A stretch of 64,000 nucleotides of DNA, taken from NCBI RefSeq assembly GCF_021172045.1, contig NZ_CP087164.1, positions 4,030,001 through 4,094,000 of the forward strand. Reading direction: 5' to 3'. Origin of the DNA: Capillimicrobium parvum. GTDB taxonomy: Bacteria > Actinomycetota > Thermoleophilia > Solirubrobacterales > Solirubrobacteraceae. Shown here piece after piece: positions 1-64,000 of this stretch. Position numbers and translations under genes: made by a program. The notes under the pieces are model-generated. The model was not told where the DNA came from and made no database searches. It saw nothing but the letters and a program-made list of their open reading frames with translations. The number at the start of each line of letters is the position of its first letter. Position 1 is the first letter of the stretch.

Positions 1-1104
1 CACCTTGATGCGGTCGCCCGGCTTCTTGGAGGAGACGATCGCGGCGACGTCGTCGCTCGTGACGATGCGGCGGCCGTCGATCTGGGTGATGATGTCGCCG
101 CCGAGCTGCACCGACTCGCCCGTCGCCAGCTGCGCCGAGATGGCGCCCGCCTTCAGGCCCGCCTTGTCCGCCGACGAGCCGCGTTCGACGGTCTGGATGA
201 GCGCGCCCTGGCGCACCGGCAGCCCGGCGCCGTCGAGCGAGCCGTCGATCGTGCGGGTGCTGATGCCGAGGTACGCGCGCTTGACCGGCTCGCCGCGCTT
301 GAGCGCCGGCAGGACCTGCTCGGCGGTGTCGATCGGCACCGCGAAGCCGATGCCGACGTTGCCGCCGCCCGAGCCGCCGGTCGCGATCTGCGAGTTGATC
401 CCGATCACGCGCCCCGCGGCGTCGAGCAGCGGGCCGCCGCTGTTGCCGGGGTTGATCGCCGCGTCCGTCTGCAGCACGTCGCGGATCGCGAAGCCGTTGG
501 GCGCCTGGATCTGGCGCTGCAGGGCGGAGATCACGCCGGTGGTCAGCGTGCGGTCCAGCCCGTACGGGTTGCCGATGGCGAGGACCGGGTCGCCGACCTG
601 CACGGACTTCGCGCTGCCGAGCCGCAGCGGGTGGAGGTCGATGCCGTCGGGTTCGACGCGCAGCAGCGCGATGTCGTTGTCGGTGTCCTTGCCGACGACT
701 CGGGCGTCGACGGTCTTGTCGTTGTCGAACTGGACCGTGATCTTCACCGCGCCGTCGACGACGTGGGCGTTCGTGAGGATGTCGCCGGCCGAGTCGATGA
801 CGAAGCCGGAGCCGGTCGCCTCCCCCTGCTGGGGCTGGCCGAAGCCGAACGGCGACTGGCTCTGCGCGACGACCTGCGCTCGCACGAAGACGACGCCCGG
901 CGCGTCGCGCTTGTAGATGTCGCGGGCGGTCAGCCGCTCGCCGGCGTTCGCCGAGCGCGTGCTCGGCGAGTCCTGCAGCGCGGCCTGCTCGATCACCGTG
1001 GTCGTGGTGTGGTCGGTGCCGCCGACGCCGAGCAGGACCGCCACGGCCACGGCCACGGCACCGCCCAGCAGACCGGCGAGGACCGGTATCGCTGCCTTCC
1101 TCAT
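1..1104 (-). CDS. HtrA/DegQ-like S1C serine protease (3' end outside window)
   Basis: Envelope quality-control serine protease of the trypsin-like S1C family, which degrades misfolded exported proteins. The 368 visible codons run off the left edge, so the C-terminus is missing. In order: one N-terminal membrane anchor (about residues 4-28), a Thr/Ser-rich linker, the protease domain with catalytic His114 (TNAHVVD), Asp144 (TDNDIALL) and Ser222 (NPGNSGGP), then most of a PDZ domain (GDIITQIDGRRI, SKKPGDRI). The ATG follows AAGGG only 2-3 nt away, and CACGAT lies 8 nt upstream, so initiation may be leaderless. It sits downstream of trpC but behind a terminator, so it is probably a separate unit. 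A 7-bp inverted repeat (1124-1139) lies in its leader. Which HtrA paralogue this is cannot be told. Confidence 0.95.
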   Translation of the reverse strand, partial: MRKAAIPVLAGLLGGAVAVAVAVLLGVGGTDHTTTTVIEQAALQDSPSTRSANAGERLTARDIYKRDAPGVVFVRAQVVAQSQSPFGFGQPQQGEATGSGFVIDSAGDILTNAHVVDGAVKITVQFDNDKTVDARVVGKDTDNDIALLRVEPDGIDLHPLRLGSAKSVQVGDPVLAIGNPYGLDRTLTTGVISALQRQIQAPNGFAIRDVLQTDAAINPGNSGGPLLDAAGRVIGINSQIATGGSGGGNVGIGFAVPIDTAEQVLPALKRGEPVKRAYLGISTRTIDGSLDGAGLPVRQGALIQTVERGSSADKAGLKAGAISAQLATGESVQLGGDIITQIDGRRIVTSDDVAAIVSSKKPGDRIKV

Positions 1105-1160
1105 CGCCCTTGATCGTGGGAGCCCTGCCTCAAGGCAGGCTGAAGACGGCCGCAGGCACG

Positions 1161-1184
1161 GCTAAAACCCGCCGGGAACGGCGG
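1161..1184 (-). terminator. Rho-independent terminator of the his/trp operon
   Basis: Read on the minus strand directly after the trpC stop: stem CCGCCG, loop TTCC, stem CGGCGG, then GTTTTAG. A 6-bp GC-perfect stem (1169-1174/1179-1184) followed by a four-U run is the clearest intrinsic terminator in the window. It separates trpC from the HtrA gene. Confidence 0.8.
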
Positions 1185-1985
1185 TCAGAGCACCTCGTCG
1201 GTCGGCTCGGTGCCCCCGGCGAGCTCGCGCAGCGCCTCCTCGGGGTCAGGCGCGCGCATGAGCCGCTCGCCCACGAGCACGGCGTCGATGCCGACCCGCT
1301 CGAGCTCCTCGAGCTGCTCGCGCGTGTAGAGCCCCGACTCCGAGACCACGAGCTTGCCCGCCGGCACGTCGGAGAGCAGGTCGAACGTGCGGTTGAGGTC
1401 GACCGAGAAGTCGGTGAGATCGCGATTGTTGATGCCGATGACGTCGGCGTCGATCTCCAGCGCGCGCTCGAGCTCCTCCTCGTCGTGGACCTCGACGAGG
1501 ACGTCGAGGTCGAGGTGCATCGCGTCCTGGTGCAGCGCCGCGAGGTCGTCGTCGTCGAGCGCGGCGACGATCAGCAGCAGCGCGTCCGCGCCCGCCGCGG
1601 CGGTCTCGTAGACCTGGTAGCGGTCGACGATGAAGTCCTTGCGCAGGATCGGCAGGTTCGTCGTCCGCCGCGCCTCTCGCAGGTCGTCCAGCGTGCCGCC
1701 GAAGTGCTGGCCCTCGGTGAGGATCGACAGCGCCGCCGCGCCGCCGCGCTCGTAGGCGCAGACGATCTCCTCGACGGTCGCCCCGTCACGGATGCTGCCG
1801 GCCGACGGCGAGCGGCGCTTGTGCTCGGCGATGATCGAGACGCCGGGCCCCGACAGCGCCTCGGAGAACGGGCGGTCCTCGCCCCGGTGCGCCAGGCGCG
1901 CCTCGAGCTCGGACAGCGGGACCTCGCGGCGCCGGCGCTCGACGTCGCTGCGGGTCGAGTCGACGATGCGCGACAGGACGTTCAT
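1185..1985 (-). CDS. trpC: Indole-3-glycerol-phosphate synthase
   Basis: Closes the indole ring of CdRP to give indole-3-glycerol phosphate, the fourth step of tryptophan synthesis; cytoplasmic TIM barrel. The 266 aa match the usual monofunctional TrpC length. Visible family motifs are IIAEHKRRSPSAG (residues 51-63, with catalytic Lys56), ILRKDFIVD (113-121, Lys116), LVEVH near 163, GINNRDL (184-190) and VSESGLY (214-220). The ATG overlaps the trpD stop as ATGA, implying translational coupling. It is the last gene of the operon, followed at once by a terminator. trpB and trpA are not in the window. Confidence 0.97.
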   Translation of the reverse strand: MNVLSRIVDSTRSDVERRRREVPLSELEARLAHRGEDRPFSEALSGPGVSIIAEHKRRSPSAGSIRDGATVEEIVCAYERGGAAALSILTEGQHFGGTLDDLREARRTTNLPILRKDFIVDRYQVYETAAAGADALLLIVAALDDDDLAALHQDAMHLDLDVLVEVHDEEELERALEIDADVIGINNRDLTDFSVDLNRTFDLLSDVPAGKLVVSESGLYTREQLEELERVGIDAVLVGERLMRAPDPEEALRELAGGTEPTDEVL

Positions 1986-3016
1986 CCGTCTCCCAGTCGG
2001 TGCGTGATCTCGACGTAGCGCTCCAGCGCGCCCGCGGCGGCACCGGTGTCGATCGACGCCTGGGCGGCCGTCACGCCGGCGCCGATCGAGTCGGCGCGGC
2101 CGGCGGCGTAGATGGCGGCGCCGGCGTTCAGCACGGCGAGGTCGCGCGGCGCGCCGTGCTCACCGGCGAGGATGGCGCGCGCCGTCGCGGCGTTGTCGGC
2201 CGGGGTGCCGCCCATCACGTCCTCGAAGCGCGCCGGGGCCAGGCCGAAGTCAGCGGCCGAGACGCGGTAGGACCGCCGCTCCTGCGAGTCCCCCACCTCC
2301 ACCACGCGGGTGACGCCGGACGTGCTCATCTCGTCAAGGCCATCCTCGCTGGACACTAGCAACGCACGGTCCGTTCCCAGCCGCTGCACCGCGCCCGCCA
2401 TCCGCTCCAGGAACGAGCCGTCGGCGACGCCCACGAGCTGGCGGCGGGCCCCGGCCGGATTCGTCAGCGGGCCGAGCAGGTTGAACACGGTGCGCACGGC
2501 CAGGTCGCGGCGGACCGGGATCACGTAACGGGTGGCCTGATGATGGGTGGGCGCGAACAGGAAGCCGAAGCCCACCTCGTCGATGCAGCGGCCGACCGCC
2601 GCGGGGGACAGGTCGATCCTGGCGCCGAGCGCCTCGAGCACGTCGGCGGCGCCGGACAGCGACGTCGCGGAGCGGTTGCCGTGCTTGGCCACGGCGCACC
2701 CGGCGCCCGCCGCGATCACCGCCGCGGTGGTCGAGACGTTGAACGTACGCCGCCCACCGCCCGTGCCGACGACGTCGAGCAGATCGTCGCGGGCCGTGGT
2801 GACGGGCGTCGCGAACTGCCGCATCGCGCGGGCAAGGCCGGCGAGCTCGTCCTCGGTCTCCGCCTTCGTGCGCAGCGCGATGAGGAACGCGGCGATCTGG
2901 ACCTCGCCGGCGTCGCCGCTCATGATCGTCGACAGCACCGAGGCGGTCTCGTCGACCGACAGGTCCTCGCCCGAGGCGACCCTGTCGATCGCGGCGGTCA
3001 GGACGGGGTGCGGCAC
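1982..3016 (-). CDS. trpD: Anthranilate phosphoribosyltransferase
   Basis: Transfers phosphoribose from PRPP to anthranilate, the second step of tryptophan synthesis. Motifs: [16 protein letters not shown] (PRPP-binding glycine loop), [40 protein letters not shown] and [12 protein letters not shown]. The chosen GTG at 3016 gives 344 aa beginning [12 protein letters not shown], the normal family length, and overlaps the end of trpG by 19 nt. The reading frame stays open further upstream through trpG, but that peptide has no family resemblance. The next possible initiator, CTG at 3001, would remove only five residues. The downstream overlap with trpC is ATGA. Function is certain; the start is slightly uncertain. 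Confidence 0.95.
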
Positions 3017-3573
3017 AGGAAGTTGTCGAGGATCCGCTTGCCGTCGTCGGTGAGCACCGACTCGGGGTGGAACTGGACGCCCTCGGCGGGCAGCTCGCGA
3101 TGACGCAGGCCCATGACGACGCCGCCGCCGGTGGCGCTGACCTCGAGCTCGTCGGGGAGGGTGTTCGGATCCACGATCAGGGAGTGATACCGGCCGACGG
3201 TCAGCGGCGCCTGCACGCCGGCGAAGATCGTGCGCCCGTCGTGCTCGATCACGGTCGTCTTGCCGTGGACGGGCTCGTGGCGGATGACCGTCGCGCCGAA
3301 CGCCTGGCCGAGCGACTGGTGGCCGAGGCAGACGCCGAGCGTCGGGATCCCCGCCTCGGGGAAGCGGCGCACCGCCTCGAGCGAGATCCCGGCCTCGTTC
3401 GGCGTGCACGGGCCCGGCGAGACGACGACGCGGTCGGGCGGGTCCTCCAGCAGCTCGTCCACCGCGGCGCGATCGTTGCGCACGACGTCGATCCGGGCGC
3501 CCAGCTCGCCCAGGTACTGGACGAGGTTGTACGTGAAGGAGTCGTAGTTGTCGATGACGAGGACGCGGGTCAT
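2998..3573 (-). CDS. trpG: Anthranilate synthase glutamine amidotransferase subunit
   Basis: Class I glutaminase that feeds ammonia to TrpE; it may also serve 4-amino-4-deoxychorismate synthase (PabA role), as in many bacteria with a single copy. The 191 aa begin [17 protein letters not shown]. The nucleophile Cys is in [16 protein letters not shown], the oxyanion region is [11 protein letters not shown], and the His/Glu of the triad are in [10 protein letters not shown]. The ATG at 3573 has GGAAG about 9 nt upstream. It overlaps the stop of the small bridging ORF (ATGA), not trpE itself: 136 bp containing a 19-bp tandem array separate it from trpE. Confidence 0.97.
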
Positions 3574-3713
3574 GTCGACCGCTTCCATGCGCGGAGACCG
3601 CTTCGCTTCAAGGTGACCGCTTCGCTCCAGGGTGACCGCTTCGCTCTCGGCCTCACACCTTCGCTTCGGGATTGCGGGGTGTGACCGCTCCGGTGTTCGG
3701 CCATGTTGCTCAT
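3570..3713 (-). CDS. Possible 47-aa bridging ORF between trpE and trpG
   Basis: A 47-codon frame whose ATG overlaps the trpE stop (ATGA, 3710-3713) and whose TGA overlaps the trpG ATG (ATGA, 3570-3573), so ribosomes leaving trpE could pass through it to trpG. The peptide begins [14 protein letters not shown], is basic (Arg/Lys-rich), has two Trp, and has no recognisable domain. Most of it is built from a 19-bp DNA repeat; 19 is not a multiple of three, so the peptide itself is not repetitive, which argues against selection on its sequence. Other frames here are also open, so chance is possible. Confidence 0.3.
3574..3649. repeat. Four tandem 19-bp units in the trpE-trpG gap
   Basis: Four head-to-tail 19-bp units start at 3574, 3593, 3612 and 3631. 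On the plus strand they share the core GACCGCTTC (units 2-4 GACCGCTTCGCT); units 3 and 4 are identical over the first 16 nt. A fifth degenerate core (GTGACCGCTCCGG) lies at 3681-3693. Beside the array, TCACACC (3653-3659) and GGTGTGA (3678-3684) form a 7-bp inverted repeat with an 18-nt loop. Confidence 0.8.
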
Positions 3714-5077
3714 GCCCAGTCCTCCTGGGCGCAGGCGAGCTCGAACGCCTGCTTGACGGCGCGCGACTTCGCCTCGGACTCGCGGAACTCGTACGCGGGC
3801 TTGGCGTCCGCGACGGTCCCGCCGCCGGCCTGGATGTGCGCGACGCCGTCCTTGACGACGACCGTGCGGATGTGGATGCACGTGTCGAGGTCGCCGGTGT
3901 AGCTGAGGTAGCCGATCGCGCCGCCGTAGCCACCGCGCTTGACCGGCTCGAGCTCGTCGATGATCTGCATCGCGCGGACCTTCGGGGCGCCGCTGAGCGT
4001 GCCGGCGGGCAGCACCGAGCGCAGGGCGTCCATCGCGCCGACGTCGTCGCGCAGCGTCCCGGACACCGAGCTGACGATGTGCATCACGTGCGAGTACGTC
4101 TCGACGGCCATGAACTCGTCCACGCTCACGGTGCCGTACCGGCAGACCCGGCCGAGGTCGTTGCGGCCGAGGTCGACGAGCATGACGTGCTCCGCGCGCT
4201 CCTTCTCGTCGGCGAGCAGCTCGGCGGCGATGCGCTCGTCCTCCTCGAGGTCGCCGCCGCGCGGCCGCGTGCCGGCGATCGGCCGGGTCGAGACGCGGTC
4301 GCCGGAGACGGTGAGCAGCGGCTCGGGCGAGGCGCCGACGACCTGGAAGTCGACGAAGTCCAGGAAGTACATGTACGGCGACGGGTTGACCGCGCGCAGC
4401 CCCCGGTAGATCGAGAACGGCTCCTTCTCGATGGGCGCGCTCCAGCGCTGCGACGGCACGACCTGGAAGGCGTCGCCCGCGTGGACGTACTCGACGATCC
4501 GCGCCACGTTCGCCTCGAAGCGCTCGCGGGGCATGTTCGCCTGCCATCGGGGCGCCGCCACGGCGCGGGGCTGCGCGCGGGGCGGCGGCACGGGCCCGGC
4601 GAGCGCCTCGCGCACCTCGTCGACCACGTCCGGGTCGGCCATCGCGACCACGGTGATCGTGTGCTTGAGATGGTCGAAGGCGACGAGCGCGTCGGTGAGC
4701 ATGAGCGCCATGTCCGGCAGGCCGACCGGGTCGGGGTTCGGCGGCCCGAGCGGCTCCACCGTGCGTACGAGGTCGTAGCCGAAGTAGCCGACCGCCCCGC
4801 CGGCGAACGGCGGCAGCCCCGGCTGTGGCGCCAGCCGCGTGCGCCCGACCTCCTCGGCCGCCAGCGCGTACGGGTCGCCGGGATCGCCGAGCGACCAGCG
4901 CAGCACCTTGCGCGGACGTACGCCGATGAAGGACCAGCGCCCGACGCGCTGGCCCTGCTCGGCGGACTCGAGCAGGAACGCCGGGCCGTGGCCACGCAGC
5001 TTGAGGAACGCCGAGACCGGGGTCTCGCAGTCCGCGATGAAGGTGTGGGTGACGGCCTGCTCAGCGGCGACGGCCAT
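3710..5077 (-). CDS. trpE: Anthranilate synthase component I
   Basis: Converts chorismate to anthranilate using ammonia from TrpG; first committed step of tryptophan synthesis. The 455 aa contain the N-terminal tryptophan-binding LLESAEQG motif (feedback inhibition) and the chorismate-binding core: [69 protein letters not shown] and [13 protein letters not shown]. Its ATG lies inside the last 17 nt of hisI. PabB or a salicylate/isochorismate synthase is unlikely given the LLES motif and the linked trpG-trpD-trpC. Confidence 0.97.
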
Positions 5078-5678
5078 TGAGCACCTCGCACGCGTCCGCC
5101 AGCGTGCGCTCGCGGCCGTGCAGCAGCACGGTCAGGTGGAAGAGCAGGTCGGCGGCCTCCTCGTCGACGCGGTCGTCGGTCTCCTCGCGCGCCGCCCGGA
5201 CGACCTCCTCGGCCTCCTCCTGCACCTTCTCGCCGCGCAGCGGCGCGTCATCGAGGAGCTTGACGACGTAGGAGCCCTGCGGGCGCTCGGCCGCGCGCTG
5301 GTCGAGCGTGCGCTCGAGGGCGGGCAGCGCCTCGTGCGGCGCGGTGGCCTCCGTGTCGCCGCGGTGGAAGCAGGTGCGCTCGCCGGTGTGGCATGCCGGC
5401 CCCGCGGGCTCCACGAGCGCCAGCACCGCGTCGCCGTCGCAGTCCAGGCGCAGCGCGCGCACGGCCTGCGTGTTGCCCGACGTCGCGCCCTTGTGCCAAA
5501 GCTCGCCGCGCGACCGGCTCCACAGGTGCAGCTCGCCGCTCTCGTGGGTGCGCCGGAGGGCGAGCTCGTTCATGTACGCGAGCGTCAGGACCTCGCCGGT
5601 CCGCCAGTCCTGGATCACGCATGGGACAAGGCCCTGGGCGTCAAAGGAGATCTGGTCGGCGTCGAGTCCCACTGGCAT
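5061..5678 (-). CDS. hisI: Bifunctional PRA-CH / PRA-PH (HisI-HisE fusion)
   Basis: Catalyses the second and third steps of histidine synthesis: pyrophosphohydrolysis of PR-ATP and ring opening of PR-AMP. The 205 aa are two domains. The N-terminal cyclohydrolase domain (about 1-115) has the WHKGATSGN motif, the zinc/metal-binding DCDGDAVL and GPACHTGERTCFHR. The C-terminal MazG-like pyrophosphohydrolase (about 120-200) has EKVQEEAEEVV and DEEAADLLFHL. It is the first gene of the leftward unit and overlaps trpE by 17 nt, linking histidine and tryptophan synthesis (both use PRPP-derived intermediates). The start sits 6 nt behind a TAGCAT element, so the mRNA is probably leaderless, leaving no room for a leader-peptide attenuator. 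Confidence 0.96.
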   Translation of the reverse strand: MPVGLDADQISFDAQGLVPCVIQDWRTGEVLTLAYMNELALRRTHESGELHLWSRSRGELWHKGATSGNTQAVRALRLDCDGDAVLALVEPAGPACHTGERTCFHRGDTEATAPHEALPALERTLDQRAAERPQGSYVVKLLDDAPLRGEKVQEEAEEVVRAAREETDDRVDEEAADLLFHLTVLLHGRERTLADACEVLNGRRR

Positions 5679-5684
5679 CGGGCG

Positions 5685-5690
5685 ATGCTA
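5685..5690 (-). promoter_or_regulatory. Putative -10 element of the hisI-trp operon (leaderless)
   Basis: Minus-strand TAGCAT followed by 6 nt and then the hisI ATG. The spacing puts transcription start at or next to the A of ATG. No convincing TTGACA-like -35 is seen. Confidence 0.5.
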
Positions 5691-5749
5691 CTCGGCCGTG
5701 CGCCGAGCTCCCTCCGGCGGTTCTCGGCGGATTCCCGGCGCGCGCCGGG

Positions 5750-5755
5750 TACCTT
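5750..5755 (+). promoter_or_regulatory. Putative -10 element of the ArsA-like gene (leaderless)
   Basis: TACCTT, then 7 nt (CGCCGCG), then the ATG at 5763. There is no Shine-Dalgarno sequence in the short gap, consistent with a leaderless transcript. Confidence 0.45.
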
Positions 5756-5762
5756 CGCCGCG

Positions 5763-6659
5763 ATGGCTCCGCCGCTGCTGCATCGCCGCCTGATCTACGT
5801 GACGGGCAAGGGCGGCGCCGGCAAGACGACGGTCGCGGCGGTGCTGGCGCTGGCGGCGCGCGCGGCCGGGCGGCGGACGTGCGTCGTCGAACTCGCCGGG
5901 CTGGCCCGGGTCGCCGCGATGTACGGGCGCCCGAGGCTCGAGGGCGGCGCCGAGCAGCAGCTCGACGACGGCCTGTGGACGCTGTCGATCGACCCCGAGG
6001 CGGCCGTCCGCGAGTGGTTCTCCAGCCTGATCTCGCGGCGCCTGGCCGACCTGCTCGTGCGCTCGGGCACGTTCTCCGCCTTCGCCCAGGCCGCGCCCGG
6101 GGCACGCGAGCTCACCGAGGCGGCGAAGGTGTGGGACCTCGTGCAGGACGGACGCTGGTCCGGCGCGGCGCCGTTCGACGTGGTCGTCGTGGACGCCGCG
6201 TCGTCCGGCCACGGGCTGGGGATGCTGCGGGCGCCGGCGACGTTCGCGGCGATCGAGCGGGTCGGACCGCTCGGACGTCAGGCGGCGACGTTCCGCGACT
6301 TCCTCGCCGACGAGCGCGCGACCGGCGTCGTGGGGGTCGCCGAGCCGGCCGAGCTGTCGGTCACCGAGGCGCTCGAGCTCGAGGCGAGCCGCCCGCTGGC
6401 GGCGATCGTGGCCAACGGCGTCATGCCGCGGCGCTTCACGCGCGCGCAGCTGGCGACGGTGCGGGCGGCGGCGGACGGACCGGTTGCCGCGGCCGTCGAG
6501 CTGGCCGCCGAGCGCGTGCGCGAGCAGCAGGCCCAGCTCGCTCGCCTGCGGCGCCAGGCGCGCGCGCCGGTGCACAGCCTGCCCCTGCTGGCCGATGACG
6601 GGCCCGGACCCGAGGCCTGCGGGCGGCTGGCGGCGCGCCTCGCGCGCGCGCTCGCCTGA
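5763..6659 (+). CDS. ArsA/Get3-family P-loop ATPase
   Basis: ATPase of the SIMIBI class related to ArsA (arsenite pump ATPase) and Get3. The 298 aa carry the deviant Walker A GKGGAGKTT near the N-terminus and a Walker B-like DVVVVDAASSGHG, where the GHGL region is typical of ArsA homologues (usually TAPTGH; here DAASSGH). It is half-size, a single ATPase domain, and no arsB, arsR or arsC is nearby, so an arsenic role is not supported. In actinomycetes such genes often occur as pairs of unknown function; the partner is not next to it here. It runs rightward from a divergent start with hisI and converges on era (6-bp gap). Confidence 0.85.
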   Translation: MAPPLLHRRLIYVTGKGGAGKTTVAAVLALAARAAGRRTCVVELAGLARVAAMYGRPRLEGGAEQQLDDGLWTLSIDPEAAVREWFSSLISRRLADLLVRSGTFSAFAQAAPGARELTEAAKVWDLVQDGRWSGAAPFDVVVVDAASSGHGLGMLRAPATFAAIERVGPLGRQAATFRDFLADERATGVVGVAEPAELSVTEALELEASRPLAAIVANGVMPRRFTRAQLATVRAAADGPVAAAVELAAERVREQQAQLARLRRQARAPVHSLPLLADDGPGPEACGRLAARLARALA

Positions 6660-6665
6660 TGGCCG

Positions 6666-7586
6666 CTACTCGATGCCCAGCCGGTCCAGCAGCCCCTCGT
6701 CCGCGCGCCACGAGCGCCGCACGCGGACGGAGAGGTCGAGATGCACGCGCGACCCGAGCTCGCGCTCGAGCTCGCGGCGGGCGGCGGTCCCGATCGCCTT
6801 GATCATCTTGCCGCCGGAGCCGATGACGATGCCCTTCTGGGAATCGGTCTCCACCCACAGCAGCGCGCGCACGAGGGCGAGGTCGCCGCGCGGCCACTCG
6901 ACCTCCTCGATGACGACCTCGACCGAGTGCGGCACCTCCTGGAACGTGCGGCGCAGCACCTGCTCGCGGACGAGCTCCGCGAGGATCACGTCGCGCGGCT
7001 GGTCGGACCCCTCGCCCCGCTCGTAGAAGAACGGCCCCTCGGGCAGCAGGGCGATGAGGTGGTCGACGAGCGGCTTCATACCCATGCCGGTGCGGGCGGA
7101 GACCGGGAATATCTCGTCGCCGATCTCGAGCTCGGCGGCCTGCTGCAGCGCGAGCACGGTGCCCGGGTTGTCGAGCCGGTCGACCTTGTTGACCGCGATG
7201 ACCACCGGCACCTTGGCGGTGCGCAGCGCGGCCGCGATGAAGCGGTCCCCGGGCCCGGCGCCCTGCTCGCCGTTGAGCACCATCAGCGCGCCGTCGGCGT
7301 CCTCGAGCTCGCGCTCGACGCGCCGCTGCATGCGCTCGGTCAGCGCGTCGCGGGGGCGCTGGACGCCCGGGAGGTCGACGAGCACGAGCTGCCAGTCGTC
7401 GCCCGTCGCGACGCCGCGGATCGCGCGCCGGGTCGTCTGCGGCTTGTCGGAGACGATCGCGACCTTGCGCCCCACGATCGCGTTGACCAGCGTGGACTTG
7501 CCGACGTTCGGCCGGCCCGCGAGGGCGATGAAGCCCGAGCGGGTCACGGGTGGTGGGGGGGCGGTGGGCGGGATCGGATCTACCAA
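6666..7586 (-). CDS. era: GTPase Era
   Basis: GTPase that binds 16S rRNA and assists 30S maturation. The 306 aa contain G1 GRPNVGKST, the switch I region TTRRAIRG, G3 DLPGVQ, G4 NKVD and G5 SARTG, then the C-terminal KH domain with GSGGKMIKAIG and the KGIVIG lead-in. The TTG at 7586 overlaps the end of ybeY; an internal GTG 13 codons later (MTRSGFIALAGRPNVGKS) is an equally good start because the first residues are a Pro-rich tail. The ybeY-era order with phoH upstream is a classic conserved ribosome-maturation cluster. Confidence 0.96.
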   Translation of the reverse strand: MVDPIPPTAPPPPVTRSGFIALAGRPNVGKSTLVNAIVGRKVAIVSDKPQTTRRAIRGVATGDDWQLVLVDLPGVQRPRDALTERMQRRVERELEDADGALMVLNGEQGAGPGDRFIAAALRTAKVPVVIAVNKVDRLDNPGTVLALQQAAELEIGDEIFPVSARTGMGMKPLVDHLIALLPEGPFFYERGEGSDQPRDVILAELVREQVLRRTFQEVPHSVEVVIEEVEWPRGDLALVRALLWVETDSQKGIVIGSGGKMIKAIGTAARRELERELGSRVHLDLSVRVRRSWRADEGLLDRLGIE

Positions 7587-7957
7587 CCCAGCAGCTCGCG
7601 CTGCAGCGCGAGCATCTCGCCGTCGTCGGTCTCGTGGTCCATCCCGACGAGATGCAGCGTGCCGTGGATGACCGCCTCGCGCAGGTCCTCGGTGTGCTCG
7701 GGGCAGATCACGACGTCGCCGAGCTCGCGCGGGCCGTACGGCTCGCCGTCGTCGGAGTCGATGGGGAACGACAGGACGTCGGTGGGCGAGTCCTTGGCGC
7801 GGTGCTCGCGGTTCAGGTCGCGGATGCGATCCGCGTCGACGAACTCCACCGCCACGTGACCGTCCTCGACGTCGGCGGATGCCAGCGCGATGGCCACGAG
7901 ACGCTCGACCTCCGCCCCGGCGATCGCCGCGGTGCCGACGACCTCAACCTCGAGCAC
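7580..7957 (-). CDS. ybeY: Endoribonuclease YbeY
   Basis: Zinc-dependent single-strand endoribonuclease acting in 16S rRNA 3'-end maturation and ribosome quality control. The 125 aa are a little short for the family. The diagnostic metal motif HGTLHLVGMDH is present (three His), as is the upstream TDVLSFPID motif. The start is GTG, placed inside the last codons of phoH (14-nt overlap), and the end overlaps the era start region, so phoH-ybeY-era look translationally linked. Confidence 0.95.
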   Translation of the reverse strand: MLEVEVVGTAAIAGAEVERLVAIALASADVEDGHVAVEFVDADRIRDLNREHRAKDSPTDVLSFPIDSDDGEPYGPRELGDVVICPEHTEDLREAVIHGTLHLVGMDHETDDGEMLALQRELLGW

Positions 7958-8912
7958 GCCGCAGCTGCCCGGTCTGGCCGGCGGTGTGGGAGTCGTAGGC
8001 CTCGACGATCCGCTGCACGAGCTTGTGGCGCACGACGTCCTCGCCGCCGAAGCGTACGAACTCCACGCCCTCCAGGCCGTCGAGGATCTCCGAGACGACG
8101 ATCAGGCCCGACTGGTGCTCGCGCGGCAGGTCGACCTGCGTGATGTCGCCGGTCACCACCATCTTCGAGCCGAACCCGAGGCGGGTCAGGAACATCTTCA
8201 TCTGCTCGGGCGTGGTGTTCTGGGCCTCGTCGAGGATGATGAAGCTGTCGTTGAGCGTCCTTCCGCGCATGAAGGCCAGCGGCGCGACCTCGATCTGGCC
8301 GCGCTCCAGCGCCTGCGTGACCTTCTCGGCGTCCAGCATGTCCTGCAGCGCGTCGAACAGCGGACGCAGGTACGGGTCGATCTTCGCCATCAGGTCGCCG
8401 GGCAGGAAGCCGAGGCGCTCGCCGGCCTCCACGGCCGGCCGGGTGAGGATCACGCGGTTGACCTCGCGGCGCTGCAGGGCGGCGGCGGCCATCGCGACGG
8501 CCAGCCACGTCTTGCCGGTGCCCGCGGGGCCGATGCCGAAGGTGATCGTGTTGCGGCGGATCGAGTCGACGTAGCGCTTCTGGTTGACCGACTTCGGCGC
8601 GACCTTCGTGGAGCGGTGGCGCCAGACGACGTCCTCGAGGATGCGCGCGGGCGACTCGTGCGCATCCAGCGCGCCGGCGACCGCGCTGATCGTGCCGGGC
8701 GCGATCTCGTGGCCCTGCTCGACGAGCTCGGCCATCTCGCGCACGACCTGCTCGGCGGCGCGCACGGCCTCCGGCTCGCCGTCGAGCGTGACCATGTTGC
8801 CGCGCAGGAACAGGTCGCAGTCGAGGTGGCCCTCCAGGGCCTTGAGCACCGTGTCCTCGCTACCGGCCATCTCGGCGGCGACGCGGTTGGGCAGCTCGAT
8901 CTGGGTTCTCAT
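7944..8912 (-). CDS. phoH: PhoH-like NTPase
   Basis: Cytoplasmic P-loop ATPase of the PhoH family, commonly next to ybeY and thought to act in RNA metabolism. The 322 aa contain an N-terminal KH-like segment (residues 1-100), Walker A GPAGTGKTWLA, the conserved LTRPAVEAGERLGFLPGD, the FMRGRTLNDSFIILDEAQN Walker B region and TGDITQVDLP. I chose the ATG at 8912 (MRTQIELPNRV); the open frame continues upstream but loses family resemblance. CACCAT lies 9 nt before the ATG, a weak -10 candidate. Confidence 0.94.
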   Translation of the reverse strand: MRTQIELPNRVAAEMAGSEDTVLKALEGHLDCDLFLRGNMVTLDGEPEAVRAAEQVVREMAELVEQGHEIAPGTISAVAGALDAHESPARILEDVVWRHRSTKVAPKSVNQKRYVDSIRRNTITFGIGPAGTGKTWLAVAMAAAALQRREVNRVILTRPAVEAGERLGFLPGDLMAKIDPYLRPLFDALQDMLDAEKVTQALERGQIEVAPLAFMRGRTLNDSFIILDEAQNTTPEQMKMFLTRLGFGSKMVVTGDITQVDLPREHQSGLIVVSEILDGLEGVEFVRFGGEDVVRHKLVQRIVEAYDSHTAGQTGQLRRARG

Positions 8913-8940
8913 GGCGTGGCGATGGTGGGACGCGGGACGG

Positions 8941-9372
8941 TCAAGCCGACAGTGCCTCCTTGACGTGCTGGGATACGCGACGGCCGTCGGCGCGGCCGGC
9001 GACCTTGCCCATGACGACGGGCATGACCCGGCCCATGTCCTTCGGCGAGCCGGCGCCGGTCTCGGCCACAGCATCGGCGACCATCGTGCGCAGCTCGTCG
9101 TCGGACAGCTCGGCGGGCAGGTACTGCTCGATCATCCCGGCCTCCGCCTCCTCGGCCTCGGCCAGCTCGGGACGGCCCCCGTCGCGGAAGGCCCGCGCCG
9201 CCTCCTGGCGGCGCTTGCGCTCGCGGCGCAGCACCGCCACCTCGTCGCCGTCGCCCTCCTTCGCCGCCTTCTGCAGCTCGGAGAGCACCAGGCTCAGCGT
9301 GCCGACGCGCCCGCGCTCGCCGGCCTTGCGCGCCGTGGCGAGATCGTCCTTCACGCGTTCGAGTGCCGTCAT
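8941..9372 (-). CDS. yqeY: GatB/YqeY domain protein
   Basis: Small stand-alone protein of the YqeY family, related to the tail domain of GatB in the tRNA-dependent amidotransferase; it may bind tRNA, but its exact role is unknown. The 143 aa begin MTALERVKDDL and are helical and charged, with the typical RRRQEAARAF-like segment (RKRRQEAARAFRDGGR), EEAEAGMIEQYLPAELSDDEL and the C-terminal DMGRVMPVVMGKVAGRADGR. The ATG has GGGGA about 5 nt upstream. It lies 28 bp upstream of phoH in the same direction. Confidence 0.93.
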   Translation of the reverse strand: MTALERVKDDLATARKAGERGRVGTLSLVLSELQKAAKEGDGDEVAVLRRERKRRQEAARAFRDGGRPELAEAEEAEAGMIEQYLPAELSDDELRTMVADAVAETGAGSPKDMGRVMPVVMGKVAGRADGRRVSQHVKEALSA

Positions 9373-9407
9373 CTCCGTCCCCACATGGTAGGGGGGCGGC
9401 AGGCGGC

Positions 9408-10733
9408 TCAGTCGCCGGCCGCCTCCTCCCCCGTGCCGCCGCTGCTCTGGCCCTGCAATGCGGGCGGGTGGCCGAGCATGCCGAGCTCCGAGGCGTCGCG
9501 GCCGAAGAACAGCCCGATCGACCAGTCGATGACCAGGCGGGTCCGGCGCTTCATGCCCGGCATGAGCAGGAGGTGGTACGTCCGCGCGAGGAACCAGGCG
9601 ATCGGCCCGCGCCAGCGGATGCCGAGCGTCTGCGCCACGGCCTGGTTGCGTCCCATGTCGACGAACACGCCGAGCGTCTTGTAGGTGAACCTGCGCCGGC
9701 GGTGGCCCGCGCCGGTGGCCGCGGCGACGTTGCGCGCCGCCGTGCGGCCCTGGCGCATCGCGTGCTGGGCGGTCGGCGGGGTCGGCCTCTGGTACTTCTG
9801 CGCCGCGTCCGGCACGGCCGCGGCGTCGCCGATCGCCCACACGTTCTCGCGGCCCTCGACCTGCAGGTAGGAGTCGACCCGGATCCGCCCACCCCCGTCC
9901 AGCGGCAGGCCGAGCTCGGCGACCGCCGGGTGCGGCTTGACGCCCGCCGTCCACGCGACGGTGCGCGTCGGGATCGTCTCGCCGGTCGAGAGGCGCACGC
10001 TGTCCTCGCGCACCTCCTCGAGCTGCGTGCCGGTGCGGATCTCGATCCCGCGCCCGCGCAGCTCGCGCGTGGCGAACTCGGCCAGCGACCGCGGGATCTC
10101 CTGCATGATCCGGTCGCGCGCCTCCACGAGGACGAACCGCGTCCCCGACGTCCGGCAGCGCGGGTAGAGCTCGATCGCGTCGGCGGCGAAGTCCTGCAGC
10201 TCGGCGAGGCCCTCCACGCCCGCGTAGCCGGCGCCGACGAACACGAACGTCAGGTACGCCTCGCGCTCCCGGCCGTCCTCCATCGCCTCGGCGATCTCGA
10301 AGGACCGCAGCAGCCGGTTGCGCAGGGCGATCGCCTCGGGCAGCGTCTTGAAGCCGATCGCGTGCTCGGCGAGGCCGGGGATCGGGAACGTCCGCGAGAT
10401 CGAGCCGAGCGCGACGATGAGGTGGTCGTATGCGAGCTCCTCGAGGTCGCCCTCCGGGCCGCGGACGGAGAGCCGGCCGTGGTCCGGCGCCGCGCCGACG
10501 ACGGTGCCGAGGCGCAGGTCGGCGTGCTTGAGCTCCTCACGCAGCGGCACGACGACGTGGCGCGGCTCGAGCGTCCCGGCCGCCGCGCCCGGCAGCAGCG
10601 GGGTGTAGAGCATGAAGTTCACGTCGTTGACGAGCGTGATGCGCGCGCTCTGCGGCGGCAGGATCCGCTCCAGGGTGCGCGCGGCGTAGAGGCCACCGAA
10701 GCCTCCCCCGGCGATGACGATCTTCCAGGCCAT
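9408..10733 (-). CDS. ndh: Type II NADH dehydrogenase-like FAD oxidoreductase
   Basis: Single-subunit, non-proton-pumping NADH:quinone oxidoreductase family enzyme that feeds electrons to the quinone pool at the inner face of the membrane. The 441 aa have an N-terminal FAD-binding Rossmann motif (IVIAGGGFGGLYAARTL), an NADH-binding glycine motif (FVFVGAGYAGVEGLAEL) and a second FAD contact (NVWAIGDAAAVPD). The C-terminus has a hydrophobic/amphipathic membrane-associating stretch (IAWFLARTYHLLLMPG). A sulfide:quinone reductase is less likely because the conserved Cys pair is absent. The ATG lies 6 nt after TAGCCT, so the transcript is probably leaderless. Confidence 0.9.
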   Translation of the reverse strand: MAWKIVIAGGGFGGLYAARTLERILPPQSARITLVNDVNFMLYTPLLPGAAAGTLEPRHVVVPLREELKHADLRLGTVVGAAPDHGRLSVRGPEGDLEELAYDHLIVALGSISRTFPIPGLAEHAIGFKTLPEAIALRNRLLRSFEIAEAMEDGREREAYLTFVFVGAGYAGVEGLAELQDFAADAIELYPRCRTSGTRFVLVEARDRIMQEIPRSLAEFATRELRGRGIEIRTGTQLEEVREDSVRLSTGETIPTRTVAWTAGVKPHPAVAELGLPLDGGGRIRVDSYLQVEGRENVWAIGDAAAVPDAAQKYQRPTPPTAQHAMRQGRTAARNVAAATGAGHRRRRFTYKTLGVFVDMGRNQAVAQTLGIRWRGPIAWFLARTYHLLLMPGMKRRTRLVIDWSIGLFFGRDASELGMLGHPPALQGQSSGGTGEEAAGD

Positions 10734-10739
10734 TGCGGA

Positions 10740-10745
10740 AGGCTA
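10740..10745 (-). promoter_or_regulatory. Putative -10 element of ndh (leaderless)
   Basis: Minus-strand TAGCCT, then TCCGCA (6 nt), then the ndh ATG. The element overlaps the TAG stop of the upstream membrane-protein gene, so ndh can have its own promoter inside a co-directional run. Confidence 0.45.
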
Positions 10746-11441
10746 TTCCCCGTCGGCGGGGTCGCGACGCAGGTGGAAGACCATGAGCACGACCGCGACG
10801 GCCGACAGCGGCGAGAACGCCAGCTCCACCGCCAGCTTGACAAGCACGTCGCCGATGTACTCCGGCGTGACGGTCTGCAGCAGCTCCTCCACGGCGGCGG
10901 CGACGCCGACGAGCAGCACGAGGACGAGCAGCACCCGCCAGAAGTTGCCGCGCACGAGCGCGAAGCTGCGCTTCACCGACGGCCAGGCGCGCAGGTGCTC
11001 GACCTTGACGACCGCCGGGGCCAGCGTCACGTACGTCGCGAACGCGATGCCCGGGATGACGAGGAGCAGCAGCCCCACCGCCGTCACGACCGGGATGGCG
11101 ACCTCGAGCGCGAGGATCGTCGGCCACGGCAGCGTCCGCGCCACGGCGAAGATGCCGAGCCGCGGGCCGCCCTGACGCCAGGCGATGACGGCGGCGGCGA
11201 CGAGCCCGTTGAACAGCACGTCGCCGAGCATGTGCTCGACCGTGGTCAGCAGTGCGAGCCCGCCCTTGGCGACGTCGCTGCCGGACCGGATCTCCTCGAC
11301 CAGGCCGTCGACGAGCGCGAGCGGCAGGAAGACGAGCGCGGCGGCGAGCATGAGCCACCGCCAGTGGCGCCGGTAGATGCGGAGCATCTCCGCGAACAGC
11401 GCGCGGACGTGCAGGCGCGGCTTGCGGGCGACGGTCGTCAT
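10743..11441 (-). CDS. Multi-pass membrane protein of unknown function
   Basis: I do not recognise a specific family. The 232 aa have about six hydrophobic segments, for example WLMLAAALVFLPLALVDG near residue 30, VLFNGLVAAAVIAW, LALEVAIPVVTAVGLLLLVI, VLLVLVLLVGVAAAVEELL and FSPLSAVAVVLMVFHL, with a basic N-terminus. The central WPSVKRSFALVRGNFWRVL pattern (an amphipathic helix repeat before a membrane span) resembles proteins with the DUF975 or glycerophosphodiester-phosphodiesterase membrane domain; that is only a fold-level suggestion. It sits between ndh and prmA. Confidence 0.75.
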   Translation of the reverse strand: MTTVARKPRLHVRALFAEMLRIYRRHWRWLMLAAALVFLPLALVDGLVEEIRSGSDVAKGGLALLTTVEHMLGDVLFNGLVAAAVIAWRQGGPRLGIFAVARTLPWPTILALEVAIPVVTAVGLLLLVIPGIAFATYVTLAPAVVKVEHLRAWPSVKRSFALVRGNFWRVLLVLVLLVGVAAAVEELLQTVTPEYIGDVLVKLAVELAFSPLSAVAVVLMVFHLRRDPADGE

Positions 11442-11457
11442 GCGCGACCGGATGGTG

Positions 11458-12273
11458 TCACGCAGCGGCGCGGCGCAGCAGCACGGCGGCCCAGCCGTCG
11501 CGGCTGCGGCGGGCGTGCTCGCGCAGCCCGTGGCGGGCGAACGCCTCCGCCACCTCGCCGGCCTCGGCCTCCAGGAGCCCACTGGCGATCAGCGTCTCCG
11601 GCGGCGCGGTCATCCGCTCGGCCAGCTCGAGGAGCAGCGGGCGCAGGAGGTTCGCGGCCGCGGTGGGCGCCTGGGGGATCGGGTCGCGGCGCAGGTCCCA
11701 GGGGTGCGCGCCGACCTCGACGCCGTTGGCCGCGGCGTTGTCGATCGTCGCCTGCACGCTCTCGGCCTCGTGGTCGTAGCCGTCGACGGGCGCCCAGCCG
11801 AGCTTGGCCGCCGCGATGGCGAGGACGCCGGACCCGCAGCCGAGGTCGGCGAGCGGGCAGGCGCGCCGCGCCGCCGGCTCGGCGAGCAGCAGCTCGAGGC
11901 ACAGCCGGGTCGTCGGGTGCATGCCGGTGCCGAACGCCTGGCCGGGGTCGATGACCACCTCGAGCCCCTCCTGCGCCTCATGCCACGGCGCCCGGAGCCG
12001 AAGGCCGGCGAGCTGCAACGGACGGTGGAACTCGCGCCAGCGCTGCGCCCAGTCGTCGCCGACCACGGTGCTCGACACCTCGACGAGCGCCTCGCCCGCC
12101 GCCGCCCGGACCTCGCCGAGGTCCGGCAGCTCGCCCTCCGCGCCGTAGATCGCGTACTCGACGACGTCGTCGCCCGCGTCGACCTCCTCGACGCCCTCGG
12201 GCGCGAGCACGAGCAGCTCGGCGAGCGCGAGCTCGGCGTCGGCGCGCGCGACCCGGACGGCGAGGCGGATCAC
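11458..12273 (-). CDS. prmA: Ribosomal protein L11 methyltransferase
   Basis: SAM-dependent methyltransferase that trimethylates ribosomal protein L11. The 271 aa have a variable N-terminal substrate-recognition domain and a C-terminal class I fold with PrmA-specific [16 protein letters not shown] (about 109-124), SAM motif [18 protein letters not shown] and the post-II AANLLRP motif. The start is GTG overlapping the dnaJ stop (GTGA). The hrcA-dnaJ-prmA order is a well-known conserved linkage. Confidence 0.93.
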
Positions 12274-13382
12274 GATGCGAACAGCGAGCGCCGCAGCTTC
12301 GAGAACACCGACTCGTCGTTGGCGAGGTTCTCGGGCCCCATCGAGTCGGCCAGCTCGGTCAGCAGCTCGCGCTGACGCTTGTTCAGCCGGCGCGGGATGA
12401 CGACGTTGACGACGACCCGCAGGTCGCCGTGGCGCCCGCGACGCAGCGGCGGCATGCCCTTGCCGCGCAGGACGATCGTCGCGCCCGGCTGCGTGCCCGC
12501 GGGGATCTCGACCTCCTCGTCGCCGTCGAGCAGCGGCACGCGCACCGTGGTGCCGAGCGCCGCCAGCGGCGCGGGCAGGTCGAGGACCGTGACGAGGTCG
12601 TCGCCGTCGCGCACGAAGCGCTCATGCTCGCGCACCCGGACCTGGACGTAGAGATCGCCCGCCGGCCCGCCGCGCTCGCCCTCGTGGCCGCGGCCCCCCA
12701 GCCGGATGCGCTGGCCGTCGGCGATGCCCGCGGGCACGTCGACCGTCAGCGTGCGCCGCTGGACCTGGCGCCCGCGGCCCCGGCAGACCTTGCACGGCTC
12801 CTTGGCGACGCGGCCGTCGCCGCCGCAGACGTCGCACTCGACCGTCCGCATGACCTGGCCGAAGGGCGTGCGCGTGACGGCCTGCAGCCGCCCTGCGCCG
12901 CCGCAGCGCCCGCAGGTCTCGATCGGCGTGCCCGGCTCGGCGCCGTTGCCGTGGCAGTGCTCGCAGCGCGTGATCGCGTCGTAGGCGACCTCGGCCTTCG
13001 CTCCGCGTGACGCGGTCAGCAGGTCGAGCTCGACGGTGACGGCGACGTCGCCGCCCTGGATCGGCCCGCCGCGCCCGCCGGCCATCCCGCCGCCGAAGAA
13101 CGCATCGAAGATGTCGCCGAGCGAGCCGAAGCCGGAGAAGTCCGGCGGCGCGTAGCCGCCGCTGCGCAGCCCCTCCCAGCCGTAGCGGTCGAAGGTCGCG
13201 CGGCGCTCGGCGTCGCTGAGGACCTCGTAGGCCTCGGCGGCCTCCTTGAAGTCCTCCTCGGCGGTCTCGGACGAGTTCACGTCCGGATGCAGCTCGCGCG
13301 CGAGCTTGCGGAAGGCCTTCTTGATGTGGGTGTCGTCGGCGCCGCGCGGGACGCCGAGCACCTCATAGGGGTCTCGGGGCAT
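12270..13382 (-). CDS. dnaJ: Chaperone DnaJ (type I)
   Basis: Hsp40 co-chaperone that stimulates DnaK ATP hydrolysis. The 370 aa contain an N-terminal J domain (1-70, with the HPD motif in ELHPDVNS), a Gly/Phe region, four zinc-binding CxxCxGxG repeats ([32 protein letters not shown]) and the C-terminal peptide-binding domain. dnaK and grpE are not beside it. Pairing with hrcA marks it as the second, hrcA-linked dnaJ (DnaJ2 type) of actinomycetes. The ATG shares its A with the hrcA TGA (TGATG). Confidence 0.97.
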
Positions 13383-14389
13383 CAGTTGTCGTAGACGTCG
13401 GAGACGAAGCGGGAGAGATGGCGCGCCGCCTCGCGCACGCTCGAGATGGCCATGCCGTAGTCCATGCGTACGGGCCCGAGGACCGACACGGCGCCCAGGC
13501 GCCGCGCCGGCAGGCCGTAGCCAGAGGCGACGAGCGCGAGCGAGCGCAGCTCCGGCAGCTCGTTCTCGGCGCCGATGCGCACGAGCACGTCCGGGGTCGC
13601 CAGCGCGGAGGCCAGCGCGCCGAGCAGCGTGACGCGCTGCTCGAGCATCCCCATGAGCGAGTTGATCTGCGTGAGGTCCTGCACGCGGTGCTCGGAGAGC
13701 AGGCGCGCCGCCCCGTCCATGTAGAGCGTCGACTCGGCGGTCTCCGCGAGGTCGATGAACGCGGGCGACAACGCGGCGAGGAACCCGCGCTCGCGGACCC
13801 CGAGCGACGGCTCGGCGAGCCGGTGCGCGAGGGTGCGGGCACCGAGGCCGACGCCGGTCAGCTCCTCGTTGAGGTACTCGCCCGCCCAGCCTACGAGGCC
13901 GGAGTCGACCGGCTCGTCGAAGGTGAAGACGCGCTTGGTCACGCCGCCTGTCGAGGTGATGATCACGACCATCAACACCTGCGACTGCAGCAGCAGCACC
14001 TCGACGTGGCGGATCGTCGCGGTCTCGATCGGCGGCGCGCTGACGATCGCCAGCAGGTTCGTCACCTGGGAGAGCGCCTCGCTCGTCGCGCGCATCGCCT
14101 CGTCCACCTCGCGCCGGATGAGGCTGAGGTCGAGCGAGACCTTGCGCGCCGGCAGCAGGCGGTCGACGAAGTAGCGGTAGCCCGAGTCGGTCGGCACCCG
14201 GCCGGCCGATGTATGCGGATGCGCGAGCAGGCCGTGCTCCTCGAGCTGGGCGAGCTCGTTGCGGATCGTCGACGGGCCGAACTCGATGGCGGCATCCGCG
14301 GCGATGGCCTTCGAGCCGACCGGCTGGCCAGCCTCCAGATAGACCTCGACGACCTTGGCGAGGATGAGCTCCTGGCGCGGGCTGAGCAC
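13382..14389 (-). CDS. hrcA: Heat-shock repressor HrcA
   Basis: Represses class I heat-shock genes by binding the CIRCE operator, with activity tuned by GroEL. The 335 aa have an N-terminal winged helix ([33 protein letters not shown]) and a GAF-like dimerisation domain. Start choice: GTG at 14389 gives the family-typical N-terminus and is preceded by TACACT plus 6 nt, so I prefer it to an in-frame GTG at 14410. No CIRCE inverted repeat is visible near the gene, so its own autoregulation is not obvious; groES/groEL elsewhere may carry the operator. Confidence 0.95.
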
Positions 14390-14395
14390 GATCCG

Positions 14396-14401
14396 AGTGT
14401 A
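14396..14401 (-). promoter_or_regulatory. Putative -10 element of hrcA-dnaJ-prmA (leaderless)
   Basis: Minus-strand TACACT, then CGGATC (6 nt), then the GTG of hrcA. This spacing decides the hrcA start. No CIRCE (TTAGCACTC-N9-GAGTGCTAA) overlaps it. Confidence 0.5.
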
Positions 14402-14437
14402 CGAGGACACCGTGACGCGGCCCCGAATCCCACGCGT

Positions 14438-14713
14438 ATGGATCGGCTCGAACGGATCCGCTCGCACCGGCGGGCGGTCGTCGGCGGCTGCGCGATCGTC
14501 GCGATCGCCGTGGGCATCGCCGGGGTCACGGAGAGCCGGGCCGCTGCGCCGACCGCACCCGCGGCCCTCGCCGTCGTCCCCGGCCCGCCGCACGCCGTCA
14601 CCACCGTCGACCTCGGCGTGTCCGGCACGACCCCCGGGCGGGCGTCGGCAAGCCTCACCACGGTCACGCGGCGCGACGGCGGCCTGCGCCGCACGTTCCG
14701 GCTGACCGGGTAG
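14438..14713 (+). CDS. Small secreted or membrane-anchored protein, unknown
   Basis: A 91-codon rightward frame in the hrcA-ppa gap. It begins [12 protein letters not shown], a positively charged n-region, followed by one hydrophobic stretch ([17 protein letters not shown], about residues 14-30) and an Ala/Pro/Thr-rich outer part ending RTFRLTG. Codon third positions are strongly G/C like the neighbouring genes, which supports coding. No family is recognised; it ends 6 bp before the convergent ppa stop. No Shine-Dalgarno sequence is seen. It could be a small lipoprotein-like or anchored envelope protein, but it lacks a lipobox. Confidence 0.55.
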
Positions 14714-14719
14714 CGCCGG

Positions 14720-15238
14720 TCAGTCGGCGCGGGACAGGCCGAGCTTGCGGCGCCGCTCGCGCTCGAGGGAGCGCTGGATCTCCTCCAGCGCCTCCTCCCG
14801 CGAGTACCAGCCGTCGACGCGCACCTGCTTCTGCTCGAGGTCCTTGTAGACCGAGAAGAAGTGGGCGATCTCGTCCTGCAGCTGCTTGGAGAGGTCGTCG
14901 AGGCGCTCCAGCGAGTTCCAGCCCGGATCCTCGAGCGGCACGGCGAGCACCTTGTCGTCGATGCCCTGGTCGTCCTCCATGCGGAACAGGGCGATCGGCT
15001 TGACGAGGATCCGGCACCCCGGGAACGTCGGCTCGCTCACGCACACCATGACGTCGAGCGGGTCGCCGTCGCGGCCGAGGGTGTCGGGCACGAAGCCGTA
15101 GTCGGTCGGGTAGACCATCGAGCTGAACAGGAAGCGGTCGAGCTTGATCGCGTTGAGCTCGTGGTCCCACTCGTACTTGTTGCGGCTGCCCTTCGGGATC
15201 TCGATGACCGCGACGAAGGCGTCCTCGGGTACCTGCAT
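14720..15238 (-). CDS. ppa: Inorganic pyrophosphatase
   Basis: Soluble family I pyrophosphatase that hydrolyses PPi and so drives biosynthetic reactions. The 172 aa contain KGSRNKYEWDHELNAIKLDR, SSMVYPTDYGFVPDT, the metal-binding signature DGDPLDVMV and a Lys-rich C-terminus. Start: ATG at 15238 (MQVPEDAFVAV) fits the family; two in-frame ATGs at 15247 and 15250 would add only a few residues. The same frame stays open for about 1,000 codons upstream, antisense to acs and the GH5 gene; that part is not coding. Divergent from acs with a 177-bp gap. Confidence 0.95.
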   Translation of the reverse strand: MQVPEDAFVAVIEIPKGSRNKYEWDHELNAIKLDRFLFSSMVYPTDYGFVPDTLGRDGDPLDVMVCVSEPTFPGCRILVKPIALFRMEDDQGIDDKVLAVPLEDPGWNSLERLDDLSKQLQDEIAHFFSVYKDLEQKQVRVDGWYSREEALEEIQRSLERERRRKLGLSRAD

Positions 15239-15403
15239 GGCGGGCATCATGGCAGCACCGCTGCGCGGGGGCTGATGGGATCCGGCGGAGGCCGGTCGTC
15301 GGCGGGCTGGCGACCGCCGTCGCGGCGTGGTACCCATCATTCCCCGCACGACCACCGCGACATACCGGCGCGGCATCCTGCCGAACCACCCTGAACCGCT
15401 GAG

Positions 15404-15409
15404 AGGAGA
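15404..15409 (+). promoter_or_regulatory. Strong ribosome binding site of acs
   Basis: AGGAGA (within GAGAGGAGA) ends 6 nt before the ATG at 15416. This is one of the few canonical Shine-Dalgarno sites in the window, in contrast to the many apparently leaderless starts. Confidence 0.7.
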
Positions 15410-15415
15410 CCGGAC

Positions 15416-17374
<1,959 letters not shown>

Positions 17375-17381
17375 CGCGGTG

Positions 17382-17401
17382 CCGGACGCTGCTGCGTCCG
17401 G
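17382..17401 (+). terminator. Hairpin after acs
   Basis: CCGGACGC, loop TGCT, GCGTCCGG: a perfect 8-bp stem 7 nt after the acs stop. No U-tract follows, so it may be a U-less terminator or an mRNA-stabilising hairpin rather than a classic intrinsic terminator. Confidence 0.5.
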
Positions 17402-17437
17402 GCGAGGGCTGATGGCGGAGGTGCCGCGGCCGATCTC

Positions 17438-17443
17438 TATGGT
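17438..17443 (+). promoter_or_regulatory. Putative -10 element of the GH5 gene (leaderless)
   Basis: TATGGT, then CGCCCG (6 nt), then the ATG at 17450. It is the best match to TAnnnT among the leaderless starts here. Confidence 0.5.
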
Positions 17444-17449
17444 CGCCCG

Positions 17450-18952
17450 ATGGCACGGACGCTTGCTCTGCTTCCCCTCGTTCTCACCCTGCTGGTCGCC
17501 GCGCCCGCCGGCGCCACGATCGTCGAGCGCGCGCCGCTGTCGACGAGCGGCGCGACGATCGTCGACCACGGCGGCCGGACGTTCGTCATCCAGGGCGTCA
17601 ACTGGTTCGGCTTCGAGACCGCCAACCACGCGCCACATGGCCTGTGGGCGCGCGACTACAAGGACATGCTCGCCCAGATCCGCCGGCTCGGCTTCAACGC
17701 GGTCCGCCTGCCGTTCTCGCTGCAGATGCTGCGAGCGGCGTCCACGAGCGGCATCGACTACGGCGGCGGTCGCAACGCCGCGCTGCAGGGCAAGAGCCCG
17801 CTGCAGGTCATGGACGAGATCATCGCGGAGGCCGGGCGCCAGGACCTGCTCGTCGTCCTCGACAACCACTCGACGGCCGACGACGGCTTCCAGAGCGACC
17901 TCTGGTACGGCAGCGGCTTCTCCGAGGACGACTGGGTGGCCGGGTGGCAACAGCTCGCGCGCCGGTACGCGTCGACGCCGAACGTGGTCGCCGCCGACCT
18001 CAAGAACGAGCCGCACGGCGCGGCGACGTGGGGCACCGGCACCGCGACGGACTGGCGCCGGGCGGCCGAGCGCGCCGGCGACGCGGTCAGCGCGATCGCC
18101 CCGCGCTGGCTGATCGTCGTGGAGGGCATCGAGGGCCGCACCGACGGCCAGCTGCTCGCGACGCACTGGTGGGGCGGCAACCTCGAGGGCGTGCGCCGCA
18201 ACCCCGTGCGGCTGGCGCGGGCGAACCGGCTCGTCTACTCCCCCCACGAGTACGGGCCGGGCGTGTTCGACCAGCCGTGGTTCTCGGCGGCCGACGTGCC
18301 GGCGACGCTCGCCGACCGGTGGGCGAAGGGCTTCGACTACATCGCACAGGCCGGCACCGCCCCGATCCTGGTCGGCGAGTTCGGCGGGCGCCGGACCGGC
18401 ACCGACACGGTCGAGGGCCGCTGGCAGCGCCAGTTCATGGACTTCCTCGGGCGGCGCGGGCACTCGTGGACGTACTGGGCGTGGAACCCGAACTCGGGCG
18501 ACACGGGCGGCGTGCTGCGCGACGACTGGACGACGGTGGACACGGCGAAGGTCGCGCTGCTGCAGGCGCTGCAGCGGCGCGAGGCGATCCCCTACGGCGC
18601 CGCGACCGCGCCGCCGCCGCCTCCTCCGCCGCCGCCCGGGCCGACCTCCTTCAAGGCGGTCGCGAAGCTGCAGAGCGAGTGGAGCACCGGCTGGTGCGCC
18701 GGGCTCGCCGTGACGAACACCGGCACGACGGCCGACCGGCCGGCGCGGCTGCGCTTCCGGCTCGACGAGCGCGTCGCGATCGAGTCGAGCTGGAACGGCA
18801 CGGTCACCCGCACCGGGCCGAAGGTCGTCGTGACGCTCCCGAGCTCGGCCGGCGCGATCGCCCCGGGTGCGTCGGCGGCGACGTTCGGGTTCTGCGCGAA
18901 CAAGGTCGGCGGCAAGCGGAAGATGCCGCGCGAGCTGGTGGTGCTGAGGTAG
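17450..18952 (+). CDS. Secreted GH5 glycoside hydrolase with C-terminal CBM2-like domain
   Basis: Exported beta-glycanase, most likely an endo-beta-1,4-glucanase. The 500 aa begin with a signal peptide (about 1-22, MARTLALLPLVLTLLVAAPAG). The GH5 barrel (about 30-380) has GVNWFGFET, RLPFS, the acid/base Glu in DLKNEPHG, SPHEYGPGVF and the nucleophile Glu in ILVGEFGG. A poly-proline linker (about 385-395) leads to a roughly 100-residue cellulose-binding CBM2-like module with the expected Trp positions and Cys pair (STGWCAGLAVTNTG, ATFGFCAN). Mannanase or other GH5 specificity cannot be excluded. No neighbouring polysaccharide-use genes are seen. Confidence 0.92.
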   Translation: MARTLALLPLVLTLLVAAPAGATIVERAPLSTSGATIVDHGGRTFVIQGVNWFGFETANHAPHGLWARDYKDMLAQIRRLGFNAVRLPFSLQMLRAASTSGIDYGGGRNAALQGKSPLQVMDEIIAEAGRQDLLVVLDNHSTADDGFQSDLWYGSGFSEDDWVAGWQQLARRYASTPNVVAADLKNEPHGAATWGTGTATDWRRAAERAGDAVSAIAPRWLIVVEGIEGRTDGQLLATHWWGGNLEGVRRNPVRLARANRLVYSPHEYGPGVFDQPWFSAADVPATLADRWAKGFDYIAQAGTAPILVGEFGGRRTGTDTVEGRWQRQFMDFLGRRGHSWTYWAWNPNSGDTGGVLRDDWTTVDTAKVALLQALQRREAIPYGAATAPPPPPPPPPGPTSFKAVAKLQSEWSTGWCAGLAVTNTGTTADRPARLRFRLDERVAIESSWNGTVTRTGPKVVVTLPSSAGAIAPGASAATFGFCANKVGGKRKMPRELVVLR

Positions 18953-18975
18953 CCGCGGTCACGAGTGGCCCGGGA

Positions 18976-19353
18976 TCACTGCGCCGGAATGACGACCTCG
19001 GCCTCGGCGTTGCGGATGATCGCGCGGCCGTTCTGCTCGGCCACGCAGTCCACGTAGGCGACGCCGTCACGCTCGTCGCGCACGGTCGTGGTGATCGTCA
19101 ACTCGGCCTCCGGCACGCCCATCCCGCGAAACTGCACCGCGAGCCGGCGCAGCGACGCGGGGCCACCGCCCGCTTCGGTCTGCGCCCGCGCGACCTGGGC
19201 CATCGTGTAGAGGCCGTGGAGGATCTTGCCCGGCAGGCCGACCGACCGGGCGAACTCGTCGTCGACGTGGATGGGGTTGAAGTCCCCCGACGCGCCCGCG
19301 TAGCGGACGGTCAGGTACCGGTCCGGCGTCACCTTCAGCTCCGGGATCTCCAT
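18976..19353 (-). CDS. MaoC-like (R)-hydroxyacyl dehydratase, HadB type
   Basis: Hot-dog fold hydratase/dehydratase subunit. The 125 aa carry the hydratase-2 motif YAGASGDFNPIHVDDEFARS with catalytic Asp and His, followed by GLPGKILHGLYTMA. Its ATG is fused to the preceding gene's stop (TGATG), so the two subunits are made together. The pair looks like mycobacterial HadA/HadB, in which only HadB carries the catalytic residues. It could act in fatty-acid elongation or as an enoyl-CoA hydratase; the adjacent SDR could be the reductase, but that is inference. Confidence 0.88.
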   Translation of the reverse strand: MEIPELKVTPDRYLTVRYAGASGDFNPIHVDDEFARSVGLPGKILHGLYTMAQVARAQTEAGGGPASLRRLAVQFRGMGVPEAELTITTTVRDERDGVAYVDCVAEQNGRAIIRNAEAEVVIPAQ

Positions 19354-19793
19354 CACGCCCCCCGCACGATGTTCGTCCAGCGGCCGGCGCTGACCTCGGC
19401 GCCGTCCTGGTTGACCGAGCGCGACTCGAAGACGAAGAAGCCGTTGCCCGCGCGCTCGCTGACGTCGGCGAGCGTCACGGTCGTGGCGATCTCGTCGCCC
19501 GCCACCACCAGCTCGCCCCACGTGAACTCCTGCCCGCCGTGGACGAGCCGGGCGAAGTCGATGCCGATCTCCGGATCGAACAGCCCCACCGCCATCGCCG
19601 GCATGCAGTACACGACCGCGAACATCGGCGGCGCGACGAGGTCGGCGTGCCCGGCCGCGCGGGCCGCCTCGAGGTCGAGGCACAGCGGGCTGGTCTCCCC
19701 GGTCGCGTGCGCGAACTCACGGATCTTCTCGCGGCCGACCGCATAGACCGCGGGCGGGAAGGTCTTGCCGACGATGTCGGTGTTGGCGGGCAT
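19353..19793 (-). CDS. MaoC-like dehydratase partner, HadA/HadC type (FAS1-like N-terminal domain)
   Basis: Non-catalytic hot-dog partner of the downstream MaoC protein. The 146 aa (MPANTDIVGKTFPP) show the pattern of the N-terminal half of fused dehydratases: YAVGREKIREFAHATGETSP, LVAPPMFAVVY, LVHGGQEFTWGELVVAGDEI and GNGFFVFESRSVNQDG. The Asp/His dyad is absent here and is supplied by the following gene, as in HadAB. I chose the ATG at 19793; a TTG six codons upstream is possible. No Shine-Dalgarno is seen, and it is 28 bp behind the SDR. Confidence 0.87.
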   Translation of the reverse strand: MPANTDIVGKTFPPAVYAVGREKIREFAHATGETSPLCLDLEAARAAGHADLVAPPMFAVVYCMPAMAVGLFDPEIGIDFARLVHGGQEFTWGELVVAGDEIATTVTLADVSERAGNGFFVFESRSVNQDGAEVSAGRWTNIVRGA

Positions 19794-19821
19794 GGCGGGG
19801 GATTCAAGCAAGCGTCGCCGC

Positions 19822-20607
19822 TCAGACGATGGACGCCCAGACGCCGCCGTCGACCGACCAGGCGGCGCCGGCCACGCCCGAGGCGACCTCCGAGCACAGG
19901 ATCACCGCGATCTGCGCGACCTCGTCGACCTCGAGCGCACGGCCGATCGGCAGCCGCTCGCCCTGCGCGCGCAGGACCTCCGCGGCGGACGTGCCGCGGG
20001 TCCGCCCGAGCTGCTCGGCGAGCCCGCCGGCACCGGTCCACCCCTCGCTGAGCGCCATGCCCGGGGCGATCGCGTTGACGCGGACGCCGTCGGCGGCGTA
20101 GCGGTCGGCGAACGCGCGCGACAGCGCGAGCTGCGCGGCCTTCGTCACCGAATACGACATCGCCAGCGTGCCGGAGGGCCGCTTGCCCGACGAGGAGGAG
20201 ACGTTGACGACCCTCCCCCAGCCGGCCCCGGCCATCCGCGGACACGCGGCGCGCATGAGCCGCATCGACGCCATGACGTGCAGATCCCAGTCGCGCTGCC
20301 AGTCGGCGTCGGTGAGCTCCTCGAGCGCCTTCATCTCCGCGATGCCCGCGTTGTTGACGAGGAAGTCGGGGCCGCTCATCTGCTCCGCGCAGCAGGCGAC
20401 GATGCGGTCGCCGGCGTCGGGCTCGGACACGTCGAGCGCCAGCCACTCGGCGTCGATCTCGGCCGCGCGCGCCGCGAGCTCCCGCTCGCCGCGCGAGACC
20501 ATGAGCACGCGCGCTCCTTCGGCGGCCAGCCCGCGCGCGATGGCCAGCCCGATGCCGCGGCTGGCACCCGTGACGATCCCCGCCCGCCCGCTGAGCCCGA
20601 GATCCAT
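19822..20607 (-). CDS. Short-chain dehydrogenase/reductase
   Basis: Classical NAD(P)-dependent SDR of 261 aa: cofactor glycine motif VTGASRGIGLAIA, LVNNAGIAEM, catalytic Ser in NVSSSSG, and Tyr-Lys in MSYSVTKAAQL, then the C-terminal VDGGVW. The substrate cannot be assigned. Position directly upstream of the HadAB-like pair, same strand, suggests a 3-oxoacyl reductase working with that dehydratase; this is inference. Confidence 0.92.
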   Translation of the reverse strand: MDLGLSGRAGIVTGASRGIGLAIARGLAAEGARVLMVSRGERELAARAAEIDAEWLALDVSEPDAGDRIVACCAEQMSGPDFLVNNAGIAEMKALEELTDADWQRDWDLHVMASMRLMRAACPRMAGAGWGRVVNVSSSSGKRPSGTLAMSYSVTKAAQLALSRAFADRYAADGVRVNAIAPGMALSEGWTGAGGLAEQLGRTRGTSAAEVLRAQGERLPIGRALEVDEVAQIAVILCSEVASGVAGAAWSVDGGVWASIV

Positions 20608-20611
20608 GGGG

Positions 20612-21457
20612 TCAACCGTACCGGCGCGCGGCGCGCTCGGCGCTCGCCCCGTACCCGCCGCCGAACAGGACCGCGTGCACGAGCAGCGGCAGCAGCTGCC
20701 ACAGCTCCACGCGCTCCTCGTGGCCGGCGGCGAGCGGGTGCGCCTCGGCGTACGCGGCCAGGGTGCGCGGATCGGGCGCGCCGAACAGCCGCAGCATGGC
20801 GAGGTCCACCTCCCGGTGGCCGCCGTGCGCGGCCGGGTCGATCAGCCACGGGCGCCCGTCCGACCCGGCGAGGACGTTGCCGCCCCACAGGTCGCCGTGC
20901 AGCCGCGCGGGCGGCTCCGGCGGTCCCGCCAGCTCGCTCATCCGCTCCGCGACGCGCTCGACGGCCCGCACGCCGGCCGCCGACATCGCCCCCGCGTCCC
21001 GCGCGCGGGCGGCGAGCGGCAGCAGGCGGCGCTGCGCGTAGAACGCCGGCCAGTCGCCACACGGCTCGTTGGAGAGCACGACCGGCCCGAGGTGCATCGG
21101 CCACGCCGCCCCGAACGCGGGCGCGCCGGCCTGGTGCAGTGCCGCCAGCCCGCGGCCCAGCTCCTGCGCGCCCGGCGCACCGAGCGTCCCCGGCTCGATC
21201 CACTCGAGCGCGAGGTGGTCGTCGCCGGCGGCGAGGACGCGCGGCACGCGCACCGCGCCCGCCTCGCCCAGCCAGGCCAGCCCCGCCGCCTCGGTCGCGT
21301 ACTCGCCGGGCGGCGCGCCCGTACGGGTCTTGACGAACGCGCGGCCGCCGCCTTCGAGCTCGACCGCCCACGCCTCGTTGAGGTCGCCGCCGCTCACGCG
21401 CCGGGCGCCGGTCACCCGGCCCAGCTCGGATGGGAGCGCGGGAGGGCCGCCGCTCAC
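20612..21457 (-). CDS. Fructosamine kinase / FN3K-related protein kinase-like
   Basis: Phosphorylates ketoamines (for example fructosamines and ribulosamines) so that glycated proteins or metabolites can be repaired, or removes similar sugars. The 281 aa show the aminoglycoside-phosphotransferase-like fold: lysine motif GGRAFVKTRTG, catalytic loop ARLHGDLWGGNVL, and DPAAHGGHREVDLAML, the FN3K-type signature. The GTG start overlaps the phosphatase stop (GTGA), linking a sugar-phosphate repair kinase to a low-Mr phosphatase. The same pairing is common in actinobacteria. Confidence 0.9.
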   Translation of the reverse strand: MSGGPPALPSELGRVTGARRVSGGDLNEAWAVELEGGGRAFVKTRTGAPPGEYATEAAGLAWLGEAGAVRVPRVLAAGDDHLALEWIEPGTLGAPGAQELGRGLAALHQAGAPAFGAAWPMHLGPVVLSNEPCGDWPAFYAQRRLLPLAARARDAGAMSAAGVRAVERVAERMSELAGPPEPPARLHGDLWGGNVLAGSDGRPWLIDPAAHGGHREVDLAMLRLFGAPDPRTLAAYAEAHPLAAGHEERVELWQLLPLLVHAVLFGGGYGASAERAARRYG

Positions 21458-21933
21458 CGGCGCGCGGCGACGATCTCGTCCAGCAACCCCCGGCAGGCCG
21501 CCTCGACCTGGTCGAGCACCGTGTCGAACCCGTGCAGGCCGCCGTAGTACGGGTCGGGCACGTCGAGATCGCCGGCGCCCTCCGACGCGGGATCGAACTC
21601 GCGCAGCAGGCGCACCCGCGCGCGGGCCTCGTCGTCCGGCGCGCGCCGGCGCAGCTCGTGGAGGTTCGAGCCGTCCATCGCCAGCAGGAGGTCGTAGGTC
21701 TCGAAGTCCTCGTCGGCGACCTGCCGGGCGGCGCCCGCGAGCTCGGTGCCGCGTCGCAGGGCGGCAGCGGTCGCCCGCTCGTCCGGCGGGCTGCCCACGT
21801 GGTAGGCGCCCGTCCCGGCGCTGTCGATCTCGATCTCGTCCTGGAGGCCCGCCTCCGCGACGAGGCGGCGCATGACCCCCTCGGCGGTCGGCGACCGGCA
21901 GATGTTGCCCAGGCAGACGAACAGGATGCGCAT
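21454..21933 (-). CDS. Low-molecular-weight protein tyrosine phosphatase
   Basis: Cytoplasmic cysteine phosphatase of 159 aa. The P-loop CLGNICRSP (Cys, Arg and Ser at the N-terminus) and the general-acid loop DVPDPYYGG are intact, so it should be active. Start ATG at 21933 (MRILFVCLG) is the only start giving the family N-terminus. Pairing with a fructosamine-kinase homologue suggests a role on a glycated or ribulosamine substrate rather than on a tyrosine kinase; this is inference, and no BY-kinase is nearby. Confidence 0.94.
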   Translation of the reverse strand: MRILFVCLGNICRSPTAEGVMRRLVAEAGLQDEIEIDSAGTGAYHVGSPPDERATAAALRRGTELAGAARQVADEDFETYDLLLAMDGSNLHELRRRAPDDEARARVRLLREFDPASEGAGDLDVPDPYYGGLHGFDTVLDQVEAACRGLLDEIVAARR

Positions 21934-21946
21934 CAGGGCGGCCAGA

Positions 21947-24142
21947 CTACCGGCGCGCCCGCAGCTCTCCCTCGAGGCGCACGACGTCGGCCGCCAGCGC
22001 ATCGGCGGCCGCCGGCCGGCAGTACAGCCACCCCTGCCCGAAGTCGCAGCCGATGGCCTCGACGCGCTCCGCCTGCTCCGGCTCCTCGATGCCCTCGGCC
22101 ACGACGAGCAGGTTCAGGCTGCTCGCCATCTCGCGCACCGCGTGGATGATCGCCCACCCGCCCGAGCCGGCGACGAACGAGCGATCCAGCTTGATCATGT
22201 CGAGGTCGAAGTCGCGCAGCACCGACAGCGACGAGTGACCCGTGCCGAAGTCGTCGAGCCCCAGGTGCACCCCCATGGCGCGCAGCTGCGCCAGCGCTGT
22301 GCGCGCCCGTTCCGGCTCCTCCATCAGGGCGGTCTCCGTCACTTCGACGCAGAACGCGCCGGGATCGAGCGCGTGGTCGGCGAGCGCGCCGCCCACGTCC
22401 TCGATGAGCGTGCCCTGGGCGAGCTGGCGCCACGAGACGTTCACGCCGACCATGAGCCGGTCGAGGACCGGGGTGCCCGCCCGCCGCCACGCCGCGGCGC
22501 TGCTGATCGCCTCCTCGACGATCCACCGGCCGAGCTCGTGGATGAGCCCGTTGTCCTCGGCCAGGCCGATGAACGTCGCGGGCATCAGCAGGCCGCGCGC
22601 AGGGTGGCGCCAGCGCACGAGCGCCTCGAGCGCGGACACCTCGCGCCGGTGCAGCGAGACGATCGGCTGGTAGTGCAGCTCGAGCTCGCCGCCGGCGAGC
22701 GCGCGGCGCAGGTCGCCCGTGAGCGTGATGCGGTCGATCGTCCGTGCGCGCATGCGGCTGTCGAAGACCTCGTAGCGGCCCTTCCCGCGACTCTTGGCGC
22801 CGTACATCGCGACGTCGGCGTCGCGCAGCAGGCCCTCCGGATCGACCTCGCCGTCCGGACGGGCGATCGCGATCCCGATGCTCGTGGTCGGGACGTGCTC
22901 GATGGCGCCGAGGTCGATCGGCTCGCGGCAGACCTCCATGAGGCGGCCGGCGACGCGCACCGCCTCCGCCGGATCGCGCAGGCCCTCGCACAGGACGACG
23001 AACTCGTCGCCGCCGAAGCGCGCGAGCGTGTCGGCGGTGCGCAGGGCGTCCTGGAGCCGTACCGCGAGCGCGGCGAGCAGGCGGTCGCCGGCGTCGTGAC
23101 CGAGGCTGTCGTTGACGTACTTGAAGTCGTCGACGTCGCAGAACAGGAGCGCGAGCGTCGAGCCGTCGCGCTGAGCGCGCGCCATGCCGTGGCGGAGCCG
23201 GTCGAGGAGCAGCGAGCGGTTGGGCAGCTGCGTGAGCGGGTCGTGCAACGACTGGTGGCGCAGGCGGCGGGCGGCGACGTCGCGGCGCATCGCGCCGGTG
23301 ATCACGTTGGCGACCGAGGTGACGAACGCCGTGTCGTCGTTCGTGAACGCGCGGCGCTCGGCCGAGAAGACGCCGAGCGCCCCGTAGACCTCGTCGCCCT
23401 CCCCCGCGACCGGCGTGCACAGGCAGCTCGCGACGCCGTCGGCCTGCAGGTCCTCGGGCGAGAAGCGCGTCTCGGTCTCCGCGTCCTCGACGACCAGCGG
23501 ACCCGAGCCGGCGAACACCGCAGCGGCCACGCCACCCGTCTCGCGCAGGGAGAACGGCCGGCGCGCCACGTCCCAGCCGGTCATCGTGACCGGCTCGACC
23601 GTGTCACCGTCGGGCAGCAGGCGCATGAACGAGCCGAACGGCACGCCGAGCGTCGCGGCGGCGACGGCGGTGGCGGCTTCGAGCAGGGCGTCGAGGTCGG
23701 GCTCGGCGAGGGCGCGCTGGCCGAGCCAGGCCACCGCGGTCTGCTGGGCCAGCCGCAGCCGCGCGACCTCCTCGGCGTCACGGGCGGCGGTGACGTCCTC
23801 GACCTGGTTGAACACCGCCTGCGGGTTCCCGTCGTCGCTGCAGACGATCGACGACGTCACGCGCACCCAGACGGTCGAGCCGTCGGCGTACAGGTAGCGC
23901 ATCTCGAAGGTCCTCGACCCGCCCGCGGCCACGAGCTCCGCGGTGCGGTGGCTCTCACGCACGTCGTCGGGGTGGGTGACCTCGTGGACCGGACGGCCCA
24001 GGAGCTCGTCGGCCGGGCGGCCCACCATCCGGCAGAGCGCCGCGTTGACCTCCAGCCAATTGCCGTCGAGATCGACGAGCGCCATGCCGATCAGGCTGCC
24101 CGTGAAGGCGCGACCCAGCGTGTCGAGAGTCGGCCTCCCCAT
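21947..24142 (-). CDS. PAS-GAF-GGDEF-EAL cyclic-di-GMP protein
   Basis: Dual-domain c-di-GMP turnover protein of 731 aa. PAS (about 1-120), GAF (about 140-290), diguanylate cyclase with intact FGGDEFVVL (GGDEF at 377-381) and EAL phosphodiesterase with EAL at 506-508. The product-inhibition I-site RTAD (368-371) lies 5 residues before GGDEF. The EAL side keeps VNVSW, VEVTETAL, LDDFGTGHSSL, MIKLDRSF, AEGIEE and FGQGWLY, so both activities look possible. No membrane span, so it is likely a cytosolic sensor. The HD-GYP protein upstream on the same strand suggests coordinated c-di-GMP control. Confidence 0.94.
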   Translation of the reverse strand: MGRPTLDTLGRAFTGSLIGMALVDLDGNWLEVNAALCRMVGRPADELLGRPVHEVTHPDDVRESHRTAELVAAGGSRTFEMRYLYADGSTVWVRVTSSIVCSDDGNPQAVFNQVEDVTAARDAEEVARLRLAQQTAVAWLGQRALAEPDLDALLEAATAVAAATLGVPFGSFMRLLPDGDTVEPVTMTGWDVARRPFSLRETGGVAAAVFAGSGPLVVEDAETETRFSPEDLQADGVASCLCTPVAGEGDEVYGALGVFSAERRAFTNDDTAFVTSVANVITGAMRRDVAARRLRHQSLHDPLTQLPNRSLLLDRLRHGMARAQRDGSTLALLFCDVDDFKYVNDSLGHDAGDRLLAALAVRLQDALRTADTLARFGGDEFVVLCEGLRDPAEAVRVAGRLMEVCREPIDLGAIEHVPTTSIGIAIARPDGEVDPEGLLRDADVAMYGAKSRGKGRYEVFDSRMRARTIDRITLTGDLRRALAGGELELHYQPIVSLHRREVSALEALVRWRHPARGLLMPATFIGLAEDNGLIHELGRWIVEEAISSAAAWRRAGTPVLDRLMVGVNVSWRQLAQGTLIEDVGGALADHALDPGAFCVEVTETALMEEPERARTALAQLRAMGVHLGLDDFGTGHSSLSVLRDFDLDMIKLDRSFVAGSGGWAIIHAVREMASSLNLLVVAEGIEEPEQAERVEAIGCDFGQGWLYCRPAAADALAADVVRLEGELRARR

Positions 24143-24181
24143 CCAGAGAAGATCGACGCTCGGGCTCCGGACCTTGAGCCC

Positions 24182-25510
24182 TCAGGCCGCCCGCAGGACC
24201 ATGCCCCGCCCGACGTGCGCCTCGAGCGCGGCGAAGGTGGCCGGGCAGAAGTGCGTGCCGGCCTCGACGCGCATGATCGTCAGCACCTCATGCGGGCCCA
24301 GCCGCGACCGGTACGGGCGGTCCGACGAGAGTGCCTCGGCGACGTCGGCGACCGCGAGGATGCGCGCCTGCACGCCCAGCCGCTCGCCGGGGAGCCCGCG
24401 GTGGTAGCCGCGCCCGTCGATGCGCTCGTGGTGCGCGGCCGCCACCTCGGCGACGTGGTGCAACGCGGGGATGCGGCGCAGGATGTTCAGCGTCGTCTCC
24501 GGGTGCCGGCGGACCGCCGCCCACTCGGTGGGCGTGAGCGGCCCCGGCTTGTCGAGGACACGGCTGGAGATGCCGAGTTTGCCGAGGTCGTGCAGGAGCC
24601 CGGCCCGGCGCAGGTCGCGCCGGTCGGCCTCTCCCAGCTCGAGGACCTTGCCGATGCCGACGGCGATCTCCGCCACCCCCTGCGAATGGCGCAGCGTGTA
24701 CGGCGACTTCGCGTCGATGACCTGGGCGAACGCCTCGCTGACGCGGTCCAGCCGCCGGTCGTCGGCGACCTCGGCGCGGTCCACGGGCTCGAGCCCGCCG
24801 ACGTCGCCGCTCGCCACGTGGCGCCAGAACGGCTCGTCGTGCTCGAGGCGGCAGAGCACGTCGACCAGCTGCGGGTCGAACCAGGTGGCGCTGCGGCGGC
24901 GGGCGAACGCGCAGGCCGCGGCGGCGCCCCCACCCTGTGCGGCGATCTCCGCGCTCTGGGCGAGGCACAGGATGCGGCCGAGCATGGGGATGCGGTCGCC
25001 CGCGACGCCCATGGGTTCGCCGCTGCCGTCCCAGTGCTCGTCGAGATGCAGGATGGCCTGCGCGGTGTCCTCGCCGAGGCCGATCATGCGGGCGATCTCG
25101 GCACCCCGCTCGCACCGGGCGGCGGTCATCTCGCGCCGCGAACCGCGTAGCGCGACGTGCAGGAACGTCCTCGCGCGGGCGAGCGGCCCGCGCGACGGCG
25201 CCGAGTTGCGCAGCGCGTAGCGGACCGCCTCGGTGGGGCGGCGCAGGTCGGTCGCCTTGAGGTCGACCTTGACGGCCTGGTCGTCGTGGTCGAACAGCGC
25301 GGCGACCCGGGAGGCGGTCGTCGAGCAGCCGGCATCCTTGAGCAGGAGGGCGTAGAAGAGCGCGGAGCGGTCGGCGTCGGGGAGGCCGACCGCCTCGCCG
25401 AGCCGCATGCCGATCAGGCAGCAGCGCGTGGCGTGGCCGGGCGGCTGGCCCTCGGTGATGTCCAGCGAGTGCGACAGGGCCGAGACGACCTGGGAGAGCC
25501 GGATCTCCAT
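24182..25510 (-). CDS. Tandem HD-GYP phosphodiesterase-like protein
   Basis: Protein of 442 aa with two HD-GYP-like halves. The N-terminal half (about 1-220) is degenerate: where an HD pair is expected it has LLLKDAGC (Lys58-Asp59), though DEHWDGSGEP remains. The C-terminal half (about 260-435) has an intact HD in LLHDLGKLGIS (His307-Asp308) and the HD-GYP signature HHERIDGRGYHRGLPGERL (360-378), so it is probably active against c-di-GMP or a related dinucleotide. Start ATG at 25510. Adjacent to the GGDEF-EAL gene. In related actinobacterial proteins the degenerate half is often followed by a DNA-binding domain; none is present here. Confidence 0.9.
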   Translation of the reverse strand: MEIRLSQVVSALSHSLDITEGQPPGHATRCCLIGMRLGEAVGLPDADRSALFYALLLKDAGCSTTASRVAALFDHDDQAVKVDLKATDLRRPTEAVRYALRNSAPSRGPLARARTFLHVALRGSRREMTAARCERGAEIARMIGLGEDTAQAILHLDEHWDGSGEPMGVAGDRIPMLGRILCLAQSAEIAAQGGGAAAACAFARRRSATWFDPQLVDVLCRLEHDEPFWRHVASGDVGGLEPVDRAEVADDRRLDRVSEAFAQVIDAKSPYTLRHSQGVAEIAVGIGKVLELGEADRRDLRRAGLLHDLGKLGISSRVLDKPGPLTPTEWAAVRRHPETTLNILRRIPALHHVAEVAAAHHERIDGRGYHRGLPGERLGVQARILAVADVAEALSSDRPYRSRLGPHEVLTIMRVEAGTHFCPATFAALEAHVGRGMVLRAA

Positions 25511-25542
25511 GTCCGTGATGCTCGGCCGCGCGCCGCGGTTCG

Positions 25543-27345
<1,803 letters not shown>

Positions 27346-27359
27346 GGGGACGGATATCC

Positions 27360-27365
27360 AGACTA
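27360..27365 (-). promoter_or_regulatory. Possible -10 element of lepA
   Basis: Minus-strand TAGTCT, 14 nt before the lepA ATG, predicting a 5' leader of only about 7 nt. Confidence 0.3.
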
Positions 27366-27440
27366 GGGGTGGCGCGCGGCGGCGACCGCCGGGCCCGCGG
27401 CGCGCGCCGACCAGGCCGGCCGGGCGCTCGACGACGCGGC

Positions 27441-29051
27441 TCAGCGGCCGAGCCGGCGGGCGAGCAGGTCGCGCACCTGGCGGGCCTCCGGCATCTCCAT
27501 CCACAGCACCGCCCAGCCGTAGGCGGCCGCGCCCGCCGCGCCGGCCAGGCCGACCGACAGGATCTGGGCGACGAGCGACCGGCCCAGCACGCCGTCGACG
27601 ACCGCCCACACCGCGTAGGCGACGACGGCCAGCAGCGCCGACGCGACGCAGACCGCGGCGAACTGCGCGAGCGTGCGGCGGCCCTCGATGGTGCCGCCGA
27701 GCAGCGGCCGCAGGTAATAGGCCTGGGCGAGCGTGCTGGCCAGGCTCGAGACGGCGGTGCCGATGACGAGGCCGGCGATGCCGTAGGGCCGGTAGAGCGC
27801 GAGGCTGACGGCCAGGTTGACGACGAGGCTCGCCACCGCGATGAGGGTCGGCAGCCACGGGCGCTGCAGCGCGAAGAAGGTGCGGGTCAGCAGCAGGTTC
27901 ATGCCCGCGAACGGCAGGCTGAACGAGAACCAGAACAGCGCGCCCGAGACGAGCTCGGTGGAGCCCTCGCCGAACGCGCCGTGCTGGTAGATGAGGCGCG
28001 TGATCGGGACCGAGAGGACGAGGGTGAACGCGGCCGACGGGACGAGCAGGAGCGCGATCTGGCGGATGCCGGTGCCCATCGTCTCCCTGAGGCCGTCGAT
28101 GTCGGCGCGGGCGGCGAAGCGGCTGAGGGTCGGGAACAGCACGGTCGAGACCGCGACCGAGAAGACGCCCTGGGGCAGCATGTAGATGCGAAACGCGGCA
28201 TCGATCGCGCGCGGCGCCTGATCGGAGACGAGCGACCCGAGGCTCGAGTTGATGAACAGGTCGAAGTTGATGACGCCGAGGCCGATCGTCACGGGCAGCA
28301 TGAGGATCAGGACGCGCCGGACGCGCTCGTCGCGGAAGTTCGGTCGGAAGTCGAGGTGGAAGCCGAAGCGCCGCAGCACGGGGACGCACATGGCGAACTG
28401 GACGATCGTCGCGATGAGCACGCCGATCGCGTAGGCGTAGAGCTGGTCGTCGCCGCTGAACGCCGGCCGGAGGATGACCAGCAGGACGATGATCACGACG
28501 TTCCAGACCAGCGGCGCGATCGCGGGGATCGTGAAGTGGTCGTAGGCGTTGAGGATCCCGACCACGAGCCCGTTGAGGCCGAGGATCAGCACGATCGGGA
28601 ACAGCACCTGCGCGAGCCCGGCGGTGAGGTGGTCGAGCTCGGCGCTGAACTTGTCGCCGGTGAACAGCGGCATGATCGTGCCGGCGGTGACGATCGCGAT
28701 CGCCACGATCGCGCCGAGCACGATGAGGATGAGCCAGAAGAGCGTGCTGGCGAGCTTGAAGGCGTCGCGCTTGCGGTTCTGCTCGAGCAGCTCGGTGAAG
28801 ACGGGGACGAACGCCGCGCTCAGGGCCGCGTCGGCGAACAGGCTGCGGATCAGGTTGGGGACCTGGAAGGCGATGGTGAACGCCGAGAACGCGCCGCTCG
28901 TGGCGAAGAAGCTCGACGCCACGACCTCGCGGACCAGCCCCGCGATGCGCGACAGTCCGGTCGCGATCGAGAAGATCGCGGTGTTGCGGGCGATGCGCCT
29001 GGTGGCCGGCCCGGCCACGGCAGGCCGCGACGCGGAGGAATCGGCAGCCAC
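27441..29051 (-). CDS. murJ: Lipid II flippase MurJ (MviN family)
   Basis: Flips lipid-linked peptidoglycan precursors across the cytoplasmic membrane. The 536 aa are almost entirely hydrophobic with about 14 predicted membrane helices; family marks include [22 protein letters not shown], the [17 protein letters not shown] motif, and [15 protein letters not shown]. Start is GTG, 9 nt behind a TACGAT element that overlaps the rpsT promoter. The C-terminus lacks the kinase-like extension found in mycobacterial MviN. It is transcribed divergently from rpsT. Confidence 0.94.
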
Positions 29052-29059
29052 GGGTGCGC

Positions 29060-29066
29060 TATCGTA
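29060..29066. promoter_or_regulatory. Overlapping divergent -10 elements for murJ and rpsT
   Basis: The heptamer TATCGTA reads TATCGT on the plus strand (toward rpsT, predicting a leader of about 34 nt) and TACGAT on the minus strand (9 nt before the murJ GTG). One near-palindromic element can therefore serve both genes. Confidence 0.45.
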
Positions 29067-29106
29067 CGGACCGCCGCGGCTCTACCGGTCGCGGCACTCG
29101 CACGTC

Positions 29107-29373
29107 ATGGCCAACATTCACTCACAGAAGAAGCGGATCCTGCGCTCCGAGCGCGAGCGGCTCGAGAACCGCCGCTATACCTCGGCGATCAAGACGTACT
29201 TCCGTCGCCTCGAGGCCGCCGTGGCCGGCAAGGACGCGGACGCGGCCGACGCCGAGCACAAGCTGCTCGTGCGCACGGTCGACAAGGCCGTCAAGGTCGG
29301 GGCGCTGCATCGCAACAACGGCGCACGCAAGAAGTCCCGCGCCGCGCGCATCCGCAAGTCCGCCTCCGCCTAG
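29107..29373 (+). CDS. rpsT: 30S ribosomal protein S20
   Basis: Small-subunit primary binding protein for 16S rRNA. The 88 aa are very basic and helical and begin MANIHSQKKRILRSERERL; the hallmark LHRNNGARKKSRAARIRK region is at the C-terminus. Start ATG at 29107. No Shine-Dalgarno is seen. It is the only rightward gene between lepA-murJ and holA-comEC, and is closed by a hairpin terminator. Confidence 0.98.
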   Translation: MANIHSQKKRILRSERERLENRRYTSAIKTYFRRLEAAVAGKDADAADAEHKLLVRTVDKAVKVGALHRNNGARKKSRAARIRKSASA

Positions 29374-29395
29374 CGCGGCCGGTCCCATCTCGAAC

Positions 29396-29422
29396 CCGCC
29401 GCCTTTCGGGCGGCGGCTTTCG
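29396..29422 (+). terminator. rpsT terminator hairpin
   Basis: CCGCCGCC, loop TTTCG, GGCGGCGG: a perfect 8-bp stem (29396-29403/29409-29416) 22 nt after the rpsT stop, followed by CTTTCG. The U-run is short but the stem is very strong. Confidence 0.7.
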
Positions 29423-29603
29423 CGTACCCGCGCCCTCCCCTGGTGCGCGCCCTCCCGTGGCGCGCGCCACCCCACCCACCCCGCCGCGCGCCACTCCCCG
29501 GGCGCGCGCCACTCCCCGCCGGCGCCACCGCACCCCGCCGCGCCGAGCGTTGAATTTCTGCGCCGTGGGCTGAGAAAGTCGACGCTCGATGTGTGGGCGG
29601 ACG
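29421..29603. repeat. Low-complexity repeat spacer between rpsT and holA
   Basis: Non-coding spacer between two convergent genes. It holds degenerate tandem C-rich units: the 15-mer GCGCGCCACTCCCCG occurs exactly at 29486-29500 and 29504-29518, with variants at 29445-29460 and 29462-29476. Further on, 29547-29585 is comparatively AT-rich and forms an imperfect inverted repeat (GCGT...TTTCT / AGAAA...ACGC) that may terminate holA transcripts. No start codon with a plausible frame is seen. Confidence 0.6.
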
Positions 29604-30611
29604 TCAGGAGGCGATCGCGAGGATCGCGCGGATCGCGCTCGTGTCCTCCTCCGCGGCGCTGCCGCCACGGGACTCGAGCTCGAGGTCGGCGAGCCGCGCC
29701 ATCGCGCGGCGCAGCTTCGCGGCGTCCGCGCGGCGAGCGTCGGCGATGAACTGGTCGGCGGCCTTGGGCGGCATGCGCAGGGTGCGCTTGATGTCGGCCG
29801 GCGCCTCCCCCGCCTCGAGCCGGCAGGTGACGTCGAGCGCCTTGCGCATGCGGTCGGTCATCCAGAACAGCAGGCCCGGCAGCCGCTCGCCCTGGGCGCG
29901 CAGCTCGAGGTAGGCGAGCGTGGCGCCGGGGGCGTCGCCCCCGACGAGCCGGTCCGCGAGCGACCAGATCTTGCGCTCGGCGGAGTCGGCGGAGCGCTCA
30001 TCGATGAGCTCGGCGTCGACGTGCGCGCCCTCGCCGAGCTCGAGCGCGAGCGTCTCGAGCTCGCGCGTGAGCCGCGCCTGGCGCTCGCCGACCTGCGCGA
30101 CGAGCGCGCGGGCGGCGCCCTGGTCGAGCCGGAGGTCGAGCTTGCGGGCCTGCTCGGCGACCCACTTCGGCAGCTCCCAGGGCTTCACCGCGCTCTCGGC
30201 CGCGACGTCGCCGCCGGCGCGCTTGACCGCGTCGGCGAGCTTGGCCGGGGCCTTCGCGCGGCCCTCCTCGCGGGCGAAGAAGGCGACGGTCGTCTCGGGC
30301 GGGAGGTCGGCCATGATCGCACCGAGGTGCGCCTCGACCTCCTTGTCCTTCCAGCGCTCGACGCCGTCGACGATCACGACGCGCCGGCCCGTCGCGAACG
30401 TCATGGCGCTCAGCGCGAACGCGACGGCCTCCGGCGTCGCGGCATCGCCTTCGAGCACCTCGGCGCCGGACGCGCCCGCGTCGCGCTCTGCGAGCGCGCG
30501 GAGCTTCGCGCGGCGCTCGCCGATGCGGGCGTGGTCGTCGCCGTGGACGAGGTATGCGGGCTTGAGCGCGGCCACCGGTGTGGGGATGGTATGCCGCCGC
30601 GCGGGCGGCAC
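29604..30611 (-). CDS. holA: DNA polymerase III delta subunit
   Basis: Clamp-loader subunit that opens the beta clamp. The 335 aa (GTG at 30611; a second GTG 12 codons in, giving MAALKPAYLVHGDD, is equally plausible) show the HolA pattern: AYLVHGDDHARIGE, TFATGRRVVIVDGVERW, AFFAREEG, KPWELPKWVAEQARKLDL, LVAQVGERQARLTRELETL and the collar region DIKRTLRMPPKAADQF. It follows comEC by 12 bp on the same strand, the usual comEC-holA linkage, with rpsT as the next gene. Confidence 0.93.
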   Translation of the reverse strand: MPPARRHTIPTPVAALKPAYLVHGDDHARIGERRAKLRALAERDAGASGAEVLEGDAATPEAVAFALSAMTFATGRRVVIVDGVERWKDKEVEAHLGAIMADLPPETTVAFFAREEGRAKAPAKLADAVKRAGGDVAAESAVKPWELPKWVAEQARKLDLRLDQGAARALVAQVGERQARLTRELETLALELGEGAHVDAELIDERSADSAERKIWSLADRLVGGDAPGATLAYLELRAQGERLPGLLFWMTDRMRKALDVTCRLEAGEAPADIKRTLRMPPKAADQFIADARRADAAKLRRAMARLADLELESRGGSAAEEDTSAIRAILAIAS

Positions 30612-30623
30612 CGAGGCGCACCA

Positions 30624-32912
30624 TCACGATCCGCGCTGCGTGGAGACCCTGATCTCGCGGCCGGTCAGCGTGAGCCGGACGGTGCCGTCGCGGTCGGTGC
30701 GCAGGACGCGCGGGACGCGCGCCGCGCGCAGGGCGGCGAGGGTCTCGGCGGCCGGGTGGCCGTAGGAGTTGTCCGCGCCGACCTCGATCGCCGCGATCGA
30801 CGGCCGCACGCGCTCGAGCAGCGCGGGCAGGCCGGGATCGACGGATCCGTGATGGGCGACCTTGAGCACGTCGACGGGCGGCAGGTCCAGCGGCGCGGTG
30901 ACGGGCGACTCGGCGTCGGCGGTGAGCAGCAGGCTCGCCGGGCCGCGCCGGACGAGCAGGACGACCGCCCGGTCGTTGGGCGCCCCGCCGGGCGGCGGCG
31001 GCTCGGGCGGCGGCCACAGCACCCGCAGCTCCAGGGCTCCGACCCGCAGCCGCTGCCCCGAGACGGGCCGCAGCCGCTGCGCCCGGCTGCCATCGATCGC
31101 GCCCTCGATCTCGGCCTGCCCGCCGGCCGGGGCGGTGGCCGAGCCGTCGAGCACCGCGTCCACCGGCACGGCCCGCAGCACCCGCCCCGCGGCGCCGGCA
31201 TGGTCGGCCTCGCCGTGCGTGAGGACGAGCAGGTCGAGACGCCGCACCCCGGCGGCGCGCAGGCGTTCGACGATCGGGCCGTCGGGCGGCCCCGTGTCGA
31301 CGAGCACCGCGGCATCGCCGTCCTGCAGCAGGGTCGCGTCGCCCTGACCGATGTCGAGGAACGACACGGTCGGCTCGTTCGGCGGCGCGGGCGGGCCTGC
31401 CGCCGCGACGAGCGCGCCCGCCCCGACGACGAGCGGGACGGCCGCCCCCACGATGACGACCCGGACCCGGCGCGAGGCCGTCGCCGCCGCGATCAGCAGG
31501 TAGGCGCCGATCGCGGCCGGCGCGCCGAGCCGCAGCGGGACGCTGGCGTGCGGGAGGCGGTCCGCCGTCGTCGCCACCGCGTCGACGAAGCCGAGCGGCA
31601 GGGCGGCCACGTCGTTGACCGCCCCGGCCAGGGCGAGCCCGGGCGCCCCGAGCTGCGCGAGCGCGCCGGCCAGCGTCCCGAGCCACACGACGGGCGCGAC
31701 GGCCGGCATCGCGACGAGGTTCGCCGGCAGCGAGGCGAGGGACAGGCGCTCGAAATGCAGCGCGAGCAGCGGGGCCGTCCCGAGCGTGGCGGCGAGCGTC
31801 ATGGCGGCGCCGTCGGCGACGGGCGCGGGAAGGCGGCGCAGCATCGCGCCGCCGCGCAGGCGGGGGACGAGCACGGCGATCGCGACCACGGCGGCGAACG
31901 ACAGTTGCCAGCCCGGGTCTCCGGCGGCGCGCGGGTTCAGCGCGAGCGTGACCGCCGCCGCGAGCACGAGCGCGTAGGCCCGCGACGCCGGGCGGCCCGC
32001 GAGCCCGGCGACCAGCGCGGCGGCACCCATGACGCCGGCACGCTGGATCGACGGGCCGGCTCCGGCGAGCGGGACGTACAGGGCGACGAGCGCGAGCGCC
32101 GCGGCGAGCCGCAGGCGCAGCCCACCGCCGAGCACCATCACCACGGCGGCGGCGAGGACCGCGAGCAGCGCGACGTTCTGACCCGAGGCCGCGAGCACGT
32201 GGCTGAGCCCGCTCGCCCGGAACGCCTCACGGGTGTCCTCGTCGAGCGCGTCGTCCTGGCCGAGGACCATGCCCCGCGCGAGAGCGGCCTGCGGCGGTGC
32301 GAGCCCCGTGGACACGCCGTGCTCGGCGGTGCGCCGGATCGTGTCGACGGCGCCGGCCAGTCCGCCGCGGCGACGCCCGGTGAGCCGGACGGCGTCCGTC
32401 GCGAGCGCCGCGTGGGCCCCGCGGCGCGCCTCGTAGGCCTCCCAGGGCGCCAGCCGCTCGAGCCGCCCGCGCGCCTGGACCTCGGCGCCGATCGCGCCCC
32501 GCGGACCGCCGCGCCCGCGCAGCACGATCCGCTCACCGCGGCCGGGTCCGGCCACGATGCGTGCGGGGGCGCTCCAAGACCCGTACCGGCGGTCGCGGGG
32601 CGCTTCGAGCAGCGTCGCGCGCAGCGAGACCGAGCGGTCGAGCAGGGGCGTGAGCGCCGTGCGGTCGAGCGCGGCCAGGCGCCCGTGCGCGGCGAGGGCG
32701 CCCGCGAGCACGGCGGCGCCGAGCACGCCGGCGAACAGCGGGCGCCGCAGCGCCGGGCCGCCCGCGGCGGCCGCGAGTCCGGCGAGAACGAGCGCCACGA
32801 CCGGCGGACCGGTGGCCACGAGCATGCCCGCGACCAGGGCCCCGAGCACGAGCAGCTGCGTCTCCCTGCCCCAGGCCGCCAGTCCCTCCGCCACGCCGGT
32901 CCGTCCTCGCAC
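30624..32912 (-). CDS. comEC: ComEC/Rec2 DNA-uptake channel protein
   Basis: Inner-membrane channel through which single-stranded DNA enters during natural transformation. The 762 aa have N-terminal membrane helices, an OB-like soluble part, the competence domain with FRASGLSHVLAASGQNVALL, more helices, and a C-terminal metallo-beta-lactamase-like domain (SFLDIGQGDATLLQDG, LVLTHGEADHAGAAG, KVAHHGSVDPG) that may degrade the non-transported strand. The HGEADH motif keeps the metal ligands. The GTG start is 7 nt after TAGCGT. comEA is 1.5 kb upstream on the same strand, separated by a secreted phosphodiesterase. comG/pilus genes are not in the window. Confidence 0.94.
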   Translation of the reverse strand: MRGRTGVAEGLAAWGRETQLLVLGALVAGMLVATGPPVVALVLAGLAAAAGGPALRRPLFAGVLGAAVLAGALAAHGRLAALDRTALTPLLDRSVSLRATLLEAPRDRRYGSWSAPARIVAGPGRGERIVLRGRGGPRGAIGAEVQARGRLERLAPWEAYEARRGAHAALATDAVRLTGRRRGGLAGAVDTIRRTAEHGVSTGLAPPQAALARGMVLGQDDALDEDTREAFRASGLSHVLAASGQNVALLAVLAAAVVMVLGGGLRLRLAAALALVALYVPLAGAGPSIQRAGVMGAAALVAGLAGRPASRAYALVLAAAVTLALNPRAAGDPGWQLSFAAVVAIAVLVPRLRGGAMLRRLPAPVADGAAMTLAATLGTAPLLALHFERLSLASLPANLVAMPAVAPVVWLGTLAGALAQLGAPGLALAGAVNDVAALPLGFVDAVATTADRLPHASVPLRLGAPAAIGAYLLIAAATASRRVRVVIVGAAVPLVVGAGALVAAAGPPAPPNEPTVSFLDIGQGDATLLQDGDAAVLVDTGPPDGPIVERLRAAGVRRLDLLVLTHGEADHAGAAGRVLRAVPVDAVLDGSATAPAGGQAEIEGAIDGSRAQRLRPVSGQRLRVGALELRVLWPPPEPPPPGGAPNDRAVVLLVRRGPASLLLTADAESPVTAPLDLPPVDVLKVAHHGSVDPGLPALLERVRPSIAAIEVGADNSYGHPAAETLAALRAARVPRVLRTDRDGTVRLTLTGREIRVSTQRGS

Positions 32913-32919
32913 CGCCGCG

Positions 32920-32925
32920 ACGCTA
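32920..32925 (-). promoter_or_regulatory. Putative -10 element of comEC (leaderless)
   Basis: Minus-strand TAGCGT, then 7 nt (CGCGGCG), then the GTG of comEC. It supports the GTG at 32912 and a promoter separate from comEA. Confidence 0.45.
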
Positions 32926-33029
32926 TGCGCGGGCCCTGTCGCAGCGCAGCACGCGTCCGTGACGATTCTGCGCAGGCGGTCAGCCGGGACCGCGGAGGCT
33001 CATCGGGGCCGCGCCCTGTCGCAGCGTCG

Positions 33030-33140
33030 CGGTTGGCGAGTAGCGTCGCCTGGGGCGAAACAACTCCCCAGCCGCCGGCGGCGTGCCCGGCAGCGCGGTT
33101 GGCGAGTAGCGTCGCCTCGGGCGAAACAACTCGCCAACCG
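33030..33140. repeat. Two REP-like palindromic units
   Basis: Two 45-bp copies, 33030-33074 and 33096-33140, 66 bp apart. Copy 2 has perfect 12-bp arms CGGTTGGCGAGT / ACTCGCCAACCG; the 21-nt loop itself nests TCGCC-TCG-GGCGA. Copy 1 has the same left arm and loop, with two mismatches in the right arm. A third partial left arm (CGGTTGGCG) occurs near 33182. They sit between comEC and the phosphodiesterase gene in otherwise gene-free DNA (32926-33197). Confidence 0.75.
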
Positions 33141-33197
33141 CCGCCGGCCTGCGCGGCTGCGCGCACGCGCGACCGATGAGACGGTTGGCGGCGACGC

Positions 33198-34262
33198 TCA
33201 GCGCAGGCGCAGCTTGACGACCAGCCCCGCGTGATCGGAGGGCCAGAGGCCGTCGACCTTGTCGCCCACCTTGTTGCCGATGACCTGCCAGCGCAGCACG
33301 CGCATCTTCGGCCGCACGAGCACGTGGTCGATCCACTGGGTGAGCTTGGACTGCGCGTTGTCGAGCCGCTCGTCCTGGCAGCAGGTCGACACCCGCTTGC
33401 CGGTGTTCACGAAGCCCGCGCCGATCGCAGCGTTGTAGGCCTTCGCGTCCGCGCCGGCCTGCGCCGGGTCGGAGTTGAAGTCGCCCGCGAGGATCGTCGG
33501 GAGCTTGCGGTTCGAGGCGACCGTGTCGAGCATCTCCTGCAGCTGCGCGCCGGCGATGTCGCCCGAGTAGGCCTCCGCGTGCGGGTCCAGGAACAGGAAG
33601 CGCCTGCCGCCGACGCTCCCGACGAAGCCGGCGTAGCCGCGCTTGAGCACGACCTGCTGGTCGGGCAGCGGGACGGTGAGCTGGTTGGTGAAGATGCCGT
33701 TGCGATCGCTGATGACCTTCACGCGCGCCTTGCGTCCGGCCTTGACGAGCACGGCGTTGCCGAGGACGAGCCGGATGTCGTAGCCGTCGTCGGACGGGAC
33801 CTCGACGTCGAGCTCGTCCTGGCGCGAGACGACGCGGTAGTTCAGGCCGCGAGCGCGCAGCTCGCCCTGCAGGATCTGCAGCCAGTCGAACAGCGGCGTC
33901 GTCGCGTTGTTGACGCCGTCATGGACGCCGTCGGCCCCGCGGAAGTACCGCGCGACCTCCTGCAGGCCGATGACGTCCGGCTTCGTGCGCTTGATCTCGT
34001 CGGCGATCTCCTTGGCGCGCGCGGGGAAGTTCGTCGCGAGCACCGTGTCGTGCAGCGCCTTGGCGTTCGCCTGCTCGGTCGGCAGGTCCGGCGCGGACGC
34101 GAGCTTGATGATGTCGGCGCCCAGGTACAGGTTGCGCGACATGACCGTCAGGTTGCGCTTCGAGGCACCCTTCGCGGCGACCGCCGCCGGCGCGAACGCC
34201 AGGGCGACGAGCGCCGCGATGGCGACGGCGAGCGCCCGGCGATGACGAGACATCCATTGCAC
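33198..34262 (-). CDS. Secreted endonuclease/exonuclease/phosphatase-fold protein
   Basis: Exported metal-dependent phosphodiesterase of the DNase I-like fold; the substrate could be nucleic acid, a phospholipid or another phosphoester. The 354 aa carry a signal peptide (RHRRALAVAIAALVALAFAP, ending near AVAAKG) and the core motifs: MSRNLYLGAD, PDVIGLQEVARY (metal Glu), LDPHAE, LAGDFNSDP (Asp/Asn) and SDHAGLVVKL (catalytic His). Start: GTG at 34262 lies 5 nt after a GGAGGAGGAGGAAG site; the ATG three codons later is possible. Located between comEC and comEA, so it could trim external DNA for uptake; this is inference. Confidence 0.88.
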   Translation of the reverse strand: MQWMSRHRRALAVAIAALVALAFAPAAVAAKGASKRNLTVMSRNLYLGADIIKLASAPDLPTEQANAKALHDTVLATNFPARAKEIADEIKRTKPDVIGLQEVARYFRGADGVHDGVNNATTPLFDWLQILQGELRARGLNYRVVSRQDELDVEVPSDDGYDIRLVLGNAVLVKAGRKARVKVISDRNGIFTNQLTVPLPDQQVVLKRGYAGFVGSVGGRRFLFLDPHAEAYSGDIAGAQLQEMLDTVASNRKLPTILAGDFNSDPAQAGADAKAYNAAIGAGFVNTGKRVSTCCQDERLDNAQSKLTQWIDHVLVRPKMRVLRWQVIGNKVGDKVDGLWPSDHAGLVVKLRLR

Positions 34263-34293
34263 GACGACTTCCTCCTCCTCCGGTGAGGGGGCC

Positions 34294-34299
34294 ACGCTA
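34294..34299 (-). promoter_or_regulatory. Putative -10 element of the secreted phosphodiesterase gene
   Basis: Minus-strand TAGCGT. The predicted start leaves a leader of about 25 nt that contains the strong GGAGGAGGAGGAAG ribosome-binding site, so this gene is leadered, unlike many neighbours. Confidence 0.4.
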
Positions 34300-34391
34300 A
34301 CAGCACCGGCACGGCGCGGGGACGTGGGCGCGCACACGCCGCCGAGTATGCGGATCGTGGGCGCTCTCGATCCTCGCTGCGCGGCGGGCGC

Positions 34392-35021
34392 TCATCCGGT
34401 CACCTGGTCGCGCAGCGCCGCCAGCCGCGCCGGCCCGATGCCCGGCACGGCGTCGAGCTCGTCGACCGAGCCGAAGCCGCCGTGCTCCTGGCGGTACTGC
34501 AGGATCTTCGCCGCCGTGCCCGGGCCGATGCCCTCGAGCTGGTCGAGCTGCTCGGCCGTGGCGCTGTTGAGGTTGACGGGGGCGCCCGGTGGGCCGGCGG
34601 CGCCCGGTGGGCCGGCGGCGCCAGGGTCGCCCCCACCCGCCGCCGTCCCGGCCGGCGCCCGCGCGGGGACGAGCACCTGGCGACCGTCGGTGAGCCGCGC
34701 GGCGAGGTTTAGCGAGTCCAGATCCGCGCGGCGGCTGGCGCCGCCCGCCCGGCGCACCGCCGCGGCCACCCGCGAGCCGGGCGCCAGCCGGTACACCCCC
34801 GGCCGCCGCACCGAGCCGGCCACGTGGATCACGAGCCGGCCGCCCCCGCCCCCGGCGCCGCCGTCCACCTTCACCGACGACCCACCGCCGCCCCCGGCCC
34901 GCGCCGCCCCGCCGCTCGAACCGCGGCCGCCCGCGCCGCGCACCCACAGAGCCCCGAGCACCACGACGACGATCCCCACCGCGAGGTACCCGATGAGCTG
35001 GCTGCGCGGAAGGTCGGACAC
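34392..35021 (-). CDS. comEA: ComEA-like DNA receptor
   Basis: Membrane-anchored DNA-binding protein that hands incoming DNA to ComEC. The 209 aa have an N-terminal membrane anchor (LIGYLAVGIVVVVLGALWV, about residues 9-27), a Gly/Ser-rich flexible spacer, an SLBB domain (VIHVAGSVRRPGVYRLAPGS), a collagen-like GPPGA spacer, and the C-terminal double helix-hairpin-helix (NLNSATAEQLDQLEGIGPGT, ELDAVPGIGPARL). GTG at 35021 chosen (MSDLPRSQ); a GTG at 35060 is also open. Confidence 0.92.
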   Translation of the reverse strand: MSDLPRSQLIGYLAVGIVVVVLGALWVRGAGGRGSSGGAARAGGGGGSSVKVDGGAGGGGGRLVIHVAGSVRRPGVYRLAPGSRVAAAVRRAGGASRRADLDSLNLAARLTDGRQVLVPARAPAGTAAGGGDPGAAGPPGAAGPPGAPVNLNSATAEQLDQLEGIGPGTAAKILQYRQEHGGFGSVDELDAVPGIGPARLAALRDQVTG

Positions 35022-35123
35022 GCGCGTGACGGTACGGACGCCCGGGTCACGGCGCAGCACGAGGTCGTCACGAAAGCGTCACGGCAGGACGGCGACATCG
35101 CGGCAATCCGCCACACTCGCCCG

Positions 35124-35585
35124 ATGGCCCCCTACATCGCGATCTGCGGCCCCGGAGACGACGCTGCCGGTCCCGCGCTGCTCGCCGCGGCGCACGCGGC
35201 CGGGCGCACGCTCGCCCGAGCCGGGGCGATCGTCGTCACCGGCGGCCTCGGCGGCGCGATGGCCGCGGCCTGCCGGGGCGCCGCGCAGGAAGGCGGGACG
35301 ACGCTCGGCCTGCTCCCCGGCAGCGACCGCCGGGCGGCGAACGAGTGGGTGACCGTCGCCGTCGCGACCGGCATGGGCGAGCTGCGCAACGGCCTGGTCG
35401 TGCGCAGCGCCGACGCGGTCATCGCGATCCTCGGCGGCTGGGGCACGCTCTCGGAGGTGGCCCTGGCCGCCAAGCTCGGCCGGCCGGTGATCGGCATTGG
35501 CCCCTGGCAGCTCGACGGCATCGAGCTCGCGCCCGACGGCGAGCGGGCGGCCGCGCGGGCCCTCGAGCTGGCCGGGCGTGGCTGA
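35124..35585 (+). CDS. LOG-like Rossmann-fold protein (TIGR00725 family)
   Basis: Small nucleotide-binding protein related to the lysine-decarboxylase-like LOG family (cytokinin-activating phosphoribohydrolases), of unknown substrate. The 153 aa contain IAICGPGD, GAIVVTGGLGGAMAAACRGA, a LLPGSDRRAANEWVTVAVAT segment, and ILGGWGTLSEVALAAKLGRPVIG where true LOG enzymes have PGGxGTxxE; here the Gly-Gly-x-Gly-Thr core is kept. CACACT lies 6 nt before the ATG, a weak leaderless signal. The last 15 codons are part of a 52-bp tandem triplication. Confidence 0.85.
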   Translation: MAPYIAICGPGDDAAGPALLAAAHAAGRTLARAGAIVVTGGLGGAMAAACRGAAQEGGTTLGLLPGSDRRAANEWVTVAVATGMGELRNGLVVRSADAVIAILGGWGTLSEVALAAKLGRPVIGIGPWQLDGIELAPDGERAAARALELAGRG

Positions 35586-35694
35586 CAGCTGCGAGCGGGC
35601 CGCCGCGCGGGCCCTCGAGCCGGCCGGGCGTGGCTGACATCTGCGAGCGGGCCGCCGCGCGGGCCCTCGAGCTGGCCGGGCGTCGCTGACGCCC
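35539..35694. repeat. Triplicated 52-bp 3' end of the LOG-like gene
   Basis: Three head-to-tail 52-bp units start at 35539, 35591 and 35643. Each begins GCGAGCGGGC and includes CCCTCGAGC, GGCCGGGCG and a TGA. Units differ by only a few bases (for example CGAGCTGG versus CGAGCCGG). Unit 1 encodes the last residues and stop of the LOG-like protein; units 2 and 3 are downstream and untranslated in that frame, because 52 is not divisible by three. Confidence 0.85.
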
Positions 35695-35704
35695 CGCGCC
35701 GGCC

Positions 35705-36796
35705 CTACTTGCGCGCCTCGCGGTCCTCCCGCTCGAACCGCTCCGACGACGGCTGCTCCTGCTCCTGCTCCGGCGGGGCGCCCTCATCCTGCCGCTCCCG
35801 CGCCATCTCCAGCCGCGCCTCCCGCGAGATCTGCTCGGCCTCGGCCTCCTTGTCCTTCTTCGGCGTGTCGCGCAGCGGCAGCTGGATCTCCTCCTCCGCC
35901 GGCACGCCCGCCGACAGCTCGCGCCCGCGCTCGATCTCGCTGTTGAGCTGCTGGCCGAACAGGATCGCGATGTTGCTGATCCAGAGCCACACGAGCATCG
36001 AGATCGCTCCGCCCAGCGTCCCGTACGTCTTGTTGTACGAGCCGAAGTTGCGCACGTAGAAGAAGAACGCGACCGTCGCGACGATCCAGATGACCAGCGC
36101 CACGACGGCGCCGGGAGAGATCCACTGGAACTTCGGAAGCCGGGCGTTCGGCGCCATGTAGTACAGGACCGCGAGCATCAGGATGACGACTGCCGCCATG
36201 ATCGGCCACTTCGCGATCGAGTAGACGGTGACCGCCGCGGAGCCGAGTCCGACCTGGTCGCCGATCGCCTGGGCCAGCGGCCCGGAGACCACCAGCGCGA
36301 TCAGCACGAACGCCAGGAGCATGACCATGACCAGCGTCACGACGACCTGGAGCGGCCGCAGCTTCCAGAACGGCCGGCCCTCCGGGATCTCCCAGATCGC
36401 ATTCGACGCGCGCATGAACGCGCCGATGTAGCCCGACGCCGACCACAGCGCCGCGAGCAGGCCGACTCCGAGCAGCGCCCCCGCCCCGCCCTTGTTCTGG
36501 ACGATCCCGTTGATCGTCTTGCCGAAGGAGTTGACCGTGGACTGGTCGGCGCCCGCCGAACGCAGGATGTCGAGGATCGAGTTCGTTGTCTGCGGGTACT
36601 GGCCGACGAGCCCCACGAGGGCGACCAGCGCGAGGAGCGCCGGGAACAGGGCGAGCACCGAGTAGTACGTCAGCGCCGCGGCCCAGTCGGTGATGTTGTC
36701 CTCCTGGAACTCCTTGACGGTCCGCTTCAGGATGGCCATCCGGCCGGGGCCGGGGATGTCGGTCGGGCCGATGTCCTGCCTTGGCGCTCGCTCCAT
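35705..36796 (-). CDS. YihY/BrkB-family membrane protein
   Basis: Polytopic inner-membrane protein of 363 aa with the YihY pattern of about six helices: DWAAALTYYSVLALFPALLALVALVGLVG near the start, ALLGVGLLAALWSASGYI, LVMVMLLAFVLIALVVSG, MAAVVILMLAVLYYMAPNAR, SPGAVVALVIWIVATVAFFF and MLVWLWISNIAILFGQQLN. The family is often annotated as ribonuclease BN in error; its function is unknown. It carries a long, highly charged cytoplasmic tail of about 70 residues (EEEIQLPLRDTPKKDKEAEA...), which its neighbour lacks. The ATG has GGGAAG just upstream. Divergent from a paralogue. Confidence 0.9.
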   Translation of the reverse strand: MERAPRQDIGPTDIPGPGRMAILKRTVKEFQEDNITDWAAALTYYSVLALFPALLALVALVGLVGQYPQTTNSILDILRSAGADQSTVNSFGKTINGIVQNKGGAGALLGVGLLAALWSASGYIGAFMRASNAIWEIPEGRPFWKLRPLQVVVTLVMVMLLAFVLIALVVSGPLAQAIGDQVGLGSAAVTVYSIAKWPIMAAVVILMLAVLYYMAPNARLPKFQWISPGAVVALVIWIVATVAFFFYVRNFGSYNKTYGTLGGAISMLVWLWISNIAILFGQQLNSEIERGRELSAGVPAEEEIQLPLRDTPKKDKEAEAEQISREARLEMARERQDEGAPPEQEQEQPSSERFEREDREARK

Positions 36797-36844
36797 GGCT
36801 TCCCGTTCCCCAACATGCCGCCATCGCTAACCCGTGACGGCACG

Positions 36845-36850
36845 TAGCAT
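36845..36850 (+). promoter_or_regulatory. Possible -10 element of the rightward YihY gene
   Basis: TAGCAT, then 11 nt, then the ATG at 36862; a leader of about 4 nt is predicted. Confidence 0.35.
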
Positions 36851-36861
36851 CGCCGTCTGCG

Positions 36862-37824
36862 ATGGACCTCCTGGCCCCCGTGCGCGCGTTCGACCGCTTC
36901 CAGCAGCGCCACCCGCCGTTGGCCATCCCCCTCGCGGTCGTGCGCAAGTTCGCCGACGACGGCGCCGGCAGCCACTCCGCGCTCATCGCCTACTACGGGT
37001 TCGTCGCGATCTTCCCGCTGCTGCTGCTGTTCACGACGATCCTCGGCTTCGTCCTCCAGGGCAACCCCGACGCGCAGAAGGCGATCATCGACTCGGCCGT
37101 CTCCGAACTGCCGGTGATCGGCAACCAGGTCAAGTCCCAGACGCTGAGCGGCAGCGGCCTTGCGCTGGCCATCGGCATCGTCGGCACGCTGCTGTCGGGG
37201 CTCGGCGTGACGGTCACCGCCCAGAACGCGTTCAACACCGTCTACGCGATCCCGCACAAGCGCCGCCCGGACTTCTTCATGACGCGCGTGCGCGGGCTCG
37301 GGGTGCTCGTCGCGCTCGGGCTGCTGCAGATCGTGTCGACCGCGGTGTCCGGTCTGGCCGGCGGCGGGCTCGGCGGGCACTGGACGCTCATCGGCGGCCT
37401 CGTCCTGTCGCTCGCGGTCAACGGCCTGCTGTTCCTCACCGTCTTCCGGCTGCTGACGAACGCATCGGTCGGCTGGCGCGAGATCGTCCCGGGCATCGTG
37501 TCGGCGACGATCCTGTGGACGGCGCTCCAGGCGCTCGGCGGCGTCTACGTCGCCCATGTCGTGAAGGGCGCGAGCGAGACCTACGGCACCTTCGCCACCG
37601 TCATCGGCCTGATCGCGTGGCTGTACCTCGGCGCGCGCTTCGTCGTGCTGTCGGCCGAGCTCAACACCGTCCTCGCCCGGCGGCTCTGGCCGCGCAGCCT
37701 GCTCGCCCCGCCCGTGCTCGACGCCGACCATCGTGCCCTCGAGGCGCTCGCGCGCACCGAGGAGCGCAGCGACGAGCAGCACATCGAGGTCACCTTCCGC
37801 GACCCCGAGGAGCCGAGCTCCTAG
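36862..37824 (+). CDS. YihY/BrkB-family membrane protein (second copy)
   Basis: A second YihY-type membrane protein, 320 aa, sharing with the divergent copy the order of about six helices ([78 protein letters not shown]) but not its long C-terminal tail; overall identity looks low. Note the shared [10 protein letters not shown] / TYYSVLALFP motif at the first helix. Its TAG stop and the leuS TAG stop are the same palindrome (CTAG), so the two genes overlap tail to tail by 4 bp. Confidence 0.9.
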
Positions 37825-40289
37825 CGGGCCACCACGTTGACGAGCTTGCCCGGCACCACGACCTCCTTGACGACCTCCTTGCCGTCGAGGTGGACCCGGA
37901 CGTTGGGCGCCGCGCGGCACAGCTCGAGCAGCTCCTCGCGACTCGCCCCCGACGCCGCCTCGACGCGGTCGCGGACCTTGCCGTTGACCTGGCAGACGAT
38001 CTGGACGACGTCGCGCTCCAGCAGCGCCGGGTCCGCGTCCGGCCACGGCTCCTCCCACACGCGCCGGCCGGTCAACCGCTCGTAGGCGTCGGCCGCCACG
38101 TGCGGCGCGAACGGGAACAGCAGCGACGCCGCGGTCGCCAGCGCGAAGCGGCGGACGTCCGGCGCCGCCTCGTCGCGCAGCCGCGAGGCCTCGTTCGTCA
38201 GCTCCATCACCGCGGCGATGGCCGTGTTGAACGCGAATCGCCCGCTCAGGTCGCCGGTGACCTTGTCCACCGCCCACGCCGCCTTGCGCGCGAGCTGCAG
38301 GTCGGCGCCCTCCACGTCGAGCGGGGCACGGGGCTCGCCCTCCACGCGTCCGGTGTCCGCCGCCTCGGCGCACAGCCGCCAGAGGCGCGACAGGAAGCGG
38401 TGCACGCCCTCCACGCCCTCGTCGGACCAGTCCGCGTCGTGCTCCGGAGGGCCGATGAACAGGATGTACGCGCGCGCGGTGTCCGCGCCGTAGCGCTCGA
38501 CGATCCGCTGCGGCGAGACGACGTTGCCCTTGGACTTGGACATCTTCGCCCCGTCCTTGGTGATCATCCCCTGCGTGAAGAGCTTGGCGAACGGCTCGTC
38601 CACGCCGAGGTGGCCGAGGTCCTTGAGCGCCTTGACGAAGAAGCGCGCGTACAGGAGATGCAGGATCGCGTGCTCGACGCCGCCGATGTACTGGTCGACC
38701 GGCATCCACTCCGCGAGGATCGCGGGGTCCCACGCCGCCTCGTCGTTGCTCGCGTCGCAGTAGCGCAGGAAGTACCAGGACGAGTCGACGAACGTGTCCA
38801 TCGTGTCGGTCTCGCGCCGGGCGCGGCCGCCGCACGACGGGCAGTCGACGTTGACCCAGTCCTCCGCCGCCGCGAGGGGCGAGCGGCCCCTCGGCGCGTA
38901 GTCGGAGATGTCGGGCAGGCGGACCGGCAAGTCCTCCTCGGGTACCGGGACGAGCCCGCAGGCGTCGCAGCGGACGATCGGGATCGGGCAGCCCCAGTAG
39001 CGCTGGCGAGAGATCAGCCAGTCGCGGAGGCGGTAGTTGACCGACGCGTGGCCCTTGCCCTCGCGGTCGAGCCAGTCGACGATCTTGATGAGCGCGTCGC
39101 GGTTGTGCAGGCCGTCGAACTCGGCGTGCGAGTTCACGATCGGCCCGTCGCCCGTGTACGGCAGCTCGTCGTGGTGGCCGCCGACGACGCGCCTGATCGG
39201 CAGGTTGTACGCGGTCGCGAACGCGTGGTCGCGCTCGTCGTGGCCCGGCACCGCCATGATCGCGCCGGTGCCGTACTCCATGAGCACGTAGTCGGCGACG
39301 TGCATGGGGATCGCCTCGCCGTTGACCGGGTTGATCACATGGCGCCCGAGGAACACGCCGGTCTTGGGCTTGTCGGTGTCCGCGCGCTCCTCGTTGGACT
39401 CCGTCAGCGCGTGGTTGATGTAGTCGCGCACCGCGCCCTCGTGCTCGGTGCCCTCGACGAGGGGCATGACGTCCGGGTGCTCGGGCGCCATGACGAAGAA
39501 CGTCGCGCCGAACAGCGTGTCCGGGCGGGTCGTGAAGACCGGGTAGTCGATGGGGTGGTCGGGGTCGACGTCCTCGCAGCGGAAGACGACCTCCGCGCCC
39601 TCCGACCGCCCGATCCAGTTGCGCTGCATCGTCTTGACGTTCGCCGGCCACTCGATGGTGTCGAGGTCGTCGACCAGGCGGTCGGCGTAGTCGGTGATGC
39701 GGAAGAACCACTGCTCGAGCTGGCGGGCCACGACCTCGGCGCCGCACCGTTCGCAGCGGCCGTCGACGACCTGCTCGTTGGCGAGCACCGTCTGGTCGAC
39801 GGGGCACCACTTGACCGCCGCCTCCTTGCGGTAGGCCAGGCCGGCGTTGAAGAGCTGCAGGAAGATCCACTGCGTCCAGCGGTAGTAGCGCGGCTCGTGC
39901 GTGCCGAACTCGCGCGACCAGTCGATGGAGACGCCCCACTCGCGGAACTGGCGCTGGAACTGCTCGATGGAGCGATCGGTCGACTCGCGCGGGTGCTGGC
40001 CGGTCTGGATCGCGTGGTTCTCGGCGGGCAGGCCGAACGCGTCGTAGCCCATCGGGTTGAGCACCCGCCGGCCGGTGCGGCGGTGGAAGTGCGCGACCGC
40101 ATCGCCGACCGAGTAGACCTTCAGGTGCCCGATGTGCGGCTCGCCGCTCGGGTACGGCAGCATGACCAGCACGTACGAGCGCTCGCCGGGGATGTCCGGG
40201 TCGTTGGACACCTCCCAGGTGCGCTCGTCGGCCCACACCTGCTGCCAGCGGGGCTCGATCAGCTTGGGGTCGTAACGGTGCTCGGCCAT
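37821..40289 (-). CDS. leuS: Leucyl-tRNA synthetase
   Basis: Class Ia synthetase that charges tRNA-Leu. The 822 aa have HIGH at 52-55 (GEPHIGHLK), a zinc-type CERCGAEV element, the CP1 editing domain ([27 protein letters not shown]), a second Cys cluster (VRCDACG, CPSCGG), [15 protein letters not shown] and KMSKS within [10 protein letters not shown], plus the anticodon-binding C-terminal domain. The start ATG at 40289 is only 31 bp from the divergent GMC gene. No T-box leader is present or possible in that gap. Confidence 0.98.
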
Positions 40290-40302
40290 GGTGCGACCGC
40301 AG

Positions 40303-40312
40303 AGCATAGGAT
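40303..40312. promoter_or_regulatory. Overlapping divergent -10 elements for leuS and the GMC gene
   Basis: In the 31-bp gap, plus-strand TAGGAT (40307-40312) lies 8 nt before the GMC ATG, and minus-strand TATGCT (40308-40303) lies 13 nt before the leuS ATG; the two share the central TA. No room exists for longer leaders. Confidence 0.4.
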
Positions 40313-40320
40313 CCGGCCCG

Positions 40321-42231
40321 ATGCAGCTGTCGCGCCGCCAGCGACGCGCCCTCGACGCGATCTGCGACACCTTCGTTCCGGCTGCTGACGGGCTGCCCTC
40401 CGCGACCGCGGCGGGCGTGCCGGACGCCATCCTGCGGGCCCTCGACCGCGCCCCGCGCGACGCCGACCGCCGCGCCGTCGCCCAGCTGCTGTCGCTCTGG
40501 GACGTGCAGCGCTTCAGCAGTTCGACGCAGGAGCGCCGCGAGCGGATCCTGTGCCGCTGGGCCGACAGCCCGGTGCCGCAGATGCGCGCGGCGTTCCAGG
40601 CGCTGCGCAAGGCGGCGACCGTCACGTACTACGCGAACGCGCCGGCGGCGTGGGAGGCGATCGGCTACCCCGGGCCGCTGGGCGTGCGGCCGGACGCGCC
40701 GCCCCGCGCGCTGGCGCCGGCCACGGTGAGCGGGCCCACCGAGCTGACGTGCGACGTGGTCGTCGTCGGCTCGGGCGCCGGCGGCGGGACGGCGGCGGCC
40801 GTGCTGGCGGCGGCCGGCCTCGACGTCGTCGTGCTCGAAGCGGGCGGCTACTACGACGACGCGGACTTCGACGGCGGCGAGGCCCTGGCGTTCGAGCGCC
40901 TGTACGCCGACGGCGGTGCGGGCGTGACGTCCGACGGCGCCATCGGGCTGCTGGCCGGCGCGTGCCTGGGCGGCGGCACCGTCGTCAACTACACGACGTC
41001 CTTTCGCACGCCGGACGCGATCCGTGCCGAGTGGGCGGCCCACGGGCTCCCGGAGCTCGCCTCGGCGTCGTATGACGCGAGCCTGGACGCTGTGTGCCGC
41101 CGGCTCGGCGTCACGCACGAGTACTCGACGCCGGGCACGCGCGACGAGGTGATGGCGCGGGGGCTCGATGCGCTCGGCTGGCATGTCGACGCGATGCCGC
41201 GCAACGTGCGCGGCTGCGACCAGGGCGTCGACTGCGGGCGCTGCGGCTTCGGCTGCCGGCTCGGCGCGAAGCAGTCGGTGGTGAAGACGTGGCTTGCGGA
41301 TGCGGCGGCGGCGGGCGCGCGGCTGCTGGTCGGCGTCCGGGCGCAGCGCGTGCTCGTGGCGGGTGGCTCGGCGCGGGGCGTCGAGGCGGTGTCGGCGCAG
41401 GGCGGCCACCGGGTCGTCGTGCGGTCGCGGGGGGTCGTGGCGGCGGCGGGGGCGATCCAGACGCCGGCGCTGCTGCTGCGCTCCGGGCTGGCCAACCGCA
41501 ACGTCGGCCGGTGGCTGCGGCTGCACCCCGTCACCGCGGTCTTCGGGGTCTTCGAGGAGGAGCTGCGCCCGTGGGAGGGCACGATGCAGGCGCGCTACTC
41601 CGACGAGCACGCCGACCTTGACGGCGCGGGCTACGGCGTCAAGTACGAGACGGGCCCGATGAACCCGTCGCAGCTGCTGACGTTCGCGCCGTTCCGCGAC
41701 GCACGCCAGCATGCCGAGCTCGTGGCCGGGCTGTCGCGGACCGGCGTGGTCGGGGTGATCGTGCGCGACCGCGGGTCGGGGCGGGTCAAGGTGGATCGCG
41801 ACGGCCTGCCGATCGTGGAGTACCGGATCTCGCCTCACGACGCGGCGCATGCGCGGGCGGGCGTCGCGGGCGGGGCGCGCGTGCTGCAAGCCGCGGGGGC
41901 GCGGCGGATCTTCTCGTCGCACGTCAAGCTCGTCGAGTGGCGGGCGGCGCGGGGCGGGTCGCTGGATGCGTTCGTCGCCGCGGGCGACCGCGCGGGGTAT
42001 GCGTCGGGCCGCTGCGCGTACGTGTCGTTCCACATCATGGGCTCGGCGCGGATGGGCGGCTCGCCGGCGATGTCGGCGTGCAACCCGGACGGCGAGACGT
42101 GGGAGGTCCGCGACCTGGTCGTCTGCGACGGCTCGTTGTTTCCGACCGCGTCGGGCGTGAACCCGATGATCTCGATCGAGGCGCTCGCGCACCTCAACGC
42201 GCGGCGGCTCGCCGCACGGCTGTCGGCGTGA
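40321..42231 (+). CDS. GMC-family FAD-dependent oxidoreductase
   Basis: FAD enzyme of the glucose-methanol-choline family, close to long-chain alcohol oxidase/cholesterol-oxidase-like members. The 636 aa have an N-terminal about 100-residue extension of the gluconate-dehydrogenase-subunit-3 type ([20 protein letters not shown]), then the FAD motif [20 protein letters not shown], a Cys-rich stretch ([15 protein letters not shown], typical of this subgroup) and C-terminal HIMGSARMG and [19 protein letters not shown]. Substrate unknown. Its stop is almost fused to a coiled-coil gene that follows in the same direction. Confidence 0.92.
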
Positions 42232-42233
42232 CG

Positions 42234-42869
42234 ATGGCCGGCGAGCCCCGCAGCGGGGTGGCCGCGGAGCGCGTCGCCGAGATCCTGGCCGCCGCGGAGG
42301 ACGCGGCGGCGTCGCTGCGCCGGGATGCCGAGGCGCGCGCGGCCGAGCGGATCGCGGAGGCCGACCGGGCGGCGGCGTACCGGGTCGGGGCGGCCGAGGA
42401 GGAGGCGGCGGAGATCGTGGCGCGGGCGCGCGAGGCGGCGGCCGGGGCGGCGGCGGAGGCGCGGACGCTGGGCCAGGTGGAGGGGGAGCGCGCGCGGTCG
42501 GAAGGAGCCGCCGAGGCGTCGGCATTGCGAACGCAGGCCGAGGCGGACGCCGTGCGGCTGCGAGCCGAGGCCGACTCGTACGCCGAGGAGACCCGCGAGG
42601 CGGCGCGGACGCGCGCGGGCGAGCTCGTCAGCGGGGCGCGGGCGGTCGCGGCCTCCGTGCTCGACGAGGGCACGGAGCCGTCGGACCACCTGCAGCAGCT
42701 GTCGAAGTCGTTGCGGACCAACGCGGAACAGCTGCTGCGCGACGTGGCGGCGGCGCACCGGCGGCTGAACCGCCAGCTCGACGCGGTGACGCCCGAGCGC
42801 GGCGGGGGCGGCCGTCCACGGGGCGGCGACGACGAGCTCGACGTGCCGGAGTTCCTGCCGCGGAGATAG
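42234..42869 (+). CDS. Alanine/glutamate/arginine-rich coiled-coil protein
   Basis: A 211-aa protein almost entirely predicted as one long coiled coil: charged heptad-like stretches such as AERVAEILAAAEDAAASLRR and AEADAVRLRAEADSYAEET run from residue 10 to 150, followed by SDHLQQLSKSLRTNAEQLL and an acidic tail. Composition resembles DivIVA/Wag31-like scaffolds and ATPase b-subunits, but no DivIVA N-terminal membrane-binding motif is seen, so no function is assigned. Its ATG follows the GMC stop by 2 nt; a GTG at 42228, overlapping the stop as GTGA, is in frame. Coupling with an oxidoreductase is unusual. Confidence 0.75.
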   Translation: MAGEPRSGVAAERVAEILAAAEDAAASLRRDAEARAAERIAEADRAAAYRVGAAEEEAAEIVARAREAAAGAAAEARTLGQVEGERARSEGAAEASALRTQAEADAVRLRAEADSYAEETREAARTRAGELVSGARAVAASVLDEGTEPSDHLQQLSKSLRTNAEQLLRDVAAAHRRLNRQLDAVTPERGGGGRPRGGDDELDVPEFLPRR

Positions 42870-42924
42870 TTCAGGGCAACGACCGGCGCCGGCCCATCAA
42901 CATGGCGGACGAGCTCGATCTCGC

Positions 42925-42930
42925 TACCAT
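42925..42930 (+). promoter_or_regulatory. Putative -10 element of tRNA-Ala
   Basis: TACCAT, 13 nt before the first tRNA base; transcription would begin about 7 nt before the mature 5' end. Confidence 0.4.
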
Positions 42931-42943
42931 GTTCGCGACCGAT

Positions 42944-43018
<75 letters not shown>

Positions 43019-43022
43019 TCAT

Positions 43023-43045
43023 GAGGCCGCGCACTGCGCGGCCTC
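43023..43045 (+). terminator. tRNA-Ala terminator hairpin
   Basis: GAGGCCGCGC, loop ACT, GCGCGGCCTC: a perfect 10-bp stem starting 7 nt after the tRNA. Only TGTCGTT follows, so the U-tract is weak. Confidence 0.65.
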
Positions 43046-43141
43046 TGTCGTTCCGGCTCGTGAGCCGACCGCCGCCGCCAGCGCGGCGGATCCGCGCAGA
43101 GTGTTCGTCCGCGCGGGCGGCCCCGGGCCGAGGCGGCGCGA

Positions 43142-44632
43142 TCACGCCGCCTCGGACATCGCGATCGCCGTCTCGGCCTCGGCCTCCGCGGGCTCGCGGG
43201 CCGGAGCGACCGCCCGCAGGACCGTCACCGCGATGACCAGGCCGACCGCCACGAGGCCCGCGGCGATCGCGAACGCGAGGTGGTAGCCGCCGGTCAGCGC
43301 CGCGGAGGTCGAGTCGCCCGCGGACAGCAGGCTCTCGGTCCGGGTCGCCGACAGGGTCGCGAGCACCGACAGGCCCAGCGCGCCGCCGACCTGCTGGCTG
43401 GTGTTGACGAGGCCCGAGGCCAGGCCCGAGTCCTCGGGCGTCGCATCGGACATGGCGAGCGTCATCAGCGATGGGAACGCCAGGCCGGCGCCGATGCCGA
43501 GCAGCAGCATCGACGGCAGGACGTCGGCGAAGTAGCTGCCGTCGACCGGCACCCGGGCGAACAGCGCCAGGGCGGCCACGATCGACACCAGCGCGGGGAC
43601 GAGCGTCGCGCGCGGCCCGAAGCGCATGTTCAGGCGCTCCGAGAAGCCGAGCGAAAGCGTGCCGATCGCCAGCGACAACGGCAGGAAGGCCAGGCCGATC
43701 TCGATGGCGTCCATCCCGAGCACGCGCTGGAGGTACAGGGTGCCGAGGAAGAACATCCCGAACAGACCGGCCACCATCAGCAGCTGGACCGCGTTGGCGC
43801 CGGACACGTTGCGCGACCGGAAGATCCGCAGCGGCACGAGCGGATGCGCGGCGCGTTGCTGGCGGACGACGAAGCCGGCGAGCAGCGCGAGCGCCACCCC
43901 GCCGAGCCCGAGCGTGTGCAGCGAGGCCCAGCCGTAGTCGGTCACCTTCACGATGGTGTACACGCCGAGCATGAGCGCGCCCGTGATGAGGGTGGCGCCG
44001 AACGCGTCAGCGCCGCCGGCGAGGCCGAGGCCGCGCTGGTCGGGCACGACCCTCAGCGCGAGCGCCGCCGTCGCGATCCCGATCGGGACGTTGATGAGGA
44101 AGATCCAGTGCCAGCTGACGAGGTCGGTGATGACGCCGCCGGCGAGCAGGCCGATCGAACCGCCCGCGGACGCGACGAAGCTGAACACGCCGATGGCCTT
44201 CGCGCGGTCGCGGGCCGACGGGAACATCGTCACGATCATCCCGAGGATCACGGCCGAGGTCATCGCCCCGCCGACGCCCTGGATCAGGCGCGCGACGACG
44301 AGCATGACCTGGCTCTGCGCGGCGCCGCAGAGCAGAGACGCGAGCGTGAACACGACGAGTCCGGCGAGGAAGATGCGCCGGCGGCCGACGAGGTCGCCGA
44401 GGCGGCCGACGAGGAGCAGCAGTCCGCCGAAGGCGATCAGGTACGCGTTGATCACCCAGGCGAGGCTCGACTGCGAGAAGCCGAGGTCGTCCTGGATCGC
44501 CGGGAGGGCGACGTTCACCACGGTGCTGTCGAGGATGATCATGAGCATCCCGACGCAGAGGACGACGAGCGCCACCCATCGCGAGCGGTCGGGCGACGTG
44601 GAGGTGTGGGTGGGTGTGTCGACAGCAGTCAC
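43142..44632 (-). CDS. DHA2-family multidrug efflux MFS transporter
   Basis: Proton-driven drug exporter of the 14-helix DHA2 (EmrB/QacA) subfamily. The 496 aa contain motif D1-like LDSTVVNVALPAIQDDLGFS, the loop 2-3 GRLGDLVGRRRIFLAG motif A, and motif C-like GGSIGLLAGGVITD. Start is GTG, 7 nt after TACGGT. It is downstream of a MarR repressor gene on the same strand, with an AT-rich palindromic operator between them, so induction by a small hydrophobic ligand is likely. The exact drug is unknown. Confidence 0.93.
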   Translation of the reverse strand: MTAVDTPTHTSTSPDRSRWVALVVLCVGMLMIILDSTVVNVALPAIQDDLGFSQSSLAWVINAYLIAFGGLLLLVGRLGDLVGRRRIFLAGLVVFTLASLLCGAAQSQVMLVVARLIQGVGGAMTSAVILGMIVTMFPSARDRAKAIGVFSFVASAGGSIGLLAGGVITDLVSWHWIFLINVPIGIATAALALRVVPDQRGLGLAGGADAFGATLITGALMLGVYTIVKVTDYGWASLHTLGLGGVALALLAGFVVRQQRAAHPLVPLRIFRSRNVSGANAVQLLMVAGLFGMFFLGTLYLQRVLGMDAIEIGLAFLPLSLAIGTLSLGFSERLNMRFGPRATLVPALVSIVAALALFARVPVDGSYFADVLPSMLLLGIGAGLAFPSLMTLAMSDATPEDSGLASGLVNTSQQVGGALGLSVLATLSATRTESLLSAGDSTSAALTGGYHLAFAIAAGLVAVGLVIAVTVLRAVAPAREPAEAEAETAIAMSEAA

Positions 44633-44639
44633 GGACGGA

Positions 44640-44645
44640 ACCGTA
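44640..44645 (-). promoter_or_regulatory. Putative -10 element of the MFS gene (leaderless)
   Basis: Minus-strand TACGGT, then TCCGTCC (7 nt), then the GTG. The predicted -35 region falls on the edge of the MarR palindrome, which explains repression. Confidence 0.45.
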
Positions 44646-44662
44646 GCAAATGATCTTGTACA

Positions 44663-44687
44663 AAACTAGTTCTTGTGAAACGAGTTT
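44663..44687. promoter_or_regulatory. Palindromic MarR-type operator
   Basis: AAACTAGTTC (44663-44672), 5-nt spacer TTGTG, AAACGAGTTT (44678-44687): an imperfect inverted repeat with half-site AAACT-N-GTT. A second palindrome, TTGTACAA (44656-44663), lies beside it. The stretch is strikingly AT-rich for this genome and covers the presumed -35 of the MFS promoter. Confidence 0.6.
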
Positions 44688-44750
44688 CTCGCCGCCGTCG
44701 GCCGAGGATGTGACAGGGATCCCCGCCGCCCGGCGCGGCGATCGGCGCGC

Positions 44751-45272
44751 TCAGCGCGGCTGACGGCGCCGCAGCGGCGGCGAGCACTGGATGCGCTCGG
44801 AGAGGCGGTCGCCCACGAGCGTCGCGAGCGTCTCCAGCAGCGCCTCCGCCTGCTCCGGCGGCAGCGAGCCGAGCACGTCGGCCTGAACCGCCTTGATGAC
44901 CGCTCGGGCCTCCGCGATCTTCTCGCGCCCCGCATCGGTCACCTCGATGACCCGAGCCCGGCGGTCGGTCTCGGACGGGCGGCGCTCGGCGAGCCCGGCG
45001 GCCTCGAGCGCGTCGACCGTGACGACCATCGTGGTCTTGTCGAGCCCGACCATCTCGGCGAGCTCGCTCTGCGTGTGGCCGCCGTCGAACGCCGCCGCCT
45101 CGAGCACGTGGAACCCGCGCGGGGAGATGCCCAGCGGACCGAACGCCTGCGCGATCTCGCCGGCCAGCGCGTAGGACGCGTTGGACAGCAGCCACCCCAG
45201 GTCGCTCGTCAGGCACTCGGGACGCTGCCCGTGCCCGCCCGCGACCTTGGAAGTAGTTGCAACAGCACCCAT
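44751..45272 (-). CDS. MarR-family transcriptional repressor
   Basis: Winged-helix regulator of 173 aa that probably represses the downstream efflux gene and itself. Seen: an N-terminal dimer helix (SNASYALAGEIAQAF), the DNA-recognition helix region TQSELAEMVGLDKTTMVVTVDALEAAG, and the wing ERRPSETDRRARVIEVTDAG. Start ATG at 45272 (MGAVATTS). A TACCC-CAA-GGGTA repeat (45276-45288) lies just upstream of its own start and may be a self-regulatory site. Typical ligand-binding MarR; inducer unknown. Confidence 0.9.
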   Translation of the reverse strand: MGAVATTSKVAGGHGQRPECLTSDLGWLLSNASYALAGEIAQAFGPLGISPRGFHVLEAAAFDGGHTQSELAEMVGLDKTTMVVTVDALEAAGLAERRPSETDRRARVIEVTDAGREKIAEARAVIKAVQADVLGSLPPEQAEALLETLATLVGDRLSERIQCSPPLRRRQPR

Positions 45273-45390
45273 CTGTACCCCAAGGGTATCGACAGCGCGT
45301 GCGGATCGGCGCAAGCAGCCGTCCTGCGTCGGACCGCCCGCGCGGGCCCATCCCGGGTGGGCGCGCGCGGGCTGCGCCGCGTGTGGCGGC

Positions 45391-47421
45391 CTACCGCTCG
45401 GGCGCGATCCCCGGCGAGCGGGTGCCGACGAGCACGGTGCTGCCGGCGATCAGGCAGCGGTCGAGCGTCTCACAGGTCGCCGCGGTCATCGTCAACGGTC
45501 CGTTGATGAGGGCCGGGACCTCGTCGTACGTGTAGGTCTGCCAGTTGTTCGTCGTCGTGGCCACCGCGGCGAGCCCGCCGTGCTCGCCGCCCGCCAGGCA
45601 GATGCCGGACGCCGGGCACGTCACGGTCGCGAGGTCGGGGCGGTCGTCGACGATCAGGTTGTCGAGCAGTTGGCGCTGGCGCCAGCTGATCGCCGTCGGA
45701 TCGGCCGGATCGCTGATCCAGATCTCGCCGGCCTTCCCCACCGCGGTACAGCTCACGGGCGCCGGGCTGCAGCCCACCGCGGCCAGCGCGGAGTCCGCGT
45801 CAGCGGTCGTGTAGACCCACTGCCAGCGCGGCTTGTCGCCGGTGAGCGTCATCGTCCCGCGCAGGACGTAGCCGTCGGCGGTCGTCGCGAAGCAGGTGAC
45901 CGGGTCGGTCTTCCCGGGCACGCAGTCCATGGCCGCCGGCAGGACCGGCGGGAACGACGACTGGCTCCACACCGTCTTGGAACCGTCCAGGGAGGTCAGC
46001 GTCGCGCCGCCGACCACGGCGACGCAGAGCGTCGCGCTCAGGCAGTCCGCCGCGCTCACCCCGGCGACGTCGAACGTCGGCGGGAACAACCCGTCGAACA
46101 CCTGCAGGTCGCTCGTGGCGAGCGCGCCGGCACGTCCGATCTGCATGCAGCCGGCGGCGTCGAAGCAGCCGAGCCACTTCGTGTCCAGGCCGGAGTGCTT
46201 GTAGACGGGCGCGTTCCACAGGGTCCCGTTCGCGCGGCCCACGCCGACCGAGTCCTTGCCGGCGCCGACGCAGGTCCCCGGCGCCGACCCGGCACAGGTC
46301 ACGGCGTCCATGCCCGGGACGAGGTTGACGGCACCCCAGTTGAAGCCGACGTCGGCGCTGGCGAACCACGTCGCCCCGGCGCCGACGGTCACGCACGATG
46401 CCTGCGCACACGAGAGCGCCTTGAGGTTGAAGGGGATCGCGTCGCCGTTCGGCCGCCGCTGCCACGCCGTCGAGGACGAGGACAGCGTCGTCGTGCGGAG
46501 CACGAGCCCGGTGGCCAGGCCGACGCAGGTGTTCGCGGACGGGCACGAGAGGTCGGTGACGGTCGGCGGGGACGCCTTGGCCTTGGCCGGGAAGGTCTGC
46601 ACGTCGCCCCACGCCTTGTCGGGCAGCGACAGCGTCGCGAAGGTCCCATCGGCGCTCGTCAGGACGCAGCGCGTCGCGCTGTCGCAGGCGACGGCCAGCG
46701 GGCTGGTCCACTTGGGCCGGGGCGCGGGCGGCGTGATGCTGGTGTCGACCGCGGTGCCCGTGATCACGGCGACCGAGGGGGTCGTCGGATCGGCGAGGTC
46801 CGCTCCGGCGGCCGCCACGCACCGGCCGCGGGACGCGCAGGCGAGCTTCGTGTACGACCCCGCGGCATCGAGCTTCAGGTCGTCCCACGTGACGCCGTCG
46901 TCGGCCGAGCGCCACACGCCGCCGGTCAGGCCGGCCGCGTAGCAGACGGGCGCGCCGCCCGGATCACAGGCGATCGCGGACGCGGAGCGCGTCGTGCGCT
47001 TCGTCCTGCCCGGCAGCGTGGCCGCGGGGAGAACCCCCGAGCTCGTCCAGGTGGCGCCGGAGTCGGTGCTGCGGAACACGCGCGATGCGGCGGTCGCAGG
47101 GACCTTGCGGTCGCTCGTGACGGCCAGGCAGCGCGTGCGGCTGCAGGTGACGCTCGCCAGCGTCTCCGGATCGGTGAGGCCGACGCCCGACCAGGCCAAG
47201 GGCGCCGCCGGATCGCCCGTGGAGCGCAGGACCATGCCCTGCTGGCCGACGGCCACGCACGCCGCCGCGCTCGCGCACGACACGTCGTTGAGCAGCGGGG
47301 CGTAGTTCGTGAACGTCCACGGGGAAGGCACGGGGGGTTCCGCCTGAGCCGTGGCGGCCATTGCCAGTGCCAGCGCGGCGACCGTGGCAACGGTGGCCGG
47401 CAAGGTTGAGGTCCATCGCAT
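45391..47421 (-). CDS. Secreted Cys-hairpin repeat protein (propeller-like)
   Basis: I do not recognise a family. The 676 aa carry a signal peptide (about 1-27, TVATVAALALAMAATAQA) and 14 repeats in which all 28 cysteines occur as pairs C-x4-9-C, each in a context like DVSCASAAACVAVG, AVACDSATRCVLTS or TVTCPASGICLAGG, interleaved with BNR-like FRSTDSGATW and WRSADDGVTW blocks. This suggests two seven-bladed propellers (or a 14-unit solenoid) with one disulfide per repeat, a stable extracellular scaffold. No catalytic residues are evident. Divergent from a secreted pentapeptide-repeat gene through a shared 27-bp gap. Confidence 0.85.
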   Translation of the reverse strand: MRWTSTLPATVATVAALALAMAATAQAEPPVPSPWTFTNYAPLLNDVSCASAAACVAVGQQGMVLRSTGDPAAPLAWSGVGLTDPETLASVTCSRTRCLAVTSDRKVPATAASRVFRSTDSGATWTSSGVLPAATLPGRTKRTTRSASAIACDPGGAPVCYAAGLTGGVWRSADDGVTWDDLKLDAAGSYTKLACASRGRCVAAAGADLADPTTPSVAVITGTAVDTSITPPAPRPKWTSPLAVACDSATRCVLTSADGTFATLSLPDKAWGDVQTFPAKAKASPPTVTDLSCPSANTCVGLATGLVLRTTTLSSSSTAWQRRPNGDAIPFNLKALSCAQASCVTVGAGATWFASADVGFNWGAVNLVPGMDAVTCAGSAPGTCVGAGKDSVGVGRANGTLWNAPVYKHSGLDTKWLGCFDAAGCMQIGRAGALATSDLQVFDGLFPPTFDVAGVSAADCLSATLCVAVVGGATLTSLDGSKTVWSQSSFPPVLPAAMDCVPGKTDPVTCFATTADGYVLRGTMTLTGDKPRWQWVYTTADADSALAAVGCSPAPVSCTAVGKAGEIWISDPADPTAISWRQRQLLDNLIVDDRPDLATVTCPASGICLAGGEHGGLAAVATTTNNWQTYTYDEVPALINGPLTMTAATCETLDRCLIAGSTVLVGTRSPGIAPER

Positions 47422-47435
47422 CCGTACGATGCCGG

Positions 47436-47442
47436 TAGGTTA
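47436..47442. promoter_or_regulatory. Shared symmetric -10 element of the divergent secreted pair
   Basis: The heptamer TAGGTTA gives TAGGTT on the plus strand (7 nt before the ATG at 47449) and TAACCT on the minus strand (15 nt before the ATG at 47421). The two implied transcription starts are about 19 bp apart. Only 27 bp separate the two start codons. Confidence 0.5.
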
Positions 47443-47448
47443 CGCGGA

Positions 47449-49647
47449 ATGGAAGATAGATGGCGAGGGGCCAGGATGGCCCGGCGTCGGTTCGCAGTCG
47501 CCATCGGCTTCGCCGTTGTCGCGCTCGGTGTCCCGTCGACCGCACACGGGGCCGCCCCGTTCGTCCGCATCGACGACGCGAAGCTGACGCCCACGAGGGA
47601 CGGCGGGAAGATCACCGCCACCGTGACATGGAACCAGGACGCGGCCCGCGACGAGCGCGAGCTGGGGATCGGGGAGCTGCGCGCGGTCGCCGTCTCCGCC
47701 ACCGGCCACACCCCCACCCTGCTGAAGGCCGCCGACCCGTACGCCGACATCGCCGATCACCCGCAGCAGAAGGACGTCACGCTCGAGTTCTCGGGCGCGG
47801 ACGAGCGGGCCGCCATCCGGCGCGGCAACCGCGTGGTGCTGACGGCGAGCCAGCACTCGGAGACGCCCGGGTGGCCGCTGGCGTACGTGACGGTCGCCAC
47901 CATCCGGTCGTTCGTCACGCCGCAGGACCGCATCGGGCGCAAGGACTGCTCGGACATCGCCGTGGCGCCGGGCGCCGACCTGTCGTGGTGCGACCTCGTG
48001 GGCGCCGACCTCGACGACGTGGTCGTCTCCGACCGCTACCCGAGGTCGAAGGTCACGCGCATGCTCGTGGCCGACCTCACCGGGGCGACGATGCGGCGCG
48101 CCCGGCTCACGGGCGACAGCGTCGCCGGAGGCCGCCTCAACGGCGCCGACATGAGCGGGGCCACGATCGACAACCTGTCGCTCGCCCAGGCGGAGGCGAC
48201 CGGGCTGATCGCGCAGCGCGTCAAGAGCATCAAGCCCCAGGACGCGGGCACGGAGTGGTCCGGCGCCAACATGTTCCACGCGAGCCTCGTCCGCGCGGAC
48301 TTCAGCCTCTCCACGCTGAACAACGTGTCGGTCAGCCGGGCGCGCCTGGACAAGAGCGACTTGCACGGCTCGACGTGGGGCTACAGCGGCGACGAGGGAC
48401 TGGCGATGATCGCCGAGGAGGCGTCCCTGCGCGGCGCGGACCTCCGCAACGTGGTGGCGTTCGGGACGCGCTTCGGGCTGGCCGACCTGACCGACGCCAT
48501 GCTCGACGGCGCCAACTTCCAGGCCGCGGAGCTCGCGCTCGCCACGCTGTGCCACACGAAGACGGACCTCGGGGAGATCGACACCGGCTGCCCCGACCAG
48601 CCGGCACCGAAGCCGGTGACGCCGCTCGTCGCGGTGAAGGGCACCCTCGATCGCGAGGACGGCAAGGTCACGATCGCCGGGACCGTGCGCTGGAACGACC
48701 TCGGGCGCCGCACGTTCGACATGACCGCCGGGGACGTTCGTATCGTCGCGGTCGACGCCGCCACCGGCCGCGCGCGGGAGATCTACCGCCGCTCGGTCAA
48801 CGTCATCGGGGACACCACGCCGGTCCCCACCCAGACGATCTCCGACGCCCGCAACCTGCGGTGGCTGAGGCCGGGCAACCGCGTCGTGCTGACCGCCACC
48901 CAGCATCAGCCGGACGACCGCCCCGGCCCGTCGCTGCGCAGCTACGTGACCGTCGCGCAGCTCCAGGCCGGGCCCGGACGCGGGCGGGTCGGCAACCTCG
49001 ACTGCGCGGACCGTCCGGTGATCGCGGGCACGGCCTCTCTGGCCAACTGCGACTTCGCGGGCGCGGCGCTGACGCACGCCGATCTGGGCGCGGCGCCGAT
49101 GACGATGGCCGACCTCAGCGGTGCGATCCTCGCCCGCGCGAACCTCGACGGCGTCGTCCTGGACGGCGCCGCGATGGGGTCCGTGCGGGCCCCCAGGGCG
49201 AGCCTGATGGGCGTCCGCATGGCGAACGTCACCGCGCCCGGCATCGATCTGTCCGGGGGGAGGATCAAGGGCAACCTGCGCGCGGCCACCTTCGAGGACG
49301 CCGACTTCCGCACTGCCCGCGTGTCGTCGACGACCTTCGCCGGCACGCCGATGCGCGGAGCCACCTTCCGCGGCGCGATCTTCGACGGCCAGCGCGACAG
49401 CGGCGTCGACCTCGCCTACGCCGATCTGCGCAAGGCGGATCTCGGGGTGCTCGAGGTCGACGCGCCCAGCTCGCTGTTCATGGCGAACCTGAGCCACGCG
49501 ACGCTGAAGGGGCCCGCCAGGTGGCCCGCCGACACGTCGGGGCAGATCCCCTGGACGTGGGCGGTGCAGTGCGACACGACGCTGCCGTCCGGCGAGGTGC
49601 TCGACCGCGACTGCCCGAAGGTGCCGTCCAACGGCCGAGCGCGCTGA
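47449..49647 (+). CDS. Secreted, internally duplicated pentapeptide-repeat protein
   Basis: Exported protein of 732 aa. After a signal peptide (RRRFAVAIGFAVVALGVPS), it is two similar halves (about 35-370 and 385-720). Each half starts with an immunoglobulin-like domain (first KITATVTWNQ, second VTIAGTVRWND; both keep GNRVVLTA-x-QH and YVTVA) and ends with a right-handed pentapeptide-repeat helix (A-D/N-L-x-x units, for example ADLTGATMRRARL, LRGADLRN, ANLDGVVLDGA). Both halves carry a DCxD...CD motif at the junction, likely a disulfide. Start: ATG at 47449 lies 7 nt after TAGGTT; an internal ATG at 47476 with GAGGGG upstream is the alternative. Function unknown; pentapeptide helices often mimic DNA or form surface scaffolds. 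Confidence 0.85.
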   Translation: MEDRWRGARMARRRFAVAIGFAVVALGVPSTAHGAAPFVRIDDAKLTPTRDGGKITATVTWNQDAARDERELGIGELRAVAVSATGHTPTLLKAADPYADIADHPQQKDVTLEFSGADERAAIRRGNRVVLTASQHSETPGWPLAYVTVATIRSFVTPQDRIGRKDCSDIAVAPGADLSWCDLVGADLDDVVVSDRYPRSKVTRMLVADLTGATMRRARLTGDSVAGGRLNGADMSGATIDNLSLAQAEATGLIAQRVKSIKPQDAGTEWSGANMFHASLVRADFSLSTLNNVSVSRARLDKSDLHGSTWGYSGDEGLAMIAEEASLRGADLRNVVAFGTRFGLADLTDAMLDGANFQAAELALATLCHTKTDLGEIDTGCPDQPAPKPVTPLVAVKGTLDREDGKVTIAGTVRWNDLGRRTFDMTAGDVRIVAVDAATGRAREIYRRSVNVIGDTTPVPTQTISDARNLRWLRPGNRVVLTATQHQPDDRPGPSLRSYVTVAQLQAGPGRGRVGNLDCADRPVIAGTASLANCDFAGAALTHADLGAAPMTMADLSGAILARANLDGVVLDGAAMGSVRAPRASLMGVRMANVTAPGIDLSGGRIKGNLRAATFEDADFRTARVSSTTFAGTPMRGATFRGAIFDGQRDSGVDLAYADLRKADLGVLEVDAPSSLFMANLSHATLKGPARWPADTSGQIPWTWAVQCDTTLPSGEVLDRDCPKVPSNGRAR

Positions 49648-49648
49648 A

Positions 49649-49665
49649 GCGCCCGGCCAGGGCGC
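49649..49665. terminator. Hairpin between convergent genes
   Basis: GCGCCC, loop GGCCA, GGGCGC: a 6-bp stem filling the 18-bp gap between the pentapeptide gene and rsfS. No U-tract on either side; it may act as a bidirectional block. Confidence 0.4.
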
Positions 49666-50037
49666 CTAGACCTCGGCCGCCTCGTACGAGCGCGAGGGCA
49701 CGTCGCCCCACAGCTGCTCGAGCCGGTAGTACTCGCGCGTCTCCGGCGTGAAGACGTGCACCACCACGTCGAGGTAGTCCATGAGGACCCAGCGGGACTC
49801 GGTGAGCCCCTCGACCCGGCGCGGCAGGATGCCGTGCTCGTCCTTGAGCGCCCGGTGGATGCCGTCGTGGATCGCCTTGACCTGCCGGTCCGTGTTGCCC
49901 GTGGCGATGACGAACATGTCCGTGTAGCCGAGCGCGCCGCGCAGGTCGAGCACGACGATGTCTGCGGCCTTCTTGTCCGAGGCCTGCTCGGCGATGAGGT
50001 CGGCGAGCACGTCGGGGGTGAGCTGGGGCGTGCTCAA
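49666..50037 (-). CDS. rsfS: Ribosome silencing factor RsfS
   Basis: Binds ribosomal protein L14 and blocks 30S-50S joining when nutrients are short. The 123 aa contain the RsfS fold marks: IAEQASDKKAADIVVLDLRG, GYTDMFVIATGNTDRQVKAI and WVLMDYLDVVVHVFTPETREYY. Start is TTG, overlapping the nadD stop (TTGA). The nadD-rsfS pair is universal in bacteria. Confidence 0.95.
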   Translation of the reverse strand: MSTPQLTPDVLADLIAEQASDKKAADIVVLDLRGALGYTDMFVIATGNTDRQVKAIHDGIHRALKDEHGILPRRVEGLTESRWVLMDYLDVVVHVFTPETREYYRLEQLWGDVPSRSYEAAEV

Positions 50038-50642
50038 CGTATCGGCACCTCCGTCGGGTAGAGCCCCCGCGCGCGGATGAGGCGCGCGACGTCGTCGGGT
50101 ACGAGGTAGCGCACCGGCCGGCCCGCGCGCACCCGGTCGCGGATGTCGGTCGAGGAGACGTCGATGCGCGGCATCGAGAAGAAGCGGACCCGCTCATCGA
50201 CGGCCCGCAGCCCGCTGATGCGCTGCATGATCTCGCGGCGCCGGGTCTCCCCGCGCTCGGCGACGCCCAGCGCGGCGAGCTCGAGCAGCTCCTCGGGCTG
50301 CCGCCACTCGGGGAGGCTCGCGGCCATGTCCCCTCCGACGATGAAGGTCAGATCGTCACCTGGCGACGTCGCATGGATCGCCTTCAGGGTATCGACGGTG
50401 TACGACGGCCCGGGCCGGTCGAGCTCCAGGCGGGACACGCGGAGGCGCTCGTCGCCGGCCACCGCCGCCTCGCAGAGCGCCAGGCGCACCTCGCCGCCGG
50501 GGTCGTCGTCGGCCTCCTTGTGCGGCGGGACGGACACCGGCATGAACAGCACGCGGTCGAGCTCGAGCTGCCACAGAGCCTCCTGGGCGCAGATGAGATG
50601 ACCGACGTGCGGCGGGTTGAACGTCCCGCCGAGGATCCCGAT
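50034..50642 (-). CDS. nadD: Nicotinate-nucleotide adenylyltransferase with no standard start codon
   Basis: Adenylates nicotinate mononucleotide in NAD synthesis. The sequence IGILGGTFNPPHVGHL is unmistakable (nucleotide-binding G-GTFNPPHxGH), followed by VSVPPHK, the PSYTVDT segment, FIVGGDMAASLPEW and the C-terminal RIDVSSTDIRDRV. But in this frame no ATG, GTG, TTG or CTG lies between the proA stop and the motif: the codons read CCT-GAG-CGC-ATC-GGG. The only candidate initiator is ATC at 50642, giving 202 aa, the normal family length. Either initiation is non-canonical or an indel exists at the proA/nadD junction. rsfS follows with TTGA overlap. Confidence 0.88.
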   Translation of the reverse strand: MGILGGTFNPPHVGHLICAQEALWQLELDRVLFMPVSVPPHKEADDDPGGEVRLALCEAAVAGDERLRVSRLELDRPGPSYTVDTLKAIHATSPGDDLTFIVGGDMAASLPEWRQPEELLELAALGVAERGETRRREIMQRISGLRAVDERVRFFSMPRIDVSSTDIRDRVRAGRPVRYLVPDDVARLIRARGLYPTEVPIR

Positions 50643-50646
50643 GCGC

Positions 50647-51885
50647 TCAGGGCCGGACGTGCCCGTCGCCCTCCACCAGGTACTTGAACGTGCACAGCTC
50701 GCGCAGGCCGATCGGGCCGCGCGCGTGGAGCTTCTGCGTCGAGTTGCCGATCTCCGCGCCCATGCCGAACTCGCCGCCGTCGGTGAAGCGCGTCGAGGCG
50801 TTGACGTAGACGCAGGCGGCGTCGACGCCGCGCTGGAAGGCCCGCGCGGAGGCGGTGTCGCGGGTGACGATCGCCTCGGAGTGGCCGGAGCCGAAGCGGT
50901 TGACGTGGTCGATCGCGTCCTCGAGCGAGTCGACGACGCCGACGGCCAGCACGAGCGCGAGGTACTCGGTCTCCCAGTCCTCGTCGGACGCCTCCCCCAT
51001 CTCGGCGATCGCCCGCGCACGCTGGTCGCCGCGCAGCTGCACCCCTTCGGCGCCCAGCGCCGCGGCGACCCGCGGCAGGAAGTCGCGCGCCGCGTCGGCA
51101 TGGACGAGCAGCGTCTCGGCCGCGTTGCACACGCCCGGCCGCTGGACCTTCGCGTTGACCGCGATGCGCACCGCCGCGTCGAGGTCGGCGCTCGCGTCGA
51201 CGTACACGTGGCAGTTGCCCGACGCGGCGTAGATCACCGGAACGGTGGCGACCTCCCGCAGCGCGGCCTTCAGCCCCTCGCCGCCGCGCGGGATGACGAG
51301 GTCGACGAGCCCCTCCTGGGTGGCGAGCTCGGCGAGCTCCTCGCGGCCTCCGGACAGCAGCTGGACCGTCCCCGCCGGCGCCGCGTCGGCCGCGATCCCG
51401 GCCAGGACCGCGTTCGAGTGCGCCGCGGACGACGAGCCGCGCAGGATGATCGCGTTGCCGGACATCAGGCACAGGGCGGCGGCGTCGATCGTGACGTTCG
51501 GGCGGGCCTCGTAGACGACGCCGACGACGCCGAGGGGCACCCGCACCTTGCGGACGTCGAGGCCGTTGGGCAGCCGGTGGCCGTCGATGACCTCGCCGAC
51601 CGGGTCGGGCAGCGCGGCGACCTGGCGCACGCCGGCGGCCATCGCCGCCACCCGCGCCTCATCGAGGCGCAGCCGGTCCATCAGCGCGCTCGACAGCCCC
51701 GCCTCACGGCCGGCCTCGAGGTCGCGCGCGTTGGCCTCGAGCACCTCGCCGGTGCGGGCGAGCAGCGCGTCGGCCATCGCGTGGAGCGCGCCGTCCTTGG
51801 ACGCGGTGTCGAGCTGGGCGAGCGCGCGGGCGGCGCGCTTGGCCTCGCGGCAGATGTCGGTGACGGTGCGGGTGCTGACGGACAT
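50647..51885 (-). CDS. proA: Gamma-glutamyl phosphate reductase
   Basis: Second enzyme of proline synthesis; reduces gamma-glutamyl phosphate to glutamate semialdehyde with NADPH. The 412 aa show the aldehyde-dehydrogenase-like fold with VPLGVVGVVYEARPNVT, GNAIILRGSSSAAHSN, the catalytic Cys in AKVQRPGVCNAAETLLVH, NASTRFTDGGEFGMGAEIG and STQKLHARGPIGLREL. It follows proB by 14 bp, same strand. Confidence 0.97.
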   Translation of the reverse strand: MSVSTRTVTDICREAKRAARALAQLDTASKDGALHAMADALLARTGEVLEANARDLEAGREAGLSSALMDRLRLDEARVAAMAAGVRQVAALPDPVGEVIDGHRLPNGLDVRKVRVPLGVVGVVYEARPNVTIDAAALCLMSGNAIILRGSSSAAHSNAVLAGIAADAAPAGTVQLLSGGREELAELATQEGLVDLVIPRGGEGLKAALREVATVPVIYAASGNCHVYVDASADLDAAVRIAVNAKVQRPGVCNAAETLLVHADAARDFLPRVAAALGAEGVQLRGDQRARAIAEMGEASDEDWETEYLALVLAVGVVDSLEDAIDHVNRFGSGHSEAIVTRDTASARAFQRGVDAACVYVNASTRFTDGGEFGMGAEIGNSTQKLHARGPIGLRELCTFKYLVEGDGHVRP

Positions 51886-51899
51886 GGCGTCAGAACAGA

Positions 51900-52973
51900 C
51901 TACGTGAGCACGAAGTAGTCGCGGTGGACCGCCTCCTCGCTCGCGCGCGGCAGCACCTCGCGCACGGCCGAGGAGCGCAGACCCGCCACCCGCCGCAGCT
52001 CCGCCGCGGTGTAGTTGACGATCCCCTTGCCGATGCGCTCGCCGTCGCGCGTGATGTCCACCGCGTCGCCGGCGTCGAACGCACCCTCCACGGCCACGAT
52101 CCCCACCGGCAGCAGCGACGTGCCGCTGTCGCACAGCGCCCGCGCCGCCCCGGCGTCGACGCGCACGGTGCCGGCGCTCGGCTTGGCGTACTTCAGCCAG
52201 AGCTTGAACGAGTTGTACCGGGCGCCGCCGGCGTGGAAGCGGGTGCCCTCGACGTCGCCGTCGAGCGCCCGGTGCAGCGCCTCCGGCCGCCGGCCGCTGC
52301 AGATCACGGTCTCGATGCCGCCGGCGGTGGCGATCTCGGCCGCGACGACCTTCGAGCGCATCCCGCCGGTGCCGAGCGGGCCCGTGTTGTGGCCGATGTC
52401 GAGCGCGGCGAGGTCGGCCGGGCCGGCGATCTCGGGCACGAGCCGGGCCTGCGTATTCGTGCGCGGGTCGGCCGTGTAGACGCCCTCGGTGTCGGTGAGG
52501 ACGGCGAGGAGGTCGGCGCCGACGAGGATCGCCACCTGCGCGGCGAGGAAGTCGTTGTCGGAGAACGAGAGCTCCTCGGTGGCCGTCGTGTCGTTCTCGT
52601 TGACGACCGGGACGACGCCCCATTCGAGCAGCGTCTCGAGCGTCTGACGCGCGTTGAGGTAGTGCTGGCGGGCGGCGAGGTCGAACGACGTCAGCAGCAC
52701 CTGGGCGGCCTGGACCGTGCGCTCGGCGAGCAGCTCGTCCCAGCGGCGGAACAGGGAGCCCTGCCCGACCGCGCTCGCCGCCTGCATCTCCTGGATCGTC
52801 GTCGGGCGCACCGGCCGGCCGAGGGCCTCGAGGCCCCGCGCGACCGCGCCGCTGGAGACGAGCACGACCTGGTCGCCGGCGGCGCGGCGGCCGGCGATCT
52901 CGTCGCAGACCGCCGTCATCACCTCGTCGCGGGTGACGATCGCCGAGCCGAGCTTGATCACGAAGCGGGACAT
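51900..52973 (-). CDS. proB: Glutamate 5-kinase with PUA domain
   Basis: First enzyme of proline synthesis; makes gamma-glutamyl phosphate and is feedback-inhibited by proline. The 357 aa have an amino-acid-kinase domain (FVIKLGSAIVT, VLVSSGAVARG, VVNENDTTATEEL, LLAVLTDTEGVYTADPR) and a C-terminal PUA domain (about 265-350, RALCDSGTSLLPVGIVAVEG, GIVNYTAAELRRVAG). The ATG has GAGGGG upstream. Together with proA and obgE this is a conserved cluster. Confidence 0.97.
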   Translation of the reverse strand: MSRFVIKLGSAIVTRDEVMTAVCDEIAGRRAAGDQVVLVSSGAVARGLEALGRPVRPTTIQEMQAASAVGQGSLFRRWDELLAERTVQAAQVLLTSFDLAARQHYLNARQTLETLLEWGVVPVVNENDTTATEELSFSDNDFLAAQVAILVGADLLAVLTDTEGVYTADPRTNTQARLVPEIAGPADLAALDIGHNTGPLGTGGMRSKVVAAEIATAGGIETVICSGRRPEALHRALDGDVEGTRFHAGGARYNSFKLWLKYAKPSAGTVRVDAGAARALCDSGTSLLPVGIVAVEGAFDAGDAVDITRDGERIGKGIVNYTAAELRRVAGLRSSAVREVLPRASEEAVHRDYFVLT

Positions 52974-52983
52974 GCGCCCCTCA

Positions 52984-54192
52984 TCATGCCGTCGCCGGCA
53001 GCGGTTCGGCGGGCGCAGGCGCCCCGGGCCGGTCCCCGCGCAGCCGCAGCGCGAGCAGCGGGAAGATCAGCGTCGAGAGGATCCCGGCGCCGACGAGCGC
53101 TGAGGCCGTCGCGGCGTCCATCTTCCCGACGTCCACGGCGATCGCCGTGATGGCGACGACGAGCGGCAGCTGCGCCGACGAGAACAATGCCAGCGCTCGG
53201 CGGGCGCGCTGGTCGAGCTGATTGCGGTAGAGCACCATGACCGGCCCGCCGCGCACGACGAGGAACAGCAGCACGAACAGCGGCAGCTCGACGAGGGCGG
53301 TGACGCTGCCGAGCAGCGCGTCGAGATCGAACTTCATGCCGCTGACCACGAAGAAGAACGGGATCAGGAAGCCGTAGCCGATGGCCGTGAGCTTCGATTC
53401 GAGCACCTCGACCTCGTGATCGCCCACGGCCTGGCGGAAGATCAGGCCCGCCATGAAGCCGCCCAGCAGCAGGTCGAGCCCGAGCTCGTAGGCGAGCGCG
53501 ACGAGCGCGATGACGAGAAGCACCGCCAGCCGGACCGCGAGCTGGCTGGAGGCGTGCAGCGTGCGCTCGAGCGCCGGCCACCCGCGGCCGGCCGACCTGA
53601 TGGCAAGCACGCCGGCCACCACCGCGAGCGCGGCGAAGGCCAGCAGGATCGCGGTCTCGCGCAGCGGCTGGTCGGTCGACAGGAAGATCGTCATGAGCAC
53701 GATCGGACCGAACTCGCCGATCGCGCCGGCGGCGAGCAGGAACGTCCCGAACGGCGTACGCAGCTCGCCGGCGTCGCGCAGGATCGGCAGGAGCGTGCCG
53801 ATGGCCGTCGTCGACATGGCACAGGCCACGTAGACGGGCGCGTCGATCATGCCCGCTGCCCACAGCACCACGGCGAACGCGTGAGCGACGAGCAGCGACG
53901 CGATCCACCCGAGCCCGCCGAGACGCACCGGCAGGCCGCGGATGCGCTGGAAGTCGATCTCGTAGCCGGCGAAGAAGAACAGCATGCCGAGGCCGAGGTT
54001 CGAGAAGAACGTCGTGAACCCGTCGACCTGGGCGAGGTCGAGCACCTGCGGGCCGACGATGATCCCGAGGACGAGCTCGACGACGACCACCGGCACGACG
54101 AGACGGCGCGCGAACATCGCGACGATCACCGCAGAGGCGGCGGCGACCAGGACGATGACCAGGAACGCGGTGGCGTCGACCTTGGCGATCAT
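52984..54192 (-). CDS. Cation/proton antiporter, CPA2 family
   Basis: Monovalent-cation:proton antiporter family membrane protein of 402 aa with about 12 helices: VVVVELVLGIIVGPQVLDLA, LGLGMLFFFAGYEIDF, SLLVAHAFAVVLWAAGM, GAIGEFGPIVLMTIFLS and FLIPFFFVVSGMKFDLDALL. The FAGYEID and GAIGEFGPI stretches match the ion-binding core. No RCK/TrkA nucleotide domain is attached. Its ATG overlaps the obgE stop (ATGA). It interrupts the usual obgE-proB adjacency. Confidence 0.9.
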   Translation of the reverse strand: MIAKVDATAFLVIVLVAAASAVIVAMFARRLVVPVVVVELVLGIIVGPQVLDLAQVDGFTTFFSNLGLGMLFFFAGYEIDFQRIRGLPVRLGGLGWIASLLVAHAFAVVLWAAGMIDAPVYVACAMSTTAIGTLLPILRDAGELRTPFGTFLLAAGAIGEFGPIVLMTIFLSTDQPLRETAILLAFAALAVVAGVLAIRSAGRGWPALERTLHASSQLAVRLAVLLVIALVALAYELGLDLLLGGFMAGLIFRQAVGDHEVEVLESKLTAIGYGFLIPFFFVVSGMKFDLDALLGSVTALVELPLFVLLFLVVRGGPVMVLYRNQLDQRARRALALFSSAQLPLVVAITAIAVDVGKMDAATASALVGAGILSTLIFPLLALRLRGDRPGAPAPAEPLPATA

Positions 54193-55487
54193 GCGCCCGG
54201 ATCGAGCTCGAAGACCACGCCGCCGATCTCCACGTCGTCGCCCGCCTCGAAGCCCGCGTCCTGCAGCGCCCGGATCACGCCGATCCGCGTGAGGCGGTGC
54301 TCGAGGTAGGCCATCGCCTCCTCGTTGTCGGGGTCGTAGCGCGCCAGCAGGCGCTCGATGCCCTCCCCCACGACCCGGAACGTGCCGGGGCCGGCGTGCT
54401 CCACGTGGAAGCCGCGCCGGGGCGCCGGGCGGAACGTGCGGTGCTCGGCGAGGACCTCGCCGGCTGCGGCCGTGAGCGGCTCGGCCGCCGCCTGCTCGAC
54501 GGGCACCCGTTCGAAGAGCAGCCCGACGAGCTCGTCGAGTCCGCGTCCCGTCGCGCTCGAGGTGACGATCACCGCCACATCCTCCCCCAGCCGCTCCTGC
54601 CAGCCGGCCGCGGCCTCCAGTGCGTGGCTCTCGGGGACGAGGTCGGCCTTCGACAGCGCCAGGATCCGCGGCAGGGCGGCCAGGCGCGGATCGTGCGCGG
54701 CGAGCTCCGCCTCGATGACGGCGTGGTTGGCGCCGGGGTCGGAGCCGTCGAGGGGCGCGAGGTCGAGCACGTGCACCAGCAGCCGCGTGCGCTCGACGTG
54801 GGCGAGGAAGTCGTGGCCGAGCCCGGCGCCCTCGCTGGCGCCCTCGATGAGGCCGGGGATGTCCGCGAGGACGATCTGGCGGCCCTCGCGCTCCACGGTG
54901 CCGAGAATCGGCTCGAGCGTGGTGAACGGGTAGTCGGCGACCTTCGGGTCTGCGCGCGTGAGGCGCTTGAGCAGCGACGACTTGCCGGCGTTGGGGAGCC
55001 CGACGAGCCCGGCGTCGGCGAGCAGCTTGAGGCGCAGATCGAGCCAGGCCTCCTCCCCGGCCAGGCCGCGCTCGGCGAACTTCGGGGCCTGCCGGGTCGC
55101 GGTGGCGAAGCGCTTGTTGCCGCGCCCGGGCGAGCCGCCGCGGGCGACGACGATGCGCTGGCCGGGGCGGACGAGGTCGTGCACGATGCCGTCCTCGGTG
55201 GTCACGACGGTGCCGGGCGGCACGGCGATCTCGAGCGGCGCGCCCTCGGCGCCATGGCGGTTGGCGCCCTGGCCGTGGGTGCCGCGCGGCGCCTTGTAGT
55301 GGGCCGTGCGCTTGAAGGTCTGCAGGTCGCGCAGCGAGTCGTCGACGCGCAGGATCACGTCCCCGCCGCGGCCGCCGTCACCGCCGTCGGGGCCGCCGCG
55401 CGGCACGTGCGCCTCGCGGCGGAACGACTGCGAGCCGTCCCCGCCGCGTCCCGCGGCCACGAAGATGCGAGCCTTGTCGTAGAGCAT
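54189..55487 (-). CDS. obgE: GTPase ObgE/CgtA
   Basis: GTPase that binds the 50S subunit and links ribosome assembly to stress and cell cycle. The 432 aa comprise an N-terminal glycine-rich Obg domain (VAAGRGGDGSQSFRREA, GGPDGGDGGRGGDVIL), the G domain (GLPNAGKSSLL, TTLEPILGTV, DIPGLIEGASEGAGLGHDFL, LSKADL) and a C-terminal OCT domain. Start ATG at 55487. TAGAGT lies 11 nt before it. In actinomycetes it is normally beside rplU-rpmA; here a rightward SDR-MOSC segment lies between. Confidence 0.96.
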   Translation of the reverse strand: MLYDKARIFVAAGRGGDGSQSFRREAHVPRGGPDGGDGGRGGDVILRVDDSLRDLQTFKRTAHYKAPRGTHGQGANRHGAEGAPLEIAVPPGTVVTTEDGIVHDLVRPGQRIVVARGGSPGRGNKRFATATRQAPKFAERGLAGEEAWLDLRLKLLADAGLVGLPNAGKSSLLKRLTRADPKVADYPFTTLEPILGTVEREGRQIVLADIPGLIEGASEGAGLGHDFLAHVERTRLLVHVLDLAPLDGSDPGANHAVIEAELAAHDPRLAALPRILALSKADLVPESHALEAAAGWQERLGEDVAVIVTSSATGRGLDELVGLLFERVPVEQAAAEPLTAAAGEVLAEHRTFRPAPRRGFHVEHAGPGTFRVVGEGIERLLARYDPDNEEAMAYLEHRLTRIGVIRALQDAGFEAGDDVEIGGVVFELDPGA

Positions 55488-55498
55488 TTCTCCGGTCG

Positions 55499-55504
55499 AC
55501 TCTA
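55499..55504 (-). promoter_or_regulatory. Possible -10 element of obgE
   Basis: Minus-strand TAGAGT, 11 nt before the ATG, with GGAG in the short leader. Confidence 0.35.
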
Positions 55505-55515
55505 GGGAGCGGTTC

Positions 55516-56205
55516 ATGGCACAGCAGCGGGTCTTCGTCATCACCGGCGCCTCCACCGGCATCGGAGCGGCCACCGCGCGGCTGGCGGTCGAGGACGGCC
55601 ATCGCGTGGTCCTCGCCGCCCGCAGCGCCGACAAGCTCCAGGACCTCGCTGCGGGGCTCGGCGGCGAGGACCGCGCGCTGGCGGTGCCGACCGACGTCAC
55701 CGACTTCGCCGCGCAGGAGCGGCTGATCGCGGCGAGCCTCGAGCGGTTCGGCAGCGTCGACGTGGTGTTCGCCAACGCGGGCTTCGGCGCCAGGCGCGGG
55801 TTCCTCGAGGAGAGCCCGGAGCTCTGGCGCGAGATGGTGCTGACGAACGTGCTCGGCGCGGCGTACACGATCCGCGCCTCGCTGCCGGCGCTGCGCGAGT
55901 CGGGCGGGCACCTCGTCATCACGAGCTCGGTCGCGGGACGGCGGCCGCTGCCGGGCAGCCTCTACAGCGCGACGAAGCACGCGGTGACCGCGATGGCCGA
56001 GTCCCTGCGCCTGGAGATCGACGGCGCCTTCCGGGTGACCTGCATCGAGCCGGGCATGGTCGACACGCCGTTCTTCGACTCCGGTGCCGCGGACTGGGCG
56101 CTTGGGCCCGACGACATCGCGCGCGCCGTGATGTACGCGGTGGGGCAGCCGGCGCACGTGGACGTCAACGAGATCCTGATCCGGCCGACGGCCCAGCCGT
56201 CGTGA
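55516..56205 (+). CDS. Short-chain dehydrogenase/reductase
   Basis: Classical SDR of 229 aa: VITGASTGIGAATARLA, VFANAGFGA, catalytic Ser in VITSSVAG and Tyr-Lys in LYSATKHAVTAMAE. GGGAG lies about 7 nt before the ATG. The stop overlaps the MOSC start (GTGA), forming a two-gene rightward unit placed between two leftward conserved genes. Substrate unknown. Confidence 0.92.
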   Translation: MAQQRVFVITGASTGIGAATARLAVEDGHRVVLAARSADKLQDLAAGLGGEDRALAVPTDVTDFAAQERLIAASLERFGSVDVVFANAGFGARRGFLEESPELWREMVLTNVLGAAYTIRASLPALRESGGHLVITSSVAGRRPLPGSLYSATKHAVTAMAESLRLEIDGAFRVTCIEPGMVDTPFFDSGAADWALGPDDIARAVMYAVGQPAHVDVNEILIRPTAQPS

Positions 56206-56834
56206 CCGCGGTCCTCCGCTCCGTCAACGTCGGCGGGCCGACGACCATCGGGACGCGGCGGGGCCGGCCGGTGGGCAGCGGCATCGTGAAGGCGCCGGTC
56301 GACGGTCGCGTCCGGGTCGAGGGCGTCAACCTCGCCGGCGACGTGCAGGTCGACCGCCGCGTCCACGGCGGACCCGACAAGGCGGTCTACGCGTACGCGG
56401 GCGAGGACCGCGCGTGGTGGGCGGGCGAGCTCGGGCGGGAGATGCCGCCCGGCATGTTCGGCGAGAACCTGTCGACCGAGGGCGTCGACTGCACCGGCGC
56501 GGTGATCGGCGAGCGTTGGCGGATCGGCTCGGTGCTGCTGGAGGTCTGCCAGCCGCGGCTGCCGTGCTTCAAGCTCGGCCTGCGCTTCGGCGATCCGCAG
56601 ATGCTGCGGCGCTTCGCGCAGGCGTCGCGCCCGGGGGCGTATCTGCGGATCCTCGAGGAGGGCGAGCTCGGCGCCGGCGACGCGGTCGAGGTGCTCGACC
56701 GGCCCGAGCACGGCGTGACGGTCGCGACGGTCTCCGACGCGCTGCTGCTCGATCCGGCGCTGCGCCCGCGCGCGGCCCAGGCGCCGGAGCTGCCCCGTGA
56801 GCTGCGGGAGATGCTGCAGTTCGGCGTCGGCTGA
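56202..56834 (+). CDS. MOSC-domain protein (YiiM-like)
   Basis: Sulfur/metal-carrier-type protein of the MOSC superfamily, 210 aa. The diagnostic pieces are VNLAGDVQVDRRVHGGPDKAV, GMFGENLSTEGVD and the invariant Cys in CQPRLPCFKL. YiiM relatives reduce N-hydroxylated bases or detoxify such compounds using molybdenum cofactor; that activity is only a family-level guess. The GTG start overlaps the preceding SDR stop, so the two are likely co-translated. Confidence 0.88.
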   Translation: MTAVLRSVNVGGPTTIGTRRGRPVGSGIVKAPVDGRVRVEGVNLAGDVQVDRRVHGGPDKAVYAYAGEDRAWWAGELGREMPPGMFGENLSTEGVDCTGAVIGERWRIGSVLLEVCQPRLPCFKLGLRFGDPQMLRRFAQASRPGAYLRILEEGELGAGDAVEVLDRPEHGVTVATVSDALLLDPALRPRAAQAPELPRELREMLQFGVG

Positions 56835-56841
56835 GCCGGCC

Positions 56842-57210
56842 TCAGCCCAGCTTGCCCGCCGCCCAGAGCTCGACCGCCGCCGCGCCGCCCGCCAGCGCCA
56901 CCGTCCCGGCCGCACCGGCGGCGGGCAGCGCGTTGCGCCCGACGACGGTCGCGGTGAGGTCGACGAGGTCGCACGCGGCGAGCGTCCGCTGCCAGCGCGG
57001 GCCGACCTCGGAATGGTCGAGCGTGTGCAGCGCGATCAGGCCGAGGACGAGGTCGCGCACCCCGAGCGCACGGGCCATGACCTGGACGCTCTCGCGGTCG
57101 CCGTCCGCGCCGATCCAGCGCCGCGCGACGGCGGCGGGGGCGATGACGAGCGCACCCCCGATCGCGATGCGGCCGATGGCCATGGTCCGGGCAAGCGTGC
57201 GGGGGCTCAT
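56842..57210 (-). CDS. Small membrane protein (DUF4267-like)
   Basis: A 122-aa protein with three to four hydrophobic segments: MAIGRIAIGGALVIAPAAV, ALGVRDLVLGLIALHTL, and AAGAAGTVALAGGAAAVELW, which resemble small DUF4267-type integral membrane proteins; function unknown. The ATG at 57210 gives MSPRTLARTMAIG. No Shine-Dalgarno is obvious. The gene is on the leftward strand and converges on the MOSC gene (7-bp gap). Confidence 0.7.
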   Translation of the reverse strand: MSPRTLARTMAIGRIAIGGALVIAPAAVARRWIGADGDRESVQVMARALGVRDLVLGLIALHTLDHSEVGPRWQRTLAACDLVDLTATVVGRNALPAAGAAGTVALAGGAAAVELWAAGKLG

Positions 57211-57232
57211 GCGCGCAAGCGTAGGGGTTGTC

Positions 57233-57405
57233 GCGGAGCTGCGACGACGGCCGTGCGTCGGCGGCGATCGCCGGCCGAGCGGAGCTGCGACGACGGCCCG
57301 CGCGCCGGCGGCGATCGCCGGCCGAGCGGCGCCGCGCCGCCGATCCTGTCGCGTCGCCGCCGATCCTGTCGCGTTCACGGCGTACGGCGCCGTCGACGCG
57401 ACAGG
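57233..57405. repeat. Mosaic of short tandem repeats and a hairpin
   Basis: Two 46-bp units (57233-57278 and 57279-57324) share GCGGAGCTGCGACGACGGCC and GGCGGCGATCGCCGGCCGA. Two 20-bp units follow (57341-57360, 57361-57380) with the core CGATCCTGTCGCGT. CCTGTCGCGT (57365-57374) pairs perfectly with ACGCGACAGG (57396-57405) across a 21-nt loop. The gap 57211-57457 holds no convincing gene apart from this. Confidence 0.75.
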
Positions 57406-57457
57406 CGGCTGACCCTGCCGCGCGACGGCCTGGGCCTCGCGCGGCGCAGCGACGGCG

Positions 57458-57616
57458 TCAGTCCTCGCGGAGCTGCTCGTCGTGCCGGCGAAGCGCGCGG
57501 CGCACGTGATCGAGCTTCGGCTCGGGCTCGGGCGTGTCCTCGAGGCGGCGGCGCTCGTGCTCCGCCGCCTCGATCTCACGCTCGTTCGGGATGTCCCGCG
57601 GGTCGTCGCCCGCCAT
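57458..57616 (-). CDS. Small highly charged 52-aa protein after rpmA
   Basis: Short frame 12 bp downstream of rpmA on the same strand. It starts MAGDDPRDIPNEREIEAAEH, is very rich in Glu, Arg and Asp, and ends DEQLRED. AAGGG lies about 8 nt before the ATG, a good ribosome-binding site. Nothing in it resembles a known ribosomal protein. Position, strand, GC3 and Shine-Dalgarno all support a real small gene co-transcribed with rplU-rpmA; the short length leaves doubt. Confidence 0.55.
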   Translation of the reverse strand: MAGDDPRDIPNEREIEAAEHERRRLEDTPEPEPKLDHVRRALRRHDEQLRED

Positions 57617-57628
57617 GGATCGGCCCTT

Positions 57629-57895
57629 CTACTCGGCGGCGACGGCGACCGGCGCGACCGACACGACGCGCCCGCGGCGACCGGTCGAGAACACCACGGT
57701 CCCCGCGCTGCGCGCGAAGAGCGTGTCGTCCTTGCCGATGCCCACGCCCTCGCCGGGCTTGAAGCGGGTGCCGCGCTGGCGCACGATGATCTCGCCGCCG
57801 GTGACGGCCTCGCCCGCGAACACCTTCACGCCGAGGCGCTGGGCGTTCGAGTCGCGGCCGTTGCGCGAGGAGCCGAGCCCCTTCTTATGCGCCAT
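57629..57895 (-). CDS. rpmA: 50S ribosomal protein L27
   Basis: Large-subunit protein near the peptidyl-transferase centre. The 88 aa begin [20 protein letters not shown], the L27 signature, followed by [20 protein letters not shown]. The N-terminus needs no cleavage, unlike the form in Firmicutes. Start overlaps the end of rplU by 11 nt. Confidence 0.98.
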
Positions 57896-58196
57896 GGCTG
57901 ATCTCCGTGATCTCGATGCGGGTGAGGTCCTGCCGGTGCCCGGAGGTGCGCTTGTAGCCCCGCTTGGGCTTGAACTTGAAGACGCGGATCTTGTCGCCCT
58001 TCTCGTGGCCCAGGATCTTCGCCGAGACCTTGACCTTCTTCAGGCCCTCGGCGTCGAAGACGGTGTCCTCGGAACGGAACAGGATCGGCTCGAGCTCGAC
58101 GGTGGAGCCCTCATCGGCAATCAGCTTCTCGACGAGCAGGTACTGACCCTTCTCGACGCGGTACTGCTTGCCTCCGGTTTTCACGACTGCATACAT
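57885..58196 (-). CDS. rplU: 50S ribosomal protein L21
   Basis: Large-subunit protein that binds 23S rRNA. The 103 aa show [20 protein letters not shown], the conserved [20 protein letters not shown] and C-terminal RIEITEI. It begins 3 nt after the rng stop, so it is read on from the elongasome operon. Confidence 0.98.
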
Positions 58197-58199
58197 GTC

Positions 58200-60008
58200 T
58201 TACTCGCTGGCGCTCTCGGCCTTGGCACGGGAACGGCGCCGTCCACCTCTGCGGCCACGGCGCCGGGGCTCGGAGTCTAGCGGCTCCGGTTCGCCATCCG
58301 CGTCGAGCAGCGTCGCGACCGCCGCGGTGCGCCCGACCTCGTCGATGCGCACGAGGCGCTTCTCGCCGACGTAGCGGAACCCGCCGGTCACCGAGATGAG
58401 GTACGAGTCGATCTTCGCGACCGCGTCGTCGACGTTGTACATGTGCGGCTCGACGATGTGGACGAGCAGCTCGTCGCCGGGCCGGAACGGGACCGCCTGC
58501 TCGGCGATCTCGTCCTGGGTGCCGCTCGCGGTGATCGTGCAGTGGTCCAGCGGCAGGCCCTCGGAGCCCTCGAAGTAGAAGACCTTGCCGGTCTCGGCCT
58601 CCAGCGCTCGCAGCGCCGAGGCGCTGTTGCCGGTGAACTGCGCGGTCACCCGCGGGTTCATGCGCACCAGGTAGGCGGGGTCATCGCCGACCTCGTCGCG
58701 CAGGCGCCGCTCGATCTCGATCGCGATCGTCTCCTCGGACTTGATGACGCCCTCGCCGTCGCAGGTCGGACACGCTCGGGTCATGATCTCCCGCACGCCC
58801 TCGGTGACGTTCTGGCGCGTCATCTCGACCAGGCCGAGCTTGGAGATCTCGGCGGTGAACGTCTTCGTGCGGTCCTCGTCGAGCGCGGCGCGCAGCGTCT
58901 TCATGACCTCGCGCGAGTTGCGGGCGCGGGCCATGTCGATGAAGTCGATGACGATGATGCCGCCGATGTCGCGCAGCCGCAGCTGGTTGACGACCTCGGT
59001 GGCCGCCTCGATGTTCGTCTTCGTGATCGTGTCCTCGAGACGGGCCTGCTTGCCCCGCCCGACGAACGAGCCCGAGTTGACGTCGATGACGGTCAGCGCC
59101 TCGGCGTAGTCGATCATCAGGTAGCCGCCGGAGGGCAGGTCCACGCGGCGCGACATGGTGCCCGCCAGGACCTCGTCGACGCCGTACTTCTCAAACAGCG
59201 GCTGGTCGCCCTCGTAGAGCTCGAGGCGCTCGACCAGCTCCGGGCCGGTGCGGTGGAAGAACGAGACGAGCCGGTGGTGCTGCCCGGGGTCGTCGACGAT
59301 CGCCTTCTCGAAGTCGTCGGAGAAGATGTCGCGCACGACGCGCACCGACAGGTCGGCCTCCTGGAAGGCCATCGACGGCGCCGGCAGCTCGTCGGCGCGC
59401 TTGTGCAGGACGTCGTTGAGCTTGAACAGGTACTGCAGCTCGCGCTCGAAGTCCTCGCGCTTGGCGCCCGCCGCGGCGGTGCGGATGATCGCGCCGCCGT
59501 CGCGGAGGTCGAGGCCCTTGGCCTCCTTGCGCAGGCGCTCGCGCTCCTTGTCGTCGAGCCGGCGCGACACGCCGACGCCCTCGCCGGTCGGCGCGTACAC
59601 CATGTAGCGGCCGGCGATGGTGAGCTCCATCGACAGGCGCGCGCCCTTCGTCTTCAGCGGGTCCTTGACGACCTGGACGAGCACCTCCTGCCCGGGCTTG
59701 AGCAGGTCGGTGATCTTCTTGCCGTCGCCGGTGCCGCGCCCGCGCCGGGGCGTCTCGACCCCGGGCAGCACGATCTCGTCGACGTGCAGGAAGCCGTTCT
59801 TGTCGAGGCCGATGTCGACGAAGGCGGCCTCGAGGCCGGGCAGGACGTTGTCGACCTTGCCCTTGTAGATGTTGCCGACGATCGAGCGGTTGCCGCGGCG
59901 CTCCAGATAGAGCTCGGCGACGCGGTAGGTCCGCTTGCCCTTCGGCTTCTCCAGCAGCGCGACGCGGGTCTCCCCGCGGTCGACGCTCACAAGCACTTGC
60001 TTCTTCAC
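58200..60008 (-). CDS. rng: Ribonuclease E/G
   Basis: Endoribonuclease for mRNA decay and rRNA processing. The 602 aa have an S1-type RNA-binding domain (NRSIVGNIYKGKVDNVLPG, AAFVDIGLDKNGFLHVDE), the catalytic core (LTVIDVNSGSFVGRG with the metal Asp, GGIIVIDFIDM), the CPTCDGEG zinc-link and a basic Arg-rich C-terminal tail ([15 protein letters not shown]). It is a G-type length, without a long scaffold region. GTG start overlaps the rodA stop (GTGA). Confidence 0.95.
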   Translation of the reverse strand: MKKQVLVSVDRGETRVALLEKPKGKRTYRVAELYLERRGNRSIVGNIYKGKVDNVLPGLEAAFVDIGLDKNGFLHVDEIVLPGVETPRRGRGTGDGKKITDLLKPGQEVLVQVVKDPLKTKGARLSMELTIAGRYMVYAPTGEGVGVSRRLDDKERERLRKEAKGLDLRDGGAIIRTAAAGAKREDFERELQYLFKLNDVLHKRADELPAPSMAFQEADLSVRVVRDIFSDDFEKAIVDDPGQHHRLVSFFHRTGPELVERLELYEGDQPLFEKYGVDEVLAGTMSRRVDLPSGGYLMIDYAEALTVIDVNSGSFVGRGKQARLEDTITKTNIEAATEVVNQLRLRDIGGIIVIDFIDMARARNSREVMKTLRAALDEDRTKTFTAEISKLGLVEMTRQNVTEGVREIMTRACPTCDGEGVIKSEETIAIEIERRLRDEVGDDPAYLVRMNPRVTAQFTGNSASALRALEAETGKVFYFEGSEGLPLDHCTITASGTQDEIAEQAVPFRPGDELLVHIVEPHMYNVDDAVAKIDSYLISVTGGFRYVGEKRLVRIDEVGRTAAVATLLDADGEPEPLDSEPRRRGRRGGRRRSRAKAESASE

Positions 60009-61222
60009 AGGATGGTCCTTGACTTGAAGGCGGCGGCCATGCGCCCCTGCACGTAGATCGAGTGCAGGAGGCCGAGCGCCAGGAGTGTGGTGATCACCGA
60101 GGAGCCGCCGTAGCTGAGCAGCGGCAGCGTGATGCCGGTGATGGGCATGATCCCGAGGTTCATGCCGACGTTGACGAAGACCTGGAACATCAACATGGCC
60201 AGCACCCCGCCGGCGACCAACGCGCCGTACAGGTTCTTGGCCATCGTCAGGATGCGTAGGGATCTCCATATCAAGAGGGCGTACAGAGACAATACGAGTG
60301 CGCAGCCGACGAACCCCCAGCGCTCGCCCACCACGGCGAAGATGAAGTCCGTGTGGTGCTCGGGCAGGAAGTTGAGCTTCGTCTGGGTTGCGTTGTCGCC
60401 GCGCCCGGTCTTCTGACCGGCGCCGATGGCGATCTTCGACTGGTTCTGCTGATAGCCCTCGTCGGCCGCGTTGTCGCTGGGCGACAGGAACGACGTGAGG
60501 CGGTCCACCTGGTAGGGCTTGAGGACCTGCACGCCGGCCGCGGGGGCGGCGACGAGGGCGATCGTGACGGCGATCGCCATGAGGGCGAATAGCCCGGCGA
60601 AGTGCCGCCACGGTGCGCCCGCCACGTACAGGAGGGCGAACGCGATGACGATGTAGACGAGTCCGGATCCAAGGTCGGGCTGGGCGATCACGAAGAACGC
60701 CGGCGCGAGCATGAGCAGCATGACCCGGGCGGTGGTGTCGCGCTCCCCGATCCGCCGCGAGCGCCCGACGATGAAGCCGGACAACGCCAGGATCAGGAGG
60801 ACCTTGCCCAGCTCCGAGGCCTGGAACTGGAAGAACGGGAGCTGGATCGCCCGCTGCGCACCCAGCGTCGAGGCGCCGAGGACGAGGTTGGCGACGATGA
60901 TGACCCACAGGACGCCGTACAGGCCCCAGGTCAGCTCGCGGAAGCGCGAGTAGTCGACCCGGGCCAGCACGATCATGCCGAACAGGCCGACGCCGGCGAA
61001 GATCATCTGGCGGTGCAGGAAGTAGCCGGGCGAGCCCGCGATGTCCTCGCGCGTCGCCGCGTTGAGCACGACGAACGAGCAGGCGAGCAGGCCGAGCGTG
61101 GCCAGGAGGAGCAGCGGGTCGAACGGCAGCCGCAGGCTCAGGTGGCCCAGGGCGGCACCGGCCGTAGCGCGGGGCGGCGGGTCGCCGCCGGGCTCGCGGA
61201 TGGGGGTCGCCGCCGTGCTCAC
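60005..61222 (-). CDS. rodA: SEDS peptidoglycan polymerase RodA
   Basis: Polymerises glycan strands for lateral wall growth together with PBP2 (mrdA). The 405 aa are a 10-helix SEDS protein: FHRQMIF-type start (GYFLHRQMIFAGVGLFGMI), QASELGKVLLILALSGF, FVIAQPDLGSGLVYIVIAF (conserved QPDLGS), the conserved loop NFLPEHHTDFIFAVVGERWG and GITLPLLSYGGSSV. GTG start overlaps the mrdA stop (GTGA). The organism therefore has a rod elongasome. Confidence 0.96.
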   Translation of the reverse strand: MSTAATPIREPGGDPPPRATAGAALGHLSLRLPFDPLLLLATLGLLACSFVVLNAATREDIAGSPGYFLHRQMIFAGVGLFGMIVLARVDYSRFRELTWGLYGVLWVIIVANLVLGASTLGAQRAIQLPFFQFQASELGKVLLILALSGFIVGRSRRIGERDTTARVMLLMLAPAFFVIAQPDLGSGLVYIVIAFALLYVAGAPWRHFAGLFALMAIAVTIALVAAPAAGVQVLKPYQVDRLTSFLSPSDNAADEGYQQNQSKIAIGAGQKTGRGDNATQTKLNFLPEHHTDFIFAVVGERWGFVGCALVLSLYALLIWRSLRILTMAKNLYGALVAGGVLAMLMFQVFVNVGMNLGIMPITGITLPLLSYGGSSVITTLLALGLLHSIYVQGRMAAAFKSRTIL

Positions 61223-63162
61223 CTGGTGTGCGACTCCCCGCGCACGAACTGGCCGCTGCGCCCGAAGAACCACTGCGACAGGATCTGGCGCGCCGCGGGT
61301 GCGGCCGCCTCGGCGCCGAAGCCGCCGCCCTCGATCGTCACCGCGACCACGATCGGCCGGTTCTTGTCGGGCACGAACGCGACGTACCACGACTGGTCGG
61401 GATGCGGCGGGCGCTCGGCCGTGCCGGTCTTGCCGTAGACCGGGTAGCGGTCCTGCGGCCAGCCCTTGAAGACGTCCGTCGACGTACCGCCCGGGCCGGC
61501 GGCCGCGCCGTGAAGGCCGTCGAGGATCGCCTGGCGCGCGCCCGACGGGAAGCTGATCCTGCGCGCGGCGGGCGGGTCGATCTGCTGCACGAGCCGGCCC
61601 TCGGAGTCCTCGATGTCGAGGCCGAGGTGCGGGCGCACGACCTTGCCGCCGTTCTCCAGCGCGGCGTAGGCGACCGCCATCTGCAGCGGCGAGGCCTGCA
61701 GGTCGCCCTGCCCGACCGACAGGTTGATGTTGTCGCCGACCGACCACGGGCGCGCGTCGGAGATGCCGCACGACGGCTTCTTCTCCTTCTTGCGGCACGC
61801 GAGCTCCTTGGCGCCGATCTCCTCGCGCCACTTGCGGTCGGGCACGAGGCCGGTGCCCTCGCTGGGCAGGTCGATGCCGGTGTGGCGCCCGAGGCCCATC
61901 CGGTGCGCCCAGGTCTGCAGCTGCTGGCCCTTGAGGCCGTTGAGGTCGCGGCCCAGCGTGTAGAAGAACACGTCCGACGAGACCTGGATCGCCCGGCGCA
62001 GGCTCAGCGAGCCGTTGACCGTCTTGCCCGCGTTGCAGAACTCCTGGATGCCGACCTTCAGACAGCCCGGGTCGTTGATCACCGTGCCCGTGTCGATGAC
62101 GCCGTTGGCCAGCGCCGCCAGCGCGGTGATCGGCTTGAACGTCGACCCCGTCGGATACAGGCCGCCGGTGGCGCGGTCGAACAGCGGCGCGCCGTTCTCC
62201 TCCGACGACAGCTCGTTGTACTTCTTCTGGGTGATCGGCTTGGCGAACACCGACGGGTCATAGCTCGGGAACGAGCCCATCGCGAGGACCTCGCCGTTGC
62301 GCGGGTCCATCGCGACGAACGCGCCGGGCAGGCCGCCGCCCGCGGTCGCCACCGCCTCCTGGCCGGCCTTCTGCAGGTTGACGTCCAGCGACAGCTTCAG
62401 GTTGCTGCCCGCGACCGGCTGTCGCCGGCGCAGCTCGCCCTTGAAGCCGCCCATGGAGTCGACCTGCAGCAGCTGCGCGCCGTCGCGGCCGCGCAGGTAG
62501 CGGTCGTACTCCCACTCGATGCCGCTCTGGCCGACGATCGTCCCCTGCTTGACGCCCTTGAAGCGCTTGAGCTTGAGCTCCTCGGTGTCGATCTGCCCCA
62601 CCGTGCCCAGCAGCTGAGCGGCCAGCGTGGTGTGCGGGTAGCGGCGCACGTACTGGTCGGTGACGGTCACCGCCGGGAACTGCCGCTTGCGCTCCTGCAG
62701 GTAGTTGAGCACCGCCCGGGGCGCATCCAGGCTCAGCGTGACGTTCGCGTAGGGCAGCAGGCGGCGCTGCTGGTTGACCTCGCGCGAGATCTCGATCGGC
62801 TTCATCCGCAGGACCTTCCCGAGCCGCAGGTACAGCAGCTTGCGCTCGGTGTTGTCCTTCGGCAGCCGGCCCGGCTCGAGCTGCACGACCGTGGCCTGGC
62901 GGTTGGTCACCAGCGTCGCGCCGTTGCGGTCGGTGACGTCGCCCCGCGGCGCCTGGATGCGGATCTCGCGCACGCGGTTGTCGTTGGCCTGGGAGACGTA
63001 CTGGTCGCCGCTGAGGATCTCCAGGTACCAGAGCCGGAAGAACACGATCGCGAACATGACGAACGCGATGCCGCCGAACACCGCCACCCGCAGCGCGAGC
63101 TGCGGCGTGATGGCGGGCCGGCGGGGGTCGTCGCCGGGCGGTGGGGGCGCCGAGTTCATCAT
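61219..63162 (-). CDS. mrdA: Penicillin-binding protein 2 (class B transpeptidase)
   Basis: Cross-links peptidoglycan during elongation with RodA. The 647 aa have one membrane anchor (VAVFGGIAFVMFAIVFFRLW, about 27-46), a pedestal dimerisation domain (IQAPRGDVTDRNG, SGIEWEYDRYLRG) and the transpeptidase domain with catalytic SxxK at Ser340-Lys343 (TGSTFKPI), SSD at 395-397 and KTG at 578-580 (GKTGTAERP). All active-site motifs are intact. ATG overlaps the mreD stop (ATGA). Confidence 0.96.
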   Translation of the reverse strand: MMNSAPPPPGDDPRRPAITPQLALRVAVFGGIAFVMFAIVFFRLWYLEILSGDQYVSQANDNRVREIRIQAPRGDVTDRNGATLVTNRQATVVQLEPGRLPKDNTERKLLYLRLGKVLRMKPIEISREVNQQRRLLPYANVTLSLDAPRAVLNYLQERKRQFPAVTVTDQYVRRYPHTTLAAQLLGTVGQIDTEELKLKRFKGVKQGTIVGQSGIEWEYDRYLRGRDGAQLLQVDSMGGFKGELRRRQPVAGSNLKLSLDVNLQKAGQEAVATAGGGLPGAFVAMDPRNGEVLAMGSFPSYDPSVFAKPITQKKYNELSSEENGAPLFDRATGGLYPTGSTFKPITALAALANGVIDTGTVINDPGCLKVGIQEFCNAGKTVNGSLSLRRAIQVSSDVFFYTLGRDLNGLKGQQLQTWAHRMGLGRHTGIDLPSEGTGLVPDRKWREEIGAKELACRKKEKKPSCGISDARPWSVGDNINLSVGQGDLQASPLQMAVAYAALENGGKVVRPHLGLDIEDSEGRLVQQIDPPAARRISFPSGARQAILDGLHGAAAGPGGTSTDVFKGWPQDRYPVYGKTGTAERPPHPDQSWYVAFVPDKNRPIVVAVTIEGGGFGAEAAAPAARQILSQWFFGRSGQFVRGESHTR

Positions 63163-63731
63163 GCGCGCGAGAGGGGCGACAGGCCGCCGGTCGTGTAGGC
63201 CCGGCGCCGGCGGCGCTGCGGGTCGTCCGGCAGGGCGGGCAGCAGCCAGCGGCGGATCAGGGCGAAGACGGGCGCGGCCAGGATCGTGTTCAGGACGATG
63301 GTCGTGAGGATGTCGCGCAGCAGCAGCCAGCTGACCGGGGCGTCGACGCCGAGCATGAACTGCGCGAGCGAGTAGCCGATCGTCGCGATCGCGGTCGCGG
63401 CGGCGCCGGCGGCGATCGGGACCACCGCGCCCTGCGGGTCGCGCAGCTCGCGCAGCCGGCCGGCCCCGTAGCCGACCACGGTGTAGATCAGCGAGTTGAG
63501 GCCGAGCGTCTGGACGAGCGCGAGGTCGAGGAACAGCCCGATGCCGAAGCCGACGACCGCCCCGGTGATCGAGCCGGACAGCAGGCCGATCGACATCACC
63601 ACCAGCGGCGTGAGGTCGGCGCTCACGCCGAACAGCGACACCTGCGAGACGGCAACGATCTCGAGCATGGTCGCCACCACCGCCAGCACGACGACGCGGA
63701 AGACGAGCTTGCGGGTCGAGCCGCCCGTCAC
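63159..63731 (-). CDS. mreD: Rod-shape protein MreD
   Basis: Small polytopic partner of MreC in the elongasome. The 190 aa contain five or six helices (VFRVVVLAVVATMLEIVAVS, LVVMSIGLLSGSITGAVVGFGIGLFLDLA, GLNSLIYTVVGYGAGRL) with the MreD-type GFGIGLFLDL. A basic C-terminus (RRRRRAY). GTG start overlaps the mreC stop (GTGA). Little sequence is conserved in MreD, so position supports the call. Confidence 0.9.
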   Translation of the reverse strand: MTGGSTRKLVFRVVVLAVVATMLEIVAVSQVSLFGVSADLTPLVVMSIGLLSGSITGAVVGFGIGLFLDLALVQTLGLNSLIYTVVGYGAGRLRELRDPQGAVVPIAAGAAATAIATIGYSLAQFMLGVDAPVSWLLLRDILTTIVLNTILAAPVFALIRRWLLPALPDDPQRRRRRAYTTGGLSPLSRA

Positions 63732-64000
63732 CCGCGCGCTCCCAGCGGGTCGGTCAGGACCTGCACGACGTCGAGGCGCCGCAGCTGGGCGAACGGCTTG
63801 ACGTGCACACGCTGGTAGACGTTGAGCTCGGTGTCGTCGACCTTCGTCACGCGGCCCACCGGCAGGCCGGGCGGGAACAGCGACTCGTAGCGCTGCGAGC
63901 GCGATCCGGCGGTGACGACGGTCTGGCCCGTCGCGATGCGGTCGCCGCGGCGGATGAACTCGAGCAGCAGGTCGTTCGGGTTGCCGACGGCGGGCTGCAC
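63728..64000 (-). CDS. mreC: Rod-shape protein MreC (5' end outside window)
   Basis: Periplasmic scaffold of the rod-shape complex. Only the last 90 codons are visible. The visible residues show the MreC C-terminal beta domain: LLLEFIRRGDRIATGQTVVTAG, LFPPGLPVGRVTKVD and RLDVVQVL. The N-terminal anchor and coiled coil lie beyond the right edge, probably with mreB. Confidence 0.9.
   Translation of the reverse strand: MQPAVGNPNDLLLEFIRRGDRIATGQTVVTAGSRSQRYESLFPPGLPVGRVTKVDDTELNVYQRVHVKPFAQLRRLDVVQVLTDPLGARG

What the first reader, a model, noticed from the sequence alone, without database searches (positions are those of the whole stretch)
47449..49647. Two-fold duplicated Ig-like plus pentapeptide-repeat secreted protein, paired with the Cys-repeat protein
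Each half has an Ig-like domain (GNRVVLTA-x-QH, YVTVA repeated) followed by a pentapeptide helix. Secreted pentapeptide proteins with an attached Ig-like domain are unusual; a shared promoter with the Cys-repeat protein suggests they act together at the surface, for example as an adhesion, matrix or contact-dependent pair. This is my best candidate for an undescribed two-component system in the window.
Basis: inference. Interest (0 to 1): 0.6.

Follow-up and report, generated by a model that had tools for sequence, protein, structure and literature searches.

The report
Divergent pair of secreted repeat proteins
Two neighbouring genes that point away from each other encode two exported, disulfide-braced repeat proteins (a duplicated sandwich-plus-square-rod protein and a double seven-bladed propeller), and the two stay together in all five genomes where they were found although the surrounding genes differ, so they very likely work together outside the cell.

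Summary
Window 47449-49647 (+) encodes a secreted protein of two homologous halves (34% identity, z 27). Each half is a predicted seven-strand beta-sandwich plus a pentapeptide-repeat solenoid (AlphaFold2 pLDDT 92) with a conserved cysteine pair at each end. Its neighbour, 45391-47421 (-), is a predicted double seven-bladed propeller with 14 evenly spaced cysteine pairs. The 27-bp gap holds the only TANNTTA in 64 kb. It reads as a -10 on both strands, with predicted starts about 18 bp apart, and is conserved in two of the four relatives. In one relative the two halves are two adjacent genes, each with its own leader; the duplication predates the split of the five. The sandwich-plus-capped-solenoid module also fronts secreted phospholipase D-like proteins in the same bacterial family. 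Best reading: an undescribed cassette for two exported proteins acting together, propeller as likely binder, rod as scaffold. Linkage is well supported; a physical complex and a role are inferred.

The parts
47449..49647 (+). Gene of the two-fold sandwich + pentapeptide protein (732 aa; alternative start ATG 47476 gives 723 aa)
   Evidence: ORF; Pfam pentapeptide E 7e-29; GC3 96.5%; homologues in 4 further genomes
47476..47553 (+). Predicted signal peptide (MARRRFAVAIGFAVVALGVPSTAHGA)
   Evidence: Direct reading: basic start, hydrophobic core, small residues before the mature APFVR; equivalent leader in relatives. No signal-peptide program was available.
47554..47907 (+). Beta-sandwich domain 1 (seven strands)
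   Evidence: AlphaFold2 model m84c188f0dc4e residues 1-118
47947..47991 (+). N-cap cysteine pair of solenoid 1 (C158 and C172, numbering from ATG 47476)
   Evidence: Conserved in all homologues and both halves
47914..48528 (+). Pentapeptide-repeat quadrilateral solenoid 1
   Evidence: Pfam; AlphaFold2; VIA-align Z 16-23 to pentapeptide structures
48550..48591 (+). C-cap cysteine pair of solenoid 1 (C359 and C372)
   Evidence: Conserved
48619..48966 (+). Beta-sandwich domain 2
   Evidence: Homologous to domain 1
49003..49050 (+). N-cap cysteine pair of solenoid 2 (C510 and C525)
   Evidence: Conserved
49009..49560 (+). Pentapeptide-repeat solenoid 2
   Evidence: Pfam; alignment to half 1
49570..49614 (+). 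C-cap cysteine pair of solenoid 2 (C699 and C713)
   Evidence: Conserved
45391..47421 (-). Partner gene: secreted double seven-bladed propeller with 14 cysteine pairs (676 aa)
   Evidence: ORF; 28 conserved Cys; Foldseek/VIA to tandem 7-bladed propellers; profile match to GH74 propeller blades
47422..47448 (.). 27-bp divergent intergenic gap between the two start codons
47436..47442 (.). Candidate bidirectional -10 element TAGGTTA: TAGGTT on + (7 nt before ATG 47449), TAACCT on - (15 nt before ATG 47421)
   Evidence: Only TANNTTA in the window; CGNTANNTTACG present in the gap of window, G003 and G206 and nowhere else in 82 loci; geometry

Best explanation
This is a compact two-gene cassette for two exported proteins that act together outside the cell. 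Shown or strongly supported by sequence: the two genes are kept as divergent neighbours in all five genomes that carry either at full length; both proteins carry export leaders (by reading) and have every cysteine conserved in pairs (8 and 28), as expected of disulfide-braced extracellular proteins; the divergent start codons lie so close that one promoter region must serve both, and in three of the five genomes a single symmetrical -10 could drive both. Inferred: the double propeller is the recognition part (carbohydrate or protein ligand) and the pentapeptide protein is a rigid, disulfide-capped two-rod scaffold whose two sandwich domains attach it to the propeller or to the cell envelope, so that the two form a surface binding or adhesion complex. 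Co-expression from one bidirectional promoter would keep their amounts matched.
For: Co-occurrence: in 61 relatives full-length matches to both proteins fall in the same 3 genomes; in 399 genomes of the class both fall in the same 3 (chance of coincidence about 1e-7 if presence were independent). The fourth (G206) and fifth (L061) genomes were found with the pentapeptide protein as query and both have the propeller gene next door in divergent orientation. Flanks differ: RsfS and MarR/MFS in the window; SDR and AraC in G003; ParB and GGDEF-HD in G009; methyltransferase in G206; amidohydrolase and alpha/beta hydrolase in L061. Cysteines: 8 of 8 and 28 of 28 conserved. Folds. Promoter: with about 18 bp between predicted starts, the commonest distance reported for bidirectional promoters (PMC12825309). 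The duplication predates the split of the five and one lineage has two separate genes. The same sandwich + capped-pentapeptide module is the N-terminal part of secreted phospholipase D-like proteins, which fits a reusable extracellular scaffold or targeting module.
Against: No interaction, expression or phenotype data exist here. Only five genomes carry the pair, at least four of them metagenome-assembled, and they may share one ancestral arrangement. The symmetrical -10 is absent in G009 and L061, and the pattern scan with an E. coli -35 requirement found no promoter. No anchor to the cell surface (sorting motif, transmembrane tail) was recognised in either protein by reading, so the proteins may be released rather than surface-bound.
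Confidence: 0.55

Rival explanations
1. The propeller is a glycoside hydrolase or lyase (GH74-like tandem propeller) and the pentapeptide protein is its secreted binding or substrate-guiding accessory.
For: Profile of the propeller family matches GH74 xyloglucanases at E 6.5e-17 and other BNR/Asp-box glycosidases; Foldseek top hits are GH74; the sandwich-pentapeptide module is fused to an enzyme-like domain (PLD) elsewhere.
Against: The sequence match is confined to the Asp-box blades (S-x-D-x-G-x-x-W), a motif shared with non-enzymatic propellers such as sortilin and Ycf48 (PMC2716378). Structural ranking also puts non-enzymatic propellers near the top (AIP1, RACK1). No Pfam glycosidase hit above threshold.
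Confidence: 0.2
2. The two genes are neighbours by descent only: one ancestral arrangement carried along without functional linkage.
For: All five pairs have the same relative orientation and could derive from one event; the sample is small.
Against: The outer neighbours have turned over completely, the proteins have diverged to 36-50% identity, yet neither gene was found alone at full length and the tiny gap persists.
Confidence: 0.15
3. An inter-bacterial attack or defence cassette: an exported toxin-like pair acting on neighbours.
For: Patchy distribution and changing genomic context; the module is fused to PLD-like domains in relatives.
Against: No toxin, nuclease or immunity domain in either protein; no secretion-system gene was recognised among the immediate neighbours that were checked; no match to the sandwich domain in plasmids or viral contigs.
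Confidence: 0.07

Closest known systems
Pentapeptide-repeat proteins (PF00805; MfpA/Qnr, HetL, Rfr32, At2g44920)
   Same: Quadrilateral right-handed beta-helix; exported or luminal members such as Rfr32 and the Arabidopsis 3N90 protein also use a disulfide in the cap (PMC8145042)
   Different: Two tandem copies, each preceded by a beta-sandwich domain and with a cysteine pair at both ends; exported; no gyrase-inhibitor family match above its cut-off
Asp-box tandem propellers (GH74 xyloglucanases) and Ycf48/sortilin propellers
   Same: Asp-box blades, two seven-bladed propellers in succession (PMC2716378)
   Different: A cysteine pair in every one of 14 repeats, conserved in all five homologues; the Asp-box propeller paper has no mention of disulfides or cysteines in its text
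Secreted phospholipase D-like proteins with N-terminal sandwich + pentapeptide module (G007, G080, G087, G090, G091, G092)
   Same: Same sandwich domain and first capping cysteine pair followed by pentapeptides
   Different: One short module instead of two long ones, fused to a PLD domain with HxKxxxxD motifs, no propeller partner seen
Bidirectional promoters of prokaryotes
   Same: Overlapping -10 elements on both strands with predicted starts about 18 bp apart
   Different: Here inferred from sequence only, in three of five loci; transcription from ATG 47449 would be leaderless

Membership tests
Pentapeptide-repeat protein superfamily | At least eight consecutive A(D/N)LXX-type repeats | tested here: met
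   PF00805 E 7.1e-29, 6 stretches, 99 bits against cut-off 20
Pentapeptide-repeat protein superfamily | Quadrilateral right-handed beta-helix | tested here: met
   AlphaFold2 pLDDT 92.3; Z 16-23 against pentapeptide structures
MfpA/Qnr DNA-gyrase inhibitors | Family-level score (NCBIfam cut-off) and cytoplasmic location | tested here: not met
   Scores 18-38 bits against cut-offs 240-490; protein carries an export leader by reading
Immunoglobulin-like domains | Ig-fold beta-sandwich | tested here: inconclusive
   Seven-strand sandwich predicted but no Pfam Ig hit, no solved-structure sequence match, and fold searches were filled by the solenoid
Asp-box / BNR beta-propellers | S-x-D-x-G-x-T-W motif at repeated positions | tested here: met
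   Blades at 116-125 and 170-179 and profile matches; single-protein Pfam hits stay below the curated cut-offs
GH74 glycoside hydrolases | Tandem seven-bladed propellers | tested here: met
   14 Cys-marked repeats; Foldseek to GH74 and AIP1, VIA-align Z 28.7, rmsd 7.9, 560 residues to AIP1. Model confidence moderate, pLDDT 72.7
GH74 glycoside hydrolases | Catalytic aspartate pair in the cleft | tested here: inconclusive
   The sequence alignments to 2cn3 cover scattered Asp-box stretches only and do not give a cleft-wide alignment
Bidirectional promoter | Overlapping symmetrical -10 elements with predicted divergent starts about 18 bp apart | tested here: met
   By sequence only, in window, G003 and G206; absent in G009 and L061
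Bidirectional promoter | Divergent transcription from the element | not testable with these tools
   Needs 5'-end mapping

The most novel reading that the evidence does not exclude
An undescribed obligate two-protein extracellular complex of Solirubrobacterales: a double propeller stapled by 14 disulfides bound to a two-rod, two-sandwich pentapeptide scaffold, expressed in step from one bidirectional, partly leaderless promoter and moved between genomes as a unit.
Probability: 0.35. Interest if true: 0.65.

Novelty: new variant of a known kind. Interest (0 to 1): 0.48.

Why it matters
The function of nearly all pentapeptide-repeat proteins is unknown (PMC8145042). A pentapeptide protein with a fixed genetic partner, an export leader and a fusion-prone N-terminal module gives a concrete binding partner to test, which most members of the family lack. 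The gap between the genes is also a clean natural test of a bidirectional promoter in a high-GC actinobacterium.

Tried and rejected
Gyrase mimicry (MfpA/Qnr-like): rejected because the protein is exported and scores far below those families' cut-offs. Plasmid or phage origin: no match of the sandwich domain in plasmids or viral contigs. The first genome-contig scan with the single protein found nothing; the alignment-based scan found four loci. The phylum-wide search added no new carrier of the pair. Weak sandwich-profile hits in G107, G108 and G154 were out-of-frame or unrelated proteins. Hits of the full protein in many genomes at E 1e-4 to 1e-15 are pentapeptide-repeat similarity, so later searches used the sandwich domain alone. 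The E. coli-type promoter scan found nothing. Literature searches for this architecture or for such a divergent pair returned no relevant paper.

Full report
Observation. The ORF at 47449-49647 on the + strand is 732 aa with 96.5% GC at third codon positions, so it is the coding frame among several long overlapping ORFs. Its two halves are homologous (34% identity, z 27 against shuffles). Pfam finds pentapeptide repeats (E 7e-29) and nothing for the sandwich part. The divergent neighbour at 45391-47421 is 676 aa, with only weak Asp-box/BNR hits.

Structure of the pentapeptide protein. An alignment of ten halves from five genomes was folded: mean pLDDT 92.3, pTM 0.90. Residues 1-118 form a seven-strand beta-sandwich (strands 5-13, 17-25, 39-47, 54-59, 71-80, 93-101, 110-118), then a quadrilateral solenoid, then a C-terminal cap. 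Best structural matches are pentapeptide-repeat proteins and designs based on them (Z up to 22.7). The eight cysteines are conserved in all five genomes as four pairs, one at each end of each solenoid (L061 has two more). Disulfide caps are known from exported or luminal pentapeptide proteins (PMC8145042).

Structure of the partner. All 28 cysteines of the window protein are conserved and form 14 pairs spaced about 46 residues apart, one per predicted blade. The model (pLDDT 72.7) matches tandem seven-bladed propellers: GH74 xyloglucanases by Foldseek and AIP1 by VIA-align (Z 28.7, 560 residues, rmsd 7.9). The family profile matches GH74 Asp-box blades at E 6.5e-17, but the Asp-box is also present in non-enzymatic propellers (PMC2716378), so enzyme activity is not shown.

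Co-occurrence. Full-length relatives of both proteins were found in the same three genomes among 61 relatives and the same three among 399 genomes of the class. A sandwich-domain search of the order added G206, whose propeller gene is adjacent. The named genome collection gave the relatives' records (Solirubrobacterales MAGs RYN_254 and RYN_247, Actinobacteria MAG AC_64) and a fifth carrier, Actinomycetota MAG E23 bin 74, again with the divergent propeller gene. So five of five are divergent neighbours; the start codons are 27 or 54 bp apart in the window, 28 or 58 in G003 and 15 or 60 in L061 depending on the start chosen. Flanking genes are different in every case. Sequence identity to the window proteins is 36-50%, so the arrangement has outlived the surrounding gene order.

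Promoter. The gap holds TAGGTTA, the only TANNTTA in 64 kb (expected 0.6). CGNTANNTTACG lies in the same gap in G003 and G206 and nowhere else in 82 loci. On the + strand TAGGTT ends 7 nt before ATG 47449, which predicts a leaderless transcript; on the - strand TAACCT ends 15 nt before the propeller ATG. With starts 7 nt beyond each hexamer the divergent starts would be about 18 bp apart, the commonest spacing at bidirectional promoters in E. coli (PMC12825309). L029 and L061 lack the element; in L061 a TAACAT lies 6 nt before a GTG start. This is sequence inference only.

Evolution. A tree of the ten halves separates all first halves from all second halves (100/99), so the duplication is older than the common ancestor of the five. 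In G009 the two halves are two genes overlapping by 17 nt, the second with its own leader and a shortened sandwich domain. G009 is the deepest branch on both sides, compatible with two ancestral genes later fused, although a split in G009 is not excluded.

Module reuse. Adding distant relatives to the sandwich profile found six family genomes in which the sandwich, a capping cysteine motif and a short pentapeptide stretch precede a phospholipase D-like domain with HxKxxxxD motifs; Pfam was run on two of them, the others rest on the motifs. None of these genomes gave a full-length propeller partner in the family search. The module therefore looks like a general extracellular scaffold or targeting unit that in the pair has been doubled and lengthened.

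Interpretation. Secretion of both, conserved cysteine staples, conserved divergent pairing in changing surroundings and a shared promoter region make functional linkage likely (about 0.75 by my judgement). A physical complex, with the propeller as ligand binder and the pentapeptide protein as scaffold, is the simplest mechanism but is inferred (about 0.45). Alternatives are an enzyme with accessory, mere shared descent, and an attack or defence cassette.

Limits. Five carriers, at least four of them metagenome assemblies; the genome searches score only part of the first-look candidates; signal peptides were judged by eye; the sandwich was not searched alone for fold relatives; no expression or interaction data.

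Noticed in passing
L029:8018-9999 (G009): The two halves of the protein are two tandem genes with a 17-nt overlap; the second has its own leader and a sandwich domain shortened by about 60 residues.
   Followed up: yes
L064, L065, L075, L076, L077, L079: Sandwich + cysteine-capped pentapeptide module fused to phospholipase D-like domains in two other genera of the same family.
   Followed up: partly
L030:5773-9267 (G009 contig 37): A 1164-aa protein combining a phosphoesterase domain, a BNR/Ycf48-like propeller with cysteine pairs, a collagen-like stretch and a weak PASTA-like end.
   Followed up: no
window 47436-47442: Single TANNTTA in 64 kb, positioned as a bidirectional -10 with a predicted leaderless start at ATG 47449.
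   Followed up: yes
L046 near 10900-10922: In G206 the codon at the position of the conserved ATG start is ATC; either a different start codon is used or the assembly has an error.
   Followed up: no
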